NCBI RefSeq assembly: GCF_000970045.1 | Contig: NZ_CP009505.1 | Coordinates: 930,001-994,000, forward strand | Direction: 5' to 3' | Source of the DNA: Methanosarcina sp. MTP4 | Lineage (GTDB): Archaea; Halobacteriota; Methanosarcinia; Methanosarcinales; Methanosarcinaceae | DNA: 64,000 nucleotides | Shown: one piece after another, positions 1 to 64,000 of the stretch | Numbering within the stretch: position 1 is the stretch's first letter | Layout of the letters: each line of letters begins with the position of its first letter | Translations under genes and position numbers: made by a program | Notes under the pieces: model-generated | What the model was told of the DNA's origin: nothing | The model's database searches: none | What the model saw: the letters and a program-made list of their open reading frames with translations, nothing else

Positions 1-158
1 ACGTCAACAGGAACCCCTATGGTTCGGGGATCTGAGATGGAACCGGAATCACCACGGGTTCCTCCGGAAGCAATAACCTTACTTTTGCTCTTGTTTCCGG
101 CTCCGCTGGCAGAACCGGTTTCAAGAAAATTTTCGGTGTCAGTAGAACGGTCTTTCAT
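1..158 (-). CDS. Hypothetical protein, N-terminal fragment (runs off the window)
   Basis: An open frame starts at ATG 158-156 on the minus strand and stays open to the window edge, giving about 52 residues. The fragment is hydrophilic and rich in Ser, Gly, Thr and Asp, beginning MKDRSTDTENFLETG, and looks like a disordered N-terminal extension rather than a folded domain. No clear Shine-Dalgarno sequence precedes the ATG. No function can be given from this piece; the rest of the gene lies outside the window. Confidence 0.4.
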   Translation of the reverse strand, partial: MKDRSTDTENFLETGSASGAGNKSKSKVIASGGTRGDSGSISDPRTIGVPVD

Positions 159-643
159 AGATACTAACGAGTAAGGACGACATGGGGTTTAAAGCTTTCA
201 GGAAAAAAGAATTTTTTCTGGTAGAAGGGGAAACCTAAAAAGAAAACAAAACGAAAATTGAATGAATTATGGGGTAACAGGAATAATATTGGAAAAATTA
301 ACTGATAAATTGTGCTGTCATCTTCATAAATGGACCAGGTGACTCTCAAAAGAGTACAACTTAGGGAGCTCGAAGACTTAAATTTACTGCGGTTTCTCGA
401 TTTATTCAAAATGGAGGGATTATAAAAAACGGGAGCATGAGGTGGGTACAATTATTCCGTATTAAAAATATACAAACTGCAATATTATTTTTGGAAAATC
501 TATATAAGTTAGTAAGTGCATAGTAATGTATGGTATTGTGTAACATGCACAATATCATAGACATTGGGTAAGACTGGGAACATTGCCCACTATCGGAACG
601 ACGCAAGCAAAGAGAAAACAACCACGCCAGGGGTGGAGTACCA
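159..643. other. Intergenic region, no gene seen
   Basis: The region between the truncated left gene and the small membrane-protein gene at 644 is AT-rich. The short frames in it have no ribosome site and no recognisable composition. It probably holds the divergent promoters of the two flanking genes, but I cannot place them. Confidence 0.4.
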
Positions 644-823
644 ATGGATACTCTGAAAGGGCTTGCAGGGAAATCGATAGTAACAGCTGTTGCATTTTAC
701 AGCCTGTTGCTTGTTCTGTTCCCTGTTGGCTGGATCGTTTTGCTCGGGACTGCCGTTAGGAGGCCGAGCACCGATAAAAGATCTGTAGAAGCGAGAATCC
801 TTGGGGCAGACATTGATGTCTGA
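644..823 (+). CDS. Small single-pass membrane protein, paralogue of the one at 11020
   Basis: A 59-residue protein starts at ATG 644, with the strong ribosome site GGGGTGGAG just upstream (about 630-638). It has a short N-terminus with the motif GLAGKSIV, one hydrophobic segment of about 25 residues (roughly residues 12-36, containing LLLVLFPVGWIVLL), and a charged tail ending ARILGADIDV. The protein at 11020-11217 shares the same layout: xGxAGKSI, LLLxLFPxGW, and KILGIDIP in the tail. Conservation of the tail as well as the membrane segment argues that both are real genes. The function is unknown. The two copies bracket the pair of giant TPR genes. It is too short and too common in composition for a family assignment by eye. 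Confidence 0.65.
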   Translation: MDTLKGLAGKSIVTAVAFYSLLLVLFPVGWIVLLGTAVRRPSTDKRSVEARILGADIDV

Positions 824-841
824 AACCCGAGATAAGGGCAT

Positions 842-1020
842 GGGTGTCAGAAACATAACAAGGAAACCCGCAAGGGAGTCCAGACAACATTCTCGTCGCT
901 CAGCACCGGTGTCGAAACAAACAAGGAAACCCGCAAGGGTTCTCTGGTAAACATTCGCACCACCCTCTTGTAATCTGCAAATTGGTTTCAAGCGGGTGTC
1001 AGAAGTAAACAAGGAAATAG
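842..1020. repeat. Three imperfect direct repeats (about 33 bp)
   Basis: A sequence of the form GGTGTCAGAAACAxAACAAGG, followed by AAACCCGCAAGGG, occurs at 842-876 and 907-939. A degraded copy lies at 993-1020. Spacing is about 65 and 86 bp. It lies just downstream of the small membrane-protein gene. The copies are too few, too uneven and too diverged to be a CRISPR array. Confidence 0.6.
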
Positions 1021-1603
1021 CAGCTTCAAGTCATATTCGGCAACTCACGGAATTAGAGGCAGTTTCGGAGGGATACCGAAATCGACGAAGAGCCGCAGTT
1101 TTCAGGAAACATTCGGGCAACCCACTTTTTTTTATTATTATATTTTTTGTTATATTTTGTTTGTATTAACTTTTATTTTACCCTTATTTGCTTGATTTTT
1201 ATTTGTTTTGGTTTTACTCCAACTCTTATATTTATTTAAGTAGATCTTACTTTGTTTTGATTTATGTACTTATTTGTTTTGGTATTTTTTCGATGATTAT
1301 ACATGTGCGATGGTTTATTTAAGTCACATCCCCATGTACGGACATACTTGTGTAAAACTTTAACTCTCTGGTGTTACAAAGGATTTTCCCTGCCCCGGAC
1401 AAGGGTCTCCGGGTCAACCAAACAAAATAAGCCCAGGAACCAGGGAATTTACCTCCCGCATGTACTAAATTACAGATTACACAAAGGGAGTTACATTCGG
1501 AAAAGGCCTGACATCGGAAAAGGCCTGACACCGACAAAACCATTTTTTTTCCTTTGCCAATTATTCGCCCTGGTTCCTCGAGACTATACCCTTACTTTCG
1601 GGT
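1021..1603. other. AT-rich intergenic region
   Basis: The stretch 1130-1300 is very T-rich, and no coding frame is convincing. A perfect 17-bp tandem duplication (TCGGAAAAGGCCTGACA, twice) lies at 1497-1530. The T-rich part is read as A-rich from the minus strand, so it is not an obvious terminator for the minus-strand TPR gene ending at 1604. Confidence 0.4.
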
Positions 1604-4600
1604 TTATTCACCGGCTTCGGGGATGTAGTAACCGGTCCGGTTAGATTCATCGGAATCTTTATCCGACTCATTATCCTGTTCTTCATCAGTCACTTCATCC
1701 TGTTCTTCGTCAATCACTTCACCAGCTTCTGGGATGTAGAAACTGCCATTTTCATCAGTCACTTCATCCTGTTCTTCGTCAATTACTTCACCAGCTTCTG
1801 GGATGTAGAAACTGCCATTTTCATCAGTCACTTCATCCTGTTCTTCGTCAATCACTTCACCGGCTTCGGGGATGTAGAAATTATCGTATTCATCCGGTTC
1901 GGGGACATAGTCTGCAGGCAGGGGATTTATGGTCATGTTTTCGGCCGCATATTCCGAGAAGTTCTCTGAGCCTCCATACCACCTGTTTGGCAGGGCAAAG
2001 TCAAGGTCCCCTCTGTACGTATCAGGAAGGAAGAGCTTTGTTCCCCTGTCTTCAAGGGCTCCCACAAAGCCAGGGTCAAGGCTATCCAGCTTGCTCTTAG
2101 ATGCTGAAGCTTCATCATATTTTTTTATGCGGTAAAGGGCAAAGCGCTTGTTGTAAAGAGCTGGAGCCGAGTTCGGGTTGATTGCAAGGGCCCTGTCGTA
2201 GGACTCAATGGCTTCTTCGACGTCTCCCTGCACGTTGTAAATGTAACCTTTATTGTACCAGGCCGTGATGCAGTCGGGCTTTAACTGAGCTGCTTTGTCG
2301 AAGGATCTCAGGGCAGCGGTATGGCTGCTTCTTGCATAGTAAGCGCATCCTTTGTAATACCAGGCAGCAGCATTGTTGGGGTCATACTCCAGGGTTTTGT
2401 CATAACAATCGATGGCTTCCTGATACCTCTCGAGCTTGTAGAAGGCAAAGCCTTTGCTGTTGTGAGCATCGGCATTTGCCGGGTCAAGTTCGAGAATCCG
2501 GTCATAAGAGCCAATCGCAGCCTCGAAGTCTTCGAGTTCTTCCAGAGCCTTAGCCTGCCTATACATTATCTCCCTGTTACCCGGAGAGGCATCAAGGATC
2601 TTCCCGTAGCACTCAACGGCTTCCTCGTACCTGCCAAGCCCTTCAAGTGCCGACGCCTTCTCAGCCAGGGCTCCGGAATTAGCAGGCTCGAGCTCCAGGA
2701 TTTTATCGTAATCAACCAGGGCTTCATCAGACCTTTCCAGCCTCACGAGTACTGAAGCCCGGCCTTCCAGAGCCCCAACATTATCCGGCTCAGACTCAAG
2801 AAGTGTATCGTAACAGGAAACTGCCTCCTCGGACCTTCCCAGGCTGGCAAGGACCAGACCTTTCTCCTGGAGGGCCATGGCGTTCTGGGGATCAAGTTCA
2901 AGCACCCGGTCAAAGTAAGTTATTGCTTCCTCGGACCTTCCCAGGCTGTTAACAGTCGATGCCATCCCGTACCAGGCAACGCCGGATTGAGGGTTCAGGT
3001 CCACGGCTTTCTTATAACATTCCATGGCTTCCTCGTTCCTGCCAAGCAGGTCAAGGACCGAACCCTCTTCATACCAGGCCTCGGTGCGCTCCGGGTTGAT
3101 CATAAGAACTAGCTCATAAGAACTCAGGGCATCTTCATACTGCCCCAGTTCCTTGCAGACGGAAGCTTTGCCGTACCAGACAGAGTCGAAACTGAAGAGA
3201 GGGTCCAGAAGCTCGACATTTTTGGGGTCAGACTCTGTTCCGTACTCTCTCGAATCCGGTTTTTCAGAGCTCAGGAGATAAGCCCAGAACCCTCCGGCAA
3301 GGGCTCCTTCAAGGTTGACATCCCTGCTCTCTTCCTTCAGGGAACGGGAAGCTTCGGGTCCCGAAAGCTCCGCACCCTCTTTAAGCTTGAAACGTGCAGG
3401 GGCATACTCCGGGTTGAGCTGGAGAGTCTGGTTGTAACAGTCTTCAGCTTCCTTGTGTTTGCCAAGCTGGTCCAGGGCCAGGCCTTTGTTATACCGGATT
3501 TCAGTACTTTCCGGGGCAAAGGCCAGGAGACGGTTATAACACTCGATAGAAGCATCGTATTCCTCAAGCCGGACAAGGGAAGACGCTTTGCCATACCAGG
3601 CAAGGTAATAGTTTTCGTCCAGTTCCAGGGCTTTGTCGTAGCTTTTCAGGGCTTGCCTATGTTCTCCAAGCCTTGCGGAATCGAAGCCCTTCCGATACCA
3701 TACCTTGGCATAGCCGGGATCCAGCTTTAAGGCTTTTTCGTAAGCTACGACTGCCTCTTTGTACCTGCCAAGCCTGTCAAGATCCAGGGCTTTCCTGTAC
3801 CAGACCACAGCGTGTCCGGGTTCCTTTTCCAGGACCTGCTCGTAACATTCCACGGCACTCTCGTAGTTTCCAAGTTTATCCAGAGCAAGGCCCTTGTCGT
3901 ACAGGATCTTAACAGGTTCGGACCTGAACTTCGGGGCGTCGGGATAACTTGCAAGCGAAGCATCGTAAGCGTTCATTTTTTCAAGCAGAGCGGTCTCGAC
4001 TTCTTCCGTCTGGACCCCGGAATTCGGGTCAAGGGCCATTTGAGCCATGGAATAGCAAGCTACAGCTTCATCATACTGCCCCATAGCGTCAAGCAGGGAA
4101 CCTTTGCTGTGCCAGGCTTCGTAGTTGTAAGGCTCGTAAGAAATTATTTCGTCGTAGGACTGGATCGCTTCGGCAGGTCTGCCAAGCTGTTCGAGGCAGA
4201 AACCTTTTCCCTGCAGGGCCTCGATAGAATCGGGCTCAGAGCGAAGGACAGAGTCATAGCACGTTAAAGCTTCCTGATAATAGGTTAAAGCTTCCTGATG
4301 TGTCTCTGCACTGTCAAGTTCCCTGCCCAGCTTTTCAAGCCCCAGACCTTTACGGTACCAGGCTTCGGCCGAGTCGGGATTGAGGGAAAGGCCCTGCTCA
4401 TAGCACCCCACAGCAGCCTCGTAGTTTCCAAGTTTGTCAAAAAGCATTCCCTTCTGGTACCAGAGTTCGGGGTCATCGGGGGTGATCTCCAGGGCCCTGT
4501 CGAAACAGTTCATTGCTTTTTCATGTCTGTCGAGTCCGGCGTAAGCCAGTCCCTGCATATACAGGGCTCTGGAAGAGCTGGAACCGTATTCAAGAGACTT

Positions 4601-5176
4601 TTCATAAGAGTGTAGAGCTTGCTCGCTATCTCCCAGCTTTTCAAATGCCAGGCCTTTTCGGAACCAGACTCCGGCAAGAAAAGAGTCTTCAGCGAGACCT
4701 TTCTCGTAACAATTTATGGACTCCTGATAATTCATTCCGCCGAAAAGTTCCTCCCCCATCTTATACCAGTCCTGAGAAGAATCAGGGGAGGTTTCAAGGG
4801 CTCTATCGTAACAATCAAGCGAATCCTCATACAACCCTGACTCCTCCAGGGCAAGCCCCATGGCATACCACGCTGCCGAAGAATCAGGGTCTAAAGAAAG
4901 TGCTTTCTTATAGAAGTCAACGGAAATTTCGTATTCTCCTAGAGAATACAGAGCATTGCCTTTAGCAATCAGGCCTTCAACGGAAGTCGGGTTCTGCGCA
5001 AGTACTTCTTGAAGGGAGGGGAAATCCCCGGCCCCAAGGGTTTCTTCTGCAACCAATCCCTGGGTTGAAACAGCTCCTTCAACAGGTAAAGGACCTGCAG
5101 AAGAGACGATGAATAAAGTGAAAACCAGGAGAACAAAGAAATTAACAATCGAATTAACTTTTTTAATTGGGCTCAT
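1604..5176 (-). CDS. Giant secreted TPR-repeat protein with C-terminal tandem repeats
   Basis: This 1190-residue protein starts at ATG 5176 behind the ribosome site AGGGGTG. Residues 1-35 form a signal peptide: basic start, hydrophobic core LLVFTLFIVSSAG, and a likely cut near VEGA. From about residue 50 to 1080 it is built of 34-residue TPR units with the consensus AWYxKGxxLxxLGxYEEAI and CYDxALELDPxN, roughly 25-30 of them, interrupted near residue 620 by a non-TPR spacer. The end carries three near-identical 23-residue repeats with the motif FYIPEAGEVIDEEQDE, very acidic. No membrane anchor or PGF-CTERM signal is present, so it is probably released or held on the S-layer by contacts. The next gene upstream (5895-9212) is a full-length paralogue without the acidic repeats. 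TPR arrays bind protein partners; the partner here is unknown. Confidence 0.85.
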   Translation of the reverse strand: MSPIKKVNSIVNFFVLLVFTLFIVSSAGPLPVEGAVSTQGLVAEETLGAGDFPSLQEVLAQNPTSVEGLIAKGNALYSLGEYEISVDFYKKALSLDPDSSAAWYAMGLALEESGLYEDSLDCYDRALETSPDSSQDWYKMGEELFGGMNYQESINCYEKGLAEDSFLAGVWFRKGLAFEKLGDSEQALHSYEKSLEYGSSSSRALYMQGLAYAGLDRHEKAMNCFDRALEITPDDPELWYQKGMLFDKLGNYEAAVGCYEQGLSLNPDSAEAWYRKGLGLEKLGRELDSAETHQEALTYYQEALTCYDSVLRSEPDSIEALQGKGFCLEQLGRPAEAIQSYDEIISYEPYNYEAWHSKGSLLDAMGQYDEAVACYSMAQMALDPNSGVQTEEVETALLEKMNAYDASLASYPDAPKFRSEPVKILYDKGLALDKLGNYESAVECYEQVLEKEPGHAVVWYRKALDLDRLGRYKEAVVAYEKALKLDPGYAKVWYRKGFDSARLGEHRQALKSYDKALELDENYYLAWYGKASSLVRLEEYDASIECYNRLLAFAPESTEIRYNKGLALDQLGKHKEAEDCYNQTLQLNPEYAPARFKLKEGAELSGPEASRSLKEESRDVNLEGALAGGFWAYLLSSEKPDSREYGTESDPKNVELLDPLFSFDSVWYGKASVCKELGQYEDALSSYELVLMINPERTEAWYEEGSVLDLLGRNEEAMECYKKAVDLNPQSGVAWYGMASTVNSLGRSEEAITYFDRVLELDPQNAMALQEKGLVLASLGRSEEAVSCYDTLLESEPDNVGALEGRASVLVRLERSDEALVDYDKILELEPANSGALAEKASALEGLGRYEEAVECYGKILDASPGNREIMYRQAKALEELEDFEAAIGSYDRILELDPANADAHNSKGFAFYKLERYQEAIDCYDKTLEYDPNNAAAWYYKGCAYYARSSHTAALRSFDKAAQLKPDCITAWYNKGYIYNVQGDVEEAIESYDRALAINPNSAPALYNKRFALYRIKKYDEASASKSKLDSLDPGFVGALEDRGTKLFLPDTYRGDLDFALPNRWYGGSENFSEYAAENMTINPLPADYVPEPDEYDNFYIPEAGEVIDEEQDEVTDENGSFYIPEAGEVIDEEQDEVTDENGSFYIPEAGEVIDEEQDEVTDEEQDNESDKDSDESNRTGYYIPEAGE
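1682..1888 (-). repeat. 69-bp tandem repeat inside the TPR gene, three copies
   Basis: A 69-bp unit recurs at 1682, 1751 and 1820. Each copy encodes 23 residues containing FYIPEAGEVIDEEQDE. A shorter remnant (YYIPEAGE) forms the very C-terminus. The copies are almost identical at DNA level, so the expansion is recent. The neighbouring paralogue lacks it. Confidence 0.9.
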
Positions 5177-5894
5177 TAAACACCCCTATTTTTTCTAATG
5201 AGTTCCGTGTGAAAATCTTCCAGCATATACCGGAACACATTCCCTTACTGTGATTCAGCATTGGGATCGCAACTCATTTGGGATTTGGATCATAATGCAA
5301 TCAGTATCTACATCATAATGCATTCGGGAACGGCATCATAATGCAGTATCCTGAATAGTTTTCGACAGGATGTAAGTATCAGATTAATCAAGTTCATCAA
5401 ATGTAATGTACTGAACCATGTAAATTGAGATATCAAGAGATAAATCATGACTACATAAATTCTTATTGCCCGATCCTCAAATAGTTAATGCAGTTTATAT
5501 ACAAAAGAGTCTTTTTCTCCTGGCCCTTTAGTAAGGAAAACGTATAATTCAAACCGAATACACAAAAAAATCAAACAAACCAAAAAGTCCGAAACAGAAA
5601 GAAGTTGGATGTAGTAAAAAATCGGACACGCAAAAAGTCTGAAACAGAAAAAGATGCAGAAATGGAAAAATCAGGACCAAAAAATAAGCCGGAAGGAAAA
5701 AAGAAGCAGAAAGTTTATCAAAAGTCGACGAGAAAGTTCTCCTCTCAAAAGCTTTAAGAGAGGAGACCTGAATAGCCAATCAACCGGTGGTTCTGAGCTC
5801 TTTTGATGCCGCACCAGTTTATGCAGGTTCGGTGTATCGGTTCAGTATATTGGCTCAGTATATTGGCTCAGTATATTGGCTCAGTCAGAGATCT
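5177..5894. other. Intergenic region upstream of the first TPR gene, with short repeats
   Basis: This 718-bp gap separates the two co-directional TPR genes. It contains ATCATAATGCA-like copies between about 5288 and 5353. A perfect 13-bp unit (TCAGTATATTGGC) is repeated three times at 5842-5880, just past the stop of the second TPR gene. No credible coding frame is present. The promoter of the gene starting at 5176 should lie near its left end. Confidence 0.5.
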
Positions 5895-8800
5895 TCAAGT
5901 GGGAAATGAGTCCGGAGGCTGGGAACCTGCAGACTCATTTCCATTCACACTTTCCGAGACGTTTCCCGAATCTTCATACCACCTGGTGGGCAGGGTGTAG
6001 TCTAGAGTCTCACTGTAGGTGTCGGGGAAGAAGTACTTCGTTCCCCTGTCCTGCAGGGCTCCCACAAAGCCCGGGTCAAGAGCATCGAGTTTGGTCTTGC
6101 AATCCGAAGCTTCGGTGTATCTCTTTATGCGATAGAGGGCAAAACGCTTGTTATAAAGGGCTGAAGGCGAGTTGGGGTCGATTGCAAGAGCCCTGTCATA
6201 GTTAATGATGGCTTCTTCAACGTCTCCCAGCACGTTGTAGATGTACCCCTTGTTGTACCAGGCCGTGATGCAGTCAGGCTTTAACTGGACCGTTTTATCG
6301 AAACTTGCCAGGGCTGCGGTATGGCTGCTTGCCGAATACTGGGCAAGCCCTTTGAAATACCAGGCTGCGGCGTTATTGGGGGCGTACTCCAGGGCTTTAT
6401 TATAGCAGGCGATAGCTTCCTGGTACCTTTCCATCCGATGAAGGGCAAAGCCTTTTCTGTTGTACGCCTCGATGCTCACTGAGTTCAGCTCAAGGACTCT
6501 GTCATAACAGCCAATTGCTGCCTCGAAGTTTCCGAGCATTTCCAGGGCTGCAGCTTTCCTGAATAGCACGTCCGTACTGCCTGGTTGGAGTTCAAGGATC
6601 CGGTCATAACTTGCAACCGCTTCTTCGTACTTCCCAATTTCTTCAAGAACCGAAGCTTTCCCAATTTCTGCCTGAATATTTACAGGCTCAAGCTTCAGGA
6701 TCCGGTCATAATCGGATACTGCTTCCTCATGCCTGCCGAGCTTTACCAGAACCGAAGCCCTGCCGCTAATGCCCTCAAGGTTATCAGGCTCAAGCTCCAG
6801 GAGTTTGTTGTAGCAAGGAACGGCTTCCTCGTACCTCTCGAGTCCGACAAGGATCGAAGCTTTCTCGGCCAGGGCCCTGGAATTAGCAGGTTCGAGCACG
6901 AGCACCCTGTCGTAGTACGTTAGTGCCTCATCGTATCTCCCAAGCCTGTTTACAGCCGAAGCCATGCCGTACCAGGCTTTCCCGGCCTGCGGGTCCAGAG
7001 TGGCGGCTTTTTCATAGGCTTCAAAAGCATTCTCATACCTTCCTAGCTTTCCCAGAACCAGGGCTTGCTCGTACCAGGCATCAACATGTTCGGGGTTGAT
7101 CATCAAAGCCATGTCATAACAGGCAAGTGCATCCTCGTACATCTCCAGTTTCCTGCCGGCTGAAGCTTTCCCGTACCAGGATGCATCATAGCCTAACCCC
7201 GAATCCAGGAACTCAACACTTCCTGGGTCAAAGTCCTGGGAATACTCTTCTGAATTCAGGTTCTGGTAACCCAGGAGATAGGACCAGAATCCGCTTGCAA
7301 GCAGCCCGTCAAGGGCGCTGGCACCCGTGGTATTCCCTGCAGGAGCTTCGAAGGTTCCGGTATTCGAGAGCAACTCAAGGTTCTCATTCAGCTTGAAACG
7401 GGCAGGGGCATATGCGGGGTTGATCCTGAGAGCTTCATTATAGCATCCTACAGCTTCCCCGTACCTGCCAAGCTGGTCAAAGGCAAGACCCTTGTTATAC
7501 CAGATCTCAACACTGTCCGGGGCAAAAGCAAGAACTCTGTCATAACATTCGAGTGACTCTTCGTGTTCCCCCAGTTGAGTCAGGGCAGAGGCTTTGCTGT
7601 ACCAGGCAAGGGTATAATTTTCATCCTGGGCAAGAGCCTTATCATAGGATTTCACGGCATCCTTATGCTTCCCGAGCCTTGAGTAATCGAACCCTTTCTC
7701 GTACCAGGCCTTAGGACAGTCAGGGTCCAGTTTCAGGGCTTTGCCGTAACATTCCACAGCCTCTCCATACCTGTCAAGACGGTCAAGGTTCCGGGCTTTC
7801 CGGTACCAGACCACAGGATGGGCGGACTCCTCTTCAAGGGCCTGGGTGTAGCAATCTATCGCAGCTTCGTAATTTTCAAGTTTATCGAAAGCTAGACCCT
7901 TATCGTACAGGATCCTGACAGCTTCCGAATCGAAGTCCAGGGCAGCCGGGTAACATGCCAGGGAAGAGTCATAAGCTCTCAGTTTCTGAATAAGCGCGTC
8001 TCCGGCTTCTTCAACCTCAACTCCCGTATTCGGGTTGAGGGCCATTTCATAACATTTTATTGCGGCGTCGTACTGTCCCATTGCATAAAGTGCGGCACCC
8101 TTGCCATACCAGGCATCGGAGTTTTCAGGGTCGTATGTAAGGATTTTATCGTAGCACTGGATAGCTTCGGAGTATCTTTCAAGCTTTTCCAGATCCGCCC
8201 CTTTTCTCTGAAGAGCATCGAGATTATCGGGGTCCGAAACGAGGACAGAGTCGTAACAGGTTAAAGCTTCCTGGTAACGTGCTCTCGCCTCCTGGTTATA
8301 CTTTGAAGATTCCTGGGGCTCCCCCTGGTTTTCAAAGTCCTTACTCAGGTTTTCAAGTTCCACACCCATCCTGTCAAAATTCATTCCCCTGTTGTACCAG
8401 GCTTCAACCGAGACAGGATCGAGAGAAAGAGCCACATCATAACATTCCACAGCAGCCTCGTAATTCTCGAGACTGTCAAAAACTACCCCCTTCTGATACC
8501 AGAGTTCGGAATTGTCAGGGGTAATATTCAGGGCTTCATTAAAACATCCTGTTGCCTCGTCATACCTTTCAAAACCTGCATAGGCCATCCCCTGCATGTA
8601 AAGGGCCCTGGAACAGTTTTCATTGTACTCAATCGAGTTATCATAAGAAACAAAGGCATGCTGGTCCAGACCCAGTTTCTCAAATGCGAGGCCTTCACGA
8701 TAAAGGATTCTGGCACGGTAAGAGTCAAAAGCCAGAGCGTTCTCATAACAATCGGCGGCCTCAGCATAGCTTTTAATCCTGTAAAACTCGTCACCCCTTT

Positions 8801-9212
8801 CATACCAGCTTCCAAAGGAGTCAGGAGAGGTTTCAAAAGCCCTGATATAACTTTCAATTGCGTCTTCATACATACCGAGTTCGTCAAGGGCACAGGCTTT
8901 TCCATACAAGGCAACCGAGGAATCAGGGTCGAGTTCAAGAGCTTTATCATAGCACTCTATCGAAAGCTCGTATTCCCCAAAAGAATAAAGTGCATTACCT
9001 TTGTCAAGTAACCCTTCCACTGAAGAAGGGGTCTGGGCAATTACCTCCTCGAGAGGAGAAGTATTTTCAGGTCCTCCGGCACTTGCAACCAGCCCTTTAA
9101 ATGTAATGGCTTCAGCAGTAGGGAAGAAAGCTCCCGCTGAAATGAAGAGCAAACAAGCACTCAAGATAACTAATGAATTAATAACCGACCGCACTTTTTT
9201 AACTGAGCTCAT
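5895..9212 (-). CDS. Giant secreted TPR-repeat protein (paralogue of 1604-5176)
   Basis: This 1105-residue protein starts at ATG 9212 behind GGGGT. It has an N-terminal signal peptide of about 35 residues (core LVILSACLLFISAG, likely cut near PTAEA). About 25-30 TPR units of 34 residues follow, of the type AWYxKGxALxxLGxYxEAI plus CYDxALxLDPxN. It matches the 1190-residue neighbour along its whole length, including the non-TPR spacer near residue 620 and the post-TPR block LDPGFVGALQDRGTK. It ends soon after that block (QPPDSFPT), without the acidic repeat tail. Tandem gene duplication explains the pair. It is likely extracellular or S-layer associated and serves as a binding scaffold; the ligand is unknown. 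It has its own 0.8-kb upstream region, so it may be expressed separately from the copy at 5176. Confidence 0.85.
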   Translation of the reverse strand: MSSVKKVRSVINSLVILSACLLFISAGAFFPTAEAITFKGLVASAGGPENTSPLEEVIAQTPSSVEGLLDKGNALYSFGEYELSIECYDKALELDPDSSVALYGKACALDELGMYEDAIESYIRAFETSPDSFGSWYERGDEFYRIKSYAEAADCYENALAFDSYRARILYREGLAFEKLGLDQHAFVSYDNSIEYNENCSRALYMQGMAYAGFERYDEATGCFNEALNITPDNSELWYQKGVVFDSLENYEAAVECYDVALSLDPVSVEAWYNRGMNFDRMGVELENLSKDFENQGEPQESSKYNQEARARYQEALTCYDSVLVSDPDNLDALQRKGADLEKLERYSEAIQCYDKILTYDPENSDAWYGKGAALYAMGQYDAAIKCYEMALNPNTGVEVEEAGDALIQKLRAYDSSLACYPAALDFDSEAVRILYDKGLAFDKLENYEAAIDCYTQALEEESAHPVVWYRKARNLDRLDRYGEAVECYGKALKLDPDCPKAWYEKGFDYSRLGKHKDAVKSYDKALAQDENYTLAWYSKASALTQLGEHEESLECYDRVLAFAPDSVEIWYNKGLAFDQLGRYGEAVGCYNEALRINPAYAPARFKLNENLELLSNTGTFEAPAGNTTGASALDGLLASGFWSYLLGYQNLNSEEYSQDFDPGSVEFLDSGLGYDASWYGKASAGRKLEMYEDALACYDMALMINPEHVDAWYEQALVLGKLGRYENAFEAYEKAATLDPQAGKAWYGMASAVNRLGRYDEALTYYDRVLVLEPANSRALAEKASILVGLERYEEAVPCYNKLLELEPDNLEGISGRASVLVKLGRHEEAVSDYDRILKLEPVNIQAEIGKASVLEEIGKYEEAVASYDRILELQPGSTDVLFRKAAALEMLGNFEAAIGCYDRVLELNSVSIEAYNRKGFALHRMERYQEAIACYNKALEYAPNNAAAWYFKGLAQYSASSHTAALASFDKTVQLKPDCITAWYNKGYIYNVLGDVEEAIINYDRALAIDPNSPSALYNKRFALYRIKRYTEASDCKTKLDALDPGFVGALQDRGTKYFFPDTYSETLDYTLPTRWYEDSGNVSESVNGNESAGSQPPDSFPT

Positions 9213-10022
9213 TAAATACCCCGGCTTTTTCCAGATGAATTCCCTTTGTATAAGTTATACTTCACATAGGATTCAGCACGTATACAATCCGGCACGTATA
9301 CAATCCGGCATATGCATTCTTTACCTGTGATATAACCTAACATCCTTAATACTTTAATTATACATTGACATCCTTAATACCTGTAATCTAAACTAATATC
9401 CTTAACCTGTAATCCAAACTAACATCCTTTATATACCCGTAATCCAAACTAATATCCTTAATATACAAGATAGCTACAACACATAAAGATCGCATCTTGA
9501 ACCATGAAAATGGTTGATATGTATAGATCAGGCAAATAAAATAAATCTCTATCGACCCAAATATACATAGCACGTACATTCCAGCTAATTCAAGTTTTCT
9601 TTACTTAATAATTCTAGTACCTTTATTCTGGTATCCAGATATTTATATTTATTAATTCAGTTAATCTTCATCCAGTATTCAACTATTCTTTACTTATTAT
9701 TCAAGTTTTTTTCCTTTATTGCAGTTGCACCAATATCAAAGTACGCAAATTTTAAAAAGTGTTTAAAAAGCAAAAAAGCTCGAGTAAAAAAGAAGCTTGA
9801 GCAGAAAGAAACTTGAGAGCAGAAAAATATCTTAAGGGCAGATCCCCTTATCAAGGAAAATTCACTGTCATCATCTTCCGATCTTGAATGTTTCGATCAA
9901 GTGAGCCTTAATCCGGGGGAAAAATATGTCCTCTCGGAAACAAAGCCCCGGAATTATCCGGTAGATGAATTTTCGGGGAGACCCACACAAAATATATACA
10001 ATGAAATTTCCTATCCAAAAGC
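9213..10022. other. Divergent intergenic region with degenerate repeats
   Basis: This 810-bp gap separates the minus-strand TPR gene and the plus-strand HD gene. Between about 9330 and 9466 a degenerate unit resembling CTGTAATCCAAACTAATATCC is repeated three to four times. A shorter ACGTATACAATCCGGCA duplication lies near 9278-9310. It must hold both promoters. I see no coding frame with a ribosome site. Confidence 0.5.
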
Positions 10023-10826
10023 ATGCAAAAAGAAGACCTGGCTTTTTTCCAAAAATGGTTCTCAGACTATATAACAGATTTCTATTCCTCTGATCCTTTT
10101 GTCCGGGAAAACATAGAACTCAAAGCCGAACATACAAAAAAAGTCTGCGAAAATATCCTTTTGCTCGCAAAAGCTGAAAAACTCGGGGAAAATGAATCCC
10201 TTCTTGCCGAAACTGTAGCTCTTTTCCACGACCTGGGACGTTTTGAACAGTTCCTGAAATACAAAACCTTCAAAGATTCCGAGTCCGAAAACCATGCTGT
10301 CCTGGGAGTAAAAATCCTGAAAAAAGCCGGGATACTTTCCCACCTGGTCCCGGAGGAGAGCGACATTATTCTAAAAGCCGTGGAATACCACAACCTCATG
10401 GAGATCCCTGAAGCCACCTCAAACTTTCCTGAACTGCTTTTTTACTCAAGGCTGATCAGGGATGCCGACAAACTTGACATCCTCCGGATAATATGCGAAG
10501 ACTATGAAGAAGAAGATAAATGCCCGAATCCGGCTCTTGAACTTTATTTGCCCGATACCCCGGAATACTCGAAAGCCGTAATAGAAGACATAATGAACAA
10601 CAGGATGGCAAAAATAAAGGATGTTAAAAACCGGAACGACGTTAAACTCCTTCGCCTGACCTGGGTCTTTGACATCAATTTCCCCGAGACCTTTTCCCTC
10701 CTCAAAGAAACACGCTACCTGGAAATAATCATGTCTTCCCTTCCAAAAACCGAAGAAATCCGAAAGGTCATAAGGCACCTTGAAGCCTATCTCGAAAAAC
10801 AGCTTCTGAAGAAGCAGTCTTGTTAA
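10023..10826 (+). CDS. HD-domain phosphohydrolase
   Basis: This 267-residue protein has the HD-superfamily metal ligands in order: a His near residue 38 (AEHTKKV), the HD doublet in LFHDLGRFEQF near residue 75, His in ENHAVLGV, His in EYHNLMEIP, and the late Asp in IRDADKLDIL. Proteins of this superfamily hydrolyse phosphate esters, often of nucleotides; the substrate here cannot be read from sequence. It is cytosolic, with no signal peptide. The ATG at 10023 has no clear ribosome site within 15 bp. The gene stands alone on the plus strand between the TPR pair and the second small membrane-protein gene. Confidence 0.85.
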   Translation: MQKEDLAFFQKWFSDYITDFYSSDPFVRENIELKAEHTKKVCENILLLAKAEKLGENESLLAETVALFHDLGRFEQFLKYKTFKDSESENHAVLGVKILKKAGILSHLVPEESDIILKAVEYHNLMEIPEATSNFPELLFYSRLIRDADKLDILRIICEDYEEEDKCPNPALELYLPDTPEYSKAVIEDIMNNRMAKIKDVKNRNDVKLLRLTWVFDINFPETFSLLKETRYLEIIMSSLPKTEEIRKVIRHLEAYLEKQLLKKQSC

Positions 10827-10933
10827 TAGCTGCCTATGGTTTTATCGGCATATCGAGTGTAAGCTGTTAGTTGTGAGCTGCTTATAATATAAGCTAAAGA
10901 AAGTGTTAATATAACATCCTGTACATATACTCT

Positions 10934-11002
10934 ATAAAGCCTTCTAAAGCATAAAGCCTTCTAAAGCATAAAGCCTTCTAAAGCATAAAGCCTTTCAAAA
11001 GC
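10934..11002. repeat. 17-bp tandem repeat, three perfect copies and one variant
   Basis: The unit ATAAAGCCTTCTAAAGC is repeated exactly at 10934, 10951 and 10968, followed by a variant to 11002. The array ends a few bases before the ribosome site of the small membrane-protein gene at 11020, so it may overlap its promoter or leader. Confidence 0.9.
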
Positions 11003-11019
11003 ACACGGGGGTGGCTAAG

Positions 11020-11217
11020 GTGAGCACAAGAGGGTTTGCAGGAAAGTCGATTATATTTGCGATTTCAGCATATTGCCTCTTATTGGCCCTGTTTCCTTTC
11101 GGATGGGTTATTTTAATTTCAGGCGCAATGCTGCAATCAGAAACGGCAAAAAAGATATTGGGAATTGACATTCCAGCTACAAAGGCAATAGAAAACCGGC
11201 GAATGGAAGAAGACTGA
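11020..11217 (+). CDS. Small single-pass membrane protein, paralogue of the one at 644
   Basis: A 65-residue protein. I prefer GTG 11020 over the in-frame GTG 11011. The GGGGGTGG ribosome site (about 11006-11014) then has normal spacing, and the N-terminus (MSTRGFAGKSI) lines up with that of the paralogue at 644 (MDTLKGLAGKSI). One membrane segment covers residues about 10-34 and contains LLLALFPFGWVILI. A charged tail with KKILGIDIPA follows. The function is unknown. The tail is longer than in the other copy and ends in NRRMEED. Confidence 0.7.
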   Translation: MSTRGFAGKSIIFAISAYCLLLALFPFGWVILISGAMLQSETAKKILGIDIPATKAIENRRMEED

Positions 11218-11320
11218 GAAACAGGCAGCCATCATAAGAAAAACCGGCAATTCGAGTACCAGAAAGATAAGAGTTGAAAGAGTGGATACTTTACACCTTT
11301 AGAAATCCACTCGTTGCATC

Positions 11321-11503
11321 TTACTCCTTATATCGCCTGCAAGCTTCATTTCCGAGGCTTCGCCTGTAATCGGAACGGACCTGTTTTTTAAGCTGCTCGT
11401 TGAGCAGTGTTTCCAGGGCTTCATCATCTGGCATTTTTTCCTGTTTTTCGTTTTCCCTTTTCATTTCCCTTTCCTTTTCCATGATATCTTTTCCCACGTA
11501 CAT
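11321..11503 (-). CDS. Small highly charged protein of unknown function
   Basis: A 60-residue protein with a good ribosome site: GAGGTG lies 8 bases before ATG 11503. It is rich in Lys, Arg and Glu, with probable helical stretches (MEKEREMKRENEKQ, then EALETLLNEQLKKQ) and no membrane segment. It follows the NIF3-type gene on the same strand by 35 bp, so the two may share a transcript. No family is recognised. Confidence 0.55.
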   Translation of the reverse strand: MYVGKDIMEKEREMKRENEKQEKMPDDEALETLLNEQLKKQVRSDYRRSLGNEACRRYKE

Positions 11504-11538
11504 GATCCGGCACCTCTAAATTCGGGATAAAACGTAAT

Positions 11539-12288
11539 TCAGCCCCATGGTATTGCTTTGAGCCCCGAAGGCTGCTCGATAAATTCCACCTCAAGGCCGA
11601 GTAGTTCCCGGAGCCTGGGGCAGAGGGCTTCCATCCCTGGGTTTTCCGTGGCGTAGTGGGTGGCATCTATCAGGCAGAGGTCTCCGTTCGACCTGAGGAC
11701 GTCGTGCTTCAGTTCGGAGGACACAAAGGCTTCTGCGCCCCTTTCTCGGGCAATCTGGAGGTACTCATTCCGAAAACCACAGCCCCCGTAAACCATTACA
11801 CGCCTGACCTCCTCTTTTTCCCCGGCATACATGATAGGGGTTCTCAGGTACTCTGAGACTCGGGCAGCCAGTTCCGCGGAAGAGCAGGGATCGATTTCCC
11901 CGATCCTTCCCATTTCGACTTCCTCGACATTCCGGAGTCCCAGGCGTGCCGCAAGCACATCATTTATTCCTCCTTTAGCCCGGTCGTAATTGGTATGCAT
12001 GCTGTAGAGGGATATGCCGTTCTCAAGGGCAAGCCTGAGAGAGGTTGCAAGAGGCTTTGAGATTATATTTACCGGCCTGAAGATCAGGGTATGGTGGGTA
12101 ATCAGCAGGTCCGCCCTGATTTCAGCAGCTTTTTCAAGGACGTAAGCGTTTGCGTCCAGGGCAACTGCAATTTTTTGAACGTCATTTTCCAGGTCCAGGA
12201 TTAGCCCTATCCTACCTTCGTCAAAGTCCTCCGCAAGTTCAGGAGGTGCGATTTCTTCAAGAATTTCTACTATTTTTGCAAGTTCCAT
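11539..12288 (-). CDS. NIF3-like dinuclear metal centre protein
   Basis: The 249 residues match the NIF3/YbgI (DUF34) family. The metal-binding signature LLITHHTLIF lies near residue 60-70, a second patch is SMHTNYDRAKGG, and the C-terminal ligands are in DATHYATENPG. Length is typical for the short form that lacks the central insert. Family members form hexameric rings with a two-metal site per subunit; the true reaction is not settled, and annotation as GTP cyclohydrolase is often transferred without proof. The start at ATG 12288 gives the family N-terminus (MELAKIVEILEEIAPP). It is probably the first gene of a two-gene unit with the small protein at 11503. Confidence 0.9.
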   Translation of the reverse strand: MELAKIVEILEEIAPPELAEDFDEGRIGLILDLENDVQKIAVALDANAYVLEKAAEIRADLLITHHTLIFRPVNIISKPLATSLRLALENGISLYSMHTNYDRAKGGINDVLAARLGLRNVEEVEMGRIGEIDPCSSAELAARVSEYLRTPIMYAGEKEEVRRVMVYGGCGFRNEYLQIARERGAEAFVSSELKHDVLRSNGDLCLIDATHYATENPGMEALCPRLRELLGLEVEFIEQPSGLKAIPWG

Positions 12289-12820
12289 GGAAAAGCCCCT
12301 CTAATGGATGTAAATTTCACTATTTTGGGATATGTCACGTACTAAGTTGCCATGGATATTTAAATATCTCCTTCCTGCGACCATGTTCTCTTCCCGATTG
12401 CATTCCCTTCGTAATACTTCAGCAGGAAATCCCCCAGGTCTTTAGTTTAGGGGTCGTTAACGTAGACATCCTGTGCGCTTAAACACTGAACACTTTTTTC
12501 AAGCCCAATTTTTGGGGAGGTTGACCCCTATTTATACTTTTCTTTAATTCCGCACAGCAGGGCTCAGGAGGTAAAAGGGAAAGGTTCATAAACCTTCACC
12601 AAACAACAAATTCAAAAAATTTATTATAAATATCCGCAAAACTTAAAATATGTTAAAAAAAGATATTTACAAAGACATCTGTCAAATTACAGGCATAAAG
12701 GCAAAAATGATACAATAAAAAAGAGAAGAACGCTGCAAAATTGAATTGCCTGAAGAAAAACTTTAGTCACGTTATATAATCAACGTTCCAATCTATAACG
12801 ATCATCACTTAAAAAATGCA
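12289..12820. other. Divergent intergenic region, no gene seen
   Basis: The gap between the minus-strand NIF3-type gene and the plus-strand PGF-CTERM protein is AT-rich, especially after 12590. I see no coding frame with a ribosome site. It must contain both promoters. A 25-bp repeat array occupies its right end. Confidence 0.4.
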
Positions 12821-12920
12821 TAAAAGAATTCAATAACAGAATACCTAAAAGAATTCAATAACAGAATACCTAAAAGAATTCAATAACAGAATACCTAAAA
12901 GAATTCAATAACAGAATACC
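12821..12920. repeat. 25-bp tandem repeat, four perfect copies
   Basis: A 25-bp unit beginning TAAAAGAATTCAATAACAG repeats exactly at 12821, 12846, 12871 and 12896, with a partial fifth copy. It ends 80 bp before the start codon of the surface protein at 13001, within its probable promoter or leader region. Confidence 0.95.
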
Positions 12921-13000
12921 TAAAAGAATACGAGAATGTGTTAATATTTCCGGAGGATGAGGGCACTGCATCACCAGTGTCAATTCAGGGAGGGATAACT

Positions 13001-14620
13001 ATGGTTAAAAAAACCTTACTTCTGGCATTACTCATCGTTTTTATCCTCTCCTGCCTTTCTACTGCTGCTCTTGCTGCAGATGATGTGGAGTGGGTGGAGA
13101 AGCTTAACGATAAAAAACTTTACTGGGGAGATTCCGTCACAGTCGGAGGCTATGTAGTTAAAGCAGAAGACTTTCATGACGAAGGAACGGTGTTTGTCAC
13201 TATTTCAAAAGATGGGGAAGAACTGAAAAGTGGCCCTCTTGCTGCGGGGCTGGAACTCGAATATGACGATGAAATAAAGGTCTATGCCCAGAAAGTGGAC
13301 CCTAATTATGAAATCATTAAAAAGAACGGGATAGAGTTCAAAACTGACAACTGGAACCCTTATGCCCAGCTGGATATTCTCCTCAGGGGAAAACCCGGTT
13401 TCGATATCGACGTTGACACGGACCAGAACAGCTACGACCCGAAATCTGCTGCCGATAGCAGGATAGATGTGACGATAAACGTTAAGAACGACGGAGACGC
13501 AAAAGCCGAAAACGTTGTGCTGACAATTGACACTGCAGGGCTTGAGGTAATAAGTGGAAAAACAAAGTACACTTACACAAAGGTCCTGAAAGGCGAAGCA
13601 TTGGAGCCGATTACCCTCACATTGAAGACCCCTGCACCCTGGGAAGATACCGATTATAAAATAATCGCAAAGACCGAGTTCGAGGATTTCAAGGATGAAG
13701 GGTACGAAGACGAGGGGTCCAAGACCATAAAGATCAAGCGGAAATGGGATCTTATAGTCTCGAAGAGTGCAACAAAAGAGCGCCACATGGGAGAACCCGT
13801 ATATGTTTCAATGTCAGTCCGGAATGGCGGCCTCTGCGCTATTAAGGATATCGAACTTACGGATACGCTGGTCTCGGGCATGCGGCTTGAAGAAGATATT
13901 GAGCTTGGCACAACCCTTTCCCTGGAAGCAGGGGAAGTTGCTGCGGACGTCTTCAAGTATACGCTTATCCCGGAGAAACCCGGAACTTTCACCTTCCCAA
14001 AAGCAGTTGCTACTTTCACCCTGCCCAACGGGGCGAGCAAAAAAGTCGAATCCGACAATTCCGACAAGACCAAAATCTACGGTCCGAACATAATCCTTAC
14101 CAAATCACTCAGCACACAGCAGCTTGAGGAAGGAGATGAACTGACGGTCACGGTAACCGTAAAGAACTCAGGTAACGTTGACTCAAGCGTAACGGTAACA
14201 GATACCGTTCCCCCGGAAGCAAAATTCATAAGTGGGGAAACAAGCTATAAAGGAGTTCTCCAGAGCGGGGGCGGGGCAAAGACCATCAAATACATCCTGC
14301 AGATGCACAGCGAAGGGGAAATCCAGCTGCCCCCCTGCAGAGCAACTTTCCTTGACCTTGAAAGCTACAAGGGAGAAGTCGATTCCAATACCCCTGCTGT
14401 CGTGAATGTGGGAACCCTGACCCTGGAAGCAAGCAGTGAACAGCAACAGCCCGCAGGGTCAACGGAATCCAATCAGGAAAAGAAAGAAGAACCCGATGAT
14501 ACCCATGTGAAAACCGGCGGGACCGAAGAGGATTACGGGGACACCCCGGGCTTTGGTTCCCTTTTTGCGGCCCTCGGGCTGCTGGGAGTTGCAGGGCTCA
14601 GGAAAAAAGGGCTCGTCTGA
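13001..14620 (+). CDS. PGF-CTERM surface protein with beta-sandwich repeats
   Basis: The start is placed at ATG 13001 because GGAGG (12989-12993) precedes it and a signal peptide follows at once (VKKTLLLALLIVFILS, cut near ALAADD). The upstream in-frame ATG at 12938 would bury it. The mature 539-residue product has several CARDB/DUF11-like modules: VTINVKNDGDAKAENVVL near residue 160, VSMSVRNGGLCAIKDIEL near 270, and VTVTVKNSGNVDSSVTV near 390. A Ser/Glu/Gln-rich linker follows, then the C-terminal sorting signal TPGFGSLFAALGLLGV with basic RKK. PGF-CTERM tails are processed by archaeosortase A and lipid-linked, so this should be anchored outside the cell at the S-layer. The ligand is unknown. 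A hairpin terminator follows directly. Confidence 0.88.
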   Translation: MVKKTLLLALLIVFILSCLSTAALAADDVEWVEKLNDKKLYWGDSVTVGGYVVKAEDFHDEGTVFVTISKDGEELKSGPLAAGLELEYDDEIKVYAQKVDPNYEIIKKNGIEFKTDNWNPYAQLDILLRGKPGFDIDVDTDQNSYDPKSAADSRIDVTINVKNDGDAKAENVVLTIDTAGLEVISGKTKYTYTKVLKGEALEPITLTLKTPAPWEDTDYKIIAKTEFEDFKDEGYEDEGSKTIKIKRKWDLIVSKSATKERHMGEPVYVSMSVRNGGLCAIKDIELTDTLVSGMRLEEDIELGTTLSLEAGEVAADVFKYTLIPEKPGTFTFPKAVATFTLPNGASKKVESDNSDKTKIYGPNIILTKSLSTQQLEEGDELTVTVTVKNSGNVDSSVTVTDTVPPEAKFISGETSYKGVLQSGGGAKTIKYILQMHSEGEIQLPPCRATFLDLESYKGEVDSNTPAVVNVGTLTLEASSEQQQPAGSTESNQEKKEEPDDTHVKTGGTEEDYGDTPGFGSLFAALGLLGVAGLRKKGLV

Positions 14621-14632
14621 AAATTACTCAGG

Positions 14633-14657
14633 AGAGCGTTTTTAAGCGCTCTTTTTG
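14633..14657 (+). terminator. Hairpin terminator after the PGF-CTERM gene
   Basis: AGAGCG at 14633-14638 pairs with CGCTCT at 14647-14652 around an 8-base loop, followed by a T run. It begins 12 bp after the stop codon. Confidence 0.7.
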
Positions 14658-14897
14658 AGATTCCCTTTTTTCAGAAACTCCAAGACTTCCTTTTTTCAGA
14701 AACTCTTTTTGAGCTGCTCTCCCGGATTTCCGGGGAGCATAACTTTTCTCTTATTTATTCCTCAAAATTTTCTTCTTTTAAGTTTTCTATTTTTTCATTC
14801 CTTTTTTTGCATATTCCATTTTGAACTCCTCTATTTGCTCATTCCTTTTCGACTCATTTCATTCTTTAATACCTTTTTCAACCAGTTTCTCTATCTA

Positions 14898-14951
14898 CCG
14901 ACAGAATCTGATTTTTCAAGGTATCTTTCTGGCGAATAACCCTTCTGTCGG
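14898..14951. promoter_or_regulatory. Widely spaced inverted repeat upstream of the DHH gene
   Basis: A perfect 9-bp inverted repeat, CCGACAGAA (14898-14906) and TTCTGTCGG (14943-14951), is separated by 36 bp. It lies about 75 bp before the start of the DHH phosphoesterase in a 367-bp gap otherwise full of pyrimidine tracts. It could be an RNA stem in the leader or an operator. Chance is possible. Confidence 0.3.
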
Positions 14952-15024
14952 AAAATAAGTAAAAGCTTAAAAATAAGAAAGGAAACTTCTTTACTCCCAA
15001 GTAAAAGAAAAAAGGAAGCCCAGA

Positions 15025-16023
15025 ATGAAAGAACCCCACGACTTGCTAACAGCAAAAACCCTGATCCTGACCCACGGAGATTCGGACGGGATATGCTCGG
15101 GTGCCATTGCAAAGAGTGCCTACTTGGATGCATCCGTATACTTCACAAATCCGGTTAGCCTTCTGGATAAGCTGAACGAGATCAGAGACGTTAAAAACCT
15201 CATCATCTGTGACATCGCAATTAATGAAAGGCACTGCTTCGAACTTTACTCCAGGCTCCAGGACCTTGCTAAAAAGTGTAACCTCTACTACATTGACCAC
15301 CACCCTCTCCCGGAAAGCTGTATGGAAGATGAAAAAGGGGGAGAAGAATGGTTTTACAATGACTGCACAGGACCCTGCAGTTCTGAACTAACCTTCCGTG
15401 TCTTTGAAGATCTTCTGAGCCGGGACATGAGGAGGGTTGCTATCTACGGGGCTATAGGGGACTTTTGCGACAACACGCCCCACGTGAAGCACTGGGTAAG
15501 GGACTGGGACAAGCGAAGCCTCTACTTCCAGGCAGGGACCCTGATCCAGGCGGTGCTCCAGAAAGGCAAGGACTACGAATTCAAGAGGACTCTCCTGAAT
15601 CCTCTCTCAAGGGATAGGATTCCTTCAAGGATTCCGGACCTCCTGGAACTTGCCCGGGATGCGGCCCTGAACGAAGAAAAGATCCGGGTCTTTGTCAAAC
15701 AAAACGTGAAAGTCCTGAAAAACAGCGCGTATATTGTAAATACGAATAACTCCATTTCAAAAGCAGCTATCTACGCAGCCTCATACGGCCGGAGGGAAGT
15801 TGGTATTGCAGCCGAACACCGTCCGAAAAAAGGGATATACGACCTGAGCATCCGTTCCAGGGGGCATGCAGACGTGAACCGGCTCCTGCGCAGCATTGCT
15901 CCCCGGTTCGGAGGAAGCGGCGGTGGGCATCCTCACGCGGGAGGGGCACGCATCCCCGAAGAATCCTTTGAGGCTTTTCTCCACGCCTTCGATGCCGGGC
16001 TTGGAGAAGCAGAAATGAGGTAA
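15025..16023 (+). CDS. DHH/DHHA1 phosphoesterase (RecJ-like)
   Basis: This 332-residue protein has an N-terminal DHH domain: THGDSDGICSGAI near residue 17, the DHH-type motif YIDHHPLP near residue 92, and AIGDFCDN near 150. The DHHA1 domain follows, with the Gly-rich nucleic-acid or phosphate motif GGSGGGHPHAGGARI near residue 298. Archaeal members include RecJ-like nucleases and oligonucleotide phosphodiesterases; which one applies cannot be settled here. The ribosome site AAGGAAG lies 8 bp before ATG 15025. The EngB-type GTPase gene starts 7 bp after the stop, so the two are almost certainly cotranscribed. Confidence 0.88.
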   Translation: MKEPHDLLTAKTLILTHGDSDGICSGAIAKSAYLDASVYFTNPVSLLDKLNEIRDVKNLIICDIAINERHCFELYSRLQDLAKKCNLYYIDHHPLPESCMEDEKGGEEWFYNDCTGPCSSELTFRVFEDLLSRDMRRVAIYGAIGDFCDNTPHVKHWVRDWDKRSLYFQAGTLIQAVLQKGKDYEFKRTLLNPLSRDRIPSRIPDLLELARDAALNEEKIRVFVKQNVKVLKNSAYIVNTNNSISKAAIYAASYGRREVGIAAEHRPKKGIYDLSIRSRGHADVNRLLRSIAPRFGGSGGGHPHAGGARIPEESFEAFLHAFDAGLGEAEMR

Positions 16024-16030
16024 AGAAAAA

Positions 16031-16660
16031 ATGAAAGCAAGCAAAACCGTGGAACAAAACGGTACAAACCTTGAAATCCTCTTCGTCGGGCGCTCCAATG
16101 TGGGCAAATCCTCTCTCATAAAGGAACTTTTCGGAGCAAAAGTAAGGGTCGGAAAACGCCCCGGGGTTACCCTGCGCCCCTTCCACGTCCAGCTCTCGGA
16201 CCTGCTCGTCACCGACATGCCGGGCTTCGGTTTTATGAGCGGGGTCAAGGACCGGAAACAGGATATCGTGAAAGACAAGATTGTACACTACATCGAAAAC
16301 AATGCCGAAAGGATCAAGCTTGGAGTCCTGGTGATAGATGGCCCCTTCTTCCCGGATGTCGTCGACCGCTGGGATGCCAGGGACCAGATCCCCATTGACA
16401 TTGAGATGTTCGATTTCCTGAGGGAAGTCGGGATCGATACCCTGATAGCTGCAAACAAGATGGACAAAGTCAAAGAAAACGAGTATGACCCTCTCCTGGA
16501 TGAAATCGCAGCCCGCCTTGGGCTTGAGCCCCCATGGGAAAACTGGAAACACCTGATCGCCCCGATCAGCGTCAAGAAAGGGGACTTAAAACCCCTCAAG
16601 AGCCTCCTGAAAGACAGGCTGCACGAAATGAAGCGGGATGACCTGTTCAAGTATATTTGA
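16031..16660 (+). CDS. engB: EngB-type GTP-binding protein
   Basis: This 209-residue P-loop GTPase of the TrmE-Era-EngA-EngB group has G1 GRSNVGKSSLIKELFG near residue 20, G3 DMPGFGF near 61, and G4 ANKMDKV near 140. The short N-terminus before G1 is typical of EngB (YihA/YsxC). Bacterial EngB acts in large-subunit ribosome assembly; the archaeal role is inferred from that. It is the second gene of a pair with the DHH phosphoesterase. Confidence 0.88.
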   Translation: MKASKTVEQNGTNLEILFVGRSNVGKSSLIKELFGAKVRVGKRPGVTLRPFHVQLSDLLVTDMPGFGFMSGVKDRKQDIVKDKIVHYIENNAERIKLGVLVIDGPFFPDVVDRWDARDQIPIDIEMFDFLREVGIDTLIAANKMDKVKENEYDPLLDEIAARLGLEPPWENWKHLIAPISVKKGDLKPLKSLLKDRLHEMKRDDLFKYI

Positions 16661-16871
16661 TAACCTTGAAAAGCCTTGAGTGTCCAGAGTTCCGTAAACT
16701 GGTTACTTCCAAAGAGCTTGGATGACTAAAACAAAAAGAGAAAACTTGGAAGAATTTGAACTAAAATAAACATTGGGCTCAGCCCACAAAGAACATTTAT
16801 ACAGAGCCCAAAATTTTGTTTATAATGAGTCCATCTGGAATATCGAAAGTACTCATATCTAAAAAACTTAA

Positions 16872-17228
16872 TTATTTTTCTCTTATAATTTCACGTTCAA
16901 GAATAATTTTTGAAGCTTTAATGCCCAACTTATAAGAAATAACACTGATCACAAGACCAACTAAAACTCCAGATAAGCCTGTGAGTAATAAACCCAGAAA
17001 AGGAGATAATAAGGTAATTATGAGAGTTAACCACTTGATCTTCTTATTTTCTTCAACATGTTCATTTTCTGAATTTAACTCGATAGGACCTGTATTGACC
17101 ACAACGGTTGTTCCAACTTCAATTAAATCTTTTTTCCCAAATCCTCCACATTTTGGGCAAGATCCACTATGATTTGATCCTAAAGGTTCTCCACACAATT
17201 TGCAGATCGTGGTTATTTTCTCATCCAT
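16872..17228 (-). CDS. Zinc-ribbon membrane protein of unknown function
   Basis: The 118 residues begin with a zinc ribbon of two CxxC pairs (CKLCGEPLGSNHSGSCPKCGG, residues about 9-29). A polar linker follows, then a hydrophobic region forming two close membrane segments (about residues 68-105), with a basic and acidic tail. The shape is that of small archaeal zinc-ribbon membrane proteins with no known role. ATG 17228 lacks a clear ribosome site. The gene stands alone between convergent engB and the ligase. Confidence 0.65.
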   Translation of the reverse strand: MDEKITTICKLCGEPLGSNHSGSCPKCGGFGKKDLIEVGTTVVVNTGPIELNSENEHVEENKKIKWLTLIITLLSPFLGLLLTGLSGVLVGLVISVISYKLGIKASKIILEREIIREK

Positions 17229-17323
17229 CTAAGACTACCAAAATTGTACACTTGCAATTTTAACATATAATCAACTTTGATCGAAAATAATTTGATGAGT
17301 TAATGATATAAAAAAGATTACAT

Positions 17324-19027
17324 TTATAGCTTTTTCCGCTGCTGAGAATAGACCCTTTCGATCCTCTGGATGTTGTCAGCTTCATCAGGGGCCTTATCGT
17401 TCCGGATACGGATAAAGCGGGGGAAGCGCAGGGCAAAACCCGAGTCGTAGTTGGGGCTCTTCTGGATTTCTTCGAAAGCGATTTCGACCACTACTTTTGG
17501 CCGGACAGCAAAAACTCCTCCGGCTTCCCCGCCCATGAGCCCGGAGAGCATTTCTGTGAGCTCTTTTAGCTGTTCGTCACTCAGACCGGTGCCTACCTTG
17601 CCAATCTGCAGGAAGCGGGTTGTATCAGAGTCGTAGCAGCCGACTGTGTACGAGCCTATAAGGTTGGCCCGTCTCCCGAAACCCCATTCGGCGCCGATGA
17701 CCACAAGGTCAAGGGTTTCCATTAGAGGCTTTTTCTTGAGCCAGTTCTTACCACGTTTTCCAGGGGAATAAATGGAATCCGGATTTTTGACCATGATGCC
17801 TTCGTGCCCGGCATCCAGGGCTTCCTGATATATCTTTTCCACGAGTTCGAGATCGCCTGTGATGACCTGCTCGTCTACGGAAATGGACCTGGAATCCTCA
17901 ACCGAACTTTCCACGCAGGACCGGAGGGCTTTTCGCCGCTCGCGGAGGGGGAGGTAGATAAGGGTCTCCCCGTTCAGGTACATGATGTCAAAGAGATTGA
18001 GCTGAATCGGAATAGAGGCGGCTTTCTCAGCCACGTCATACTTGCGCCGGAAACGCTTCAGGATCTCCTGGAAAGCCCTCGGTTTGCCGTCTTCTGCCAC
18101 AGCTACGGCTTCCCCGTCCAGGATTGCGGATTCAGCTTTCACATGCTTCCGGACGATGTCCACAAGGTCGGGGAGGGAGTTTGTTACGTTTTCGAGTTTC
18201 CTTGAGAAAATGGTTACCGAATTTCTGTCCTTGTGGATCTGGACCCTGGCTCCGTCGAACTTCCATTCGATTGCAGCTTCCTTCATGTCCCTGATATCAG
18301 CATCGATGTCCGGGCTGATCTGGGAGAGCATCATTTTGATGGGGCGGTTTATTTCGATCCCAAGCTTTTTCAGGCCCTCAACTCCCTCGGCCTTGGCTGC
18401 GGCAGCCACATCCCCCAGGTCGTTTGTGACCATAAAAGCTTGTTCCACAACATCTGCCGGCACGTTGAAAGCCTTTGCAATAGCATCCCTGACGACGCCT
18501 TCCCCAACTCCGATGCGCAGCTCTTCAAGGGCGAGGCGGGCTATGAACTTTGCTTCCCTGGGGTTGGAAGAGTTGAAAAGGAACTGAAGATTTTTGATTT
18601 TCAAGTTCTGGGAGCCTTTTCCCGTGGCTTCGGAAGCGGTAATGAAACGCTGGTAGACTTCGGAGATGGAAAATTCGGACTCCTCTTCCAGGAAAGAAGT
18701 AAAAGTGATCTGGTTTTTCTTCTTTTCCTTCAGGATCAGGAGGGCGGTCTCCCCTATGTCCCCTGTGGTCCGGATCAGGGCTTCAATACTCTTTACCGAC
18801 ATCCCCGACGCTTTCGAAAGAGACGCATAAAGGAGGCTGGTCCCTATCCCCAGCTGTTTTCCTGTCCAGGCAGGGAACACTTCACTCATGATAAAGTGGG
18901 TTGCCAGGGGCAGTTCTTCAACTTCCACTTTCCGTAGAAATTCCGCAACCTTATTCGTGGTTTCTATGGTACTCGATATTTTCTCGATGGCCTGGCAGGT
19001 CTCTGCAAATTCCCTGAAGCTCGTCAT
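17324..19027 (-). CDS. lig: ATP-dependent DNA ligase
   Basis: This 567-residue ligase has the usual archaeal/LIG1 layout. An N-terminal DNA-binding domain covers roughly residues 1-210. The adenylation domain carries motif [14 protein letters not shown] (active-site Lys near residue 255) and motif III near LDGEAVAV. Motif IV is in EGIMVKNP and motif V in WLKKKPL. A C-terminal OB-fold reaches [15 protein letters not shown]. Length is normal for the family. It seals nicks in replication and repair using ATP. ATG 19027 follows GGGA closely. The gene lies downstream of hom on the same strand (95-bp gap). Confidence 0.95.
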
Positions 19028-19122
19028 GGTCCCAGCAGCTTTTATTTTTTTGGTTTACGATGTGTTAGCTATTTTAGCTCTTCGGGCATCCGGATTTTGA
19101 TCCGCAGCCTTTCTGTTTCCTT

Positions 19123-20121
19123 TCACTGCTCCCTGTAAATCGAGACAAGGTCACTGAGAATTGCACTTGCGGTCTCCACAGAGCCGGCACCTCTGCCCGT
19201 AACAGTGATTTCTCCTGCAAGTTCGGTATCTAGGGAAGCCACGTTGAGGGTCCCTCCTACAGCCAGGGGGTGGTTAATGGGAACAAGCCTGGGAGCCACA
19301 TGGATCCGGTCCCTGCTGACCTCTCCTATGAGTTTGATCACGTGTCCGTTCTCGTAAGCCATTTCCAGGGCTTCGGGAGTGATTTTTGTAATTCCTGTAA
19401 CGTCGACATCCCCATAGGTGGTGTCAAGCCCGAAAATGGCGTTTGCAAGGATTACGAGTTTGCAGGCGGTATCGATTCCTTCAACATCGTAAGTTGGATC
19501 TGTCTCCGCAATCCCGAGTTCCATGGACTCGGCAAGGATGTCGGTGTAACTTGCCCTTTCTTCCAGCATCCTTGTCAGGATATAGTTACAGGTCCCGTTC
19601 AGGATGCCTTTGACGCTTCTGATATTGTTTCCGGCCAGGACTTCTTTTGCAAAGTTGATGACTGGCATCGAACCGCCAACAGTTGCCTCAAACCTGAACT
19701 TCGAACCTGCTGCCTTTGCGGTTTTCACGAGGTCCCGGTAGTTTAGGGTAAGAGGGCCCTTGTTAGAAGTAACAACGTCCAGTCCTTTTTCGAAAGCTGC
19801 AAGCATGTTCTGGAGCCCGGCTCCCCCGGTTTCGATATTAGTAGGAGTTGTTTCGATTACCAGTTCATGGTCTATGGATTTGATGACTTCAAGGCCCGTG
19901 ATTTTTTCCAGGGCAACTGTTCCCTTTTCCCTTTTGCGGGCAAGGCAGTCAGCAAGGTTCACCCCCTCGGGAGAGAGGGTTGCACCTTTCGAGTCCACTA
20001 CTGCAATCACGCGGACGTCAAGGCCCATATTTTCCAGGTACTCTTTCTTCATCAGGAGCACTTCGGCTACACCCTGTCCGATCGCACCGAATCCGATAAT
20101 GGAACAGCGTACTGTTTTCAT
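19123..20121 (-). CDS. hom: Homoserine dehydrogenase
   Basis: The 332 residues carry the NAD(P)-binding start IIGFGAIGQGVAEVL and the family signature around GILNGTCNYILTRM, with substrate residues in AETDPTYDVEGIDTACKL. It reduces aspartate semialdehyde to homoserine for threonine and methionine. It is shorter than bacterial enzymes of about 430 residues because it lacks the C-terminal ACT domain. A separate ACT protein is encoded 26 bp upstream on the same strand. AGGAGA precedes ATG 20121. Confidence 0.95.
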   Translation of the reverse strand: MKTVRCSIIGFGAIGQGVAEVLLMKKEYLENMGLDVRVIAVVDSKGATLSPEGVNLADCLARKREKGTVALEKITGLEVIKSIDHELVIETTPTNIETGGAGLQNMLAAFEKGLDVVTSNKGPLTLNYRDLVKTAKAAGSKFRFEATVGGSMPVINFAKEVLAGNNIRSVKGILNGTCNYILTRMLEERASYTDILAESMELGIAETDPTYDVEGIDTACKLVILANAIFGLDTTYGDVDVTGITKITPEALEMAYENGHVIKLIGEVSRDRIHVAPRLVPINHPLAVGGTLNVASLDTELAGEITVTGRGAGSVETASAILSDLVSIYREQ

Positions 20122-20147
20122 CTTAAAATTCTCCTAAAATCTTTTTT

Positions 20148-20651
20148 TCAAGCCTGGACGTCTATTGGCAGGACCATCAGCAGGTCTTTCTTTGCTGATA
20201 CTTCTTTCAGGATGTTAAGTGACTTCTGGATTTCTTCTTTCCCCAGGGCATTGATTTTTATGAGAGCTGAAGAAAGCATATCAATACCTGGCATGGAAAG
20301 GGTAAGGTCCGCAACCTCGGCAAATCCGGTCTTGTCTATTTCATCAATGGTATCCTGAATCCCGGTATGGACTACGTGCCCTATCAGGACCACGTTAATA
20401 CTTTCCCTGAAACGGTGCTCACCGACCCTTACGACTTTGATTCCGTTCTCTTCGAGCCTTGCCTTGATGGCTGCGATATTTTCGGGTCTGGTCTCGAGTA
20501 CGAGCTGCACAGGAACCGTTTTTCGGGGGGTAAGCTTCTGGTGGTGGTGCAGAACAGTTATCAGGTTAGCCCTGCATTCTGACAGAGGCTGAAGGGCTAA
20601 AAGCATCTGCCCGGGCACATCCTTTAATTCAATGTCCATGGAAACTCGCAT
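20148..20651 (-). CDS. ACT-domain regulatory protein linked to homoserine dehydrogenase
   Basis: This 167-residue protein has an ACT-type fold at the N-terminus (VSMDIELKDVPGQMLLALQPL, then LITVLHHH). The second half has similar alternation and ends in KKDLLMVLPIDVQA. GAGGGAC precedes ATG 20651. The hom gene starts 26 bp after its stop. This strongly suggests it supplies in trans the amino-acid-sensing ACT domain missing from the short Hom. The effector (threonine, methionine or other) is not visible. Confidence 0.85.
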   Translation of the reverse strand: MRVSMDIELKDVPGQMLLALQPLSECRANLITVLHHHQKLTPRKTVPVQLVLETRPENIAAIKARLEENGIKVVRVGEHRFRESINVVLIGHVVHTGIQDTIDEIDKTGFAEVADLTLSMPGIDMLSSALIKINALGKEEIQKSLNILKEVSAKKDLLMVLPIDVQA

Positions 20652-20870
20652 ATTGTCCCTCGGTGTAATTTCAGTTATGAAGTATCTTCAAGATATGAGA
20701 AGCAAAAAGGGTATTAACTAAAATCATCATAGTTTAAAATATTTCAAATGTATTCCCATACTTCCTGCTGTTAGTAGGTGAATTCAGTTATATAATTTGC
20801 TATTTTCGGTTTTTCAGAAGAAGTCTCATTCCTGGAGAGGAAGTATTCAATCCAGGGATCTTCAACGATT

Positions 20871-22016
20871 TCAGGAACTTTCCCCTTTCTTATCCTTTTT
20901 ATTTTCATTATCCCTTTTTAAGACATGCTCATCCTGGATCCTTATAATATTTCCCCTTCCTTTCTTGAACTTTTCAATCATCCCTCGCTCTTCCAGGTCC
21001 GAGAGCATCAGGCTTACCTTGGACTCGGAATAACGGGATTTCTTTCTGAGCTCCAGCTGGGTAATCCGGTTCCCGCTCGCACGGATGAGTTCCAGAACCT
21101 CCTTAAGGTCTTCCGGAAGGTAAGCTTCAGGATCATGCTGGATATCTATATCCGGGACTTCTGCGATCGGTTCTTCCGGCGTCTGTGAAAGTGGAGGGGA
21201 TACAGCAAGTTTTGATTCACCCCGTCCTTCTTTTGATTCGACTTCTGAAGTGACTTCGGTTACTGAGGTTTTATCTTCAGATTTTTCTTTTTTCGAAGAG
21301 TAGGCTTCGGGTTCCAGAACCTCTGCCGCAGGTTTCCGGGTATCTTCTTCAGCAGCCTGTAAGGCAGAAGATTCAGGGCTTGTTTCTGAGGAACTTTCAA
21401 AATTTCCGGTATTTTCTTTGAATTCCTCAAAGTTTTCCAGAGCATTCCCTACACTTCCGGGGCTCTCTTCACTCAACTGTTTGTTTTCCTTCAAAGGATC
21501 ATCCGAAATTTCCGGGGGTTTCCCGTGTATTTTTTTCCAGAAATATCCGGTAAAAAGCAGAATACAGAGGACCAGTAACAGGGCTGCGTACATGGTGTTC
21601 TCGGAACTGTCCTCGCTCACAAGTTCCGCTTCTTCAAAATCCTTATCAAATTCTTCAAATTCGCTCTGGTTCAGGAGCTCTTCCTCGTATGCAGGAAAGA
21701 GGAGAAGGTCAACTACGTAATCCCCGTTTTCAGTTATCTTAACCGTCTCTTCAGCCGCATACACTATGGTATTTCTTTCAAAATAGCTGGCTTTTACAAG
21801 ATAATTTCCAGGCGGCAGGTTGAAGGAATATACAGCGTCCACTGCAACAAAGTACTGCTCGGGGGTCGAATTTACTTCAATCACGGCGTTATTAAGCGGC
21901 TCGAAACTGTACCACTCATAAACGTTCCCGTGCACGGTTGCAGCAAGGGCTGTTCCCTGGACAAAAAGGAGGGAACATAATATGCAGGTGAACGTGAAGA
22001 GCTTTTTAAAATTCAC
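20871..22016 (-). CDS. Membrane-anchored winged-helix protein with extracellular domain
   Basis: The 381 residues start at GTG 22016. A signal peptide (FTCILCSLLFVQGTALA) is followed by an extracytoplasmic carboxypeptidase-regulatory-like beta domain (VHGNVYEWYSFEPLNNAVI to VVDLLLFP). A membrane helix lies near residue 145-162 (MYAALLLVLCILLFTGYFW). A long acidic, Ser/Glu-rich cytoplasmic linker leads to a C-terminal winged helix (about residues 300-370, including ITQLELRKKSRYSESKVSLM). The layout is that of a one-protein sensor that could regulate genes from the membrane. The linker is low complexity. The target is unknown. The neighbours at 22239 and 23390 are divergent secreted proteins. 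Confidence 0.8.
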   Translation of the reverse strand: MNFKKLFTFTCILCSLLFVQGTALAATVHGNVYEWYSFEPLNNAVIEVNSTPEQYFVAVDAVYSFNLPPGNYLVKASYFERNTIVYAAEETVKITENGDYVVDLLLFPAYEEELLNQSEFEEFDKDFEEAELVSEDSSENTMYAALLLVLCILLFTGYFWKKIHGKPPEISDDPLKENKQLSEESPGSVGNALENFEEFKENTGNFESSSETSPESSALQAAEEDTRKPAAEVLEPEAYSSKKEKSEDKTSVTEVTSEVESKEGRGESKLAVSPPLSQTPEEPIAEVPDIDIQHDPEAYLPEDLKEVLELIRASGNRITQLELRKKSRYSESKVSLMLSDLEERGMIEKFKKGRGNIIRIQDEHVLKRDNENKKDKKGESS

Positions 22017-22238
22017 GCAGTGATAAATGGGGTTTTAACATAAATCTTTTACTTTCCTCCAGAAGACCCTGATATTTTAAGACATAATAAAGTTTTAATA
22101 AGAAAAATAAGACTTTATCAAGCTTTAAAATTCACGTGCTTCAATCCATCAAGGATTTTCCGGAAAGAATGCTTATATTTTCTCCTTTCCAATAGAGCAG
22201 CAGTTACAAAATTATAACAGATTAATGGAGGCAATCAG

Positions 22239-23378
22239 ATGGAAAAATCAGGGAAAGTCATACGCTATTTATCCTGTTTTACTATCATACTTCTCCTCTT
22301 CAGCATCCTACCTGCAACCGCCCTTGCCGGAAACGGACAGGGTGTAGAAAATGGAGCTGAGAACGGGAAGTCATGGAAAGTAGCAGATTCCGAAGGTTCA
22401 AACACTGAAGAGGATGCAGATACTGAAGAGGGAGCAGACGAAGAAGATTCAGATTTCGAACCTCTCAAGAAAAAGGAACTGATACAGCAAAGGATCCAGG
22501 AAAAGAAACAGTTGAAAGAAGAAGTTCAGAACCGGAGAAGAGAATACCAGGGCGCGAAAGGGGCTTTTCTCAGGATCAGGAGCCAGATCCGGAATGGAGA
22601 ATTTGGGGATACGCAAAGGGAAGCTACCAGGGCATATCTTACCTCAAGCATCGACTACATGATAGCCCACCTCGAGAACATAATATACAACCTTGAGCAG
22701 TCAAACAGCAACAGTACAGAAGAGAGAATTGACGCTATCGAAGAAAAGATAGAACAGCTTGAAGAAGAAAAGAAAGCAATTGAAGATGCCCCTGAAGATG
22801 CCAAGATCGAAGACTTCGCAAATTCTGCCACATCCGTAAGGGGAGTCTGGAACAACGCCAAGAAAAACGCATCTATCGAAGCAGGCCAGACTGTCAGCGA
22901 GAAAATGGAGGAATCCCTGGACAAGTCCGAATCCCTCTCAGAGGTGCTCCGCGATAGAATCCAGACTATGAAAGGAAACACCGAGGATACCGAGGAACTC
23001 GATGAGCTGGAAGAGCTGGAAGACAAACTTGACAAGTACGACGATTTAATGGGAGATGCCCGGGAAAAGCAGGAAGAGGTTAAATTAACTTACCAGGATG
23101 AAAACTCAGGAACGGAAGAGATTGAGGAAGCAAACAACCAGTTGCGTGAAGCTCTTGGAATCATAAACGAAGCAAACGAGCTCTTGAAAGAAATCTTTAA
23201 TGAACTTAAAGAATATGAAACCGGAGATAACAATGAAGAAACTGGTTCTGAAGATCTCAATTCAAATGAAATAGACGACGATGCAGACGATGACGATGCA
23301 GACGACGAAGGCGAAGATGACACGGAGGATGAAGAAACTGGGAGTTCCTCTGAAGAAGACGGGGAAACCGGAATTTAA
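22239..23378 (+). CDS. Secreted acidic coiled-coil protein
   Basis: GGAGG (22227-22231) precedes ATG 22239. The 379 residues begin with a signal peptide (YLSCFTIILLLFSILPATALA). The mature protein is mainly charged alpha-helix with heptad-like patterns: KKELIQQRIQEKKQLKEEV, ERIDAIEEKIEQLEEEK and ELDELEELEDKLDKYDDL. It ends in a polyacidic tail (IDDDADDDDADDEGEDD). There is no anchor. Acidic tails of this kind may bind cations, but that is inference. It is followed after 11 bp by a small lipoprotein gene with its own GGAGG, so the two form an operon. Confidence 0.75.
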   Translation: MEKSGKVIRYLSCFTIILLLFSILPATALAGNGQGVENGAENGKSWKVADSEGSNTEEDADTEEGADEEDSDFEPLKKKELIQQRIQEKKQLKEEVQNRRREYQGAKGAFLRIRSQIRNGEFGDTQREATRAYLTSSIDYMIAHLENIIYNLEQSNSNSTEERIDAIEEKIEQLEEEKKAIEDAPEDAKIEDFANSATSVRGVWNNAKKNASIEAGQTVSEKMEESLDKSESLSEVLRDRIQTMKGNTEDTEELDELEELEDKLDKYDDLMGDAREKQEEVKLTYQDENSGTEEIEEANNQLREALGIINEANELLKEIFNELKEYETGDNNEETGSEDLNSNEIDDDADDDDADDEGEDDTEDEETGSSSEEDGETGI

Positions 23379-23389
23379 GGAGGAATTCA

Positions 23390-23653
23390 ATGGTCAAATT
23401 CGCTCACCTGCTGATTCTTTCTGCCCTAATAGTCTGGATTGTAGGTTCCGGATGCGTCGGGAACGATGCAGCTGAAGTCGAAGAATCGGAAATTAACTCC
23501 GATGTTGCTAAAGCAGGAGAAGAAGCCCAGGATTCAGGAGATCTGGAGATAAACGAAGCAGAAATCCTGGAACTTGAAGCAGATATGGCAGAACTTGAGG
23601 CACTGCTTGAAAATGTGAGCCTTGAGGAAGACATCGTGATTGAAGAACTGTAA
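23390..23653 (+). CDS. Small acidic lipoprotein
   Basis: The 87 residues begin with a lipoprotein signal: hydrophobic core LLILSALIVWIV, then lipobox GSGC with Cys near residue 22. The mature part is very acidic and probably helical (AEILELEADMAELEALLENV). GGAGG lies at 23380-23384, just after the stop of the coiled-coil gene. The product should be lipid-anchored outside the membrane and may work with its secreted neighbour. No family is recognised. Confidence 0.7.
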   Translation: MVKFAHLLILSALIVWIVGSGCVGNDAAEVEESEINSDVAKAGEEAQDSGDLEINEAEILELEADMAELEALLENVSLEEDIVIEEL

Positions 23654-23686
23654 AAAAATATATCCCACCTGCAAAAACAGAACCTG

Positions 23687-23728
23687 AAAAATAGGGTCTT
23701 AAAAATAGGGTCTTAAAAATAGGGTCTT
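23687..23728. repeat. 14-bp tandem repeat, three copies
   Basis: AAAAATAGGGTCTT is repeated exactly at 23687, 23701 and 23715, between the convergent ends of the lipoprotein gene and the phasin-like gene. Confidence 0.9.
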
Positions 23729-23794
23729 AAAAACAGAAACTAAAAAACAGATGCATATAGAACAGGACCTGAACTAAAAAAGAAAAGATCGTTT

Positions 23795-24121
23795 TCACTT
23801 GAAAAACATCTTTTCTTTATTTTTCATTTTCCTGACTTCTTCTTCCAGGGTCTCGATTCTGGCTTCAAGTTCCTGCATGTCTTTTCTGGAAATGAAATCG
23901 GTTTTTGAGATTGTTTCCTGGATTTTTTCTGAAATTTTCTTCTCAAGATCGGTTTTCTGTTTCTTGCTCTCCTCGAGCATATCCAGAACCAGTTTTTTGC
24001 CTTCTTCCTTATTTATGTCCCCTTTATCGACCAGATCCTTTACGAGTGCATCGATCTTTTCTTCGGTCATTGCACAGAGGCCGGCCCCTATGAGCCCCAG
24101 TTTTCTAATGGAGTTTTTCAT
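23795..24121 (-). CDS. Phasin-like helical protein
   Basis: This 108-residue, almost wholly helical and charged protein has the layout of the phasin / PHA granule-associated family. A conserved N-terminal region (KLGLIGAGLCAMTEEKIDA) leads to VDKGDINKEEGKKLVLDML and then a coiled coil (MQELEARIETLEEEVRKM). PHA granules are not expected in this kind of organism, so a granule role should not be assumed. It is the last gene of a minus-strand run starting with the copper genes, 69 bp after the two-helix membrane protein. Confidence 0.65.
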   Translation of the reverse strand: MKNSIRKLGLIGAGLCAMTEEKIDALVKDLVDKGDINKEEGKKLVLDMLEESKKQKTDLEKKISEKIQETISKTDFISRKDMQELEARIETLEEEVRKMKNKEKMFFK

Positions 24122-24190
24122 ATTAACACCTGGATTTGAATTATTAATCTTGATATAATTGCTTGCATGGTAATAGGTAATTCCCGGAGA

Positions 24191-24451
24191 TCAGGAGGCT
24201 TTTTTGCTTTCTTCCCTGCTCTCAAGCCGGTCAATGATTTTCGGCCAGAGGGACAGTGAAATTATCATGGTTATAACAAAGACGAAAACTGCACCTGCCA
24301 CCATATCCACGTGGGTGTAGGACATGTCCCCCCGAATCATGTTGGTCAGGATCGCTCCAAACAAAAACAGGTTCAAGATCACTATAGAGGTTGCAAAGCT
24401 TGCAAGGAGTACAAGCCTTGTCCTTTTGTCCTTAGGTCCAAATTTCACCAT
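24191..24451 (-). CDS. Two-helix membrane protein of unknown function
   Basis: The 86 residues start at ATG 24451; GGGTG lies 6 bp upstream, which favours it over the in-frame GTG 24460. Two hydrophobic helices (LLASFATSIVILNLFLFGA and MVAGAVFVFVITMIISLSLW) are separated by a short loop with MSYTHVD. A basic and acidic C-terminus follows. It lies downstream of copA on the same strand but 276 bp away, so cotranscription is uncertain. Confidence 0.65.
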   Translation of the reverse strand: MVKFGPKDKRTRLVLLASFATSIVILNLFLFGAILTNMIRGDMSYTHVDMVAGAVFVFVITMIISLSLWPKIIDRLESREESKKAS

Positions 24452-24727
24452 GGAGTTCACCCGTTTACTGTAGAGACTATATCTCTTAAAATTGTTCGAA
24501 GCTTACTGGTTGTTTTAAGTGTTGAAGTTATTTTAAATGTAGATGGTTACTTTTCGATCATAAAAGGTTTGGTCGGAACACAATTTGATTCGAAAGATTT
24601 TGCAGGCATCCGCCCTGAATATTTAGTCCTCTTCTCTCAGATATTTAGCCATCTTTTCTCAGATATATGGTTATTATGTCTTGATTCTTCCTTAAATTAT
24701 TGAACCACAGGAGTATCCACCCTGAAA

Positions 24728-27649
24728 TTATTTAATCTTACTTCTTTTCATGAGCAACGAATTGGTGGTCACTGAAACCGAACTAAGGGCCATGAACGCT
24801 GCTGCAAGTTCCGGGGAGATCAGGATGCGCTCTACAAAAGGATAGAGAATTCCTGCAGCTATGGGGATGCCAAGGGCATTGTATCCGAAAGCCCAGAGCA
24901 GGTTCTGCTTGATCTTGCGGATGGTCAGACGGCTCAGGCGAAGGGCGGCGACCACGTCCATGATGTCGTTCTTGATCAGCACGATTTCGGCGGATTCCAT
25001 GGCCACATCAGTTCCCGCGCCCATGGCGATCCCCACGTCGGCCTGGATCAGGGCAGGAGCGTCATTTATCCCGTCGCCCACCATTCCTACGAGTTTGCCT
25101 TCTTCCTGAAGTTCCTTGACTTCTCCCGCCTTGGCTTCGGGCAGCACTTCGGCAAGCACCCTCTCAATCCCGACCTGAGCTGCAATGGCATTTGCGGTTG
25201 AGGCATTGTCTCCGGTTATCATCACAACTTCGATTCCCATTTTCCGGAGAATCTGAACCGCGTCTTTCGAACTCTCTTTAAGGGTATCAGCTACGGCAAC
25301 CAGTCCCAGGGCTTCGGTTTCAAGGGCAATGAGCATTGCCGTCTTTCCGTTTTCCTCAAGCTTACTCATATCGGCTTCAAGTTCCCTGAAAGAAATCCCG
25401 TTTTCTTCCATCAGCTTCCGGGTGCCCAGGAGAACCCTTTTTCCTTCGAAGTAGGCTTCCACCCCTTTGCCGGGAATCGATTTGAAATCCGCTGCATTCC
25501 CGGGCTTTATATCCTGCTTCTCAGTCCCTTTGACCACCGCTTCTCCAAGAGGGTGTTCTGATCCTTTTTCAGCCGTTGCTGCAACGAAAAGCACCTCATT
25601 TTCCTCCCTGCCGGAGGCCGGCAGGACGTCCGTAAGTTTCGGGGTTCCTTCGGTAAGGGTCCCTGTCTTGTCAAAAACGATCGTATCAAGCTTGTGTGCC
25701 CTCTCAAGGGCTTCCCCTCCCTTGATCAGTATCCCGTTTTCCGCACCTTTGCCCGTGCCTACCATGATCGCTGCAGGGGTTGCCAGGCCCACGGCACAGG
25801 GGCAGGAAATTACAAGGACGGTGATTGCTATCAGCAGGGAAAAAAGGAAAGGGCTAATTCCCTGGAGGGAACCGGACTCGCCCACGCCGTAGCGCCAGTA
25901 TCCTATAAAGAACCAGAAGAAAAACGCAAGCAGGGCAATTATGTGTACAGCTACGATAAAATTTCCGGCAAAGACATCGGCAACCCGCTGGATGGGTGCT
26001 TTCATGGTCTGGGCGCTTTCCACGAGCTTGATGATCTGGGCAAGGGCAGTGTCTGCCCCGACTTTCGTGGCCCTGAACTTAAAAGTCCCGGTCTTGTTCA
26101 GGGTAGCCCCGATAACCATGTCGCCTGTTCCCTTCTCCACGGGAATGCTCTCCCCGGTCAGCATGGACTCGTCCACCGCCGAGTTTCCTTCCGTAACAAC
26201 CCCGTCCACAGGGATCTTTTCGCCGGGACGGACCACCACAATGTCCCCTACGACCACCTCTTCAACGGGGACCTCCTTTTCTTCTCCTTCAACCAGGATC
26301 CGGGAAGTCTTTGCCCTTAGCCCCATCAGTTTCCTGATGGCTTCCGAAGTCTTCCCCCTTGCCCTGGCTTCCAGGTAGCGGCCAAGGACAATGAAAATAA
26401 TCAGGAAAGAAACCGTGTCGTAGTAAGTACTGTCGTAGCCGGGTCCCAGGTCAAGGAAAGTCGAGGCCACGCTTATCAGGTAAGCTGATCCTGTACCTGC
26501 GGCGATCAGGAGGTTCATATCGGTTACGCCGTGCTTGAAACCCTTGAAAGTCCCTACGAAAAACTGCCTCCCCGGAAAGAGGAGGACCAGGGTTGCCAGC
26601 ACAAATAACACAATCGGGTCAGAAAGAAAGGCGGGAACGAAGGAAAAAAAAGGAAACATCATCCTCATGTTTCCAAAAAAGATGGGTATCCCCAGAGCCA
26701 GGGCAATGAGCAGGTTATTCTTTTGCTTACGGATCTCAGCTTCCCGAAACTCCCGTTCCCTATCCTCATATTCCGCGGTTTCGACCTTTACAGAAGCCCT
26801 GTAGCCAATGCTCTCGACAGCTGCAATCATTTCCCGGACCGAGACCTGGGAAGAATCGAATTCCACAACAGCTTTTTCCAGCGGGAAATTTGCCGAAGCC
26901 GAAATTACCCCTTCGGTTTTGTTCAGGACCTTTTCGATGTTTGCAGCGCAGGCCGAACAGGTCATGCCCTGCAGATCCAGAGTAGCGGTATCCTTTTCTA
27001 CCCCGTACCCGATTGACTCGATGGCTTCCTCTATTTCTTTCGGAGATATCCGGGACGGTTCAAAACTCACACTGGCTTTTTCGAGCGGAAGATTTACGGC
27101 TGCGGATTTCACGCCTTCCTTCTTTTTCAGAACCCTCTCGATATTTGCCGCACAGGCAGCGCAGGTCATGCCCGAAACCCGAAGGGTGATCTCTTTAGGG
27201 GGGGCTCCAGGAATGGTTTTAGGGGATGGTTCATTCTCTCCTTCCTCTCCAGTCCCTGCTCCCCTGGAAACCTCTCCTTCCTTTTCGGCCTCCGCTTCCC
27301 CGCCGGCCTTAACCTCTTCTTCGGGAGTGACTTTCTCCTCAGGAAGTTCAGGTACAGTTGCCGTAAGCTCTTCTTCCACTGTTTCAGGAACTTCTTCTTC
27401 AGTTGTTTCAGGGACCTCTTCGGTAGTAACCATTAAGGATTCTTTTTGTTCAGTTTCATATCCTGCTTTACGAACAGCTTCCTTTATATCATCCAGGCTC
27501 ACTTTTTCGGGATTAAAGCTGCCTTCGGCCTCTCCTGTTTTGAGATCTACCTCCGCGAATTCTACCCCCTCCAGCGAGGAGATGGCCTCAGCTACCCTTT
27601 TCTGGCAATGACCGCAGGTCATGCCGTAGACCTTTATCCTGAAATCCAT
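24728..27649 (-). CDS. copA: Copper-exporting P1B-type ATPase with three HMA domains
   Basis: I start at ATG 27649 ([15 protein letters not shown]), since the 16 residues upstream are not HMA-like and GGCGG sits before this ATG. The 973 residues have three heavy-metal-associated domains (GMTCGHC near 10, GMTCAAC near 160, GMTCSAC near 230). A Glu-rich linker of about 80 residues lies between the first and second. The core has the A-domain [11 protein letters not shown], the transport motif [11 protein letters not shown], the phosphorylation site [10 protein letters not shown], and [11 protein letters not shown]. Late helices show GYNALGIP and [14 protein letters not shown], the Tyr-Asn and MxxSS marks of Cu(I) exporters. 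It pumps Cu(I) out of the cytosol. Three small HMA proteins upstream are probable chaperones. Confidence 0.95.
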
Positions 27650-27722
27650 TGAAATGCCGCCTGTTCCGGAACCCGGGCCCTCTGGAAGGGCAGCCACCCC
27701 CCGTGTCCGGTTCCTGAATAGC

Positions 27723-27905
27723 TTAAAGCCTGTACCCGGCTTCGAGCAGGGTCATTTTTATGACGTATTCATCGGTTTTCTTGCTGTCGTAGGTCACATT
27801 TACAGTCCTGTCCGGAACGTTTACGTTTACACGAGAAACTCCGTTGATAGAGCTAACAAGTCTGGAGACCATGTTCTTGCAGTACCTGCAGACCATGTCA
27901 TCCAC
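27723..27905 (-). CDS. Small HMA-type metal-binding protein (start uncertain)
   Basis: The HMA fold is recognisable: [10 protein letters not shown] supplies the CxxC metal site, followed by [18 protein letters not shown] and EAGYRL. The only canonical start that leaves the site intact is GTG 27905, but that removes the first beta strand. Reading on upstream gives RETSLIVDD in frame, matching the start of the other two small HMA genes. The GGGGGTG ribosome site then points to an ATC codon at 27926, which would make the protein 67 residues, the same as the copy at 28372. It lies 73 bp before copA. It is a likely Cu(I) chaperone. Confidence 0.7.
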
Positions 27906-28069
27906 GATCAGTGATGTCTCCCTGATGTTTTCACCCCCAAAGCATCAGCAGTTAAACACACGCTTGTGTTTTCCTGTATATCAAAATCTGCACTTATTCG
28001 TATATAATGATTCTGTCCAGGTGCCCCTACTGTTGTAAAAAGCGGTCCGGGCTTCAAGAACAGGATAAA

Positions 28070-28282
28070 TCATACAGGTTCATACCCTGCTTCCTTTACC
28101 GCAGCCCTGATATCCTCAAGCTTGACCTTTTTTTCGTCGTATTCAACAACTGCCTTTTTATCTTCCAGACTCACATTTGCTTCCTTTACGCCTTCCAAGG
28201 ATTCAATTGCTTTTTTGACGGTCATGACGCAGTGTCCGCAGGACATGCCTTCAATTCTTATGGTTTCCTGAGTAATGTTCAA
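28070..28282 (-). CDS. Small HMA copper-chaperone-like protein (start uncertain)
   Basis: About 68-70 residues form one HMA domain: TQETIRIEGMSCGHCVMTV with the CxxC site, then SLEGVKEANVSLEDKKAVV and KEAGYEPV. There is no ATG in reach. TTG 28282 lies only 2 bp after a GGGGGG ribosome site. ATT 28276 has better spacing and matches the start of the homologue at 28372. It is second in a run of three small HMA genes leading to copA. It should carry Cu(I) to the ATPase HMA domains. Confidence 0.8.
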   Translation of the reverse strand: MNITQETIRIEGMSCGHCVMTVKKAIESLEGVKEANVSLEDKKAVVEYDEKKVKLEDIRAAVKEAGYEPV

Positions 28283-28371
28283 CCCCCCTTCTTTTATAAA
28301 GTTAACAATAAACAAAAAATAATCAGTAATAAACCATCAATGCCCTTATTTAATCCTGGAATGCCCCTGTT

Positions 28372-28575
28372 TCACCCGGGCTCATACCCGGCATCCCTGA
28401 TTGCAGCCTTGATCTCTCCCAGATTGGTTTCATTCTCTTCAAAATCTATAACCGCTTCTTTTTTCTCAAGGTTTACATCGACTTCCGTTACCCCTTTAAC
28501 GGCAGCGATAGCTCTTCCGACCCGCATGACGCAGTGATCGCACTCTATATTTTCTATTTTTATAGTTTCCTGCAC
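28372..28575 (-). CDS. Small HMA-domain protein with altered metal site
   Basis: A 67-residue single HMA domain starts at GTG 28575 (MQETIKIEN), with GGGGGTGA 8 bp upstream. The metal site is IECDHCVMRV, so the usual GMTC is replaced by NIEC while both Cys of CxxC remain. The rest (AAVKGVTEVDVNLEKKEAV, RDAGYEPG) is standard. It is first of the three small HMA genes upstream of copA; the missing Met may change affinity or partner choice. Confidence 0.8.
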   Translation of the reverse strand: MQETIKIENIECDHCVMRVGRAIAAVKGVTEVDVNLEKKEAVIDFEENETNLGEIKAAIRDAGYEPG

Positions 28576-28797
28576 CAGGGCAGTCACCCCCACATTAATG
28601 GATCTGAGTTTTTAAGTTTCCATTTATTTTACTCACTTATTTTACCCACTTTTTACTCACTTATCTCGCTTATTTAATCTCACTTATTTTACTCATTTAT
28701 TTTGTACTCTCTTTTATTAGAGCTTTTTTATCAAAACTCATAGATAGCCGTTGACAGCCACTCGCAGATAGCTATTCACAGCCACTCATCAACCACT

Positions 28798-30453
28798 TCA
28801 GGAGGTCCTGAGAAGTGCCAGCAGCCAGATTAAAAGCGCTCCCGCAAACCCGGCTGCTCCCACCCAGGCAAAAGCCCCTCCACTCAGCAGGATATAGGTG
28901 GAAAGGATAAGCAGGACCGCAACGTAGAATTCTTTCGAAAAGCCCCTACCTTTTTTTTCTTTCTCCTGCACTTCCAGAAGCCGGTCCCCCATATCTCCCA
29001 CCCTGTCAGCCAGTTCCCGGACAGCAGCCCTGATTTCAGCCTTTTCGTCCCCGGGCTCGGTTGAAAGTTCGAGATGGAGGGCAGCTCTCTTCGGAGTGCT
29101 TAGTTTCTTGTAGGCGTCCATAAGGACCGGAATCGCGATTGTCTGGATTTTATAGCGGGGGTCGAGTTCCAGGCAGACCCCTTCAATCAGGAGGATTGCC
29201 CGCTGGAGGGTTGAAAACTCCCCGGGAAGCTTGATGTCGTATTTCATCCCGAGTTTTGCGTAGTTGTCGCTCTGTCTGCCCTCAAGCCCGTAGTTCTGGC
29301 TTGCGATAAGGTCATCCATGTCCTTCTTGAGCCTCCGGAGATCCACGTCTCCTGGCTTTGCTTTCCCGATTTTCAGGAAGCCTTCGGTAGCCCCTTCCAC
29401 GTCCCGGTTGTTGACCGCGTAGTAAAACTCCAGCATGTTCCGCTTGAGTTCGTCATCAATGCTCCCGACTGCCCCGAAATCGATAACTGCAATAGTGTCA
29501 TCCTCCCGGACAAGCATGTTTCCCCCATGGGGGTCTGCGTGGTAGAAGCCGTCGATGTAGACCTGTTTGAGGTAGCTCCGTGTTATTATTCTTGTATACT
29601 CGGATTTTTTCGACCCGGGCACGTCCATGTCAAAGACGTCTTTTATCTGGACCCCTTCGATGAACTCCATGGTCAGGACATTTGCAGAGCAGTAATCAGG
29701 ATAGATTTTAGGTACCGAGACTTTTTTCTCATTTTTGAAATTGTCCTCGAAACGCCGCATGTTCATGGCTTCGATCCTGAGGTCAACTTCCCGCGTAAGC
29801 ATATCCCGGATTTCTTCAAGAAATGCGTCTATGTCAAAGTTCTTCCCGATTCCTAGCACTCTCTTTACGATGGGCTTGAAATCGTCAATAATGGAAAGGT
29901 CCGTATTTATGTTGTCAATAAGGTTCGGACGAAGAATTTTAACAGCCACGGACTCCCCGTCCAGAACTCCCTTATATACCTGGGCAATGGAGCCGCTTGC
30001 AATGGGCGTAGTATCAAACTCATCAAAAATTTCAATGAAAGCCTGGCTCTTCCTCTTCCCGGAAGCCTCCATTTCTTCCCGGCTCTTTTTCTTTTTCCGC
30101 AGCGCAGGAGGGTCGTACTCGCAGATGCAGGCAAGGTCCAGGGAATCCGTCATCTCCTCAAAAGAAAGGGGTCTAACCTTATCCTGAAGGTTCATCATCT
30201 CCACGACATAGGTCGGCGGCACAAGGTCCGGACGCTTGCTCATGGTCTGCCCCATCTTGATAAAAGTAGGGCCCAGCTCCTCAAACGCCTTCCTGAGCTT
30301 TACAGCCGTGTCCCGGTTCTCCAGGTCATAGGTACAGGTACATTGAGGGGTTGAAATATAACCGGCGTGAAGGTCCCTGTAAAGTCCGAGCAGCAGGTTG
30401 TACTTCAAAATGACTCGTGTAACCTGAAGATAGCGCTTTGTTTTCCCCAGCAT
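28798..30453 (-). CDS. ABC1/UbiB-family protein kinase-like protein
   Basis: This 551-residue protein has the ABC1 (UbiB/ADCK) kinase-like core. The KxGQ region is [16 protein letters not shown] near residue 45. The Ala-rich nucleotide loop is in [12 protein letters not shown], the VAIK-type Lys in VAVKILRP, the catalytic loop in [11 protein letters not shown], and the metal motif in VIDFGAVG. The C-terminus has a charged helix and two membrane segments ([20 protein letters not shown] onward). Bacterial and mitochondrial members support quinone synthesis by an ATPase activity; the archaeal substrate is unknown. ATG 30453 has no ribosome site, so the message may be leaderless. Confidence 0.9.
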
Positions 30454-30553
30454 CCATTTAAGAATTAGTTATTATTGTTTAAGATTATATCCTTGGAATA
30501 AATAATTCTAAGTATGGTGCCTTAGTCCAGACTTCCGGATGAAAAAAAAGTAT

Positions 30554-31150
30554 TCAAGGTTTCGATCTGATCTTCCGGAACACGTCCTTGAAAGCCAGGT
30601 TTTTTACATCCTTAATCTTAAACCCTGCCTTTCCTATATTTTCAACGGTCCTCCGGTTCACATTAATGCCTGTCAGGGCAGAAATCGGGTTGATGAAATC
30701 TTCATAGGCAGCAATCAAAGGGTTATTGCTCCTCATATGTTCCAGGTTGATCATTTCGCCGTCGGGTTTCAGGACCCTGTGCATTTCCTTCAGGGCTTTT
30801 ATGGGGTCCGGGATCGAGCAGAGGACAAAGGTCGTTATCACGTAGTCAAAACTGTTGTCCGGGAATTCCAGATGTTCGGCGTCCATCAAAAGCAGGGTCA
30901 CGTTTTTCAAGCCTTCGGCTTTTTCCCTGGCTTTTTCGAGCATCCCTTCGCTGTTGTCGATGCCTATGACCGAGCATTCTTCAGAGTAGTATTTCAGGTT
31001 CTTTCCGGTTCCTACCCCTACTTCCAGGACCATTCCCCTTAAGCCCGAAAGAGCTTCTTTTCGCCATTTGCTGTAAAAAAATGATTCCATAGGGGATTCC
31101 ATTAAATCGTAGACTGCTGACAATTTGTTGTACTTTGCAACTACGGACAT
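30554..31150 (-). CDS. SAM-dependent class I methyltransferase
   Basis: The 198 residues show the Rossmann methyltransferase motifs: VLEVGVGTGKNLKYY (motif I, near residue 42), VIGIDNSEGML (motif II), LLMDAEHLEFPDNSFD, and VLKPDGEMINLEH. This is the UbiE/Methyltransf_11 type. The substrate is not evident. The gene lies 100 bp upstream of the ABC1-like gene on the same strand. In bacteria UbiE and UbiB serve the same quinone pathway, so a shared pathway is possible here but unproven. Confidence 0.88.
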   Translation of the reverse strand: MSVVAKYNKLSAVYDLMESPMESFFYSKWRKEALSGLRGMVLEVGVGTGKNLKYYSEECSVIGIDNSEGMLEKAREKAEGLKNVTLLLMDAEHLEFPDNSFDYVITTFVLCSIPDPIKALKEMHRVLKPDGEMINLEHMRSNNPLIAAYEDFINPISALTGINVNRRTVENIGKAGFKIKDVKNLAFKDVFRKIRSKP

Positions 31151-31538
31151 CAGTTAATTTTATGCTCTAATTCTTGATTAGTTTTTTTGCAAGATTCGGG
31201 GAAATTTAAAGGGTCGGAAAATGTTCCTGAAACTATTTATGGAAAATAAGGGCAAAAGTCTCTAAATACAAAAATCCCCAAAAATATCGTAGATCAGGGA
31301 AAGCGATTCATATTTATCTGTTTGGAGCAATACCACGCGACAGACTTTGAGTATTCTGCCTGCTTGCTGAACAGGCAGCAAAATTTCAATATCACATTAA
31401 TACCATATCAAATTCAGACCATCAGAAAATTAATACAAACTCATATCCACAAACCATTCATAGATATATATATTGCACAAATATATTGCACAAATCATTC
31501 ACATAAATTCATTTCACGAATATCACAGAGGGACCCAG
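31151..31538. other. Divergent intergenic region before argH
   Basis: This AT-rich gap between the minus-strand methyltransferase and argH contains a short ATATATTGCACAA duplication near 31467-31495. GAGGG at 31528-31532 is the ribosome site of argH. No gene is seen. Confidence 0.4.
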
Positions 31539-33014
31539 ATGAGTAATATTTTACGTAGAGGCAGGTTAGAAGCAGCCCCGGATGAGGAAATTTTGCGCTA
31601 CACCTCTTCCATGGAAGCTGACAGGTGGATTTTTGATGCTGATATCGCGGTGGACCTTGCCCATACCGTGATGCTGAAGGAGCAGGGGATCATTGAGGCC
31701 GAGGACTGCGGCAAAATCCTGGACGGGCTTTTGAAGATAAGGGAAGAGGGCATGGAAAAGCTTGATTTCAGTTATGAGGACATCCACATCTCCCTTGAAT
31801 CCAGGCTAATCGACATGGTGGGAGAAGACGTGGGAGGCAGGATGCACTCCGGGCGTTCCCGGAATGACGAAGTTGCGACCTGTATCAGGTTGACTCTCAG
31901 GGAAGAACTGCTGGGCCTGCTCGAGGAGCTGCTTGCCCTCAGGAAGACTTTCCTTGCCCTTGCCGAAGAGCATGCAAACACCCTCATGCCCGGCTTTACC
32001 CACCTGCAGCACGCCCAGCCGACGACCCTCGCCCACCATTTATGTGCCCATGAAGCAGCTTTCGGGAGGGACTTTGACCGGGTGCTTGACGCCTTTTCCA
32101 GGGTCAACCTCTGCCCCCTGGGGGCTGCGGCTTTCGCATCCACGGGCTTTGACCTCAACCGGAAGCGGACCCAGGAACTCCTGGGCTTTGCCGGCATGCT
32201 GGAAAATTCCATGGATGCTGTGAGCAGCAGGGACTTCCTAATCGAGTGCGCCTCCGTGTTTGCAAACCTCATGATCAACATGAGCAGGATGGCCGAGGAA
32301 CTGGTGGTCTGGTCTTCTTCCGAATTCAACTTTATCGAGCTGGACGACACCTACGCTTCCACCTCCTCTATCATGCCCCAGAAAAAAAACCCGGACACCG
32401 CCGAACTCATGCGCGGGAAAACAGGCGTGGCGGTCGGGGCTCTCATGACCCTGCTCTCGATCTGCAAGGCCCTTCCCCTAAGCTACAACCGGGACCTGCA
32501 GGAAGCTACCCCGAACATCTGGCGCTCCGTGGAAACCGTAAGGGCGTCAGTCAGGGTAATGGAAGGTATGGTCAGGACCATGAAAGTCCGCCCCGAAGTG
32601 CTTGAAGCCCAGGCGGTCACAGGGTTTACCACCGCCACCGAGCTTGCGGACACCTTTGTCCGGGAAACCGGAATTCCCTTCAGGACCGCCCACCAGCTTG
32701 TAGGGGTTCTGGCAAGGGAAGAGGAAACTCCCACCCTGGAAAAGATAGACTCCGTGGCCGAAGTCGTGCTAGGGGAGTCCCTTTCGGGCAGGGGATTGAC
32801 GGAAAAAATGGTACTTGAAGCCCTTGACCCGGTATCGAATATCGAGCGTCGGAAAGTAACCGGAGGCCCGGCCCCCGAAGAAATGGAACGCTACCTTTCA
32901 AAAAGAAATTCCGAAACCGAGTTCAATTCCCAAGAAATCATAACCCTGAAAGACTCCATAGACTCAGCTTTTGAAGCTCTTCTGGGCGTGGTGGAAGAGT
33001 ACAGGAAAGGTTGA
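31539..33014 (+). CDS. argH: Argininosuccinate lyase
   Basis: The start is ATG 31539 (MSNILRRGRLEA), with GAGGG upstream; the longer frame from 31473 adds a non-homologous leader. The 491 residues carry the fumarase/aspartase superfamily signature SSIMPQKKNPDTAELMRG near residue 280. Further marks are MHSGRSRNDEVATCIRL near 105 and GFTHLQHAQPTTLAHH near 155. It splits argininosuccinate into arginine and fumarate, the last step of arginine synthesis. Length is normal. It appears to be transcribed alone. Confidence 0.96.
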   Translation: MSNILRRGRLEAAPDEEILRYTSSMEADRWIFDADIAVDLAHTVMLKEQGIIEAEDCGKILDGLLKIREEGMEKLDFSYEDIHISLESRLIDMVGEDVGGRMHSGRSRNDEVATCIRLTLREELLGLLEELLALRKTFLALAEEHANTLMPGFTHLQHAQPTTLAHHLCAHEAAFGRDFDRVLDAFSRVNLCPLGAAAFASTGFDLNRKRTQELLGFAGMLENSMDAVSSRDFLIECASVFANLMINMSRMAEELVVWSSSEFNFIELDDTYASTSSIMPQKKNPDTAELMRGKTGVAVGALMTLLSICKALPLSYNRDLQEATPNIWRSVETVRASVRVMEGMVRTMKVRPEVLEAQAVTGFTTATELADTFVRETGIPFRTAHQLVGVLAREEETPTLEKIDSVAEVVLGESLSGRGLTEKMVLEALDPVSNIERRKVTGGPAPEEMERYLSKRNSETEFNSQEIITLKDSIDSAFEALLGVVEEYRKG

Positions 33015-33236
33015 ATGTACGGAAAGGCCGAAAAGGAAAGGCCGAAAGTACAGGAAAGACTGATTTACGGAAAATACCGAATGCAAATAAGTTTTCAATT
33101 AACTTTTCCCTTCAATTAACTTTTTAATAGTACGTTGACCTCTTAGGTATGGAAAATTCAGAAATTAAACTTCACTATATCACTCAATAAAATCACGATC
33201 ACTCAATATTTCAAAACTCAGAAAAAGGGACTGATC

Positions 33237-34505
33237 ATGGAATTCAAACAGGGCGACTGGGTACGCATAGAAAAGAACGGCAGCGTGTACGAAGGCAAGG
33301 TCATGCCTTCCATGGAAGGGTACATTACAATTAAGATGAAAAGCGGCTATAATGCGGGCTTTTGCAGGGATGAAGTCCGGGTTACCCTTCTGGAGAGCGA
33401 AAAGGAAAAAGAGGCTGGGGCCGGAACAAAAGAAGCAAAGCCCGGGCCAGAAGCAGCAGCCTCCGGACAGGGAAAACTCCCAAAGGTAGCGATCCTCTCC
33501 ACTGGCGGGACCATTGCAAGCAAGATCGACTATCGGACAGGGGCTGTTACTTCCCAGTTTACCGCCGATGACATCCTTTCCGCAATTCCCGAACTCAAGG
33601 AAATTGCCGATTTCAAGGGCAGGGTAATCTCAAGTATCCTTTCCGAGAACATGGACCAGGCATCCTGGGAAAACCTTGCAAAGGCCGCTGTGGAAGAAAT
33701 CAAAGCTGGTGCCGAAGGGATCATTGTGACCCATGGGACGGACACCATGATGTACTCGGCAGCCGCCCTTTCCTTCATGATCGATACCCCGGTCCCAATC
33801 GTTTTCGTGGGTTCCCAGAGAAGTGCCGACCGTCCCAGCAGTGACAACGCCATGAACGCCATCTGCGCAGCCTGCGTTGCGGTAAGCGACATTGCCGAAG
33901 TCTCGGTGGTCATGCACGGTACGACTTCGGAAGACTACTGTGAGATTCACCGCGGCACAAAAGTAAGGAAAATGCACAGCTCCCGCAGGGACGCCTTCAA
34001 GTCCGTAAACTCCCTGCCCATAGGGACAGTCGACTACGAGACCAGGGAAATCAAAACCCTTATTGACTATACGAAGCGCGGAGAAAAAAGCCTGCAGTTC
34101 AAGCCTGGCATGGAACCTAAATGTGCCCTTGTAAAGTTCACTCCCGGTGCTAACCCGGAAATCCTCGACCATTACATAAATGCAGGCTATAAAGGTCTGG
34201 TAATCGAAGGGACAGGGCTTGGGCATGTCTCCACAAAGTGGGTCCCCTATATCCAGAAAGCAGTGGCAGCAAAAATGCCCGTGATAATCACAACCCAGTG
34301 CCTGAGTGGCCGGATATGCGACCGCGTCTATGATACGGGCCGAGATATCCTGAAAGCAGGTGCAATCGAAGGTGAAGACACCCTTCCCGAAACTGCTCTG
34401 GTAAAAATGATGTGGGCGCTCGGGCAGACCGATGACTTCGAAACAGCTGTCGAGATACTGAGACTCAATCTAAGCGGGGAAGTTACGGCTTGCACGCTGG
34501 GATAA
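33237..34505 (+). CDS. gatD: Glutamyl-tRNA(Gln) amidotransferase subunit D
   Basis: The 422 residues have a short N-terminal SH3-like segment ([20 protein letters not shown]) and a linker. An L-asparaginase-type domain follows, with [17 protein letters not shown] near residue 90 and [16 protein letters not shown] near 165, holding the catalytic Thr, Thr and Asp. GatD releases ammonia from glutamine for GatE, which amidates Glu-tRNA(Gln); this pair is found only in archaea. No gatE lies beside it in this window, so its partner must be elsewhere. Confidence 0.95.
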
Positions 34506-34550
34506 GGAAAAAGGCGGAAAAAACGCACATAATTAAGAATGAAAACCAGA

Positions 34551-34568
34551 AACGGGAATTTACCCGTT
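34551..34568 (+). terminator. Possible hairpin terminator after gatD
   Basis: AACGGG (34551-34556) pairs with CCCGTT (34563-34568) around a 6-base loop, followed by a pyrimidine-rich tract. It lies 46 bp after the gatD stop, between convergent gatD and the transporter operon. Confidence 0.45.
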
Positions 34569-34672
34569 CTCTTTCTACTTCCCTTTCCACTTCTCTTTTT
34601 CTACTTCTCTTTTTCAAGGTTATTATTTTTGAGCACTTTTAGGTTAATTATTTTTGAGCACTTTCTTGACGT

Positions 34673-35587
34673 TCACATCCACACACTGGAATAGTTATTC
34701 ATAATCTCTTTCACTGCGCTATGGGTATGTTCGTGCATATGCAGGTGGATGTGGCCGTCCCTTTCGATTGAATTAATAACTTCGTTTACGGCTTCGTCAA
34801 TGCATAAAGGCAAGTTGTCGCAGTTGTAGCCGAAGCAGCTCAGGACCTTGAATAGCTTGAAAACGTCCGGGGCGTCCAGTTTGTTTTCCCTGAGGAGGTT
34901 GAAGTCCGAGAAGATTTCGCGTGGGCTTCCCTCGGCGACGATTTCCCTGTTCAGGACGTAGACACGGTCTGCGATTTCGGCAAGCACGTTTACATCGTGC
35001 ATTGCGATGATGACGGTGATTCCCTCTTTTTCATTCAGTTCGTTTATGACCCTGATAAGGTCGGAACGGCTCTTAGGGTCCAGGTTTGCAGTGGGCTCGT
35101 CAAGGACAATTACCCTGGGATGCATTGCGATTACCGCGGCCAGGGCGACTTTCTTTTTCTGCCCGCAGCTGAGGTGGTGAGGGACGCGGTTTTCCAGGCC
35201 TTCGAGCCCGACACATTCGATTGCGTATTTCACCCTCTTTTCAACTTCCTCGCGTGAAAGGCCCATGTTGGTAGGGCCAAAGGCAATGTCGTCGAAGACG
35301 GTTGGCATGAAGAGCTGGTCGTCAGGATCCGCGAAGACTATCCCCACTTCCCGGATCCGCTCCGTAATTGCCATGTCCCCTATGCTCTTCCCGAATATTT
35401 TCACGTTCTTTTCAGGGCTTTTGATTGTCCCGTTCAGGTGCAGGAAAAAAGTTGTCTTTCCGGCCCCGTTAGGGCCTATGACTGCAACCTTTTCCCCTTC
35501 GAAGACTTCGAGATTCACGTTTTCCAGGGCTTTTTTATTCCTGGGATAGGCATAGTTCAGGTTTTCAACGGATACTGCGACATTCAT
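34673..35587 (-). CDS. cbiO: ECF transporter ATP-binding protein CbiO/NikO with His-rich tail
   Basis: This 304-residue ABC ATPase has Walker A VIGPNGAGKTTFFLHL near residue 36, Q-loop ADPDDQLFMP, signature HLSCGQKKKVALA near 142, Walker B RVIVLDEPTANLD and the His switch AMHDVNV. Residues about 275-290 form a striking alternating His stretch (HIHLHMHEHTHSAV), likely metal binding. It overlaps cbiQ by 4 bp (ATGA), so the two are translationally coupled. It powers uptake of nickel or cobalt. The His tail and nearby nickel enzymes favour nickel. Confidence 0.92.
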   Translation of the reverse strand: MNVAVSVENLNYAYPRNKKALENVNLEVFEGEKVAVIGPNGAGKTTFFLHLNGTIKSPEKNVKIFGKSIGDMAITERIREVGIVFADPDDQLFMPTVFDDIAFGPTNMGLSREEVEKRVKYAIECVGLEGLENRVPHHLSCGQKKKVALAAVIAMHPRVIVLDEPTANLDPKSRSDLIRVINELNEKEGITVIIAMHDVNVLAEIADRVYVLNREIVAEGSPREIFSDFNLLRENKLDAPDVFKLFKVLSCFGYNCDNLPLCIDEAVNEVINSIERDGHIHLHMHEHTHSAVKEIMNNYSSVWM

Positions 35588-36348
35588 AGGATCACCGGGA
35601 AGATGTGGAAGAAGACAGCTGCGCTGAGCAGGACTCCGCTAAGGACGTAATCCGAACCCTTCATCTCAAATTTTGTAAGAATTATGGGGTTGCCGGTATA
35701 GCCCCTGGCTACCATGGAGCTGTAGACCCGGTCTCCCCGTTCGTAACTTTTAACAAGGAGCATACCCACGGCGTTTCCCAGGATTGACAGGGCATGCCTG
35801 CTATTGCCTTTTATCTGGAAACCCTTGGACTCCATAGCGTTTTTCATGTTCCCGAACTCATCTATAAACACGAAGATGTAGCGGTAGGTAAACATGAGCA
35901 TTTGTACGAGTATGCCCGGGACCCTCAGCATATAGAGCGCTTTTAAAATGGCTTCAAAACGCGAAGTCCCGAGCATCAGGAGTGCCAGGAAAAGGGCTGC
36001 CGTAGCCCGAAGAACAATCAGGGTGCCGAGATGCACACCTTCATAGCTCACACGAAGCCCGAAAATGCTGAACAGTTCCTTTCCACCCACGGTAAAAGCC
36101 ATAATTACCAGAATTGAGACTATAAAACCAAGAGGCACTTTGATACGGCTGAACACAAAGCCAAGAGGCAGGCGGGAAACTATGAGCAAAAGTAAAGAAA
36201 AAGCGACCGCAATGGTAGCTGCATTTATGTTTTCCAGGAAAGCAAAAGAGAAAATGAGGACAGAAAATGTTATGATTTTAGCCCTGGGGTCAAAGCTATG
36301 AATAGGGGAATTAAGGGATGCGTAGGCATCAATCCTGGGATAGTCCAT
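35584..36348 (-). CDS. cbiQ: ECF transporter transmembrane protein CbiQ/NikQ
   Basis: The 254 residues form a hydrophobic T-component with about five to six helices. The family start is IDAYASLNSPIHSFDPRAKI, and the coupling helices with A-R-G-type motifs include RVYSSMVARGYTGNP near residue 210. GAGGAGA precedes ATG 36348. It couples the ATPase to the substrate-binding NikM. Unusually, 540 bp with an AT-rich repeat array separates it from nikL. Confidence 0.9.
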   Translation of the reverse strand: MDYPRIDAYASLNSPIHSFDPRAKIITFSVLIFSFAFLENINAATIAVAFSLLLLIVSRLPLGFVFSRIKVPLGFIVSILVIMAFTVGGKELFSIFGLRVSYEGVHLGTLIVLRATAALFLALLMLGTSRFEAILKALYMLRVPGILVQMLMFTYRYIFVFIDEFGNMKNAMESKGFQIKGNSRHALSILGNAVGMLLVKSYERGDRVYSSMVARGYTGNPIILTKFEMKGSDYVLSGVLLSAAVFFHIFPVIL

Positions 36349-36376
36349 TCGTTTTCTCCTCTATGAATTTGTTTTT

Positions 36377-36530
36377 CAATTAATTTATTTCAATTAATTT
36401 ATTTCAATTAATTTATTTCAATTAATTTATTTCAATTAATTTATTTCAATTAATTTATTTCAATTAATTTATTTCAATTAATTTATTTCAATTAATTTAT
36501 TTCAATTAATTTATTTCAATTAATTTATTT
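36377..36530. repeat. 14-bp tandem repeat, eleven perfect copies
   Basis: CAATTAATTTATTT is repeated eleven times without change. Degenerate copies continue to about 36600, and TTA/TAG-rich simple sequence follows (36646-36735). The array starts only 29 bp before the cbiQ start codon, so it lies in the leader or promoter of cbiQ and splits the transporter locus. Confidence 0.97.
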
Positions 36531-36887
36531 TGATTAAGCAAATACTGGTTAATTTATTTTGATGAGTGAATATTGATTAATTTATTTTGATTAAGTAAAT
36601 GCTGATTCGATTATACATCAAAAAACATCCGTAAATTAGATGGCAATTATTATTATTATTAGTAGCGTTATTAGTTAGTAGTAGTGTTATTAGTTATTAT
36701 TAATGTTAGTATTAGTACTATTACTATTATAAGTGAGAATTTCGATAAACCTCTGATTCCCATGAATTGTTTATACACCCTATATACTCATAAACAACCT
36801 GCAAAATGTTGGGTTTTTTCGAAATCCTCTATGATCTATTATTCGAATCTTTTTCGAATATTCACCTATTCATCACTTCTATAGTTA
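36531..36887. other. AT-rich intergenic remainder between cbiQ and nikL
   Basis: The region holds degenerate copies of the 14-bp unit, a TTATTA/TAGTAG simple-sequence stretch, and no coding frame with a ribosome site. Being 3' of nikL and 5' of cbiQ, it could hold both a terminator and a second promoter. Confidence 0.4.
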
Positions 36888-37385
36888 TTAACTCTTTTCA
36901 TACTGTTTTTTCATCTTCCTGGCACTTATCATCATGCCGACCCCGGCAAGCCCTATAAGGTAGCCGAAACCTGCAACCACTCTTGCAGGGAGGGGGAGTT
37001 CGTCTTCCTGGGAACTTGAAGCCTGGTTTTCGAGGTCAATGGTACCTCTTGCCCTGTGCCCGTCCTGTTCTACGACAATGCTGTACATTGTTTCTCCCCT
37101 ATCGGTCAGGAAGGTGCAAAAACCATCTTCGTCCGTGCTGCCCTCAAAATAGGGCTCTTTGATATCCTTGCCGTCTTCATCCGTACCCGTTATCAGGTAT
37201 ACGGAAACATCGGCATTTGCCATGGGGGATCCGCCTTCGTACCAGGCTTTGACCTGCATTTCATCTCCTGCATCTGCACCCACGAAGTATCCTACAAAAG
37301 CCCTGTGGGCAGAAGCAAGAGGTATGAACACGGAGGACATGATCAGTAACAGTGCAAGAACTCTCAGACATCGGTTAATATTCAT
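36888..37385 (-). CDS. NikL-like accessory component of the nickel/cobalt transporter
   Basis: The 165 residues have a signal peptide (LRVLALLLIMSSVFIPLASA), with the mature chain starting HRAFVGYFVG. An extracytoplasmic beta domain follows (MQVKAWYEGGSPMANADVSV to YSIVVEQDGHRARG). A C-terminal membrane helix (VVAGFGYLIGLAGVGMMIS) and basic tail close it. This layout and its place directly after nikM (3-bp gap) match NikL, the extra subunit in NikMLQO-type systems, which replaces the two-helix CbiN/NikN. The His at the mature N-terminus may help present metal; that is inference. GGGAG precedes the ATG inside the end of nikM. Confidence 0.8.
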   Translation of the reverse strand: MNINRCLRVLALLLIMSSVFIPLASAHRAFVGYFVGADAGDEMQVKAWYEGGSPMANADVSVYLITGTDEDGKDIKEPYFEGSTDEDGFCTFLTDRGETMYSIVVEQDGHRARGTIDLENQASSSQEDELPLPARVVAGFGYLIGLAGVGMMISARKMKKQYEKS

Positions 37386-37388
37386 TTT

Positions 37389-38057
37389 TCAGACATCTCC
37401 CGCAGATTTACTTACATTTAATTCTTCTTCTTTATCCATATCTTCAGTAGCTATTGGCAGCATTTCCGGCTTTACTTTCAAAAGGTAGGCAACGACAGAG
37501 CCGGTAACAGCCGCTTCAATAAGCATTATCGGGATGTGGGCCAGGGCTGCAACCTTTGCGACTTCCATAAACTGTTCGCCCGTAGTAACAAGGGAGATCG
37601 AAAGGAGCACGACCGTAATGACAATTGCAAACCCTCCGCAAAAAGCTCCGAGAAGCGGGGCAGAAATTCCTTTGTCGTGACCTTTTTTGAAAATAAGGTA
37701 ACAGATGATTGCCGGAAGCCCTACGTTTAGGGAATTGATCCCGATAGTCGTAACTCCCCCATGCTGTAGCAGCAGGGCCTGAAGGGTTAACCCTATGACC
37801 ATTGCAAGGTAGGCAAGTGGCCCGAGGATCACTCCCAGCAGCCCGTTAAAAATAAGGTGTACACATGTAGGCCCTATGGTGATATGGATCAGGGACGCAA
37901 CAAAAAAAGCCCCTGCCATAACGGAAAACTTGGGAATCTCCTCCGCGATATCAAAATATTTTTTGCTCCACCAGAGACTGAATATAACAAAAACAATAGT
38001 TACTGCCCAGCCGGCTGTTATCACCGGAACAGATAATACTCCATCTGAAATGTGCAC
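37389..38057 (-). CDS. cbiM: Nickel/cobalt ECF transporter substrate-binding protein CbiM/NikM
   Basis: GTG 38057 follows AAGGTGA and gives the N-terminus MHISDGVLS. In the CbiM/NikM family His2 and the N-terminal amine form the metal site inside the membrane, so this start is well supported. The 222 residues form about seven helices, with conserved IHITIGPTCVHLIFNGLLG near residue 57 and LQHGGVTTIGINSLNVGLPA near 98. It is the metal-specific S-component. First gene of the transporter locus. Confidence 0.93.
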   Translation of the reverse strand: MHISDGVLSVPVITAGWAVTIVFVIFSLWWSKKYFDIAEEIPKFSVMAGAFFVASLIHITIGPTCVHLIFNGLLGVILGPLAYLAMVIGLTLQALLLQHGGVTTIGINSLNVGLPAIICYLIFKKGHDKGISAPLLGAFCGGFAIVITVVLLSISLVTTGEQFMEVAKVAALAHIPIMLIEAAVTGSVVAYLLKVKPEMLPIATEDMDKEEELNVSKSAGDV

Positions 38058-38432
38058 GGTTAATTCACCTTTTTAGATTTGGGTTTGAATTTGAATTATC
38101 AATATATTCGGATACCAGTAATGAGAATTACCAATTAAACTACACTTTATTTGAGTAAGAAATCAAATTAAATTGATGTATAATAAAAAATACTTGTTTA
38201 CATTTACGTTTTTTCTCTTAATCCTGTTTTCCTTTAAAATATTACAAGGCTTTCACCTGAAAAGAGACCAATTAATAATAACTAAAGCAATTTTGAATCA
38301 AATTACCTTGTCTTTAAAAACCATCCCTTTTCTTCCCTTTTCAAATCTTTCCGGAAAGATACGCAATTTGGGCAGGGCTTGTGCGAAAAAACAGAAAAGG
38401 AAGGGGAAAATCCTTCCTTTGATTACCTGAAT
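38058..38432. promoter_or_regulatory. Upstream region of nikM, with a short palindrome
   Basis: The 375-bp gap between the His/Cys-rich surface-protein gene and nikM is AT-rich. It contains the inverted repeat GTAATGAGAATTAC (38118-38131), 61 bp before the nikM start. That could be an operator but does not match the known NikR box. No coding frame is convincing. Confidence 0.3.
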
Positions 38433-39617
38433 TTACTTTCTTCTTGCGAAGAATACTGTGCAAAGCATTCCTGCTACAGCAAGGACAAGGCCAAAGCCAG
38501 GTGCACTGTTTCCGGACTCTTCTTCGGCAGCAGCTTCGGCTTCAGGTTCTGGAGCTGCCTTTGCTTCGGCTTCAGAAGTCGGGTTTTCAATAGCTTCCTG
38601 GAGTTCGCCGACGTTTTCCTTAATGTCAGCTACAATGTATTCAGTTTCGTGATAGTAATCATGGGTGTTGTCAGCATATTCGGCGTGGGTCTCGGGAACC
38701 ATTCCGGTGAGTTCATGGAGCTTGTCGTGCTTGGACTCGATTATACCTGCACACTCTTCAAGGTGCTCGTTCATTTCCCCGATTTCCTCGTCAATGGCTG
38801 CCTTGTTGGCTTCAACGTCTCCTGCGAGACCCCTTATGTTTTCCACATGCTCAAGGACCTCTTTAGCACAGTGCTCGATGTCGTGGGAAGAAAGGTGGAT
38901 TTCCTCACCAACTGCACGAATGTCTTCCGAGAGAGCTTCGTCATCTGCAATGTACTCGGTCTCGTCGTGGATTTTGCCTGCATAATCAAGCAGTTCGTTT
39001 GCGTTTTCCTCTACTTCATCCAGGGCCGCTGCAACGTTCCCGCTTACAGGTGCTGCGGATGCTGCGGATGCCGTTCCGATTCCAAGGGATTCTTCGAGTT
39101 CTCCGACATGGGAGTCGATGCCCCTGAGGACTGCCTCGGCTTCATGATAATAGTCATGGGTGTTGTCGGCATATTCGGCGTGGGTTTCTGGAACCTCGCT
39201 TCCGAGAGCATGGACAATGTCGCCCTTGGATTCCATGATTCCTTCGCATTCCTCAATATGTTCTTTCATGTCCGCAATTTCAGCCTCGATTGCATCCATG
39301 TTCGCTTCGGGGTCCGCAACCAGCCCGTTAAGGGTTTCCACGCTTCTGAGGAGTTCCTGGGCACAGTGGTCAATATCGTGAGAAGAAAGGTGGACTTCTT
39401 CTCCCTTTGCCCTTAAAGCCTCATCGAGACTTTCATCATCAGCAATCATTTCAGTCTCATCATGGATGTTTCCGGCTACGGTTGAAAGCTCCTCTGCGTG
39501 CTCACCGATTTCCGCCACGATAGCAGCAGGGGACTCTTCCTGCGCAGAAACAGGGAAACTGCAGGCAAGCATTATCATCAGTATGGCAAGTAAAATTGAT
39601 TTCATTCCTAGATTCAT
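38433..39617 (-). CDS. PGF-CTERM surface protein with two His/Cys-rich repeats
   Basis: I start at ATG 39617 (MNLGMKSILL), with GGTTGG upstream; the GTG at 39644 adds nine residues before the signal peptide. Signal peptide: LLAILMIMLACSFPVSA. The mature part is two tandem helical repeats of about 150 residues. Each has HDETExIADDE, then VHLSSHDIDHCAQELL (or IHLSSHDIEHCAKEVL), HIEEC/HLEEC, and PETHAEYADNTHDYYHE. His, Asp, Glu and Cys recur at matching places, suggesting a helical-bundle metal site. A Glu/Ala linker leads to the anchor SAPGFGLVLAVAGM with RRK. It should be S-layer anchored. It lies upstream of the nickel transporter on the same strand. The metal is unknown. Confidence 0.85.
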   Translation of the reverse strand: MNLGMKSILLAILMIMLACSFPVSAQEESPAAIVAEIGEHAEELSTVAGNIHDETEMIADDESLDEALRAKGEEVHLSSHDIDHCAQELLRSVETLNGLVADPEANMDAIEAEIADMKEHIEECEGIMESKGDIVHALGSEVPETHAEYADNTHDYYHEAEAVLRGIDSHVGELEESLGIGTASAASAAPVSGNVAAALDEVEENANELLDYAGKIHDETEYIADDEALSEDIRAVGEEIHLSSHDIEHCAKEVLEHVENIRGLAGDVEANKAAIDEEIGEMNEHLEECAGIIESKHDKLHELTGMVPETHAEYADNTHDYYHETEYIVADIKENVGELQEAIENPTSEAEAKAAPEPEAEAAAEEESGNSAPGFGLVLAVAGMLCTVFFARRK

Positions 39618-40046
39618 TTTTCCAACCTTCTTTATATTAAACACTATATCAAAATAAATGTCTTAGATATCAATTTTAATCAGTAATTTCAAGTAACGAT
39701 TTTATAAATAATTATATGGATTTTCAAGTATGAGGGACACACTACCCTGATAAATTGAACAATTATACATATTAAACGATTTATCCAGCTAACAACTGTT
39801 AGCCGGATGGGTAAAGACATTTCTATAAATCGACGACATATGAACAGTGTGAACAAGTAAAATTGATTATTTTATAGAAAATTTCCCGTGAAAAACCCTG
39901 GAAATCATCCTCAGTGAGGAAATAAAATAAAACTGTTTTGGACATATTAAGACAATATATTTAAATACCAAAAACCCCGATATGAACTATGCTAACAAGT
40001 GTCATGTTAACGAGTAACAGATTAATATTATCAGAAAGGTGTAGAG
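39618..40046. other. Divergent intergenic region
   Basis: The region between the surface-protein gene and the small symporter-accessory gene is AT-rich, with a CTAACAACTGTTAG palindrome near 39788-39801. AAGGTG at 40036-40041 is the ribosome site of the accessory gene. No other gene is seen. Confidence 0.35.
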
Positions 40047-40205
40047 ATGTTAGGAATCGATGATCCACAGATCTGGCTTGCATATGTTTCATGTGTGGTA
40101 AGTGCACTCGGCTGCATTGTGTACGGGGCATTGAACTGGAAAGAAGGAGAGGAAGAAGAGCAGGCAGTAATAAGTAGTGCCATGAGACCTGCTGTTCAGG
40201 AATAA
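40047..40205 (+). CDS. Small symporter accessory membrane protein
   Basis: A 52-residue protein starts at ATG 40047 behind AAGGTG. It has one membrane segment (IWLAYVSCVVSALGCIVYGAL, residues about 9-29) preceded by GIDDPQ and followed by NWKEGEEEEQ. Such proteins are encoded just upstream of many SSS-family sodium:solute symporters in archaea and bacteria, as here (symporter at 40355). It presumably assembles with the symporter. Confidence 0.8.
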   Translation: MLGIDDPQIWLAYVSCVVSALGCIVYGALNWKEGEEEEQAVISSAMRPAVQE

Positions 40206-40354
40206 GCTGGGAGGACATAAGCCGGTAGAAAGCTTGCGGAGATCGGAGTTTTAGAGATATTCCGGCAAGGTAGCTCCTGGCAAGCCTGAAGAAAAAACGG
40301 CATGTGACTAATCAATTAGCTTTTTTAATAGACGTTTTTTAAGGAGCGGTTTTT

Positions 40355-42013
40355 ATGGCAGTCGATACTTCAACTCTCATCATTCTTGTTCTTGTGTACC
40401 TTGCATCCATTTTCTACCTCGCCCGGCTGGGCTACAGGCAGAGTTCCCAGACCGACGGGTATATGCTTGCAGGCAGGAAGGTGCACCCGGCCATCATGGC
40501 CCTATCCTACGGGGCGGCCTTTATCAGCACCTCGGCGATCATTGGGTTCGGAGGAGTAGCCGCATCCCTGGGAATGGGACTCCTGTGGCTGGTCTTCATG
40601 AACATCTTTTTCGGGATTTTCATAGCTTTTGTGGTCTTCGGACCGAAAACCCGGCGCATGGGACTTAACCTGGGGGCAGTTACATTCCCAGAATTCCTGG
40701 GAAGACGTTTCCAGTCCCGCTTCATCCAGGGCTTTTCCGGGCTTTTGATAGGGATTTTCATGCCCCTGTACGCGGGAAGCGTACTTATCGGGGCTGCCCG
40801 CTTCATTGAAACTACCCTGGGGATCAACTACAATCTCGCCCTTCTGATCTTCACGATTATCATTGCTTCCTACGTTATCAAAGGTGGGCTGCTTTCCGTC
40901 ATGTACGTGGATGCCTTCCAGGGCACCCTCATGTTTATCGGAATGGCCTTTTTGCTTATCTTTACCTACGTAAAACTGGGAGGCGTCGTGGGAGCCCACC
41001 AGACCCTAACCGATATGGCACCCTTGGTTCCCCAGGGTCTTGTTGACATCGGACACCAGGGCTGGACTGCCATGCCTTCCCTCGGGTCCCCACTCTGGTG
41101 GACAATGGTCTCTACTCTCTTTCTGGGAGTCGGCATAGGGGTTCTTGCCCAGCCTCAGCTCGCAGTCAGGTTTATGACGGTAAAAGATGACCGTTCCCTG
41201 AAAAGGGCAGTCCTCGTGGGCGGACCTTTCATCCTTATGATGGCAGGTGTGGCTTACGTAGTCGGTGCCCTTTCCAACGTGTACTTCTACCGGACCACAG
41301 GCAAGATAGCCCTTGAAGTTGCAGGAGGCAATACGGACCTGATCATGCCTGAGTACCTTAACAGCGCCATGCCCGAACTCTTCGTGATGTTCTTCATGTT
41401 AAGCCTGCTCTCGGCTGCCATGTCCACCTCGGGAGCCCAGTTCCATGCTATGGGCACAGCCATAGGGCACGACTTCTACCAGGAGGGAATCAAGAAAGGA
41501 AAATCCAAAGGCACAACCATCCATGCCACACGCTTTGGGATAGTCTTTTCCATCTTACTCTCGGTCCTCCTGGCCTACATTCTCCCGGGAAGCATAATCG
41601 CCCGGGCAACAGCAATGTTCATGGGCCTGTGTACCTCTGCCTTCCTACCAATTTACATGGGGGCACTCTTCTGGAAGCGCATAACAAGGGAAGGAGCCGT
41701 GGCAAGCCTGGTTGTCGGGTCCTTGGGCAGCCTCTTCTGGCTGACCTTCGTCCACGCAAAAGAAGCAATTCCCCTCGGGATCTGCCAGGCAATCTTCGGG
41801 AAAGCGACCCTGCTTTCAGGCACCTGGCCCCTTGTGGACCCGATCCTAATCGCAACTCCACTCGCATTCCTTGTGGCAATCGCGGTAAGCCTGGCAACAA
41901 AACCGATGCCGGAAAAATTCCTGAATAAGTGCTACAGCCTCAGGCCCCAGGATGAGGATGAAGACGACTTTGAGTACCCAGTACACACAAATACCGATAC
42001 GACAAGCGTTTAA
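40355..42013 (+). CDS. Sodium:solute symporter (SSS family)
   Basis: The 552 residues form about 13 membrane helices. Family motifs include YMLAGRKVHPAIMALSYGAAFIS near the start, the helix with GLLSVMYVDAFQGTLM near residue 178, and LLSAAMSTSGAQFHAMG near 350. AAGGAG precedes ATG 40355. The substrate cannot be read from sequence; SSS members move sugars, amino acids, organic acids, pantothenate and others with sodium. The acidic C-tail (DEDEDDFEYP) is cytosolic. The gene follows its accessory protein by 149 bp. Confidence 0.92.
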   Translation: MAVDTSTLIILVLVYLASIFYLARLGYRQSSQTDGYMLAGRKVHPAIMALSYGAAFISTSAIIGFGGVAASLGMGLLWLVFMNIFFGIFIAFVVFGPKTRRMGLNLGAVTFPEFLGRRFQSRFIQGFSGLLIGIFMPLYAGSVLIGAARFIETTLGINYNLALLIFTIIIASYVIKGGLLSVMYVDAFQGTLMFIGMAFLLIFTYVKLGGVVGAHQTLTDMAPLVPQGLVDIGHQGWTAMPSLGSPLWWTMVSTLFLGVGIGVLAQPQLAVRFMTVKDDRSLKRAVLVGGPFILMMAGVAYVVGALSNVYFYRTTGKIALEVAGGNTDLIMPEYLNSAMPELFVMFFMLSLLSAAMSTSGAQFHAMGTAIGHDFYQEGIKKGKSKGTTIHATRFGIVFSILLSVLLAYILPGSIIARATAMFMGLCTSAFLPIYMGALFWKRITREGAVASLVVGSLGSLFWLTFVHAKEAIPLGICQAIFGKATLLSGTWPLVDPILIATPLAFLVAIAVSLATKPMPEKFLNKCYSLRPQDEDEDDFEYPVHTNTDTTSV

Positions 42014-42535
42014 GCAGGCCAGTTGTCAAGACAAATCATCCCTTCCTTTTTTTTTCATTATCACTTTTTTTCTTTCCTTTCTCCCTGGTCCTCTCTTTTT
42101 TCGATTTTGATCGGTTTAATTATTGTTGATCGATTCAATACACCTTCAGTTTCAGCATCCGGTCTATCATCTATCCTTCAGAAACCATGCCCTCGGGCAT
42201 CCACCACTTCGCAGAACCTCAAGTTCTCACCAGCCTCGAAGTCGGCCGGCCTTTCTCTGTGAAAACACAAAGAAGAAAATATCAGAATCCAACCAACTTT
42301 GTTTCCTGTTCCAGAAGCTAGAGGCCAAAATTCACCTTAAGTTCGGAATTTCAAAACATCCTTTTCTCAAAAGAAAACAGAAGAGGAAAAAGGAAATGAG
42401 AGGGAGAGAAATAAGTGGAAAAGAAAGGAAAGGAAAGGAAAGGAAAGGAAAGAAAAACGAAAAGAAAGCATAAGAGGTAAAGAAAGGAAAGAAGAGGAAA
42501 TTAATTTCGAGATTTCCCTTTCGAGCTTCTTTCTT
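42014..42535. other. Convergent intergenic region with a long polypurine tract
   Basis: The gap lies between the symporter and the minus-strand LarA-type gene. From about 42367 to 42501 the plus strand is almost all A and G, with a GGAAA pentamer repeated several times (42427-42451). GAAAGAAG and CTTCTTTC flank the right end, so a bidirectional terminator is possible. No gene is seen. Confidence 0.5.
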
Positions 42536-43801
42536 TTATTCCTCTTTTCTCACCGGGAGGGTCTGTCCTCCATGGGGCATGAGGTGGATTTTTGCGTCAG
42601 GGTTTTTGGAAAGGATTTCTTCAAGGGCTTCCAAGACGCTTCCCATCGGGGTGAAGAAGGCATCCCTGGTATCTTCCTCCCGCAGCTTTGAGACCAGGTA
42701 AAGTTTGAACTGTTTGGCGGCTTTTGCCACGATGGCGCTCTTGTGTCCACCGAACTCGAAACAGCGCTTGAAACGCTCGACTGCCTCATCCGGGGTCTTG
42801 CATTCCCTGTTCCAGCACTCGTAGATCTGGTTCCCGATCCCTTCGGAACATTCTGCCACAAGGATGATAGAGCCGCCATCTTTTACTGCCTGGGTGGCGT
42901 TGTCAAGGGACTTGTTGGCCTGGTAGAGGTTGATGTCCTTGGGGTAGCCTCCGCAGGAGACAATAACGGCGTCTGCGGGTTCGACCGGGACCTTGTACAT
43001 GGCGTCCACGGCTTCGACTCCTTTGCGGTGGGCTTCGATAAAGTCCCCGGCAACGGCAGCCACGATCCCTTTCTTGCTGTCCAGCACAACATTCAGGATG
43101 AAGTCGAGTCCGGCAATTTTTACGGCTTCTTCCATGTCCTGCCTGACAGGGCTGTCAATTCTTCCGGAAACCGCCTTTTCTTCGATCATCAGTTTGTGGT
43201 TTGTAAGCACCGAGGCTTCAGAACTCACACCGGGGAGAACGGATTTGGCCCCACCGCTGTACCCCGCATAATAATGGAACTCAATTCCCCCGGTCCCGAC
43301 GACCACATCGGAATCAAGCACTTCTTCAAAGACCTCTACAGGCGTCCTGCGGCTCGTAACCCCTACACGCCTGCACCTGCCCGTATCGTGCTGGATGCAG
43401 CGGATTTTTCCGTAAATTTCATCCCCTACAAGTTTTCGGGATTCCTCTTCGGTCTGCCGCCTGTGCAGGCCAAGGGCGAATACGATTGTGATGTTTTCGG
43501 CTTTTGCTCCTCCGAGATAAAGCTCTTCGAGGAGGGGGGGCAGCAGCTTTGCAGTGGGGGTCGGGCGGGTAACGTCGCTTACAATAACCGCAACCTTTGA
43601 TTCCGGGTTTACAATCTCGGAAAGGCGCCTGCTCTTTATGGGGTTTTCAAGCGCTTTTTTGATTAAAAAAGCTCCCTCTTTCCGTTTTTCAGGCTCCGAG
43701 GGCATTATGACGCTGGAGAGGTTCTTTTCCGGAACCTCCAGCTCAAGTTTCTCGCTGCCGAAAGCGAGTTTAATCTTTTTTACATTTGTCTTCATGTTCA
43801 T
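42536..43801 (-). CDS. LarA-type nickel-dependent racemase family protein
   Basis: I start at ATG 43801; the frame is longer, but the sequence before it is unlike the paralogue, whose start lies in the same context (GACATGAAC). The 421 residues have the LarA landmarks: ALGLHRRQTEEE near residue 112, EFHYYAGYSGGAKSVLPG near 180 (His and the Lys that tethers the pincer cofactor), and LTNHKLM. LarA of lactobacilli racemises lactate with a nickel pincer nucleotide; related proteins act on other 2-hydroxyacids, so the substrate is open. The cofactor makers LarB, LarC and LarE are not in the window. A second copy lies directly upstream. Confidence 0.88.
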   Translation of the reverse strand: MNMKTNVKKIKLAFGSEKLELEVPEKNLSSVIMPSEPEKRKEGAFLIKKALENPIKSRRLSEIVNPESKVAVIVSDVTRPTPTAKLLPPLLEELYLGGAKAENITIVFALGLHRRQTEEESRKLVGDEIYGKIRCIQHDTGRCRRVGVTSRRTPVEVFEEVLDSDVVVGTGGIEFHYYAGYSGGAKSVLPGVSSEASVLTNHKLMIEEKAVSGRIDSPVRQDMEEAVKIAGLDFILNVVLDSKKGIVAAVAGDFIEAHRKGVEAVDAMYKVPVEPADAVIVSCGGYPKDINLYQANKSLDNATQAVKDGGSIILVAECSEGIGNQIYECWNRECKTPDEAVERFKRCFEFGGHKSAIVAKAAKQFKLYLVSKLREEDTRDAFFTPMGSVLEALEEILSKNPDAKIHLMPHGGQTLPVRKEE

Positions 43802-43989
43802 GTCCGGAAGGAATATCCTGATAATATAAAATGATATAGGTAAACATACGCCGGAGATCAGCAATACCTATGAAATCTTATGCAGTAACCAATAATTTGG
43901 AAAGTTAACAATACTTGTCCGGTTAACAATACTTATACGGTAAACTGATACTCAGAATTCCTTCCGGACTGCAAAATTTCTTTTCTGCT

Positions 43990-45264
43990 TCAGGGTTCCT
44001 TTCTGACCGGAAGCGTCCTCCCCCCGTCGGGCATCACATGAATCCTGGCTTCCGGATTTTCAGCGAGAATTATTTCCAGGGCTTCCTGCACGGTTCCAAC
44101 CGGGGTAAAGAAAGTGTTCCTGCACTCTTCTTCGGAAAGTTTCGAGACCATATAAAGCCTGAACTCTTTTGCCGCCTTTCCGACAATTGCACTCTTATGC
44201 CCTCCGAACTCGAAATTTTCCCTGAACCTCTCAACAGCCTCATCCGGGCTTTTACACTCCCTGCTCCAGCACTCGTAAACCTTATTCCCGAGCCCCTCCG
44301 GGCATTCGGCTGCAAGCACTATTGAGCCTCCCGTTTTTACTGCAGCTACGGCGTTTTCCAGGGCTTTTGTCGCCTGGTAGAGATTGATGTCCTTGGGAAA
44401 GCCGCCGCAGGAGGCAATGACAGCGTCAGCAGGTTCCACCGGCACCTTGTACATGGTATCCACATACTCTGCACCTTTCCTGTGGGCTTTGATGAAGTCC
44501 CCTGAAACCGCAGCTACGATTCTTTTCTTGCTGTCGATTACCGCGTTCAGGATAAAGCCAAGCCCCGCTATTTTTGCAGCTTCCTCAATGTTCTGCCTCG
44601 CCGGGCTGTTAACCCTTCCGGAGAGAGGGTCGCCTTCAAAGAGTTTGCTGTAAAAACTGTGGAACGAAAGCACGGCCCTTTCCGAACTGACCCCTGGCAG
44701 GATGCACTTTCCTCCCCCACCGTAGCCGGCGTAGTAATGGAACTCGACGGTGCCGGTCCCGACAATAAGGTCTGCGTCCAGGACCTCTTCGAAAATTTCT
44801 ACCGGGGTCCCGAAACTGGTTTCTCCTAGATGCCTGCAGCGTTCCCTGTCGTGCTGGATGCAGCGGAAGTTTTCGAAGATTTTATCCCCAATAAGCTTTC
44901 TGCACTCTTCTTCGGTCTGTTTCCGGTGCAGGCCCAGGGCAAAAACGATAGTGATATTATCATCCCTCACCCCTCCGAGCCGGAGCTCTTCAAGGAGAGG
45001 GGGGAGAAGCTTTGCAGAAGGAGTAGGTCTGGTTATATCACTTACGATGATTGCGATCCGGGACTCCGGATTTACAAGCTCAGAGAGACGACAGCTTCCT
45101 ATTGGGTCCAGAAGGGCTTTTTTGACTATGGAACTTTCATCTTCCCTGCTTTTGGGTTCTGAGGGCAGGATGAGTTCAGAGAGGTTCTTTTCAGGAATTT
45201 TGAGTTCAATCACTCCGTTCCCGAAAGGAAGATCTATTTTTCTAATTTTAGTGCTCGGGTTCAT
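43990..45264 (-). CDS. LarA-type nickel-dependent racemase family protein, second copy
   Basis: The 424 residues are colinear with the copy at 42536. They have ALGLHRKQTEEE, EFHYYAGYGGGGKCILPG with the cofactor-binding Lys, and the third His in VLSFHSFY. The loop after this His differs from the other copy (FYSKLFEGDPLSG against KLMIEEKAVSG), which may mean a different substrate. ATG 45264 has no ribosome site, as in the other copy, so leaderless starts are possible. Tandem duplication is clear; 188 bp separate the two. Confidence 0.88.
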   Translation of the reverse strand: MNPSTKIRKIDLPFGNGVIELKIPEKNLSELILPSEPKSREDESSIVKKALLDPIGSCRLSELVNPESRIAIIVSDITRPTPSAKLLPPLLEELRLGGVRDDNITIVFALGLHRKQTEEECRKLIGDKIFENFRCIQHDRERCRHLGETSFGTPVEIFEEVLDADLIVGTGTVEFHYYAGYGGGGKCILPGVSSERAVLSFHSFYSKLFEGDPLSGRVNSPARQNIEEAAKIAGLGFILNAVIDSKKRIVAAVSGDFIKAHRKGAEYVDTMYKVPVEPADAVIASCGGFPKDINLYQATKALENAVAAVKTGGSIVLAAECPEGLGNKVYECWSRECKSPDEAVERFRENFEFGGHKSAIVGKAAKEFRLYMVSKLSEEECRNTFFTPVGTVQEALEIILAENPEARIHVMPDGGRTLPVRKEP

Positions 45265-45355
45265 GTCTGCAAAATATACCCGGACCTATAAATCGGTATT
45301 GAAATTATAACCCAATTCAGGTTTCGGAAAAATTCCTGTTACGATCCCTATAAAC

Positions 45356-45447
45356 AATTGTCTTTTGAGTTCGTTTGTAATTGTCTTTTGAGTTCGTTTG
45401 TAATTGTCTTTTGAGTTCGTTTGTAATTGTCTCTTGAGTTCGTTTGT
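45356..45447. repeat. 23-bp tandem repeat, four copies
   Basis: A 23-bp unit beginning AATTGTCTTTTGAGTTCG repeats at 45356, 45379, 45402 and 45425 (the last with one change). It lies in the divergent region between the second LarA-type gene and the cupin gene, about 100 bp before the cupin start. Confidence 0.95.
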
Positions 45448-45543
45448 AATTGAATGTTCGGTGAATTTATTAAACAATAAGGATATAATTCTCAACGATA
45501 ATTCACAACGTAAATCCAAACGATTACTTTGGGGGGTAATATA

Positions 45544-45882
45544 ATGGAAATACTCGACGTTAGGTCAGCACCGGAAAAACCTAATCCTCACAACGTCAGC
45601 GTGCGCAAACTCTACGATACCGAGCATGCGCAGGTAATGCATATTGAACTGAAGCCCGGGGAGAAAATGAAGAAACACATTACTCCGGTAGATGTTTTCT
45701 TCTACGTCCTCGAAGGCACAGGTTCGGTAGAGGTGGGAGATGAAAAAGCAGAGGTCAGCAGGGACATGCTGATCGAAAGTCCTGCAAAAATCCCTCACCG
45801 TCTCCTGAACGAAGGTGATTCCTTATTCAGGGTGCTTGTGGTAAAAGTTCCCAGACAGACCGACGAAACAAAACTGCTGTGA
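45544..45882 (+). CDS. Small cupin protein
   Basis: ATG 45544 follows GGGGGG (45531-45536). The 112 residues form one cupin beta barrel: motif 1 is KPGEKMKKHITPVDVFFYVLEG near residue 38-60, and motif 2 is in PAKIPHRLLNEGD near 82. The metal ligands appear as His, His and Glu-like positions, though motif 1 is not fully classical. It sits 142 bp before cooS on the same strand and may share its promoter. The function is unknown. Confidence 0.8.
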   Translation: MEILDVRSAPEKPNPHNVSVRKLYDTEHAQVMHIELKPGEKMKKHITPVDVFFYVLEGTGSVEVGDEKAEVSRDMLIESPAKIPHRLLNEGDSLFRVLVVKVPRQTDETKLL

Positions 45883-46024
45883 AAAAACTGCTGTGAAAAT
45901 GGTTTTTATTTAAAAAACCGGTATTTTCGGAAATAAGCTGAAAAGTATACTATAGGGGAGTGAAACGCTGACATCTGGATTGAAATCTGGATTTTCAAAA
46001 ATACTGAAAAAGGGTGAGAAACAA

Positions 46025-47926
46025 ATGGATAAGGAGAGAATTTCTTATCACGAATCCGTACAGAAAATGTACGAAAAAATTAAACAGGACAATATGACCA
46101 ACGTCTGGGACCGCTACGAAGCCCAGGGTCTGGGGGGAGACCCGGATAAGCGTTGTATGTTCTGTATGGGCGGAGTCCGCTGTGATTTTTGTTCCAACGG
46201 GCCCTGCCGGGCAGATGCCGCCAAAGACAAAAGAGGGGTCTGCGGGATTACCGCCGACGGCATGGCAATGAGGATGATGCTGCTAAGAAACGTGATGGGG
46301 ACGTCCACCTATCAGTATCACACGGACCAGACCATCCGGACGCTCAGGGAAACCGCAAAAGGTAAAACCCCTTTCTCTATAAAAGAACCGGAGAAACTGA
46401 GGACATTTGCGGGCAGGCTGGGGATCGAAACCCTGGGAAGTGATTCGGAAATTGCCCTTAAGCTCTGCGAATTTGTGGAAAAGGAATTTAACAAACCGGC
46501 ATACGAACCCAGCCTGATAGTAAAGGCTCTTGCTCCTCCGGAAAGGAAGAAGAGATGGGAAGAGCTGGGGATATTCCCGGGCGGGATCTACGGGGAAATG
46601 ATGCTCTCCACAGGCTCCTGTCTTACAAACGTTGACGGGTACTACGTAAGCCTGGCCCTGAAGGCCATGCGTCTGGGCGTTGCAATGGCGTACCAGAGCC
46701 AGATAGTAAACGAGTACTGTCAGGATATCCTCTTCGGGATACCAAAACCCCACACAATGCGGGTCGATCTCGGGGTGCTGGACCCTGAGTATGTAAACGT
46801 ACTCCCGAACGGTCACGAACCCTTCCTTGGTTTTGCTATGGTCCAGCTTGCCCGGAAGCCTGAGTGGCAGGACAGGGCAAAAGCCGCAGGGGCAAAGGGG
46901 TTGAGGGTTATTGCCAGCATAGAAACAGGCCAGGAAATGATCCAGAGGTGGGAGGAAGATGATGTGTTCTATGGCTTTACGGGTAACTGGATTTCCCAGG
47001 AAGCCGTGTTTGCAAGCGGGAGTGTGGACCTTTTTGCTGCGGACATGAACTGTTCCCTGCCCGTTGCCCCCCTCTACGCCGAAAAATACGGGTTCAAACT
47101 CATGCCGGTAAGCGAACTCGTTGCCTTCGAAGGCATCACTGATCGCCTGAACTATAACCCTGTAGAGGCTGGAAGGCAGGCTTCAAAGCTCCTGGAAATG
47201 GCGATCGAAAACTTCAAGGAACGGAAAAAATCCATCGAAGGGGTAAAACAGCTCCCGATGAAAGAGGCCATGGTCGGCTTTTCAACCGAGAGCATCCTGG
47301 ACGCCCTGGGAGGAAGTCTCGACCCCCTCCTTGACGCCATAAAAAGCGGCCAGATCAAAGGAGTTGTGGGCATGGTCTCCTGCACGACTCTGCGGGACTA
47401 CGGGCAGGACACGCACAGTGTTGCCGTGGTAAAAGAGCTGATCAAGCGAAACATTCTGGTCCTCTCCCTGGGCTGTGGGAACGGAGCCATGCAGGTCGCA
47501 GGCCTCTGTTCTCCCGAAGCCCGGGAATTTGCCGGGGACAGCCTGAAAGCGGTCTGCGAAGCCCTGGGCGTCCCGCCCGTGCTCAGTTACGGGACCTGCA
47601 CCGACACCGGAAGGCTTGCCGACCTCCTCGGAGCCATCTCCGCAGTCCTGGGGACTCCTGTCCCGGACCTTCCGGTTGCCGCAGCAGCCCCTGAATATAT
47701 GGAACAGAAAGCCACAATCGATGCCATCTTTGCCCTGGCGCTCGGGCTTTACACCTACGTAAACCCCGTCCCGACTGTCACCGGAGGCCCGGATCTTGTC
47801 AAACTCCTGACCGAAGACTGCCGGGAAGTGACAGGTGGGGTCCTTAGAGTGGAACAAGACGCCGTAAAGGCAGCTGACGGGATAGAACAGCACATCATGG
47901 AAAAGAGACAGAAACTCGGGATCTGA
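46025..47926 (+). CDS. cooS: Anaerobic (nickel-iron) carbon monoxide dehydrogenase, catalytic subunit
   Basis: The start is ATG 46025, with GGGTGAG upstream; the TTG at 45980 adds a non-family leader. The 633 residues are a normal CooS length. Cys for the B and D clusters lie in KRCMFCMGGVRCDFCSNGPCR near residue 38, followed by RGVCGITADGMAMR. C-cluster ligands are in ISCTTLRDYG-type, LSLGCGNGAMQ and SYGTCTDTGR regions. It oxidises CO to CO2, or the reverse, at a Ni-4Fe-5S centre. It is distinct from the large acetyl-CoA synthase complex. No CooF or maturation gene is beside it. Confidence 0.95.
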   Translation: MDKERISYHESVQKMYEKIKQDNMTNVWDRYEAQGLGGDPDKRCMFCMGGVRCDFCSNGPCRADAAKDKRGVCGITADGMAMRMMLLRNVMGTSTYQYHTDQTIRTLRETAKGKTPFSIKEPEKLRTFAGRLGIETLGSDSEIALKLCEFVEKEFNKPAYEPSLIVKALAPPERKKRWEELGIFPGGIYGEMMLSTGSCLTNVDGYYVSLALKAMRLGVAMAYQSQIVNEYCQDILFGIPKPHTMRVDLGVLDPEYVNVLPNGHEPFLGFAMVQLARKPEWQDRAKAAGAKGLRVIASIETGQEMIQRWEEDDVFYGFTGNWISQEAVFASGSVDLFAADMNCSLPVAPLYAEKYGFKLMPVSELVAFEGITDRLNYNPVEAGRQASKLLEMAIENFKERKKSIEGVKQLPMKEAMVGFSTESILDALGGSLDPLLDAIKSGQIKGVVGMVSCTTLRDYGQDTHSVAVVKELIKRNILVLSLGCGNGAMQVAGLCSPEAREFAGDSLKAVCEALGVPPVLSYGTCTDTGRLADLLGAISAVLGTPVPDLPVAAAAPEYMEQKATIDAIFALALGLYTYVNPVPTVTGGPDLVKLLTEDCREVTGGVLRVEQDAVKAADGIEQHIMEKRQKLGI

Positions 47927-47954
47927 AATCCCTGGGATTCTGCATTTTTTCCGA
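47927..47954 (+). terminator. Hairpin and T-tract after cooS
   Basis: AATCC and GGATT (47927-47939) form a short hairpin just past the cooS stop, followed by T runs. The whole gap to 48117 is T-rich on the plus strand. Confidence 0.45.
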
Positions 47955-48117
47955 TTTTATTCAATTTTTGCCCGAATTATACCAATTTTCTATTTTATAT
48001 TATTCGATTTGGGTAATTTTCATTTTTATTCGGTCTGATTCGATCCGATTTTTATATTATCTGATTTGATTTGATTTAACTTTATTTAATTTATTTCCAC
48101 CTAATCTTATTCACTTA

Positions 48118-48810
48118 TCAAAGTTCCAGGGTTTCTCCCGGGTTCATGATGATAACCTTCGTGTCAACCTTTTCTTCAACTGCTTTCTTGAACTCTTCCG
48201 GGTCCTGTTCGATAACGTCGAAGGTGCTGTAGTGCATTGGGATCACAATTTTCGGCTTTATCAGTTCCACGGCTTTCACGGCTTCCTTTATGCCCATGGT
48301 AAACTTGTCCCCGATGGGCAGGAAAGCTATCTCGGGCTCATAGAGTTCCCTGATAAGCCGCATGTCCCCGAAGACTCCGGTATCTCCTGCGTGGTAGATC
48401 GTGTGCCCGCCAATCCCCATCACAAAACCGGCAGGACAGCCCCCGTCGAAACTGAAGCCTGAGGCGTCGATAGAAGAAGAATGAAGGGCTTCGGTCATGG
48501 TGAAGGTGACGCCGTCAACATCAAAGGTCCCGCCCTTGTTCATGCCTTCCGCAAAGACCCCCTTCGACTTGATGTAATTTGCAACCTCGTGGATAGAAAT
48601 GATCCGGCAGCCTACCCTCGACCCGATTTCGATGGTATCCCCCAGGTGGTCGGCATGCCCGTGGGTAACGGCAATTATATCTGGGTCCAGGTCCTCCGGG
48701 CCGCAGGGAGCTTTCGGGTTTCCGGAGATGAAGGGGTCGATCAGTACTTTCTTTTCAGCCTCAAACAAAAAAGCGGAATGTCCAAGCCAGGTAATTTTTA
48801 CTTTTTCCAT
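48118..48810 (-). CDS. Metallo-beta-lactamase-fold hydrolase (UPF0173 type)
   Basis: I start at ATG 48810, since AGGTGA lies at the right distance; the GTG at 48819 is part of that ribosome site. The 230 residues have [12 protein letters not shown], the zinc motif [10 protein letters not shown] near residue 50, [11 protein letters not shown] near 150, and [13 protein letters not shown] near 193. Family members are metal-dependent hydrolases of unproven substrate. Confidence 0.9.
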
Positions 48811-48883
48811 ACAGGTCACCTTTTTAATAAGCGTTATTTAATCAGAATATTAAATCAGAATTTATCGGTGCCGGTCCTCGTTA

Positions 48884-49046
48884 TTATATTTAAAGACCCA
48901 AATTCCTTCACCAATCTCAAGTGAAAGTTTAACCACAGAAAGCACTGAAAACACGGAATAAAGGAAATAGGGGCACAATCCTTCAGTGTTTTCCGTGTCT
49001 TCCGTGGTTATAACGTAAGTATAAATATTTACGGTCAGGACTATAA
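48884..49046 (+). repeat. 163-bp hairpin element, copy 1 (upstream of the DUF2117 gene)
   Basis: The sequence matches the reverse complement of 61089-61251 without gaps; by hand count 145 of 163 positions agree. It contains two long, imperfectly complementary arms (48931-48957 and about 48981-49009) around a loop. The 3' part includes TATAAATATTTAC, which could be a TATA box for the gene at 49122. Confidence 0.85.
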
Positions 49047-49121
49047 ATCGGCATTCATCAGAAAAACTTCCTCATAATTCCAAGACAATCTACAATATCT
49101 ACGCGGAAGGGACATATTAAT

Positions 49122-50345
49122 ATGTTTCTTTTCGAAATTAAACGAACGAAAATGAAGATCGGCATAGTTATCCACGGCCCCGAAGTAATCGACTCGGGGC
49201 AGGCTGAAAAAGTCCTCGAAAAGCTCTCCCGCCTGGGAGAAGTAGAGGCAAAACTCGGCGGCACCATGGGAAAGACCGCAGTCCTTGACGCCGGGCTTGA
49301 AGGGCGAATTGACATCAGGGACCACCAAAAACCAAGTGCCTGCATAGAATCCTTTTTTGAAAACTCCTACCTTGTATGCCTTATAAACCGGGGAAAAACC
49401 CTTGAAACGGGAAAGACCTTCGGGAAAATTGTGTGCTCCCACCTCCGGGAACCAGAGAAAAAGCCCCTTTTCCAGATCGAATATTCGGAAACATCGGTAA
49501 CCGGTTTCCAGGGAAACGTCTGCGGGATGCTGGTTCCTCTGAATTCAAAAGGCAGGGAATGCCTCGAAAAAGTTTCGGAAAAATTGTGTATCCCAGCTGA
49601 GACCAAACCTCTGTCCTATCCTCAAACAGGTTCCATCTTCACCGAAAAATGCCCGAAAACCGGCAAAACACGGATTTTCCGGAAGCTTTCCGGGGTCTTC
49701 CCCGGAGAAAACATTCTTATAAACGGGATCGTGATCGGAAGGGCTAATTCGCCGGAAGTGAAGATTGTCTCGGAAAACGGTTTCATTACAACCATAGAAG
49801 GCGGAATAATAAAGGAACACGGTCTTGAAAAACTCCACTGCTACGAAAAAAAAGAGCCAGTTGACCTTGAAAACGCCTGGATAAAGAGCGGGAGCGTCAG
49901 AAGGAGTGCCCCTTCTCACCAAAAACTTTCAAAACCGATGCCAAAAACCGTAGACCTGAAGCCGACACCCCTGAACGGAGCCGGAAAAGTCGTGCTGATC
50001 GACCACGCCGCCGAACACTCATTCGAACTGGCAGACGGAGCGCAGCTTGCAGTAACCGTGGGCGACGACACCACAGCCATTGCCGGGGACATCCTTTACA
50101 GGCTTGGAATCCCGATACTGGGGATAACGGACGGGGACTGCGACGACCTTGCCGACAGGACCGAGATCTTTCCTGGTTCGCTCATTCTCAGGCTGGCTGC
50201 CGGAAATGACGATATAGTGGGAAAAAAGCTGAGGCAGGAACTATTTGATGGGCAAATTTCAGCTGTTTTCGAGGACATACCTGCCCTTAAAGAAGAAGTT
50301 TTGAGGCTGGCAGAACCAGAGACTGAAGCTATTTTTGAATACTAA
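49122..50345 (+). CDS. DUF2117-type protein
   Basis: The 407 residues belong to an archaeal family of unknown function. The typical start [16 protein letters not shown] is at residue 11, so the real start may be ATG 49152 rather than ATG 49122, which has AAGGG upstream. The C-terminal half has a nucleotide-binding look: [38 protein letters not shown] and [13 protein letters not shown]. No membrane segment is present. The role is unknown. The 163-bp hairpin element lies directly upstream. Confidence 0.75.
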
Positions 50346-50514
50346 CATAGCAAACTCCCTTGAAATGGAATTCACAGTCCCTGAGTTTCATTCAATTTTG
50401 TCTTTTGCAGCAATTTTATAGACGTGTCCAAAAAGAGTGTGGAAACAAATTCCCGCTAAGTTAATAACAAAAGGAGTAACTCTTTTAAAAAGGAATAGAA
50501 AAGCGGAGAAGTGG

Positions 50515-51555
50515 ATGTTTCAGCCTAATTTCAAGTATACAAACAAAATCGTTCGCCTGCTTGCAAGGGTCCAGGCTGCCAGGGAAGTCATCATAAACAG
50601 CCCTCTAATTCCGGCGTGGGAAAAACAGCTCCAGCGAGATGCCCTGATAAAACAGACCCACCACACGACAAGCATAGAGGGAAACCCTCTGACTCTTGAG
50701 GAAGTGGGCCTAATTATCGAGGGAAAAGAGATTCTTGCCCACGAAAAGGACAAAAAGGAAGTCAGGAATTACGTGGACGTACTGAACTATATCGATTCCC
50801 TGCCTGAAAATGGACCGATAACCGAGGAGATTCTCCTGGAAATCCACAGGCTTACGGCAAAAAATATCCTTCCTGATGATTCTGCCGGCAACTATCGGAA
50901 AGTGCAGGTCATAGTTGGAGACCCGAAAACCGGGAAAGTCACCTACACTCCTCCGGGGCCTGCCAAAGTCCCTTCCCTGACAAAATACCTCATCGAGTGG
51001 CTTAACACCGAAGATGCCCTTGACCTCATGCCCGCCGTGCAGGCGGGAATCGCTCATCATGAACTTGCCAGGATCCACCCCTTCGTCGACGGAAATGGAA
51101 GAACTGCAAGAGCCCTTGCCACCCTGGTCCTGACAAAGAGAGGCTTTGATACCAAGCGATTTTTCGCCCTTGAGGAACACTACAACAAAGAACGCCCTTC
51201 TTATTACTCCGCTCTTTCAAGTGCGGACGTCGGAGACAGGGATCTGACCGAATGGCTCGAATATTTCCTTTTCGGCATTGCCGTAGAAATTTCAAGGGTA
51301 GAAAACACGGTTCTGAAACTGAGCAGCGACCGTTCGATGAAAGAGAAATTCGGACAGATAGGGTTGAGCAGCAGGCAGATAAAGGCGATTGAATATTTAA
51401 AAGAAAAGGGTCAGATAACGAATAAAGAATACCAGGAAATTTGCGAGGTTAGTGCTTCCACGGCAAAACGTGATCTTCAGGACCTGGTAGATAAAAAAGT
51501 ACTCAAACAGATAGGGGAAAAAGGACAAAGTATCCACTACGTGCTTAATTTTTGA
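50515..51555 (+). CDS. Fic-domain protein with winged-helix C-terminus
   Basis: I start at ATG 50515 (MFQPNFKYTNKIV), with CGGAG 6 bp upstream; the GTG at 50437 adds unrelated residues. The 346 residues have a Fic_N helix region, the self-inhibition motif TTSIEGN near residue 53, and the Fic active site HPFVDGNGRTARALATL near 190. A C-terminal winged helix (ITNKEYQEICEVSASTAKRD) follows. Fic enzymes AMPylate or otherwise modify proteins; the inhibitory helix on the N-terminal side is the class II arrangement. The winged helix suggests DNA binding. No antitoxin partner is adjacent. Arrays of 11-bp repeats follow. Confidence 0.92.
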   Translation: MFQPNFKYTNKIVRLLARVQAAREVIINSPLIPAWEKQLQRDALIKQTHHTTSIEGNPLTLEEVGLIIEGKEILAHEKDKKEVRNYVDVLNYIDSLPENGPITEEILLEIHRLTAKNILPDDSAGNYRKVQVIVGDPKTGKVTYTPPGPAKVPSLTKYLIEWLNTEDALDLMPAVQAGIAHHELARIHPFVDGNGRTARALATLVLTKRGFDTKRFFALEEHYNKERPSYYSALSSADVGDRDLTEWLEYFLFGIAVEISRVENTVLKLSSDRSMKEKFGQIGLSSRQIKAIEYLKEKGQITNKEYQEICEVSASTAKRDLQDLVDKKVLKQIGEKGQSIHYVLNF

Positions 51556-51582
51556 ACTTGAGATCTATTCAATCCTTTTTAT

Positions 51583-51626
51583 GGCCCGTTCGTGACCCAT
51601 TCATGACCCGTTCGTGACCCATTCGC
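51583..51626. repeat. 11-bp repeats, first block (four variant copies)
   Basis: Variants of GACCCATTCAT (GGCCCGTTCGT, GACCCATTCAT, GACCCGTTCGT, GACCCATTCGC) run head to tail from 28 bp after the fic stop. They are the diverged edge of the family that forms the large array at 51835. Confidence 0.9.
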
Positions 51627-51659
51627 AGCTTGTTTTAATGTGGAAACTTGGAATTATAA

Positions 51660-51769
51660 GCTATTCAAAAGCTATTCAAAAGCTATTCAAAAGCTATTCA
51701 AAAGCTATTCAAAAGCTATTCAAAAGCTATTCAAAAGCTATTCAAAAGCTATTCAAAAGCTATTCAAAA
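51660..51769. repeat. 11-bp tandem repeat, ten perfect copies (GCTATTCAAAA)
   Basis: GCTATTCAAAA is repeated ten times exactly, then once in degraded form (to 51780). The unit length is the same as in the flanking arrays, but the sequence differs except for the shared ATTCA core. The open frame running through it is an artefact of the repeat. Confidence 0.97.
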
Positions 51770-51834
51770 GCCATTCACATTGAGGCTTACATAGATACAA
51801 ATTACGTAAGGTATTAATAATAGAATTTTTATCA

Positions 51835-52032
51835 GACCCATTCATGACCCATTCATGACCCATTCATGACCCATTCATGACCCATTCATGACCCATTCAT
51901 GACCCATTCATGACCCATTCATGACCCATTCATGACCCATTCATGACCCATTCATGACCCATTCATGACCCATTCATGACCCATTCATGACCCATTCATG
52001 ACCCATTCATGACCCATTCATGACCCATTCGT
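51835..52032. repeat. 11-bp tandem repeat, eighteen copies (GACCCATTCAT)
   Basis: Seventeen perfect copies of GACCCATTCAT cover 51835-52021, and one variant ends at 52032. Perfect identity of so many units shows recent expansion. The region between this and the TadA-like gene holds no recognised coding gene. Confidence 0.97.
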
Positions 52033-52228
52033 GGCCTATCAGTGTTCTTCTTTTGCAGCAATTTCCTGATAGCTGCACTTTGTGTGGAGGCAAGACAACA
52101 TGAAATGCCATCCTGGCCGCCCGGGTTTCGAAATATCGATATTAATGGAACTGCCCACCTTTTTGCTTATTTTCAGAAAACGCGGCCCTCATGATTTCCT
52201 AGGGCCCGACAGCAGCCCCGTTCACGAA

Positions 52229-52374
52229 GTGAACGGCTTTTCCCAGCAGAGTTGCGGCTCTGCAGCCCGAGTTCCGCTTCGGGATCACAGAAAATCGAAG
52301 ATTTTCTGGGAGTTGTACTGTAAGTGCAACAGCACGGAGTCCTTTTCGCTCCGCTCAAGAGGACCATTTCCAGG
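52229..52374 (+). repeat. Hairpin-rich dispersed repeat, copy 1
   Basis: The core (about 52266-52374) is related to the reverse complement of 59852-59969 and, more weakly, to 59427-59520. It is made of small palindromes: CAGAAAATC/GATTTTCTG (52288-52308) and GTTGTACT/AGTGCAAC (52312-52330). A flanking hairpin GTTCAC/GTGAAC lies near 52229. Frames across it are not credible genes. It looks like a decayed MITE or REP-type element. Confidence 0.7.
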
Positions 52375-52797
52375 CGGATTTTCACAATTTCGTTATTATA
52401 TTTCTGTTTTTTACCTTGAACAATGCCACAAGTCCTATCTGATGTATAAGCAAATTTTGCATACACTGTCTGTGGAATTTGGGGGGGCAGCAACAATTTT
52501 CCGCCAAAGCGCCTCAAAGAAACAAAAACTGTTCTGGATTCTCAAGCCTACGCTTACTACCCAGGCTCGCCGAGAACGAGATCAGTCAGCAATCCGCTGA
52601 CCAATTGCCCTAGTCCCATATTAATCCCGGATAACATAAAAAATAACTCATAAATAATAACACATAAATAATTAATCGCCCTGTGCCCCCATAATTAGAA
52701 AGAATTTAATACATTTGAAGAGTATCTTTGTAAGAATTTTGATCGTAATAATTTTGGGGAAATGGGGGATTGAATTCTGGACCTGATAGCGAAAATC
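52375..52797. other. Intergenic region before the TadA-like gene
   Basis: AT-rich, with no credible gene. GGGGGATTGA at about 52764 resembles a ribosome site but is 25 bp before the ATG at 52798, with an in-frame stop (52771-52773) between. Confidence 0.35.
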
Positions 52798-55569
52798 ATG
52801 GACACGGTTAGTTGTCTCAATCCGGGGCAGTTGCGCGGGCAGGGCAAAGAGGGGGAGGAACTCTGTCCCTACAAGAACAGGCACACTAAAAACCGGAAAA
52901 CGATTGTTATCAACTGCAAAGAGTGTGAATCTGAGTCTTCCCTTAATGATCCGGACTGCCGCAGGAAAATCTTCGGGATCCTGAGAAAGGAAGTGCATGC
53001 CGACTGCCTGGTGCTTTCCAGGCTCTATGAACGGGACTACGAAGGAAAAGCCCTGGAGTCTCTCTATACCCTTGCAGGTTTTCGGGAGAGCGTTATCGGA
53101 TACGGGGGTATGAAAATGGTTACGGGACCATGCACCCGGCCTGAGAAAAGTGAATGCCTGGGGGAAAGGAAAGACTTTATGGAAATCCTGGTCGAAAATG
53201 CGGAATATGACCCCATGAAAGCCCGCCTGGCCCTGAGCATGTTCATTCAGGCAAAGGGGCTGAAGAAAGTTCCCCAGGATTCTCTCGAATGCGCGGGTTG
53301 TTCGGAACAGTTCTACCAGCTGCTTTGTGAAATGCTGGAGAAATCCCCGTTTCTCCCGAATATGCCTGTGAAAATTCCTGCCCTGCAGAACCACGATTTT
53401 TCGGTTCCTGCCGGGGAAACCGGGTGTAGCGCCGAAAACCTGCTTGCGGATACCTCAGGGGAACTGGCACCTGGAGATATGCAGCATAATCCTACACAGG
53501 CCCCGGCAAAAACCCTGAAATCCTTATTCCAGCAGGGAGAAAACGGGATAAAGAGAAGACAGGGAAGAGGAGGACGAGAGGGAAGGGTGGAAAGAGTAGG
53601 TGAATCCTTAGCCACAAATGGAGGCACAAACCCTGACGGAAGCACTACTGACGTTTTCTTTGACTATGAAAGCCGGATCAAGCCCCATGTAAGGCCTCCG
53701 TTTTCCAGCTCCCGGATCTACACCGAAGCTCCCCGGAACACTGAATTTCTTGAGTGCTACGACATAAGCAGCAGGGACGAAAGAGACGAAAGGGTGCTTG
53801 AGATTTCCATCTACCGCTATACGGACAGGCCCGAGAAACTTTACATGATCAGGCCCCCCGAGTATAACCTGCGCCCTGAGGAACTCCGGCTGCTTGAAAA
53901 GGTCAGGAAAAGAATGATCCGGCACAGGCCCGGGGACCTTGCTTTTACAGACCCTGCGGGGGCAAGGAAATATTTCAGGAGCATGGCAAGGGAGTTCCTG
54001 CTCGAGGAACTGCTCGACGGGGAAAAGTCCGTCTCTCCTGAAGAGCTGGAAAGTTATTCCGACCTGCTTGCCCGCTACACAAACGGGCTCGGGATCGTAG
54101 AAGACCTCCTGTCGGATCCCCGGGTCACGGACGTATACATCAACGCCCCTGCGGACCTGAACGCCGTGCACGTTGTCCTGGAGGGGGAGGAGTGTGTTAG
54201 CAACGTCTTTCTTTCCCAGGACGACCTGGATGCCCTGGTCTCAAGGTTCAGGACAATCAGCGGGAGGCCGTTTGGGGAAGCGGTTCCAGTGCTGGAACTG
54301 AACCTGGAGGACTTCGGGGTGAGGGTCTCGGTCATAGGGGATCCCCTTAGTGCAAACGGGCTTGCTTATGCCTTTCGCAAACATGCCCGGGCTCCCTGGA
54401 CTCTCCCGAAACTTATCAACACGGGTTCGATCTCCGCCTTTTCGGCCGGCTTTTTAAGTTTCCTTATGGACGGGCAGGCTTCCGTGCTGATTGCAGGGGA
54501 GGTTGGAGCAGGAAAGACCTCGCTCCTCTCGGCCATGCTCCTTGAAATCCCCCAGAAGTACCGGATCCTGACCATAGAGGATACCCACGAGCTCCCGATT
54601 GAAAAACTCCAGGGCCTGGGCTGGAAGGTGCAGGGGATGAGTTCGCACTCTTCCGTACTGAAATCAGGAGCTGAAATAAGCCCCGAAACTGCGCTTCGGG
54701 CAGCCCTGAGGCTTGGGAGTTCGTCTCTGGTTATCGGGGAAGTCAGGGGACCTGAAGTGAAGGTGCTCTACGAAGCCATGCAGGTGGGACAGGCGGGGAA
54801 CTCTGTGATAGGGACAATCCACGGCTCTTCCGCGGAAAATGTATACGAAAGAATAGTCCACACCCTGGGGGTCCCTCCGGCTTCTTTCAAAGCAACGGAC
54901 GCCGTAATTATCTGCTCTACAATAAGGCCCGGGGGGAGCATGCAAAAGCTAAAGCGGGTAAGCCAAATTGCCGAAATCACAGGTTCCACCATCGAAAACC
55001 CGGAACCCGGAGAACTTTTCACGGACATCATGACTTACGATGCGGCCCGGGACAGCCTGTTCCCCGGGGAAGTGCTCGAACAGGGACAGTCCGAATTAAT
55101 TGGAAAAATTGCCCTGAAGTGGGGGATTTCCATAGACCAGGCCCTGAAAAACATCGAAATCAGGACCCGGATAAAAGAAAAGATCGCAGAAGAAGGCAAA
55201 AGAAGGCCTGACCTGCTGGAAGCCGAAGCCGTGAGCGAAGCAAACAATATTTTCTGGCTGCTCATGGACTCCATGAAAAGCAGGGACAAAACCGGGTTTA
55301 AACCGGGATTTGAGTCGGAAACCGGAAAGGGGTCAGGGACTGAAGCAGGAATTGAAACCGGGGTCAAAGCAGGAATCGAAACTGGGACCAAATCAGAAAT
55401 TGGATCCAAAATAAATTTTACACCCGGCTTTGAAACAGACTTTGAAACAGACTTTGAAACAAACTTTGAAACAAATTTTGAAACAGACTTCGAAGCCGAT
55501 TTCGAAGAACTTTACAGCCGCTGGGAAAAATGGTTCGAAAACTTTGCCAGAGCCTATCCGGGGGCCTGA
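52798..55569 (+). CDS. TadA/GspE-type secretion ATPase with long extensions
   Basis: This 923-residue protein (start uncertain; ATG 52798 lacks a close ribosome site) has its core at about residues 330-760. Walker A is LIAGEVGAGKTSLLSAML near 567, Asp box TIEDTHELP, Walker B SSLVIGEVRGPE and His box GTIHGSSAENVYERI. It drives assembly or secretion through a type IV pilus-like machine. Residues 1-200 are unusual: several Cys (INCKECES, CAGCSEQF) suggest a metal-binding domain, followed by a Gly/Arg-rich disordered part. The C-terminus has TGxKAGIETG-like repeats, then five or six TDFE/TNFE units. The TadC-like membrane gene follows. Confidence 0.88.
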   Translation: MDTVSCLNPGQLRGQGKEGEELCPYKNRHTKNRKTIVINCKECESESSLNDPDCRRKIFGILRKEVHADCLVLSRLYERDYEGKALESLYTLAGFRESVIGYGGMKMVTGPCTRPEKSECLGERKDFMEILVENAEYDPMKARLALSMFIQAKGLKKVPQDSLECAGCSEQFYQLLCEMLEKSPFLPNMPVKIPALQNHDFSVPAGETGCSAENLLADTSGELAPGDMQHNPTQAPAKTLKSLFQQGENGIKRRQGRGGREGRVERVGESLATNGGTNPDGSTTDVFFDYESRIKPHVRPPFSSSRIYTEAPRNTEFLECYDISSRDERDERVLEISIYRYTDRPEKLYMIRPPEYNLRPEELRLLEKVRKRMIRHRPGDLAFTDPAGARKYFRSMAREFLLEELLDGEKSVSPEELESYSDLLARYTNGLGIVEDLLSDPRVTDVYINAPADLNAVHVVLEGEECVSNVFLSQDDLDALVSRFRTISGRPFGEAVPVLELNLEDFGVRVSVIGDPLSANGLAYAFRKHARAPWTLPKLINTGSISAFSAGFLSFLMDGQASVLIAGEVGAGKTSLLSAMLLEIPQKYRILTIEDTHELPIEKLQGLGWKVQGMSSHSSVLKSGAEISPETALRAALRLGSSSLVIGEVRGPEVKVLYEAMQVGQAGNSVIGTIHGSSAENVYERIVHTLGVPPASFKATDAVIICSTIRPGGSMQKLKRVSQIAEITGSTIENPEPGELFTDIMTYDAARDSLFPGEVLEQGQSELIGKIALKWGISIDQALKNIEIRTRIKEKIAEEGKRRPDLLEAEAVSEANNIFWLLMDSMKSRDKTGFKPGFESETGKGSGTEAGIETGVKAGIETGTKSEIGSKINFTPGFETDFETDFETNFETNFETDFEADFEELYSRWEKWFENFARAYPGA

Positions 55570-55621
55570 ATTCTCAGAGGGATCAGGGGGATAAAGTTGA
55601 GGGACAAGGGGGACCAGGGAA

Positions 55622-57559
55622 GTGGGAGAAAGTAACTGGTATGTAAAGGCATGTAAGGGCACGGCCAGGAAATGGGGGGATGCTGTTCCCGACCCGGACA
55701 CTTTCAGCCGGAAATGCGAGCAGAGCGTGAGCCGGGAGTACAGGGACGCCCTTCGCTTCACGGGTTTTGACCTGGAAGCTTTCGAGACCGTGTTTTTTTC
55801 TTATTTCGGGACCCTGGCGGTATTCCTGATCCTCTTCGGGCTTGACCTTTTCCTGCTCCTGACGAAGAGTTTCGATTCCCGGACCCTTTCCCTCATGGGA
55901 TTAGTGACCGTTTTCGTACCCTTCTGCGTACTTTACTACCTGAGCGAATACGTGAAGATCCATGCAAAGCTCATGAAGATCGCATCCCTTGGAGATATCC
56001 CCGAAGTCCTGAGCTACATCGTCATGTCCATGAAATTGGTCCCGAATGTTGAGCATGCCGTACTTTTTGCAGCCCGCAATTCGGAAAGGCCCCTTGCAAA
56101 GGACCTTAAAAAGCTGATCTGGGACCTGAACCTGAGGACCTACAGCGGAATGGACGAAGCCCTCCTTTCCTTTGCCGACCTCTGGGGCAGGAACAGTGAG
56201 TACTTCAAGCGCTCTTTGCACCTGATCAAAAGTTCCACAGCTGAGCCCGACGAAGCCCAGCGGGTCATCACCTTAAACCGTGCCCTGGACATCAGCCTGG
56301 AAGGCACGGAAAGCCTTATGGAAGCTTTTGCTGCAAAGCTGAAGACTCCGAGTTACGTCCTCTACTCCATTTTCATCCTGGTTCCCCTGGCTCTGGTAGC
56401 ACTCCTGCCAGCGGTAACGGTTGTGGGGGTCAGGCTGGAGCTAACCGACCTTGTCATTCTTTACGATGTTATTTTCCCTGCCCTTGCAGCCGTTTACTCT
56501 GAATTCATCCTCATGCAAAGGCCTCTTGCCTTCATACCTCTCCGGATCCCGGACTCCCACCCCGAGCTTTCGGATATCAGGCAGAAAAAGCAGATAGCTC
56601 TCGTACTTGCAATTTTAGCCTCTGGCCTGATCATCCCTTCAGGTTATTTCCTGCTCAAGGCCGGAAACCCGGGAGGATTCGTTTCCACAACTCCCCTCGA
56701 AGGGCTCCTGCCTCCTACCCTCCCCCTGGTTGTGGGCGGGACAGTGGGAATTTCGGTTTACCTCTACCTTTCTTCCGCACCTTACAAGAAAATAAGGGAC
56801 CGGATAAAGGACATGGAAAGGGAATTTTCAGACTCTCTCTTCGTGCTCGGAAGGAGAATCTCGGAAGGAAAAGCCCCCGAAGAAGCCTTTGCCCACACCG
56901 CAAGGGCCATGGAAGGTTCCAGAATCGGGGATGCCTTCGAACAGATTGCAGTCAACCTCCTCAGCATGCGCACAACCCTCAAAGCCGCCATCTTTGACGA
57001 GGAGTTCGGGGCTTTCCGGCATGTCTACTCGGAACGGATAAAAAATACCATGCTTCTCTTTACGGAAAGCGCCCACAAGAACCATGAAGCTGCAGGGGCA
57101 GCCGTGATCAAGCTTGCCGACCACCTGAAAGAACTCGCCGGAGTAGAAGAACGCATCCGCCGCTCCCTCTACGACGTAACCTCCACCATGCGCTCGACAG
57201 CAGCCATCTTTGCCCCCCTGATAGCAGGAATTACCCTTGCCCTTTCCGAAGTTATAACAAAAATCCTGAACCAGGTCGCAACCAGGGTGAGCAGGGTCCC
57301 GGCAGACCTCTCCACCCTCCCTGTGAAAGTCAGCCCCGATACCTTTGTCCAGTCCATCCCCCCTGACCAGTTCCTGCTCGCAATCGGGATCTACGTCGCC
57401 CTGATCACCGCCGTACTCACCCGCTTCGCAGGCGCCGTAGAATACGGGGGAGACCATACACAGTTAAAGTACGACCTCGCCTGCATGCTTCCCCTTTCAA
57501 TTCTGGTGTTCGCGGTCTCGACAGTGGCATCAAGGGTGATTTTCCGAGGGCTTGTGTGA
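55622..57559 (+). CDS. TadC/GspF-type membrane protein of the secretion system
   Basis: The 645 residues start at GTG 55622, with GGGGG upstream. They have two repeated T2SSF-like halves: cytoplasmic helical regions near residues 120-230 and 420-520, with membrane helices in between and at both ends (for example LAVFLILFGLDLFLLL and IFILVPLALVALLPAVTVV). It is the membrane platform on which the ATPase encoded 52 bp upstream acts. No pilin or prepilin peptidase gene lies nearby in the window. Confidence 0.88.
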   Translation: MGESNWYVKACKGTARKWGDAVPDPDTFSRKCEQSVSREYRDALRFTGFDLEAFETVFFSYFGTLAVFLILFGLDLFLLLTKSFDSRTLSLMGLVTVFVPFCVLYYLSEYVKIHAKLMKIASLGDIPEVLSYIVMSMKLVPNVEHAVLFAARNSERPLAKDLKKLIWDLNLRTYSGMDEALLSFADLWGRNSEYFKRSLHLIKSSTAEPDEAQRVITLNRALDISLEGTESLMEAFAAKLKTPSYVLYSIFILVPLALVALLPAVTVVGVRLELTDLVILYDVIFPALAAVYSEFILMQRPLAFIPLRIPDSHPELSDIRQKKQIALVLAILASGLIIPSGYFLLKAGNPGGFVSTTPLEGLLPPTLPLVVGGTVGISVYLYLSSAPYKKIRDRIKDMEREFSDSLFVLGRRISEGKAPEEAFAHTARAMEGSRIGDAFEQIAVNLLSMRTTLKAAIFDEEFGAFRHVYSERIKNTMLLFTESAHKNHEAAGAAVIKLADHLKELAGVEERIRRSLYDVTSTMRSTAAIFAPLIAGITLALSEVITKILNQVATRVSRVPADLSTLPVKVSPDTFVQSIPPDQFLLAIGIYVALITAVLTRFAGAVEYGGDHTQLKYDLACMLPLSILVFAVSTVASRVIFRGLV

Positions 57560-57656
57560 ATATTCGAGAAAAGGATCGAGAAAATAATCGAGAAAAAAAT
57601 TTAGGAAATAATTAAGAAAAATTAGGAAATAATTAGAAAAAGGAATTAAAACTATC

Positions 57657-57679
57657 CTGAGCCCTGAAACAGGACTCAG
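57657..57679 (-). terminator. Hairpin at the convergent end of the TadC-like and PHP genes
   Basis: CTGAG-C-CCTG (57657-57666) pairs with CAGG-A-CTCAG (57670-57679) around a 3-base loop. The minus strand continues into a T-rich tract, so it should end the PHP transcript, whose stop it overlaps. Confidence 0.55.
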
Positions 57680-58332
57680 ATAGGACATGCAATCGATCTT
57701 GAGGATTTTAATACTTTTTTTGCCTGGGCTTCGGTAAGTCCGGCTCCCATTGCAACCTGCATGGCAGTCTCATCGTCTATGAGGTCTTCCGGGGCATGGG
57801 CGTCCGTATTAACCACCAGGACGGCATCGACTTCAAGGGCCAGGCGTGCAACGTGACCGTTGGTCCTGTTGTGCCCGTTCCGGGCGGTCAGTTCCAGGGA
57901 AACATCATTTCCGGCTGCGGTTTCGACGTCTTCCAGGGAGATCAGGCCGGGGTGCGCCAGGACATCAACATACTGGCAGGCTGCGGCAGCCGCGTTTGTC
58001 CCGGGGGCGACAGGTTCGGTGGTGGTTTCCCCGTGTACGACCACAATCTCTGCCCCGAGCTCTTTTGCTTTCTTTGCCATGGGGGCAATTTTCCGGGGCG
58101 GTACATGGGTCAGTTCAACACCTGACATGACTTTGATATCCCATTCATCCTCCAGGTACTTTGCCTTCTGGGAGGCTTCAATGAGCTGTCCGAGATTTGT
58201 ATAATCGGCATGGTCTGTAATCGCAATGGCTGTATAGCCTTTCATCACAGCCCTGCGGACCAGTTCGCTGGGGATCAGTTCCCCGTCACTGAAAATCGAG
58301 TGTGTGTGCAGGTCAATCAAAAGAATCACCAT
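57676..58332 (-). CDS. PHP-family phosphoesterase
   Basis: The 218 residues have the PHP metal motifs: LIDLHTHSIFSDGELIP at the start, AIAITDHADYTNLG near residue 37, VMSGVELTHV near 68, VVHGETT near 98, DVLAHPGL near 124, and VVNTDAHAPEDL near 172. The family (histidinol phosphatase type) hydrolyses phosphoesters with three metals; the substrate is not evident. The frame starts at ATG 58332, without a ribosome site. Confidence 0.88.
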   Translation of the reverse strand: MVILLIDLHTHSIFSDGELIPSELVRRAVMKGYTAIAITDHADYTNLGQLIEASQKAKYLEDEWDIKVMSGVELTHVPPRKIAPMAKKAKELGAEIVVVHGETTTEPVAPGTNAAAAACQYVDVLAHPGLISLEDVETAAGNDVSLELTARNGHNRTNGHVARLALEVDAVLVVNTDAHAPEDLIDDETAMQVAMGAGLTEAQAKKVLKSSRSIACPI

Positions 58333-58366
58333 TTTTCGGGAATTTCGTTATATGCTGTTTACTGTT

Positions 58367-58451
58367 TATTTTTTTGCACATTTTATTTTTTTGCACATTT
58401 TATTTTTTTGCACATTTTATTTTTTTGCACATTTTATTTTTTTGCACATTT
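58367..58451. repeat. 17-bp tandem repeat, five perfect copies
   Basis: TATTTTTTTGCACATTT repeats at 58367, 58384, 58401, 58418 and 58435. It lies in the short gap between the PHP gene start and the rlmE end, so it may contain the promoter region of the PHP gene. Confidence 0.97.
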
Positions 58452-58521
58452 TATTTTATTTTATTTTTTCGTTTTATACTTATATGGTATAAATTGCGAA
58501 CTCCCCTATTTAAAATCTTAT

Positions 58522-59301
58522 TCAAACCTTTCCAAGCCTTTCCTCTACATCTGCAAAGGCGAAGTTCGGCTTTACGTCCTGAATTTTGATCCTGACCTTC
58601 TCCCCTACCTCGACTTCCTTTACGAAGACCACGAAGCCGTCGACAAGCACAGCCCCGTCTCCGCTGGAACCGAGTTTTTCGATCTCGACGGTGAACTCGT
58701 CTCCCCGCCTCATCGGTGCGGTCAGGAACTTCTTCCCGATGACATAGGTCTCCGCACTCTGGGACCTCGACGCCTTGGGGGAATAGGCTGTAGTCTTCAC
58801 GAAATTATCCCTCACCTTATCCATGTAGTCTTTGAACATGTCCCCCTGGAAGACCTTTACCACGAAATTCCCATTTGGTTTCAGGATCTTCTTTGCGCAT
58901 TCCAGCGCAGAGGTGGTAAGTTCGATGGACCGTGCATGGTCATAGGACCAGTTCCCCGACAGGTTAGGTGCCGCATCACAAATAACAACATCAGCACCCT
59001 TTGTTCCGACTATCTCGATGATCTTCTTTATCGTCGAATCCGCGTTTATGTCTCCCCGGATAGTCTCCACTCCATCGACCGGCGCGATCCTCTGGAGGTC
59101 AACTCCGAGCACCTTCCCTCCGGAAAGCTCCTTTGCGACCTGCAGCCACCCACCGGGCGCAGCACCTAAATCCACAACCGAGTTCCCACGATTAATGAGC
59201 TTGTACTTTTCATTGATCTGCTTAAGCTTAAAGGAAGCCCTGGACCGATAGCCTTCCTCTTTAGCCTGATGATAATAATAATCTCGTCTGTCTCTTGCCA
59301 T
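58522..59301 (-). CDS. rlmE: 23S rRNA 2'-O-ribose methyltransferase RlmE (FtsJ) with TRAM domain
   Basis: I start at ATG 59301 (MARDRRDYYYHQAKEEGYRS), the family N-terminus. The 259 residues have YRSRASFKLKQINEKY with the first catalytic Lys near 30, the SAM motif VDLGAAPGGWLQVA near 54, VICDAAPNLSG near 115, and FVVKVFQGD with the second Lys near 150. A C-terminal TRAM RNA-binding domain (about 195-255) is typical of archaeal members. It methylates a uridine in the ribosomal A-loop region. Confidence 0.93.
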   Translation of the reverse strand: MARDRRDYYYHQAKEEGYRSRASFKLKQINEKYKLINRGNSVVDLGAAPGGWLQVAKELSGGKVLGVDLQRIAPVDGVETIRGDINADSTIKKIIEIVGTKGADVVICDAAPNLSGNWSYDHARSIELTTSALECAKKILKPNGNFVVKVFQGDMFKDYMDKVRDNFVKTTAYSPKASRSQSAETYVIGKKFLTAPMRRGDEFTVEIEKLGSSGDGAVLVDGFVVFVKEVEVGEKVRIKIQDVKPNFAFADVEERLGKV

Positions 59302-59426
59302 GGTGCTATTTCCCTGCGCTGAAAGATAATATAGATTGCGCAAAATCCGCTATTATGGGAATATTTCTATGCGATATAATTCAGCCATTAAATATATATT
59401 TTCTGTCATTATTTTTGAGATTCTCC

Positions 59427-59520
59427 CGCCGAATTTCGGATCGGCATCAGAAAAATTTATGATTTTTTAGTCGGATTGCAAGTTCAACAGTACAAGGTCC
59501 TTTTTACTCGCTTTTCCAGG
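59427..59520 (+). repeat. Hairpin-rich dispersed repeat, degraded copy 2
   Basis: It aligns with the copy at 52266-52374 in the same orientation: CCGAATTTCGGATCGG, then AGAAAAATTTATGATTTTTTAG in place of the CAGAAAATC hairpin, then CAACAGTACAAGGTCC. Substitutions have broken most palindromes. Confidence 0.55.
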
Positions 59521-59851
59521 CTAAAAAAACAGAACAGCCTTATTAGCCGTATTCCGTCTGTATTCTCACGCACGCCCTGGTGTGCGGCCTGCTCCTGTTA
59601 CCCCTGAAAAACAGAATCAACTAAAACTCCTGACACCTCGAATTGCCCTTCTTTTTTGATTTTTATGATTAAGGGATGAAGTTATCTTTTGTCCAGTAGA
59701 GCAAAGGATGTTGTGAGCTACCTCATGGAGGGAAAAGAAGGAGGAGAATTGTGCTGCCGTGTTTGTGATTGCTTCTTTCAAGATGCAGGCAGGAACAGGC
59801 CGCTTGCAAGCAAGCGGGAACAATAACGACAGTTATACATTATTCCGGTTG
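59521..59851. other. Interval between two opposed dispersed repeats
   Basis: No convincing gene. A strong palindrome CCGCTTGC/GCAAGCGG lies near 59799-59816. With a repeat in each orientation at its ends, the interval resembles the remains of a mobile unit, but no transposase remnant is visible. Confidence 0.4.
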
Positions 59852-59969
59852 CCTGGCTTTCAGTCCTCTTGAGGGAGCGCAGCGACCGAAAAGGACCCCG
59901 TGCTGTTGCACTTGCAGTGCAACCCCCAGAAAATCTCTGATTTTCTGTGATCCCGATGCGGAATTCGGG
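59852..59969 (-). repeat. Hairpin-rich dispersed repeat, copy 3
   Basis: The reverse complement of this segment matches 52266-52374 well. It keeps the palindromes GTTGCACT/AGTGCAAC (59905-59923, perfect) and CAGAAAATC/GATTTTCTG (59927-59947). It ends 3 bp before the stop codon of the Vms1-type gene and may act in 3' end formation. Confidence 0.7.
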
Positions 59970-59971
59970 TG

Positions 59972-61069
59972 TTAAAACAGATACCTGCGGCAACTCAATA
60001 CGTTTCTCATTACCTCGTCACCACTTATTTTCTCCAGTTTGAGGTCCATTGACTTTTCGATAACCTCTATATCAAAGGGCAGGCGCTTTTCGACTTCTCT
60101 CAGGAGCTGGGACTCCCCGCTCATTATGACGCAGTCAACAGGGGCGTTTTCTTCGAGGATTTTGTTTACGGTTTCCATGACCTTTGCAAGGTGGTGGGCG
60201 ATGTCTTCTTCCCTGAGGCGTTCAAAGCGGCGCTGGGAAAAGCCTCCTTTGGTGTGTTTTTCCTTGACGCTGCTGCGGACGAGTTCTTCAGCGTCAAAGG
60301 CCAGGCGGTCGGGGGCAAAACCTACGAAAGACTCACCGGCATGAAGAAGGAGGATGAGAATGCGGCATTCGGCTTCCAGGTTTCCTTCCAGGGCGCCTGT
60401 CTCAAAGTGGTCCTTAAAGTACCAGGCAGAAGTCATTATCGGGATGGAAGGGACTATTGCTTCTGAGATCATGCGGTGGATGTCATAGAACAGGACGAGG
60501 CCGGTTTCAGGGTTAAGCCTTTCCAGAAGGACACGGGTCTCTTCGTCGAGATAGGAGATGATTTTTTCACTCAGGACATCCGACAGGGCAGTTCCGGGAG
60601 GAAGATAAACGGTAAGCAGGTCGTCTCCAGGGGTGCGGAAGGAAGAGAGCTTGGAGAAATAAGCCTCCATGGCAGAAGGACTGAGGGTCTCTATCCCGCG
60701 GAACTCAAACTTTTCGGGAGCCTCCGCCCGGATGGTTTCGAGTTCGTGGTTGAGGGTCTGCATTTTGACAAGCTCCTGGTTCAGCCGGGATTCGGCTTCC
60801 TGTCTGGCAGCGACCGCATCCCTTGCCAGGATTTCTTTTTTTGAGAGCTGGATTTCCATGGTCTTCAAGTCGATTTCCATCTCCACAAGATGGGAATTGA
60901 GCCTGTCGATCTCAAGTTCGAGCTGGTCTTTCCCGGAGACTTTTCCGAAAAGGCTGCCAAGACTCTTTTTTACCTCTCCGGTAACCTCTTTTTTACCGTC
61001 TTTCGGCTGGGATTTGCCGTTCTTTCCACCCGGACTTGCACTTTTCTTCAAACCTTTTTTATCAATCAT
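59972..61069 (-). CDS. Vms1/Ankzf1-type peptidyl-tRNA hydrolase (aeRF1-like)
   Basis: I start at ATG 61069, with GGTAGG upstream. The 365 residues begin with a basic Gly/Lys tail, then a coiled coil (LELEIDRLNSHLVEMEIDL to about residue 120). The VLRF1 domain follows, with KGGFSQRRFERLREEDIAHH near residue 280. In yeast Vms1 the equivalent Gln and Arg release the nascent chain from peptidyl-tRNA on stalled 60S subunits. The archaeal role is inferred as ribosome rescue. The 163-bp hairpin element lies immediately upstream. Confidence 0.88.
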   Translation of the reverse strand: MIDKKGLKKSASPGGKNGKSQPKDGKKEVTGEVKKSLGSLFGKVSGKDQLELEIDRLNSHLVEMEIDLKTMEIQLSKKEILARDAVAARQEAESRLNQELVKMQTLNHELETIRAEAPEKFEFRGIETLSPSAMEAYFSKLSSFRTPGDDLLTVYLPPGTALSDVLSEKIISYLDEETRVLLERLNPETGLVLFYDIHRMISEAIVPSIPIMTSAWYFKDHFETGALEGNLEAECRILILLLHAGESFVGFAPDRLAFDAEELVRSSVKEKHTKGGFSQRRFERLREEDIAHHLAKVMETVNKILEENAPVDCVIMSGESQLLREVEKRLPFDIEVIEKSMDLKLEKISGDEVMRNVLSCRRYLF

Positions 61070-61088
61070 CTGCCTACCTGCCTGCACC

Positions 61089-61251
61089 TTATAGTCCCGA
61101 AAGTAAATATTTACACTTAAATTATAACCACGGAAGACACGGAAAGCACGGAAGGATTGTGCTTCTATTTCCTTTATTCCGTGTTTTCCGTGCTTTCTGT
61201 GGTTAAACCTTCACTTGAGATCGGTGAAAGAATTTTGGTCCTTGAGTATAA
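61089..61251 (-). repeat. 163-bp hairpin element, copy 2 (upstream of the Vms1-type gene)
   Basis: The reverse complement matches 48884-49046 without gaps, about 89 percent by hand count. The arms are 61126-61154 and about 61178-61204. Relative to the gene that follows, orientation is the same as for copy 1, and both copies sit between divergent genes. GTAAATATTTAC near its 3' end may be a TATA region. Confidence 0.85.
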
Positions 61252-61674
61252 TTGGTCTATTGGTCTTGAAAAGTATAATTAATTCTTGGATTTACTATAA
61301 TCACACGAAATACTGTGACCCGGAACACTGATTGGAACACTGATTGGAACACTGATTGGAAAACTGATTAATACTGTGAACACTTTGAACACCGTGCCAG
61401 TATTTTTGAAAACCTTTCAGGTCGATCCCTGTGATCTTATTAACTCTTTGATCTGAAAAACTCTCTGATCTGATAAACCCTTTGATTTGACCAATCTTTG
61501 ATCTGATCAGTTTACATATTAGAATGCACAACCTCTATATCTTTTTTAATTGCTCTTCATATTTCGAAAGTTTTAAGAATATCATATTTAATGTCTTTCT
61601 GTTTTCAAGATTTTTTCAAAAAAGCCAGTCAATTTTATACTGATTTAATTCCTACTGATCATTTCGGTGCCAAA
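61252..61674. repeat. Intergenic region with 12-bp and TTTGATCTGA repeats
   Basis: GGAACACTGATT repeats four times at 61322-61369 (the last with one change). Several TTTGATCTGA-like copies lie at about 61446-61510. This region holds the promoter of the coaBC gene. No other gene is seen. Confidence 0.85.
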
Positions 61675-63168
61675 ATGAAAAGCCCAGCGGAAGATTCCCC
61701 TAACCATTCAGGCCACAACCATTCAGGTTGTAATCATTCCGGTTGCAACCATTCAGGTCAGGCAGCTCCGAATTGGAGGGGCTCGGGACAGGAAAGTCCC
61801 GACGACAAAAATATTCCTGAAAGAAACAGTCCGGACCCGATGGGTCTGAATAGCGAGAAACCGGTTCAATGCAACCCTTCAAATTCTAACAAAACTCAAC
61901 ACATTCAAAATCCTCAACACATTCAAAATACCCAACATATTCAAAATACTCACCCGACACTCTGGATTCAGGGGCAGAAAAGTTCTTCCCTGACCGGAAA
62001 AACTGTTGTCCTCGGAGTGACTGGCAGCATTGCAGCTGTCAGGGTGGTGGAACTTGCTCGGGAACTGATCCGGAATGGGGCGGAAGTCCATGCGGTCATG
62101 ACCGATGCGGCCAGGCACATTCTTCATCCCGACGCCATGTACTATGCCACCGGGAACCCGGTGATTACGGAACTGGGAGGCAGGGTCGAACATGTGGAAT
62201 TTTGCGGGCTCAAAGGAAGGGCAGACCTCCTCCTGATAGCCCCCGCAACCGCAAATACCATAGGGAAAATCGCTCACGGGATCGACGACACATCAGTCAC
62301 ATCCTTTGCTACAACGGCACTTGGCTCAAACGTCCAGGTCATGATCGTTCCAGCAATGCACGAGTCCATGTACCGGCACCCTGCAGTTGTGGAAAACATC
62401 CGGAAACTAAAAGGGTGGGGAATTCCCTTCGTGGGGCCCAAAATCGAAGAGGGGATTGCGAAAATTTCCCCTAACGAAGAAATAATACTTGAAACGGAAA
62501 GGGCACTTTGCGGGGAAGAGTTAAAAGGGAAGCGAATCCTCATCACAAGCGGTTCCACTGCTGAAAGTCTTGATCCGATCCGCATTCTTACAAACCGTGC
62601 CTCCGGAAAAACGGGGAGGGAACTCGCCCTTGAAGCCTACCGGAAGGGGGCGGAAGTCACCCTCGTGCACCGGGACAGGCTCGGTTTTTCCGGGATTATG
62701 GAAATTTTTGCCGAAAGCGCTGAGGAAATGACCGAAGCCGTACAAAAAGAGCTGGAAAAAGGGTACGACGTCCTGATAAGCTCGGCTGCCATTGCCGATT
62801 ACACCGTCGAACAGGCTCCAGAAAAAATTAAATCCGGAGGGGAGCTTGAACTGAAACTGCGACCCACCCGCAAAGTTATAAAGGAATGCCGGGAAAGGCA
62901 CCCCGCTCTTTTGATCGTGGGCTTTAAAGCCGAAACCGGAGTCCCGAAAGAAGAACTGCTCCGAAGAGCAGCCGCAACTCTGGAAAGTTCAAAGCTGGAC
63001 ATGATAGCTGCAAACGACGTCTTGAAAGGCGGAATGGGCACGGAAGAGAACGAAATTTACCTTATAAGGAAGGGGAAATGCGACCCTCTCCATGTAAGCG
63101 GAAACAAGCGAAAAATCGCGGCCTCTATCCTGAAAGAGGTAGCCGGGATTCTGATTCCGCAAAAATGA
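61675..63168 (+). CDS. coaBC: Bifunctional phosphopantothenoylcysteine decarboxylase/synthase with His-rich N-terminus
   Basis: I start at ATG 61675, with GGTG upstream; the frame is open from 61591. The 497 residues begin with about 100 low-complexity residues unlike the usual enzyme: NHSGHNHSGCNHSGCNHSG near residue 10 and three QHIQN units near 75-90. The CoaC flavoprotein domain follows (VVLGVTGSIAAVRVVELA, VEHVEFCGLKG with the catalytic His, VPAMHESMYRHP). Then comes the CoaB domain (ILITSGSTAESLDPIRILTNRASGKTG; SSAAIADYTVE). It makes phosphopantetheine from phosphopantothenate, cysteine and CTP or another NTP. The pantoate kinase gene follows after 19 bp. Confidence 0.92.
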   Translation: MKSPAEDSPNHSGHNHSGCNHSGCNHSGQAAPNWRGSGQESPDDKNIPERNSPDPMGLNSEKPVQCNPSNSNKTQHIQNPQHIQNTQHIQNTHPTLWIQGQKSSSLTGKTVVLGVTGSIAAVRVVELARELIRNGAEVHAVMTDAARHILHPDAMYYATGNPVITELGGRVEHVEFCGLKGRADLLLIAPATANTIGKIAHGIDDTSVTSFATTALGSNVQVMIVPAMHESMYRHPAVVENIRKLKGWGIPFVGPKIEEGIAKISPNEEIILETERALCGEELKGKRILITSGSTAESLDPIRILTNRASGKTGRELALEAYRKGAEVTLVHRDRLGFSGIMEIFAESAEEMTEAVQKELEKGYDVLISSAAIADYTVEQAPEKIKSGGELELKLRPTRKVIKECRERHPALLIVGFKAETGVPKEELLRRAAATLESSKLDMIAANDVLKGGMGTEENEIYLIRKGKCDPLHVSGNKRKIAASILKEVAGILIPQK

Positions 63169-63187
63169 GCTAAAAAAGGCGTTTTAT

Positions 63188-64000
63188 ATGTATGAATACG
63201 AAAATGAAGGGGCAGACGTTTCAGCAAAAGCTTATGCTCCCGGGCACATCACAGGTTTTTTTCAGATCCACGAGCATGAAGACCCACACCATAAAGGTTC
63301 TACCGGCTGTGGGATCGTCCTGAACGGGGGAGTGACCACCGAGGTAAAGGTGGGGGAATCGGTTGACGAAACCGAAATCTTCCTGAACGGGAAAAGAGTC
63401 GAAGGCAAAACCACCAGGACTGTGATCGATCTGATAACTGACGTACCTGTTAGGGTTAAAAGCTGGGCTGAAATTCCGGTGGGCTGCGGGTTTGGAGCTT
63501 CCGGAGCCGGGGCTATCGGAGCCGCTTATTCCCTCAACAGGGCGCTGTCCCTGAACCAAACGGCAAAAAATCTGACCGAATATGCCCATGTGGCTGAAGT
63601 AGTCAACAGGAGCGGACTCGGGGATATTGCAGCCCAGTCCAACGGAGGGGTGGTGATAAGGCTCAGGCCGGGAGGGCCTTTCTTTGGCAGTGTGGACAGG
63701 ATTCCCGCACCTGAAGCTCAGGTCTTTTGCATCGTGCTGGGGGAAATTTCCACCGACACCGTGCTGAGCGACGGAGCTACAGCCAGCAAGATCAACTCAG
63801 CCGGGAGAACTGCAATGTCCGAACTGCTTGAAAAGCCCACCCTGGAGAACTTCATGCTCCATGCAAAGGACTTTGCCAGCAAAACAGGTCTCCTGAGCGA
63901 CCGGGCAAGGGACGTTATCGAAGCTGTAGAAGCCGCAAACTGTGGGTATGCCTCCCAGGCAATGCTCGGGGATACGATTTTTGCAGTTAATCCCGACGGT
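63188..64000 (+). CDS. Pantoate kinase, cut by the window end
   Basis: The frame starts at ATG 63188, 19 bp after coaBC and behind AAGGCG, and is open to the window edge (271 residues). It is a GHMP-family kinase: AKAYAPGHITGFFQIHEHED near residue 13 and the ATP loop PVGCGFGASGAGAIGAAYSLN near 98, followed by VVNRSGLGDIAAQSNGG. This pattern is that of archaeal pantoate kinase, which with phosphopantothenate synthetase replaces the bacterial route to phosphopantothenate. The neighbour coaBC performs the next steps, so the two form a CoA operon. The 3' end is missing. Confidence 0.88.
   Translation, partial: MYEYENEGADVSAKAYAPGHITGFFQIHEHEDPHHKGSTGCGIVLNGGVTTEVKVGESVDETEIFLNGKRVEGKTTRTVIDLITDVPVRVKSWAEIPVGCGFGASGAGAIGAAYSLNRALSLNQTAKNLTEYAHVAEVVNRSGLGDIAAQSNGGVVIRLRPGGPFFGSVDRIPAPEAQVFCIVLGEISTDTVLSDGATASKINSAGRTAMSELLEKPTLENFMLHAKDFASKTGLLSDRARDVIEAVEAANCGYASQAMLGDTIFAVNPDG

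Follow-up and report, generated by a model that had tools for sequence, protein, structure and literature searches.

The window analysed here, a stretch of 64,000 nucleotides from Methanosarcina sp. MTP4, carries on its minus strand a gene for a protein that we call X and, next to it, the genes of a nickel/cobalt importer of the ECF type (Table 1). The reading frame of X extends from an ATG at 39617 to a stop at 38433, with an in-frame GTG at 39644 (minus strand). A palindrome with 12-base arms (ATCCAGCTAACA/TGTTAGCCGGAT) is found upstream of the gene at 39783-39808; being the only copy in the genome, it defines no regulon. The N-terminus of X is a hydrophobic run with SA at its end, as judged by eye and with a simple script, and its C-terminus exceeds the cut-offs for the PGF-CTERM signal in both Pfam (PF18204, 25.5 against 18.8) and NCBIfam (TIGR04126, 29.4 bits against 24.5). 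The 4.2-Mb genome also has a single match to archaeosortase TIGR04125 (262 bits, cut-off 75; G000:C1:4090456-4091292). The archaeosortase tail and the extracellular location proposed in an initial annotation of this DNA, which was based on the letters alone, are thus borne out, the latter by the anchor signal together with a signal peptide recognised by eye, and X is predicted to be exported and held at the cell surface by PGF-CTERM.

Table 1. Features of the X gene and of the adjoining importer genes (positions in the window).
Feature	Positions	Strand	Basis or comment
X coding sequence	38436..39617	minus	ORF and homologues; two-repeat, PGF-CTERM-anchored, His-rich
X signal peptide	39543..39617	minus	hydrophobic run ending ...SFPVSA; cleavage site by eye
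X repeat 1, predicted four-helix bundle	39066..39542	minus	
X repeat 2, predicted four-helix bundle	38571..39047	minus	pLDDT 94.8, pTM 0.87
Conserved His of X repeat 2			226, 250, 254, 310, 320, 328, 332 (403-residue numbering)
X linker, Ala/Glu-rich, low-confidence, from bundles to membrane helix	38496..38573	minus	model residues 324-349, pLDDT under 50
X PGF-CTERM sorting signal	38436..38516	minus	Pfam and NCBIfam
CbiM, S component of Ni/Co ECF importer	37389..38057	minus	Pfam and NCBIfam
NikL-like component	36888..37385	minus	NF058648, below its cut-off
CbiQ, T component	35584..36348	minus	Pfam and NCBIfam
CbiO, ATPase	34673..35587	minus	Pfam and NCBIfam

X contains two repeats (residues 43-185 and 208-350 in the 403-residue numbering) that share 61% identity over an ungapped stretch of 148 residues, and the shared pattern described earlier is indeed present in both, namely HDETE, HLSSHDI-HC and ETHAEYADNTHDYYHE. 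No Pfam or NCBIfam family besides PGF-CTERM scores above its curated cut-off on X, in agreement with the earlier view that the pattern belongs to no named family, and PGF-CTERM is also the commonest NCBIfam model among 15 aligned relatives (9/15). PF07889 (DUF1664) reached E 4e-6 but stayed below its threshold (27.2 versus 34.6). Coiled-coil families in general (DUF1664, SMC, Rad50 and, in the PDB, chemoreceptors) were rejected as well; they remain under curated cut-offs where these exist and are typical of long acidic helices. One relative with three repeats (L047) exceeds, by a few bits each, the Pfam cut-offs of a few unrelated helical families (for example DUF3375, 29.9 versus 28.6, and THP2, 30.6 versus 28), matches that we attribute to low complexity because the helical families hit vary from member to member. 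The titles and abstract openings listed by searches of the open-access literature contained no description of an X-like protein. Judged by sequence, the X repeat forms a separate family, and proteins known to Pfam and NCBIfam only through their anchor now have a family and a confident predicted fold.

How far does this family extend? Full-length relatives of X were found in seven genera of the Methanosarcinaceae (18 of 111 genomes), and a search of the phylum (392 genomes) added five more family-level groups (f7, f9, f11, f18, f26). An alignment that included the tail (A1) matched 275/392 genomes, most of them through the PGF tail only; the profile search with one repeat, a check that the initial annotation had proposed, matched 24/392, including three genomes whose matches look coiled-coil-like (G225, G405 and G421, E 3e-8 to 1e-6). 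Named genomes contributed eight X loci, in Methanosarcinaceae, Methanolobus vulcani, Methanococcoides (two), Methanosalsum, Methanohalobium, Methanosaeta and Methanothrix. X-type proteins carry one, two or three repeats, and in three cases a single protein joins X-type repeats to FmdE-like or propeller-like regions (L077:6951-8501, L096:2466-3620, L079:1097-2905), at loci that lack the importer.

The initial annotation had considered both the histidines and the cysteines to be conserved between the two repeats; in relatives, this holds for the former but not for the latter. Across 24 diverged representatives (less than 62% identity), A324 is kept in all 24, H250 and H254 in 23, I232 and P317 in 21, D235 and A260 in 20, and H310, H328 and H332 in 19, so that histidine occupies five of the 11 columns kept at 75% or more, compared with 11 histidines among all 143 positions (p 0.0004). 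Repeats linked to an importer keep H250 in 41/41, H254 in 40/41 and H310, H328 and H332 in 35/41 each, and the X-type histidines recur in the seven Methanosarcinaceae genera and in five other family-level groups. Paired cysteines, on the other hand, were found in only four of 68 distinct repeats, all from the genome of the window and its nearest relative, and a lone cysteine in none. According to a crude helix placement, the two cysteines of a repeat occupy core positions in helices 2 and 3 at about equal depth. Since they face the core, lie at similar depth and are present or absent together, a disulfide pair is likelier than a metal site, and the idea that these cysteines are metal or redox ligands was rejected on account of their rarity, their core positions and their occurrence as both or none. 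What stands of the proposed metal or redox site is hence its relation to metal, which is supported by the histidines together with the conserved importer operon described below.

AlphaFold2, given one repeat and 17 aligned repeats, predicts a four-helix bundle (mean pLDDT 94.8, pTM 0.87) and, given mature X and six sequences, two bundles followed by a linker of low confidence and a helix at the C-terminus (pLDDT 85.4, pTM 0.50). The two hairpins of the bundle are alike, the HxxxH motifs of helices 2 and 4 being aligned with each other, and their hhalign score of 42 compares with 8.8 on average and at most 14.8 in 100 column-shuffled controls and with 16.6 for the reversed profile. The placement of the histidines is a crude calculation from helix ends and hydrophobic moments only, with no measured distances. 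In regard to the scattering over the predicted surface that had been named as a sign against a metal site, its outcome is mixed: H226, H250, H254, H310, H328 and H332 are placed outside the hydrophobic core, yet they are grouped near one end. These six would make up two sets of three, one on each of two opposite faces, and which ones go together depends on the handedness of the bundle, either H226/H250/H254 and H310/H328/H332 or, with the other handedness, H250/H254/H310 and H226/H328/H332. The structural matches of the bundle are helical bundles of many kinds, with no DUF4198 chain among those listed. Several of the better ones are the sensor domains of PilJ and TorS, which would fit a role of X outside the cell in sensing or regulating the availability of metal, or in guarding the importer against an excess of it; we regard this as the least probable of the readings considered, because such bundle matches are unspecific, none being found at E up to 0.001, and because X has no cytoplasmic signalling domain and its single short C-terminal membrane segment is the sorting signal itself.

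The proximity to a nickel/cobalt importer, which the initial annotation had mentioned, turned out to be understated, since X belongs to the importer cluster in most of its relatives. We compared 40 X loci (the window, L033-L052, L073-L089, L096 and L097; L090-L095 repeat earlier loci). Importer genes lie on the same strand as X in 24 of them, with X directly before CbiM in 23 and between NikL and CbiQ in one (L086); the cluster is of the type CbiM-NikL-CbiQ-CbiO and X is nearly always its first gene. Three loci (L046, L047, L078) have CbiO apart and on the other strand, and in two (L045, L052) no CbiO was found in the vicinity of X. The importer is absent near X in 15/40 loci, counting apart L033, a locus cut off by a contig end, whose genome has, on another contig, an X tail before CbiM (L099). 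In the window, the gap between X and CbiM is 375 bases, compared with 17-148 in the other loci with X upstream of CbiM, so that co-transcription of the two genes is here not assured. Beyond gene order, a closely related CbiM (200 bits or more) is present in 32 Methanosarcinaceae genomes, among them all 18 that contain X, and X is absent from all 79 Methanosarcinaceae genomes that lack such a CbiM (Fisher 2e-12, not corrected for relatedness). PGF-CTERM proteins are often parts of the surface layer, and X repeats are fused to beta-propeller-like and FmdE domains in the three proteins mentioned above, from which X might be thought a structural or adhesion protein of the surface, close to the importer by accident and with histidines that do not serve metal. 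We consider this very unlikely in view of the absence of X from those 79 genomes and of an importer linkage that extends over five family-level groups (f1, f7, f9, f18, f26).

The gene order X-M-L-Q-O parallels the order NikK-M-L-Q-O (PMC2667541; PMC2868824). X is not itself a DUF4198 protein, as PF10670 is not among the best 25 of 31 Pfam families (last E 0.25). In relatives in which CbiM has no X before it, the preceding gene usually encodes a DUF4198 protein, most with a PGF-CTERM anchor; five of six such proteins tested scored well above the DUF4198 cut-off and the sixth (L075:5597-6610) gave no match. This sixth protein, PGF-tailed by eye and without any Pfam or NCBIfam match, may represent a third type of capture subunit. 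A short protein that combines a CxxCH motif with a PGF-like tail is encoded upstream of a further CbiM of the same type (L137:1819-2316). For 53 different CbiM sequences, the gene before CbiM is X in 21, a DUF4198 protein in 21 and neither or unassigned in 11. On a maximum-likelihood tree of CbiM, the X and DUF4198 labels require one change, compared with a mean of 14.4 for shuffled labels, none of 500 shufflings being as low; the branch that parts the two has modest support (67/85, and 76% of bootstrap trees). Both kinds of operon can be found in one genome, as in that of the window, where the NikK-type operon is at L128, and in seven others (G019, G021, G023, G029, G031, G033 and G034). The cluster of Methanolobus vulcani (G063, L042) has, shortly before X, NikL, a fragment of CbiM and, a few genes upstream of X, a DUF4198 gene. 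These are perhaps a NikK operon in decay, and with the DUF4198 gene present, the two proteins are not strictly exclusive at this locus.

Considering all this, we propose, with a probability of around 70%, that X is the extracytoplasmic capture subunit of an ECF-type cobalt/nickel importer. It would stand in for NikK without being homologous to it, as a metal-catching part of the importer that probably evolved separately. X would be exported, lose its signal peptide and be kept by its PGF-CTERM tail at the outer face of the membrane. Each bundle may be seen as two similar hairpins, each with one histidine, a turn and then a (D/E)xxHxxxH helix, and the histidine groups might form open Co2+ or Ni2+ sites of moderate affinity. 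In this way X could enrich scarce metal at the cell surface and deliver it to the S component CbiM, the role that NikK (DUF4198) has in NikK-M-L-Q-O, through what is probably a different fold. The basis for this role consists of the export and anchor signals, the family, the predicted fold, the conserved histidines, the cluster, the NikK slot and the parting of the CbiM tree; metal binding, delivery to CbiM and the identity of the metal are inferred. Against it count the 375-base gap, the 15 importer-less loci, the histidines lying off the core, the modest tree support and the arrangement at L042, and also the mature start of the X of the window (...FPVSAQEES, cleavage by eye), which is without the N-terminal histidine found in many relatives (...SAH) and in DUF4198 proteins. 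Other features would suit a polyanionic surface sponge or store of metal, co-expressed with the importer and not delivering its metal directly to CbiM: X has a net charge of about -75 over 325 residues, 22 histidines and a flexible linker, 15/40 loci have no importer and the number of repeats varies from one to three. Such a sponge is nevertheless unlikely, since X sits in the NikK slot and its presence tracks the CbiM lineage, which suggests a fitted partner, and since specific HxxxH positions are kept rather than charge alone.

If X captures metal for CbiM, which metal would it be? In the window it would be Co2+ or Ni2+. Eight corrinoid genes (CbiT, L, F, G, H, C, D, E) are directly upstream of the X operon at L074 on the same strand, the X operon of L075 follows corrinoid genes in the same order and on the same strand, and cbiD/cbiE are beside the X operons of L046, L047 and L078. 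Corrinoid genes are thus beside 5/24 X operons and 0/12 NikK loci, the latter with shorter flanks, and this vicinity favours cobalt. About 3 kb from X, the window also contains tandem LarA paralogues (42536-43864 and 43990-45264, minus strand), which score 578.6 and 544.5 bits against the NCBIfam model of the nickel-dependent malate racemase LarAH6 (cut-off 500), and a sodium:solute symporter gene (40355-42013) lies between this pair and X; the grouping is similar in L033 and L087. The two LarA genes of the window, and LarA near X in those two loci, favour nickel. For the family as a whole, cobalt appears somewhat likelier than nickel. Split FeoB genes adjoin X repeats in three importer-less loci (L076, L084, L096), which suggests that the bundle is used there in ferrous iron uptake. 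Taken together, it is conceivable, though we hold it at less than even odds, that in methanogenic archaea a second capture subunit for M-L-Q-O importers arose which is unrelated to the first, that the choice between the two sets or follows the metal, with X operons for cobalt and corrinoids and NikK operons for nickel in one cell, and that other lineages also put the bundle to use in iron (FeoB) uptake. Methylotrophic methanogens have an unusually high need for cobalt and nickel, and little is known of how such importers discriminate and gather these metals outside the cell; paired operons with different capture subunits in one genome make the metal question testable.

Among known structures, the best fold matches of X are 5vju (Z 17.7) and 8d9p (Z 16.9), at 7% identity. 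Both are de novo four-helix maquettes or reaction-centre proteins with metal sites, designed, so that no homology to X is implied. Copper storage proteins (Csp) resemble X in using a single four-helix bundle for metal, proposed in the case of X, and match its fold with Z 12.4 (6q6b) and 11.8 (5nqm), values common for helical bundles. Csp holds Cu(I) with many core cysteines, whereas X has two per repeat, and these in just 4/68 distinct repeats. As an accessory component of the same importer class, X can also be compared with NikN and CbiN of NikMNQO and CbiMNQO, which have two membrane spans each (PMC2667541), unlike X, an anchored ectodomain. The Ang-1/Ang-2 metal 'anglerases', described as an extracellular metal-binding part serving a nickel permease (PMC12537917), differ from X, by their description, in that they form one protein with the permease and rely on an N-terminal histidine. 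The closest parallel is NikK, which is exported, as predicted for X, and occupies, like X, the slot before the M gene of the same importer type and which in archaea likewise carries a PGF-CTERM anchor. Histidine-based metal chemistry, proposed for X, is reported for a DUF4198 protein that binds Ni2+ with a Kd of 18 nM through an N-terminal and a second histidine (PMC12537917). X departs from NikK in having no DUF4198 match, a predicted all-helical fold with its conserved histidines in helices and, in the window, no histidine at the mature N-terminus by the cleavage site chosen by eye. That X is NikK therefore fails on the family profile; that X works like NikK is the best reading.
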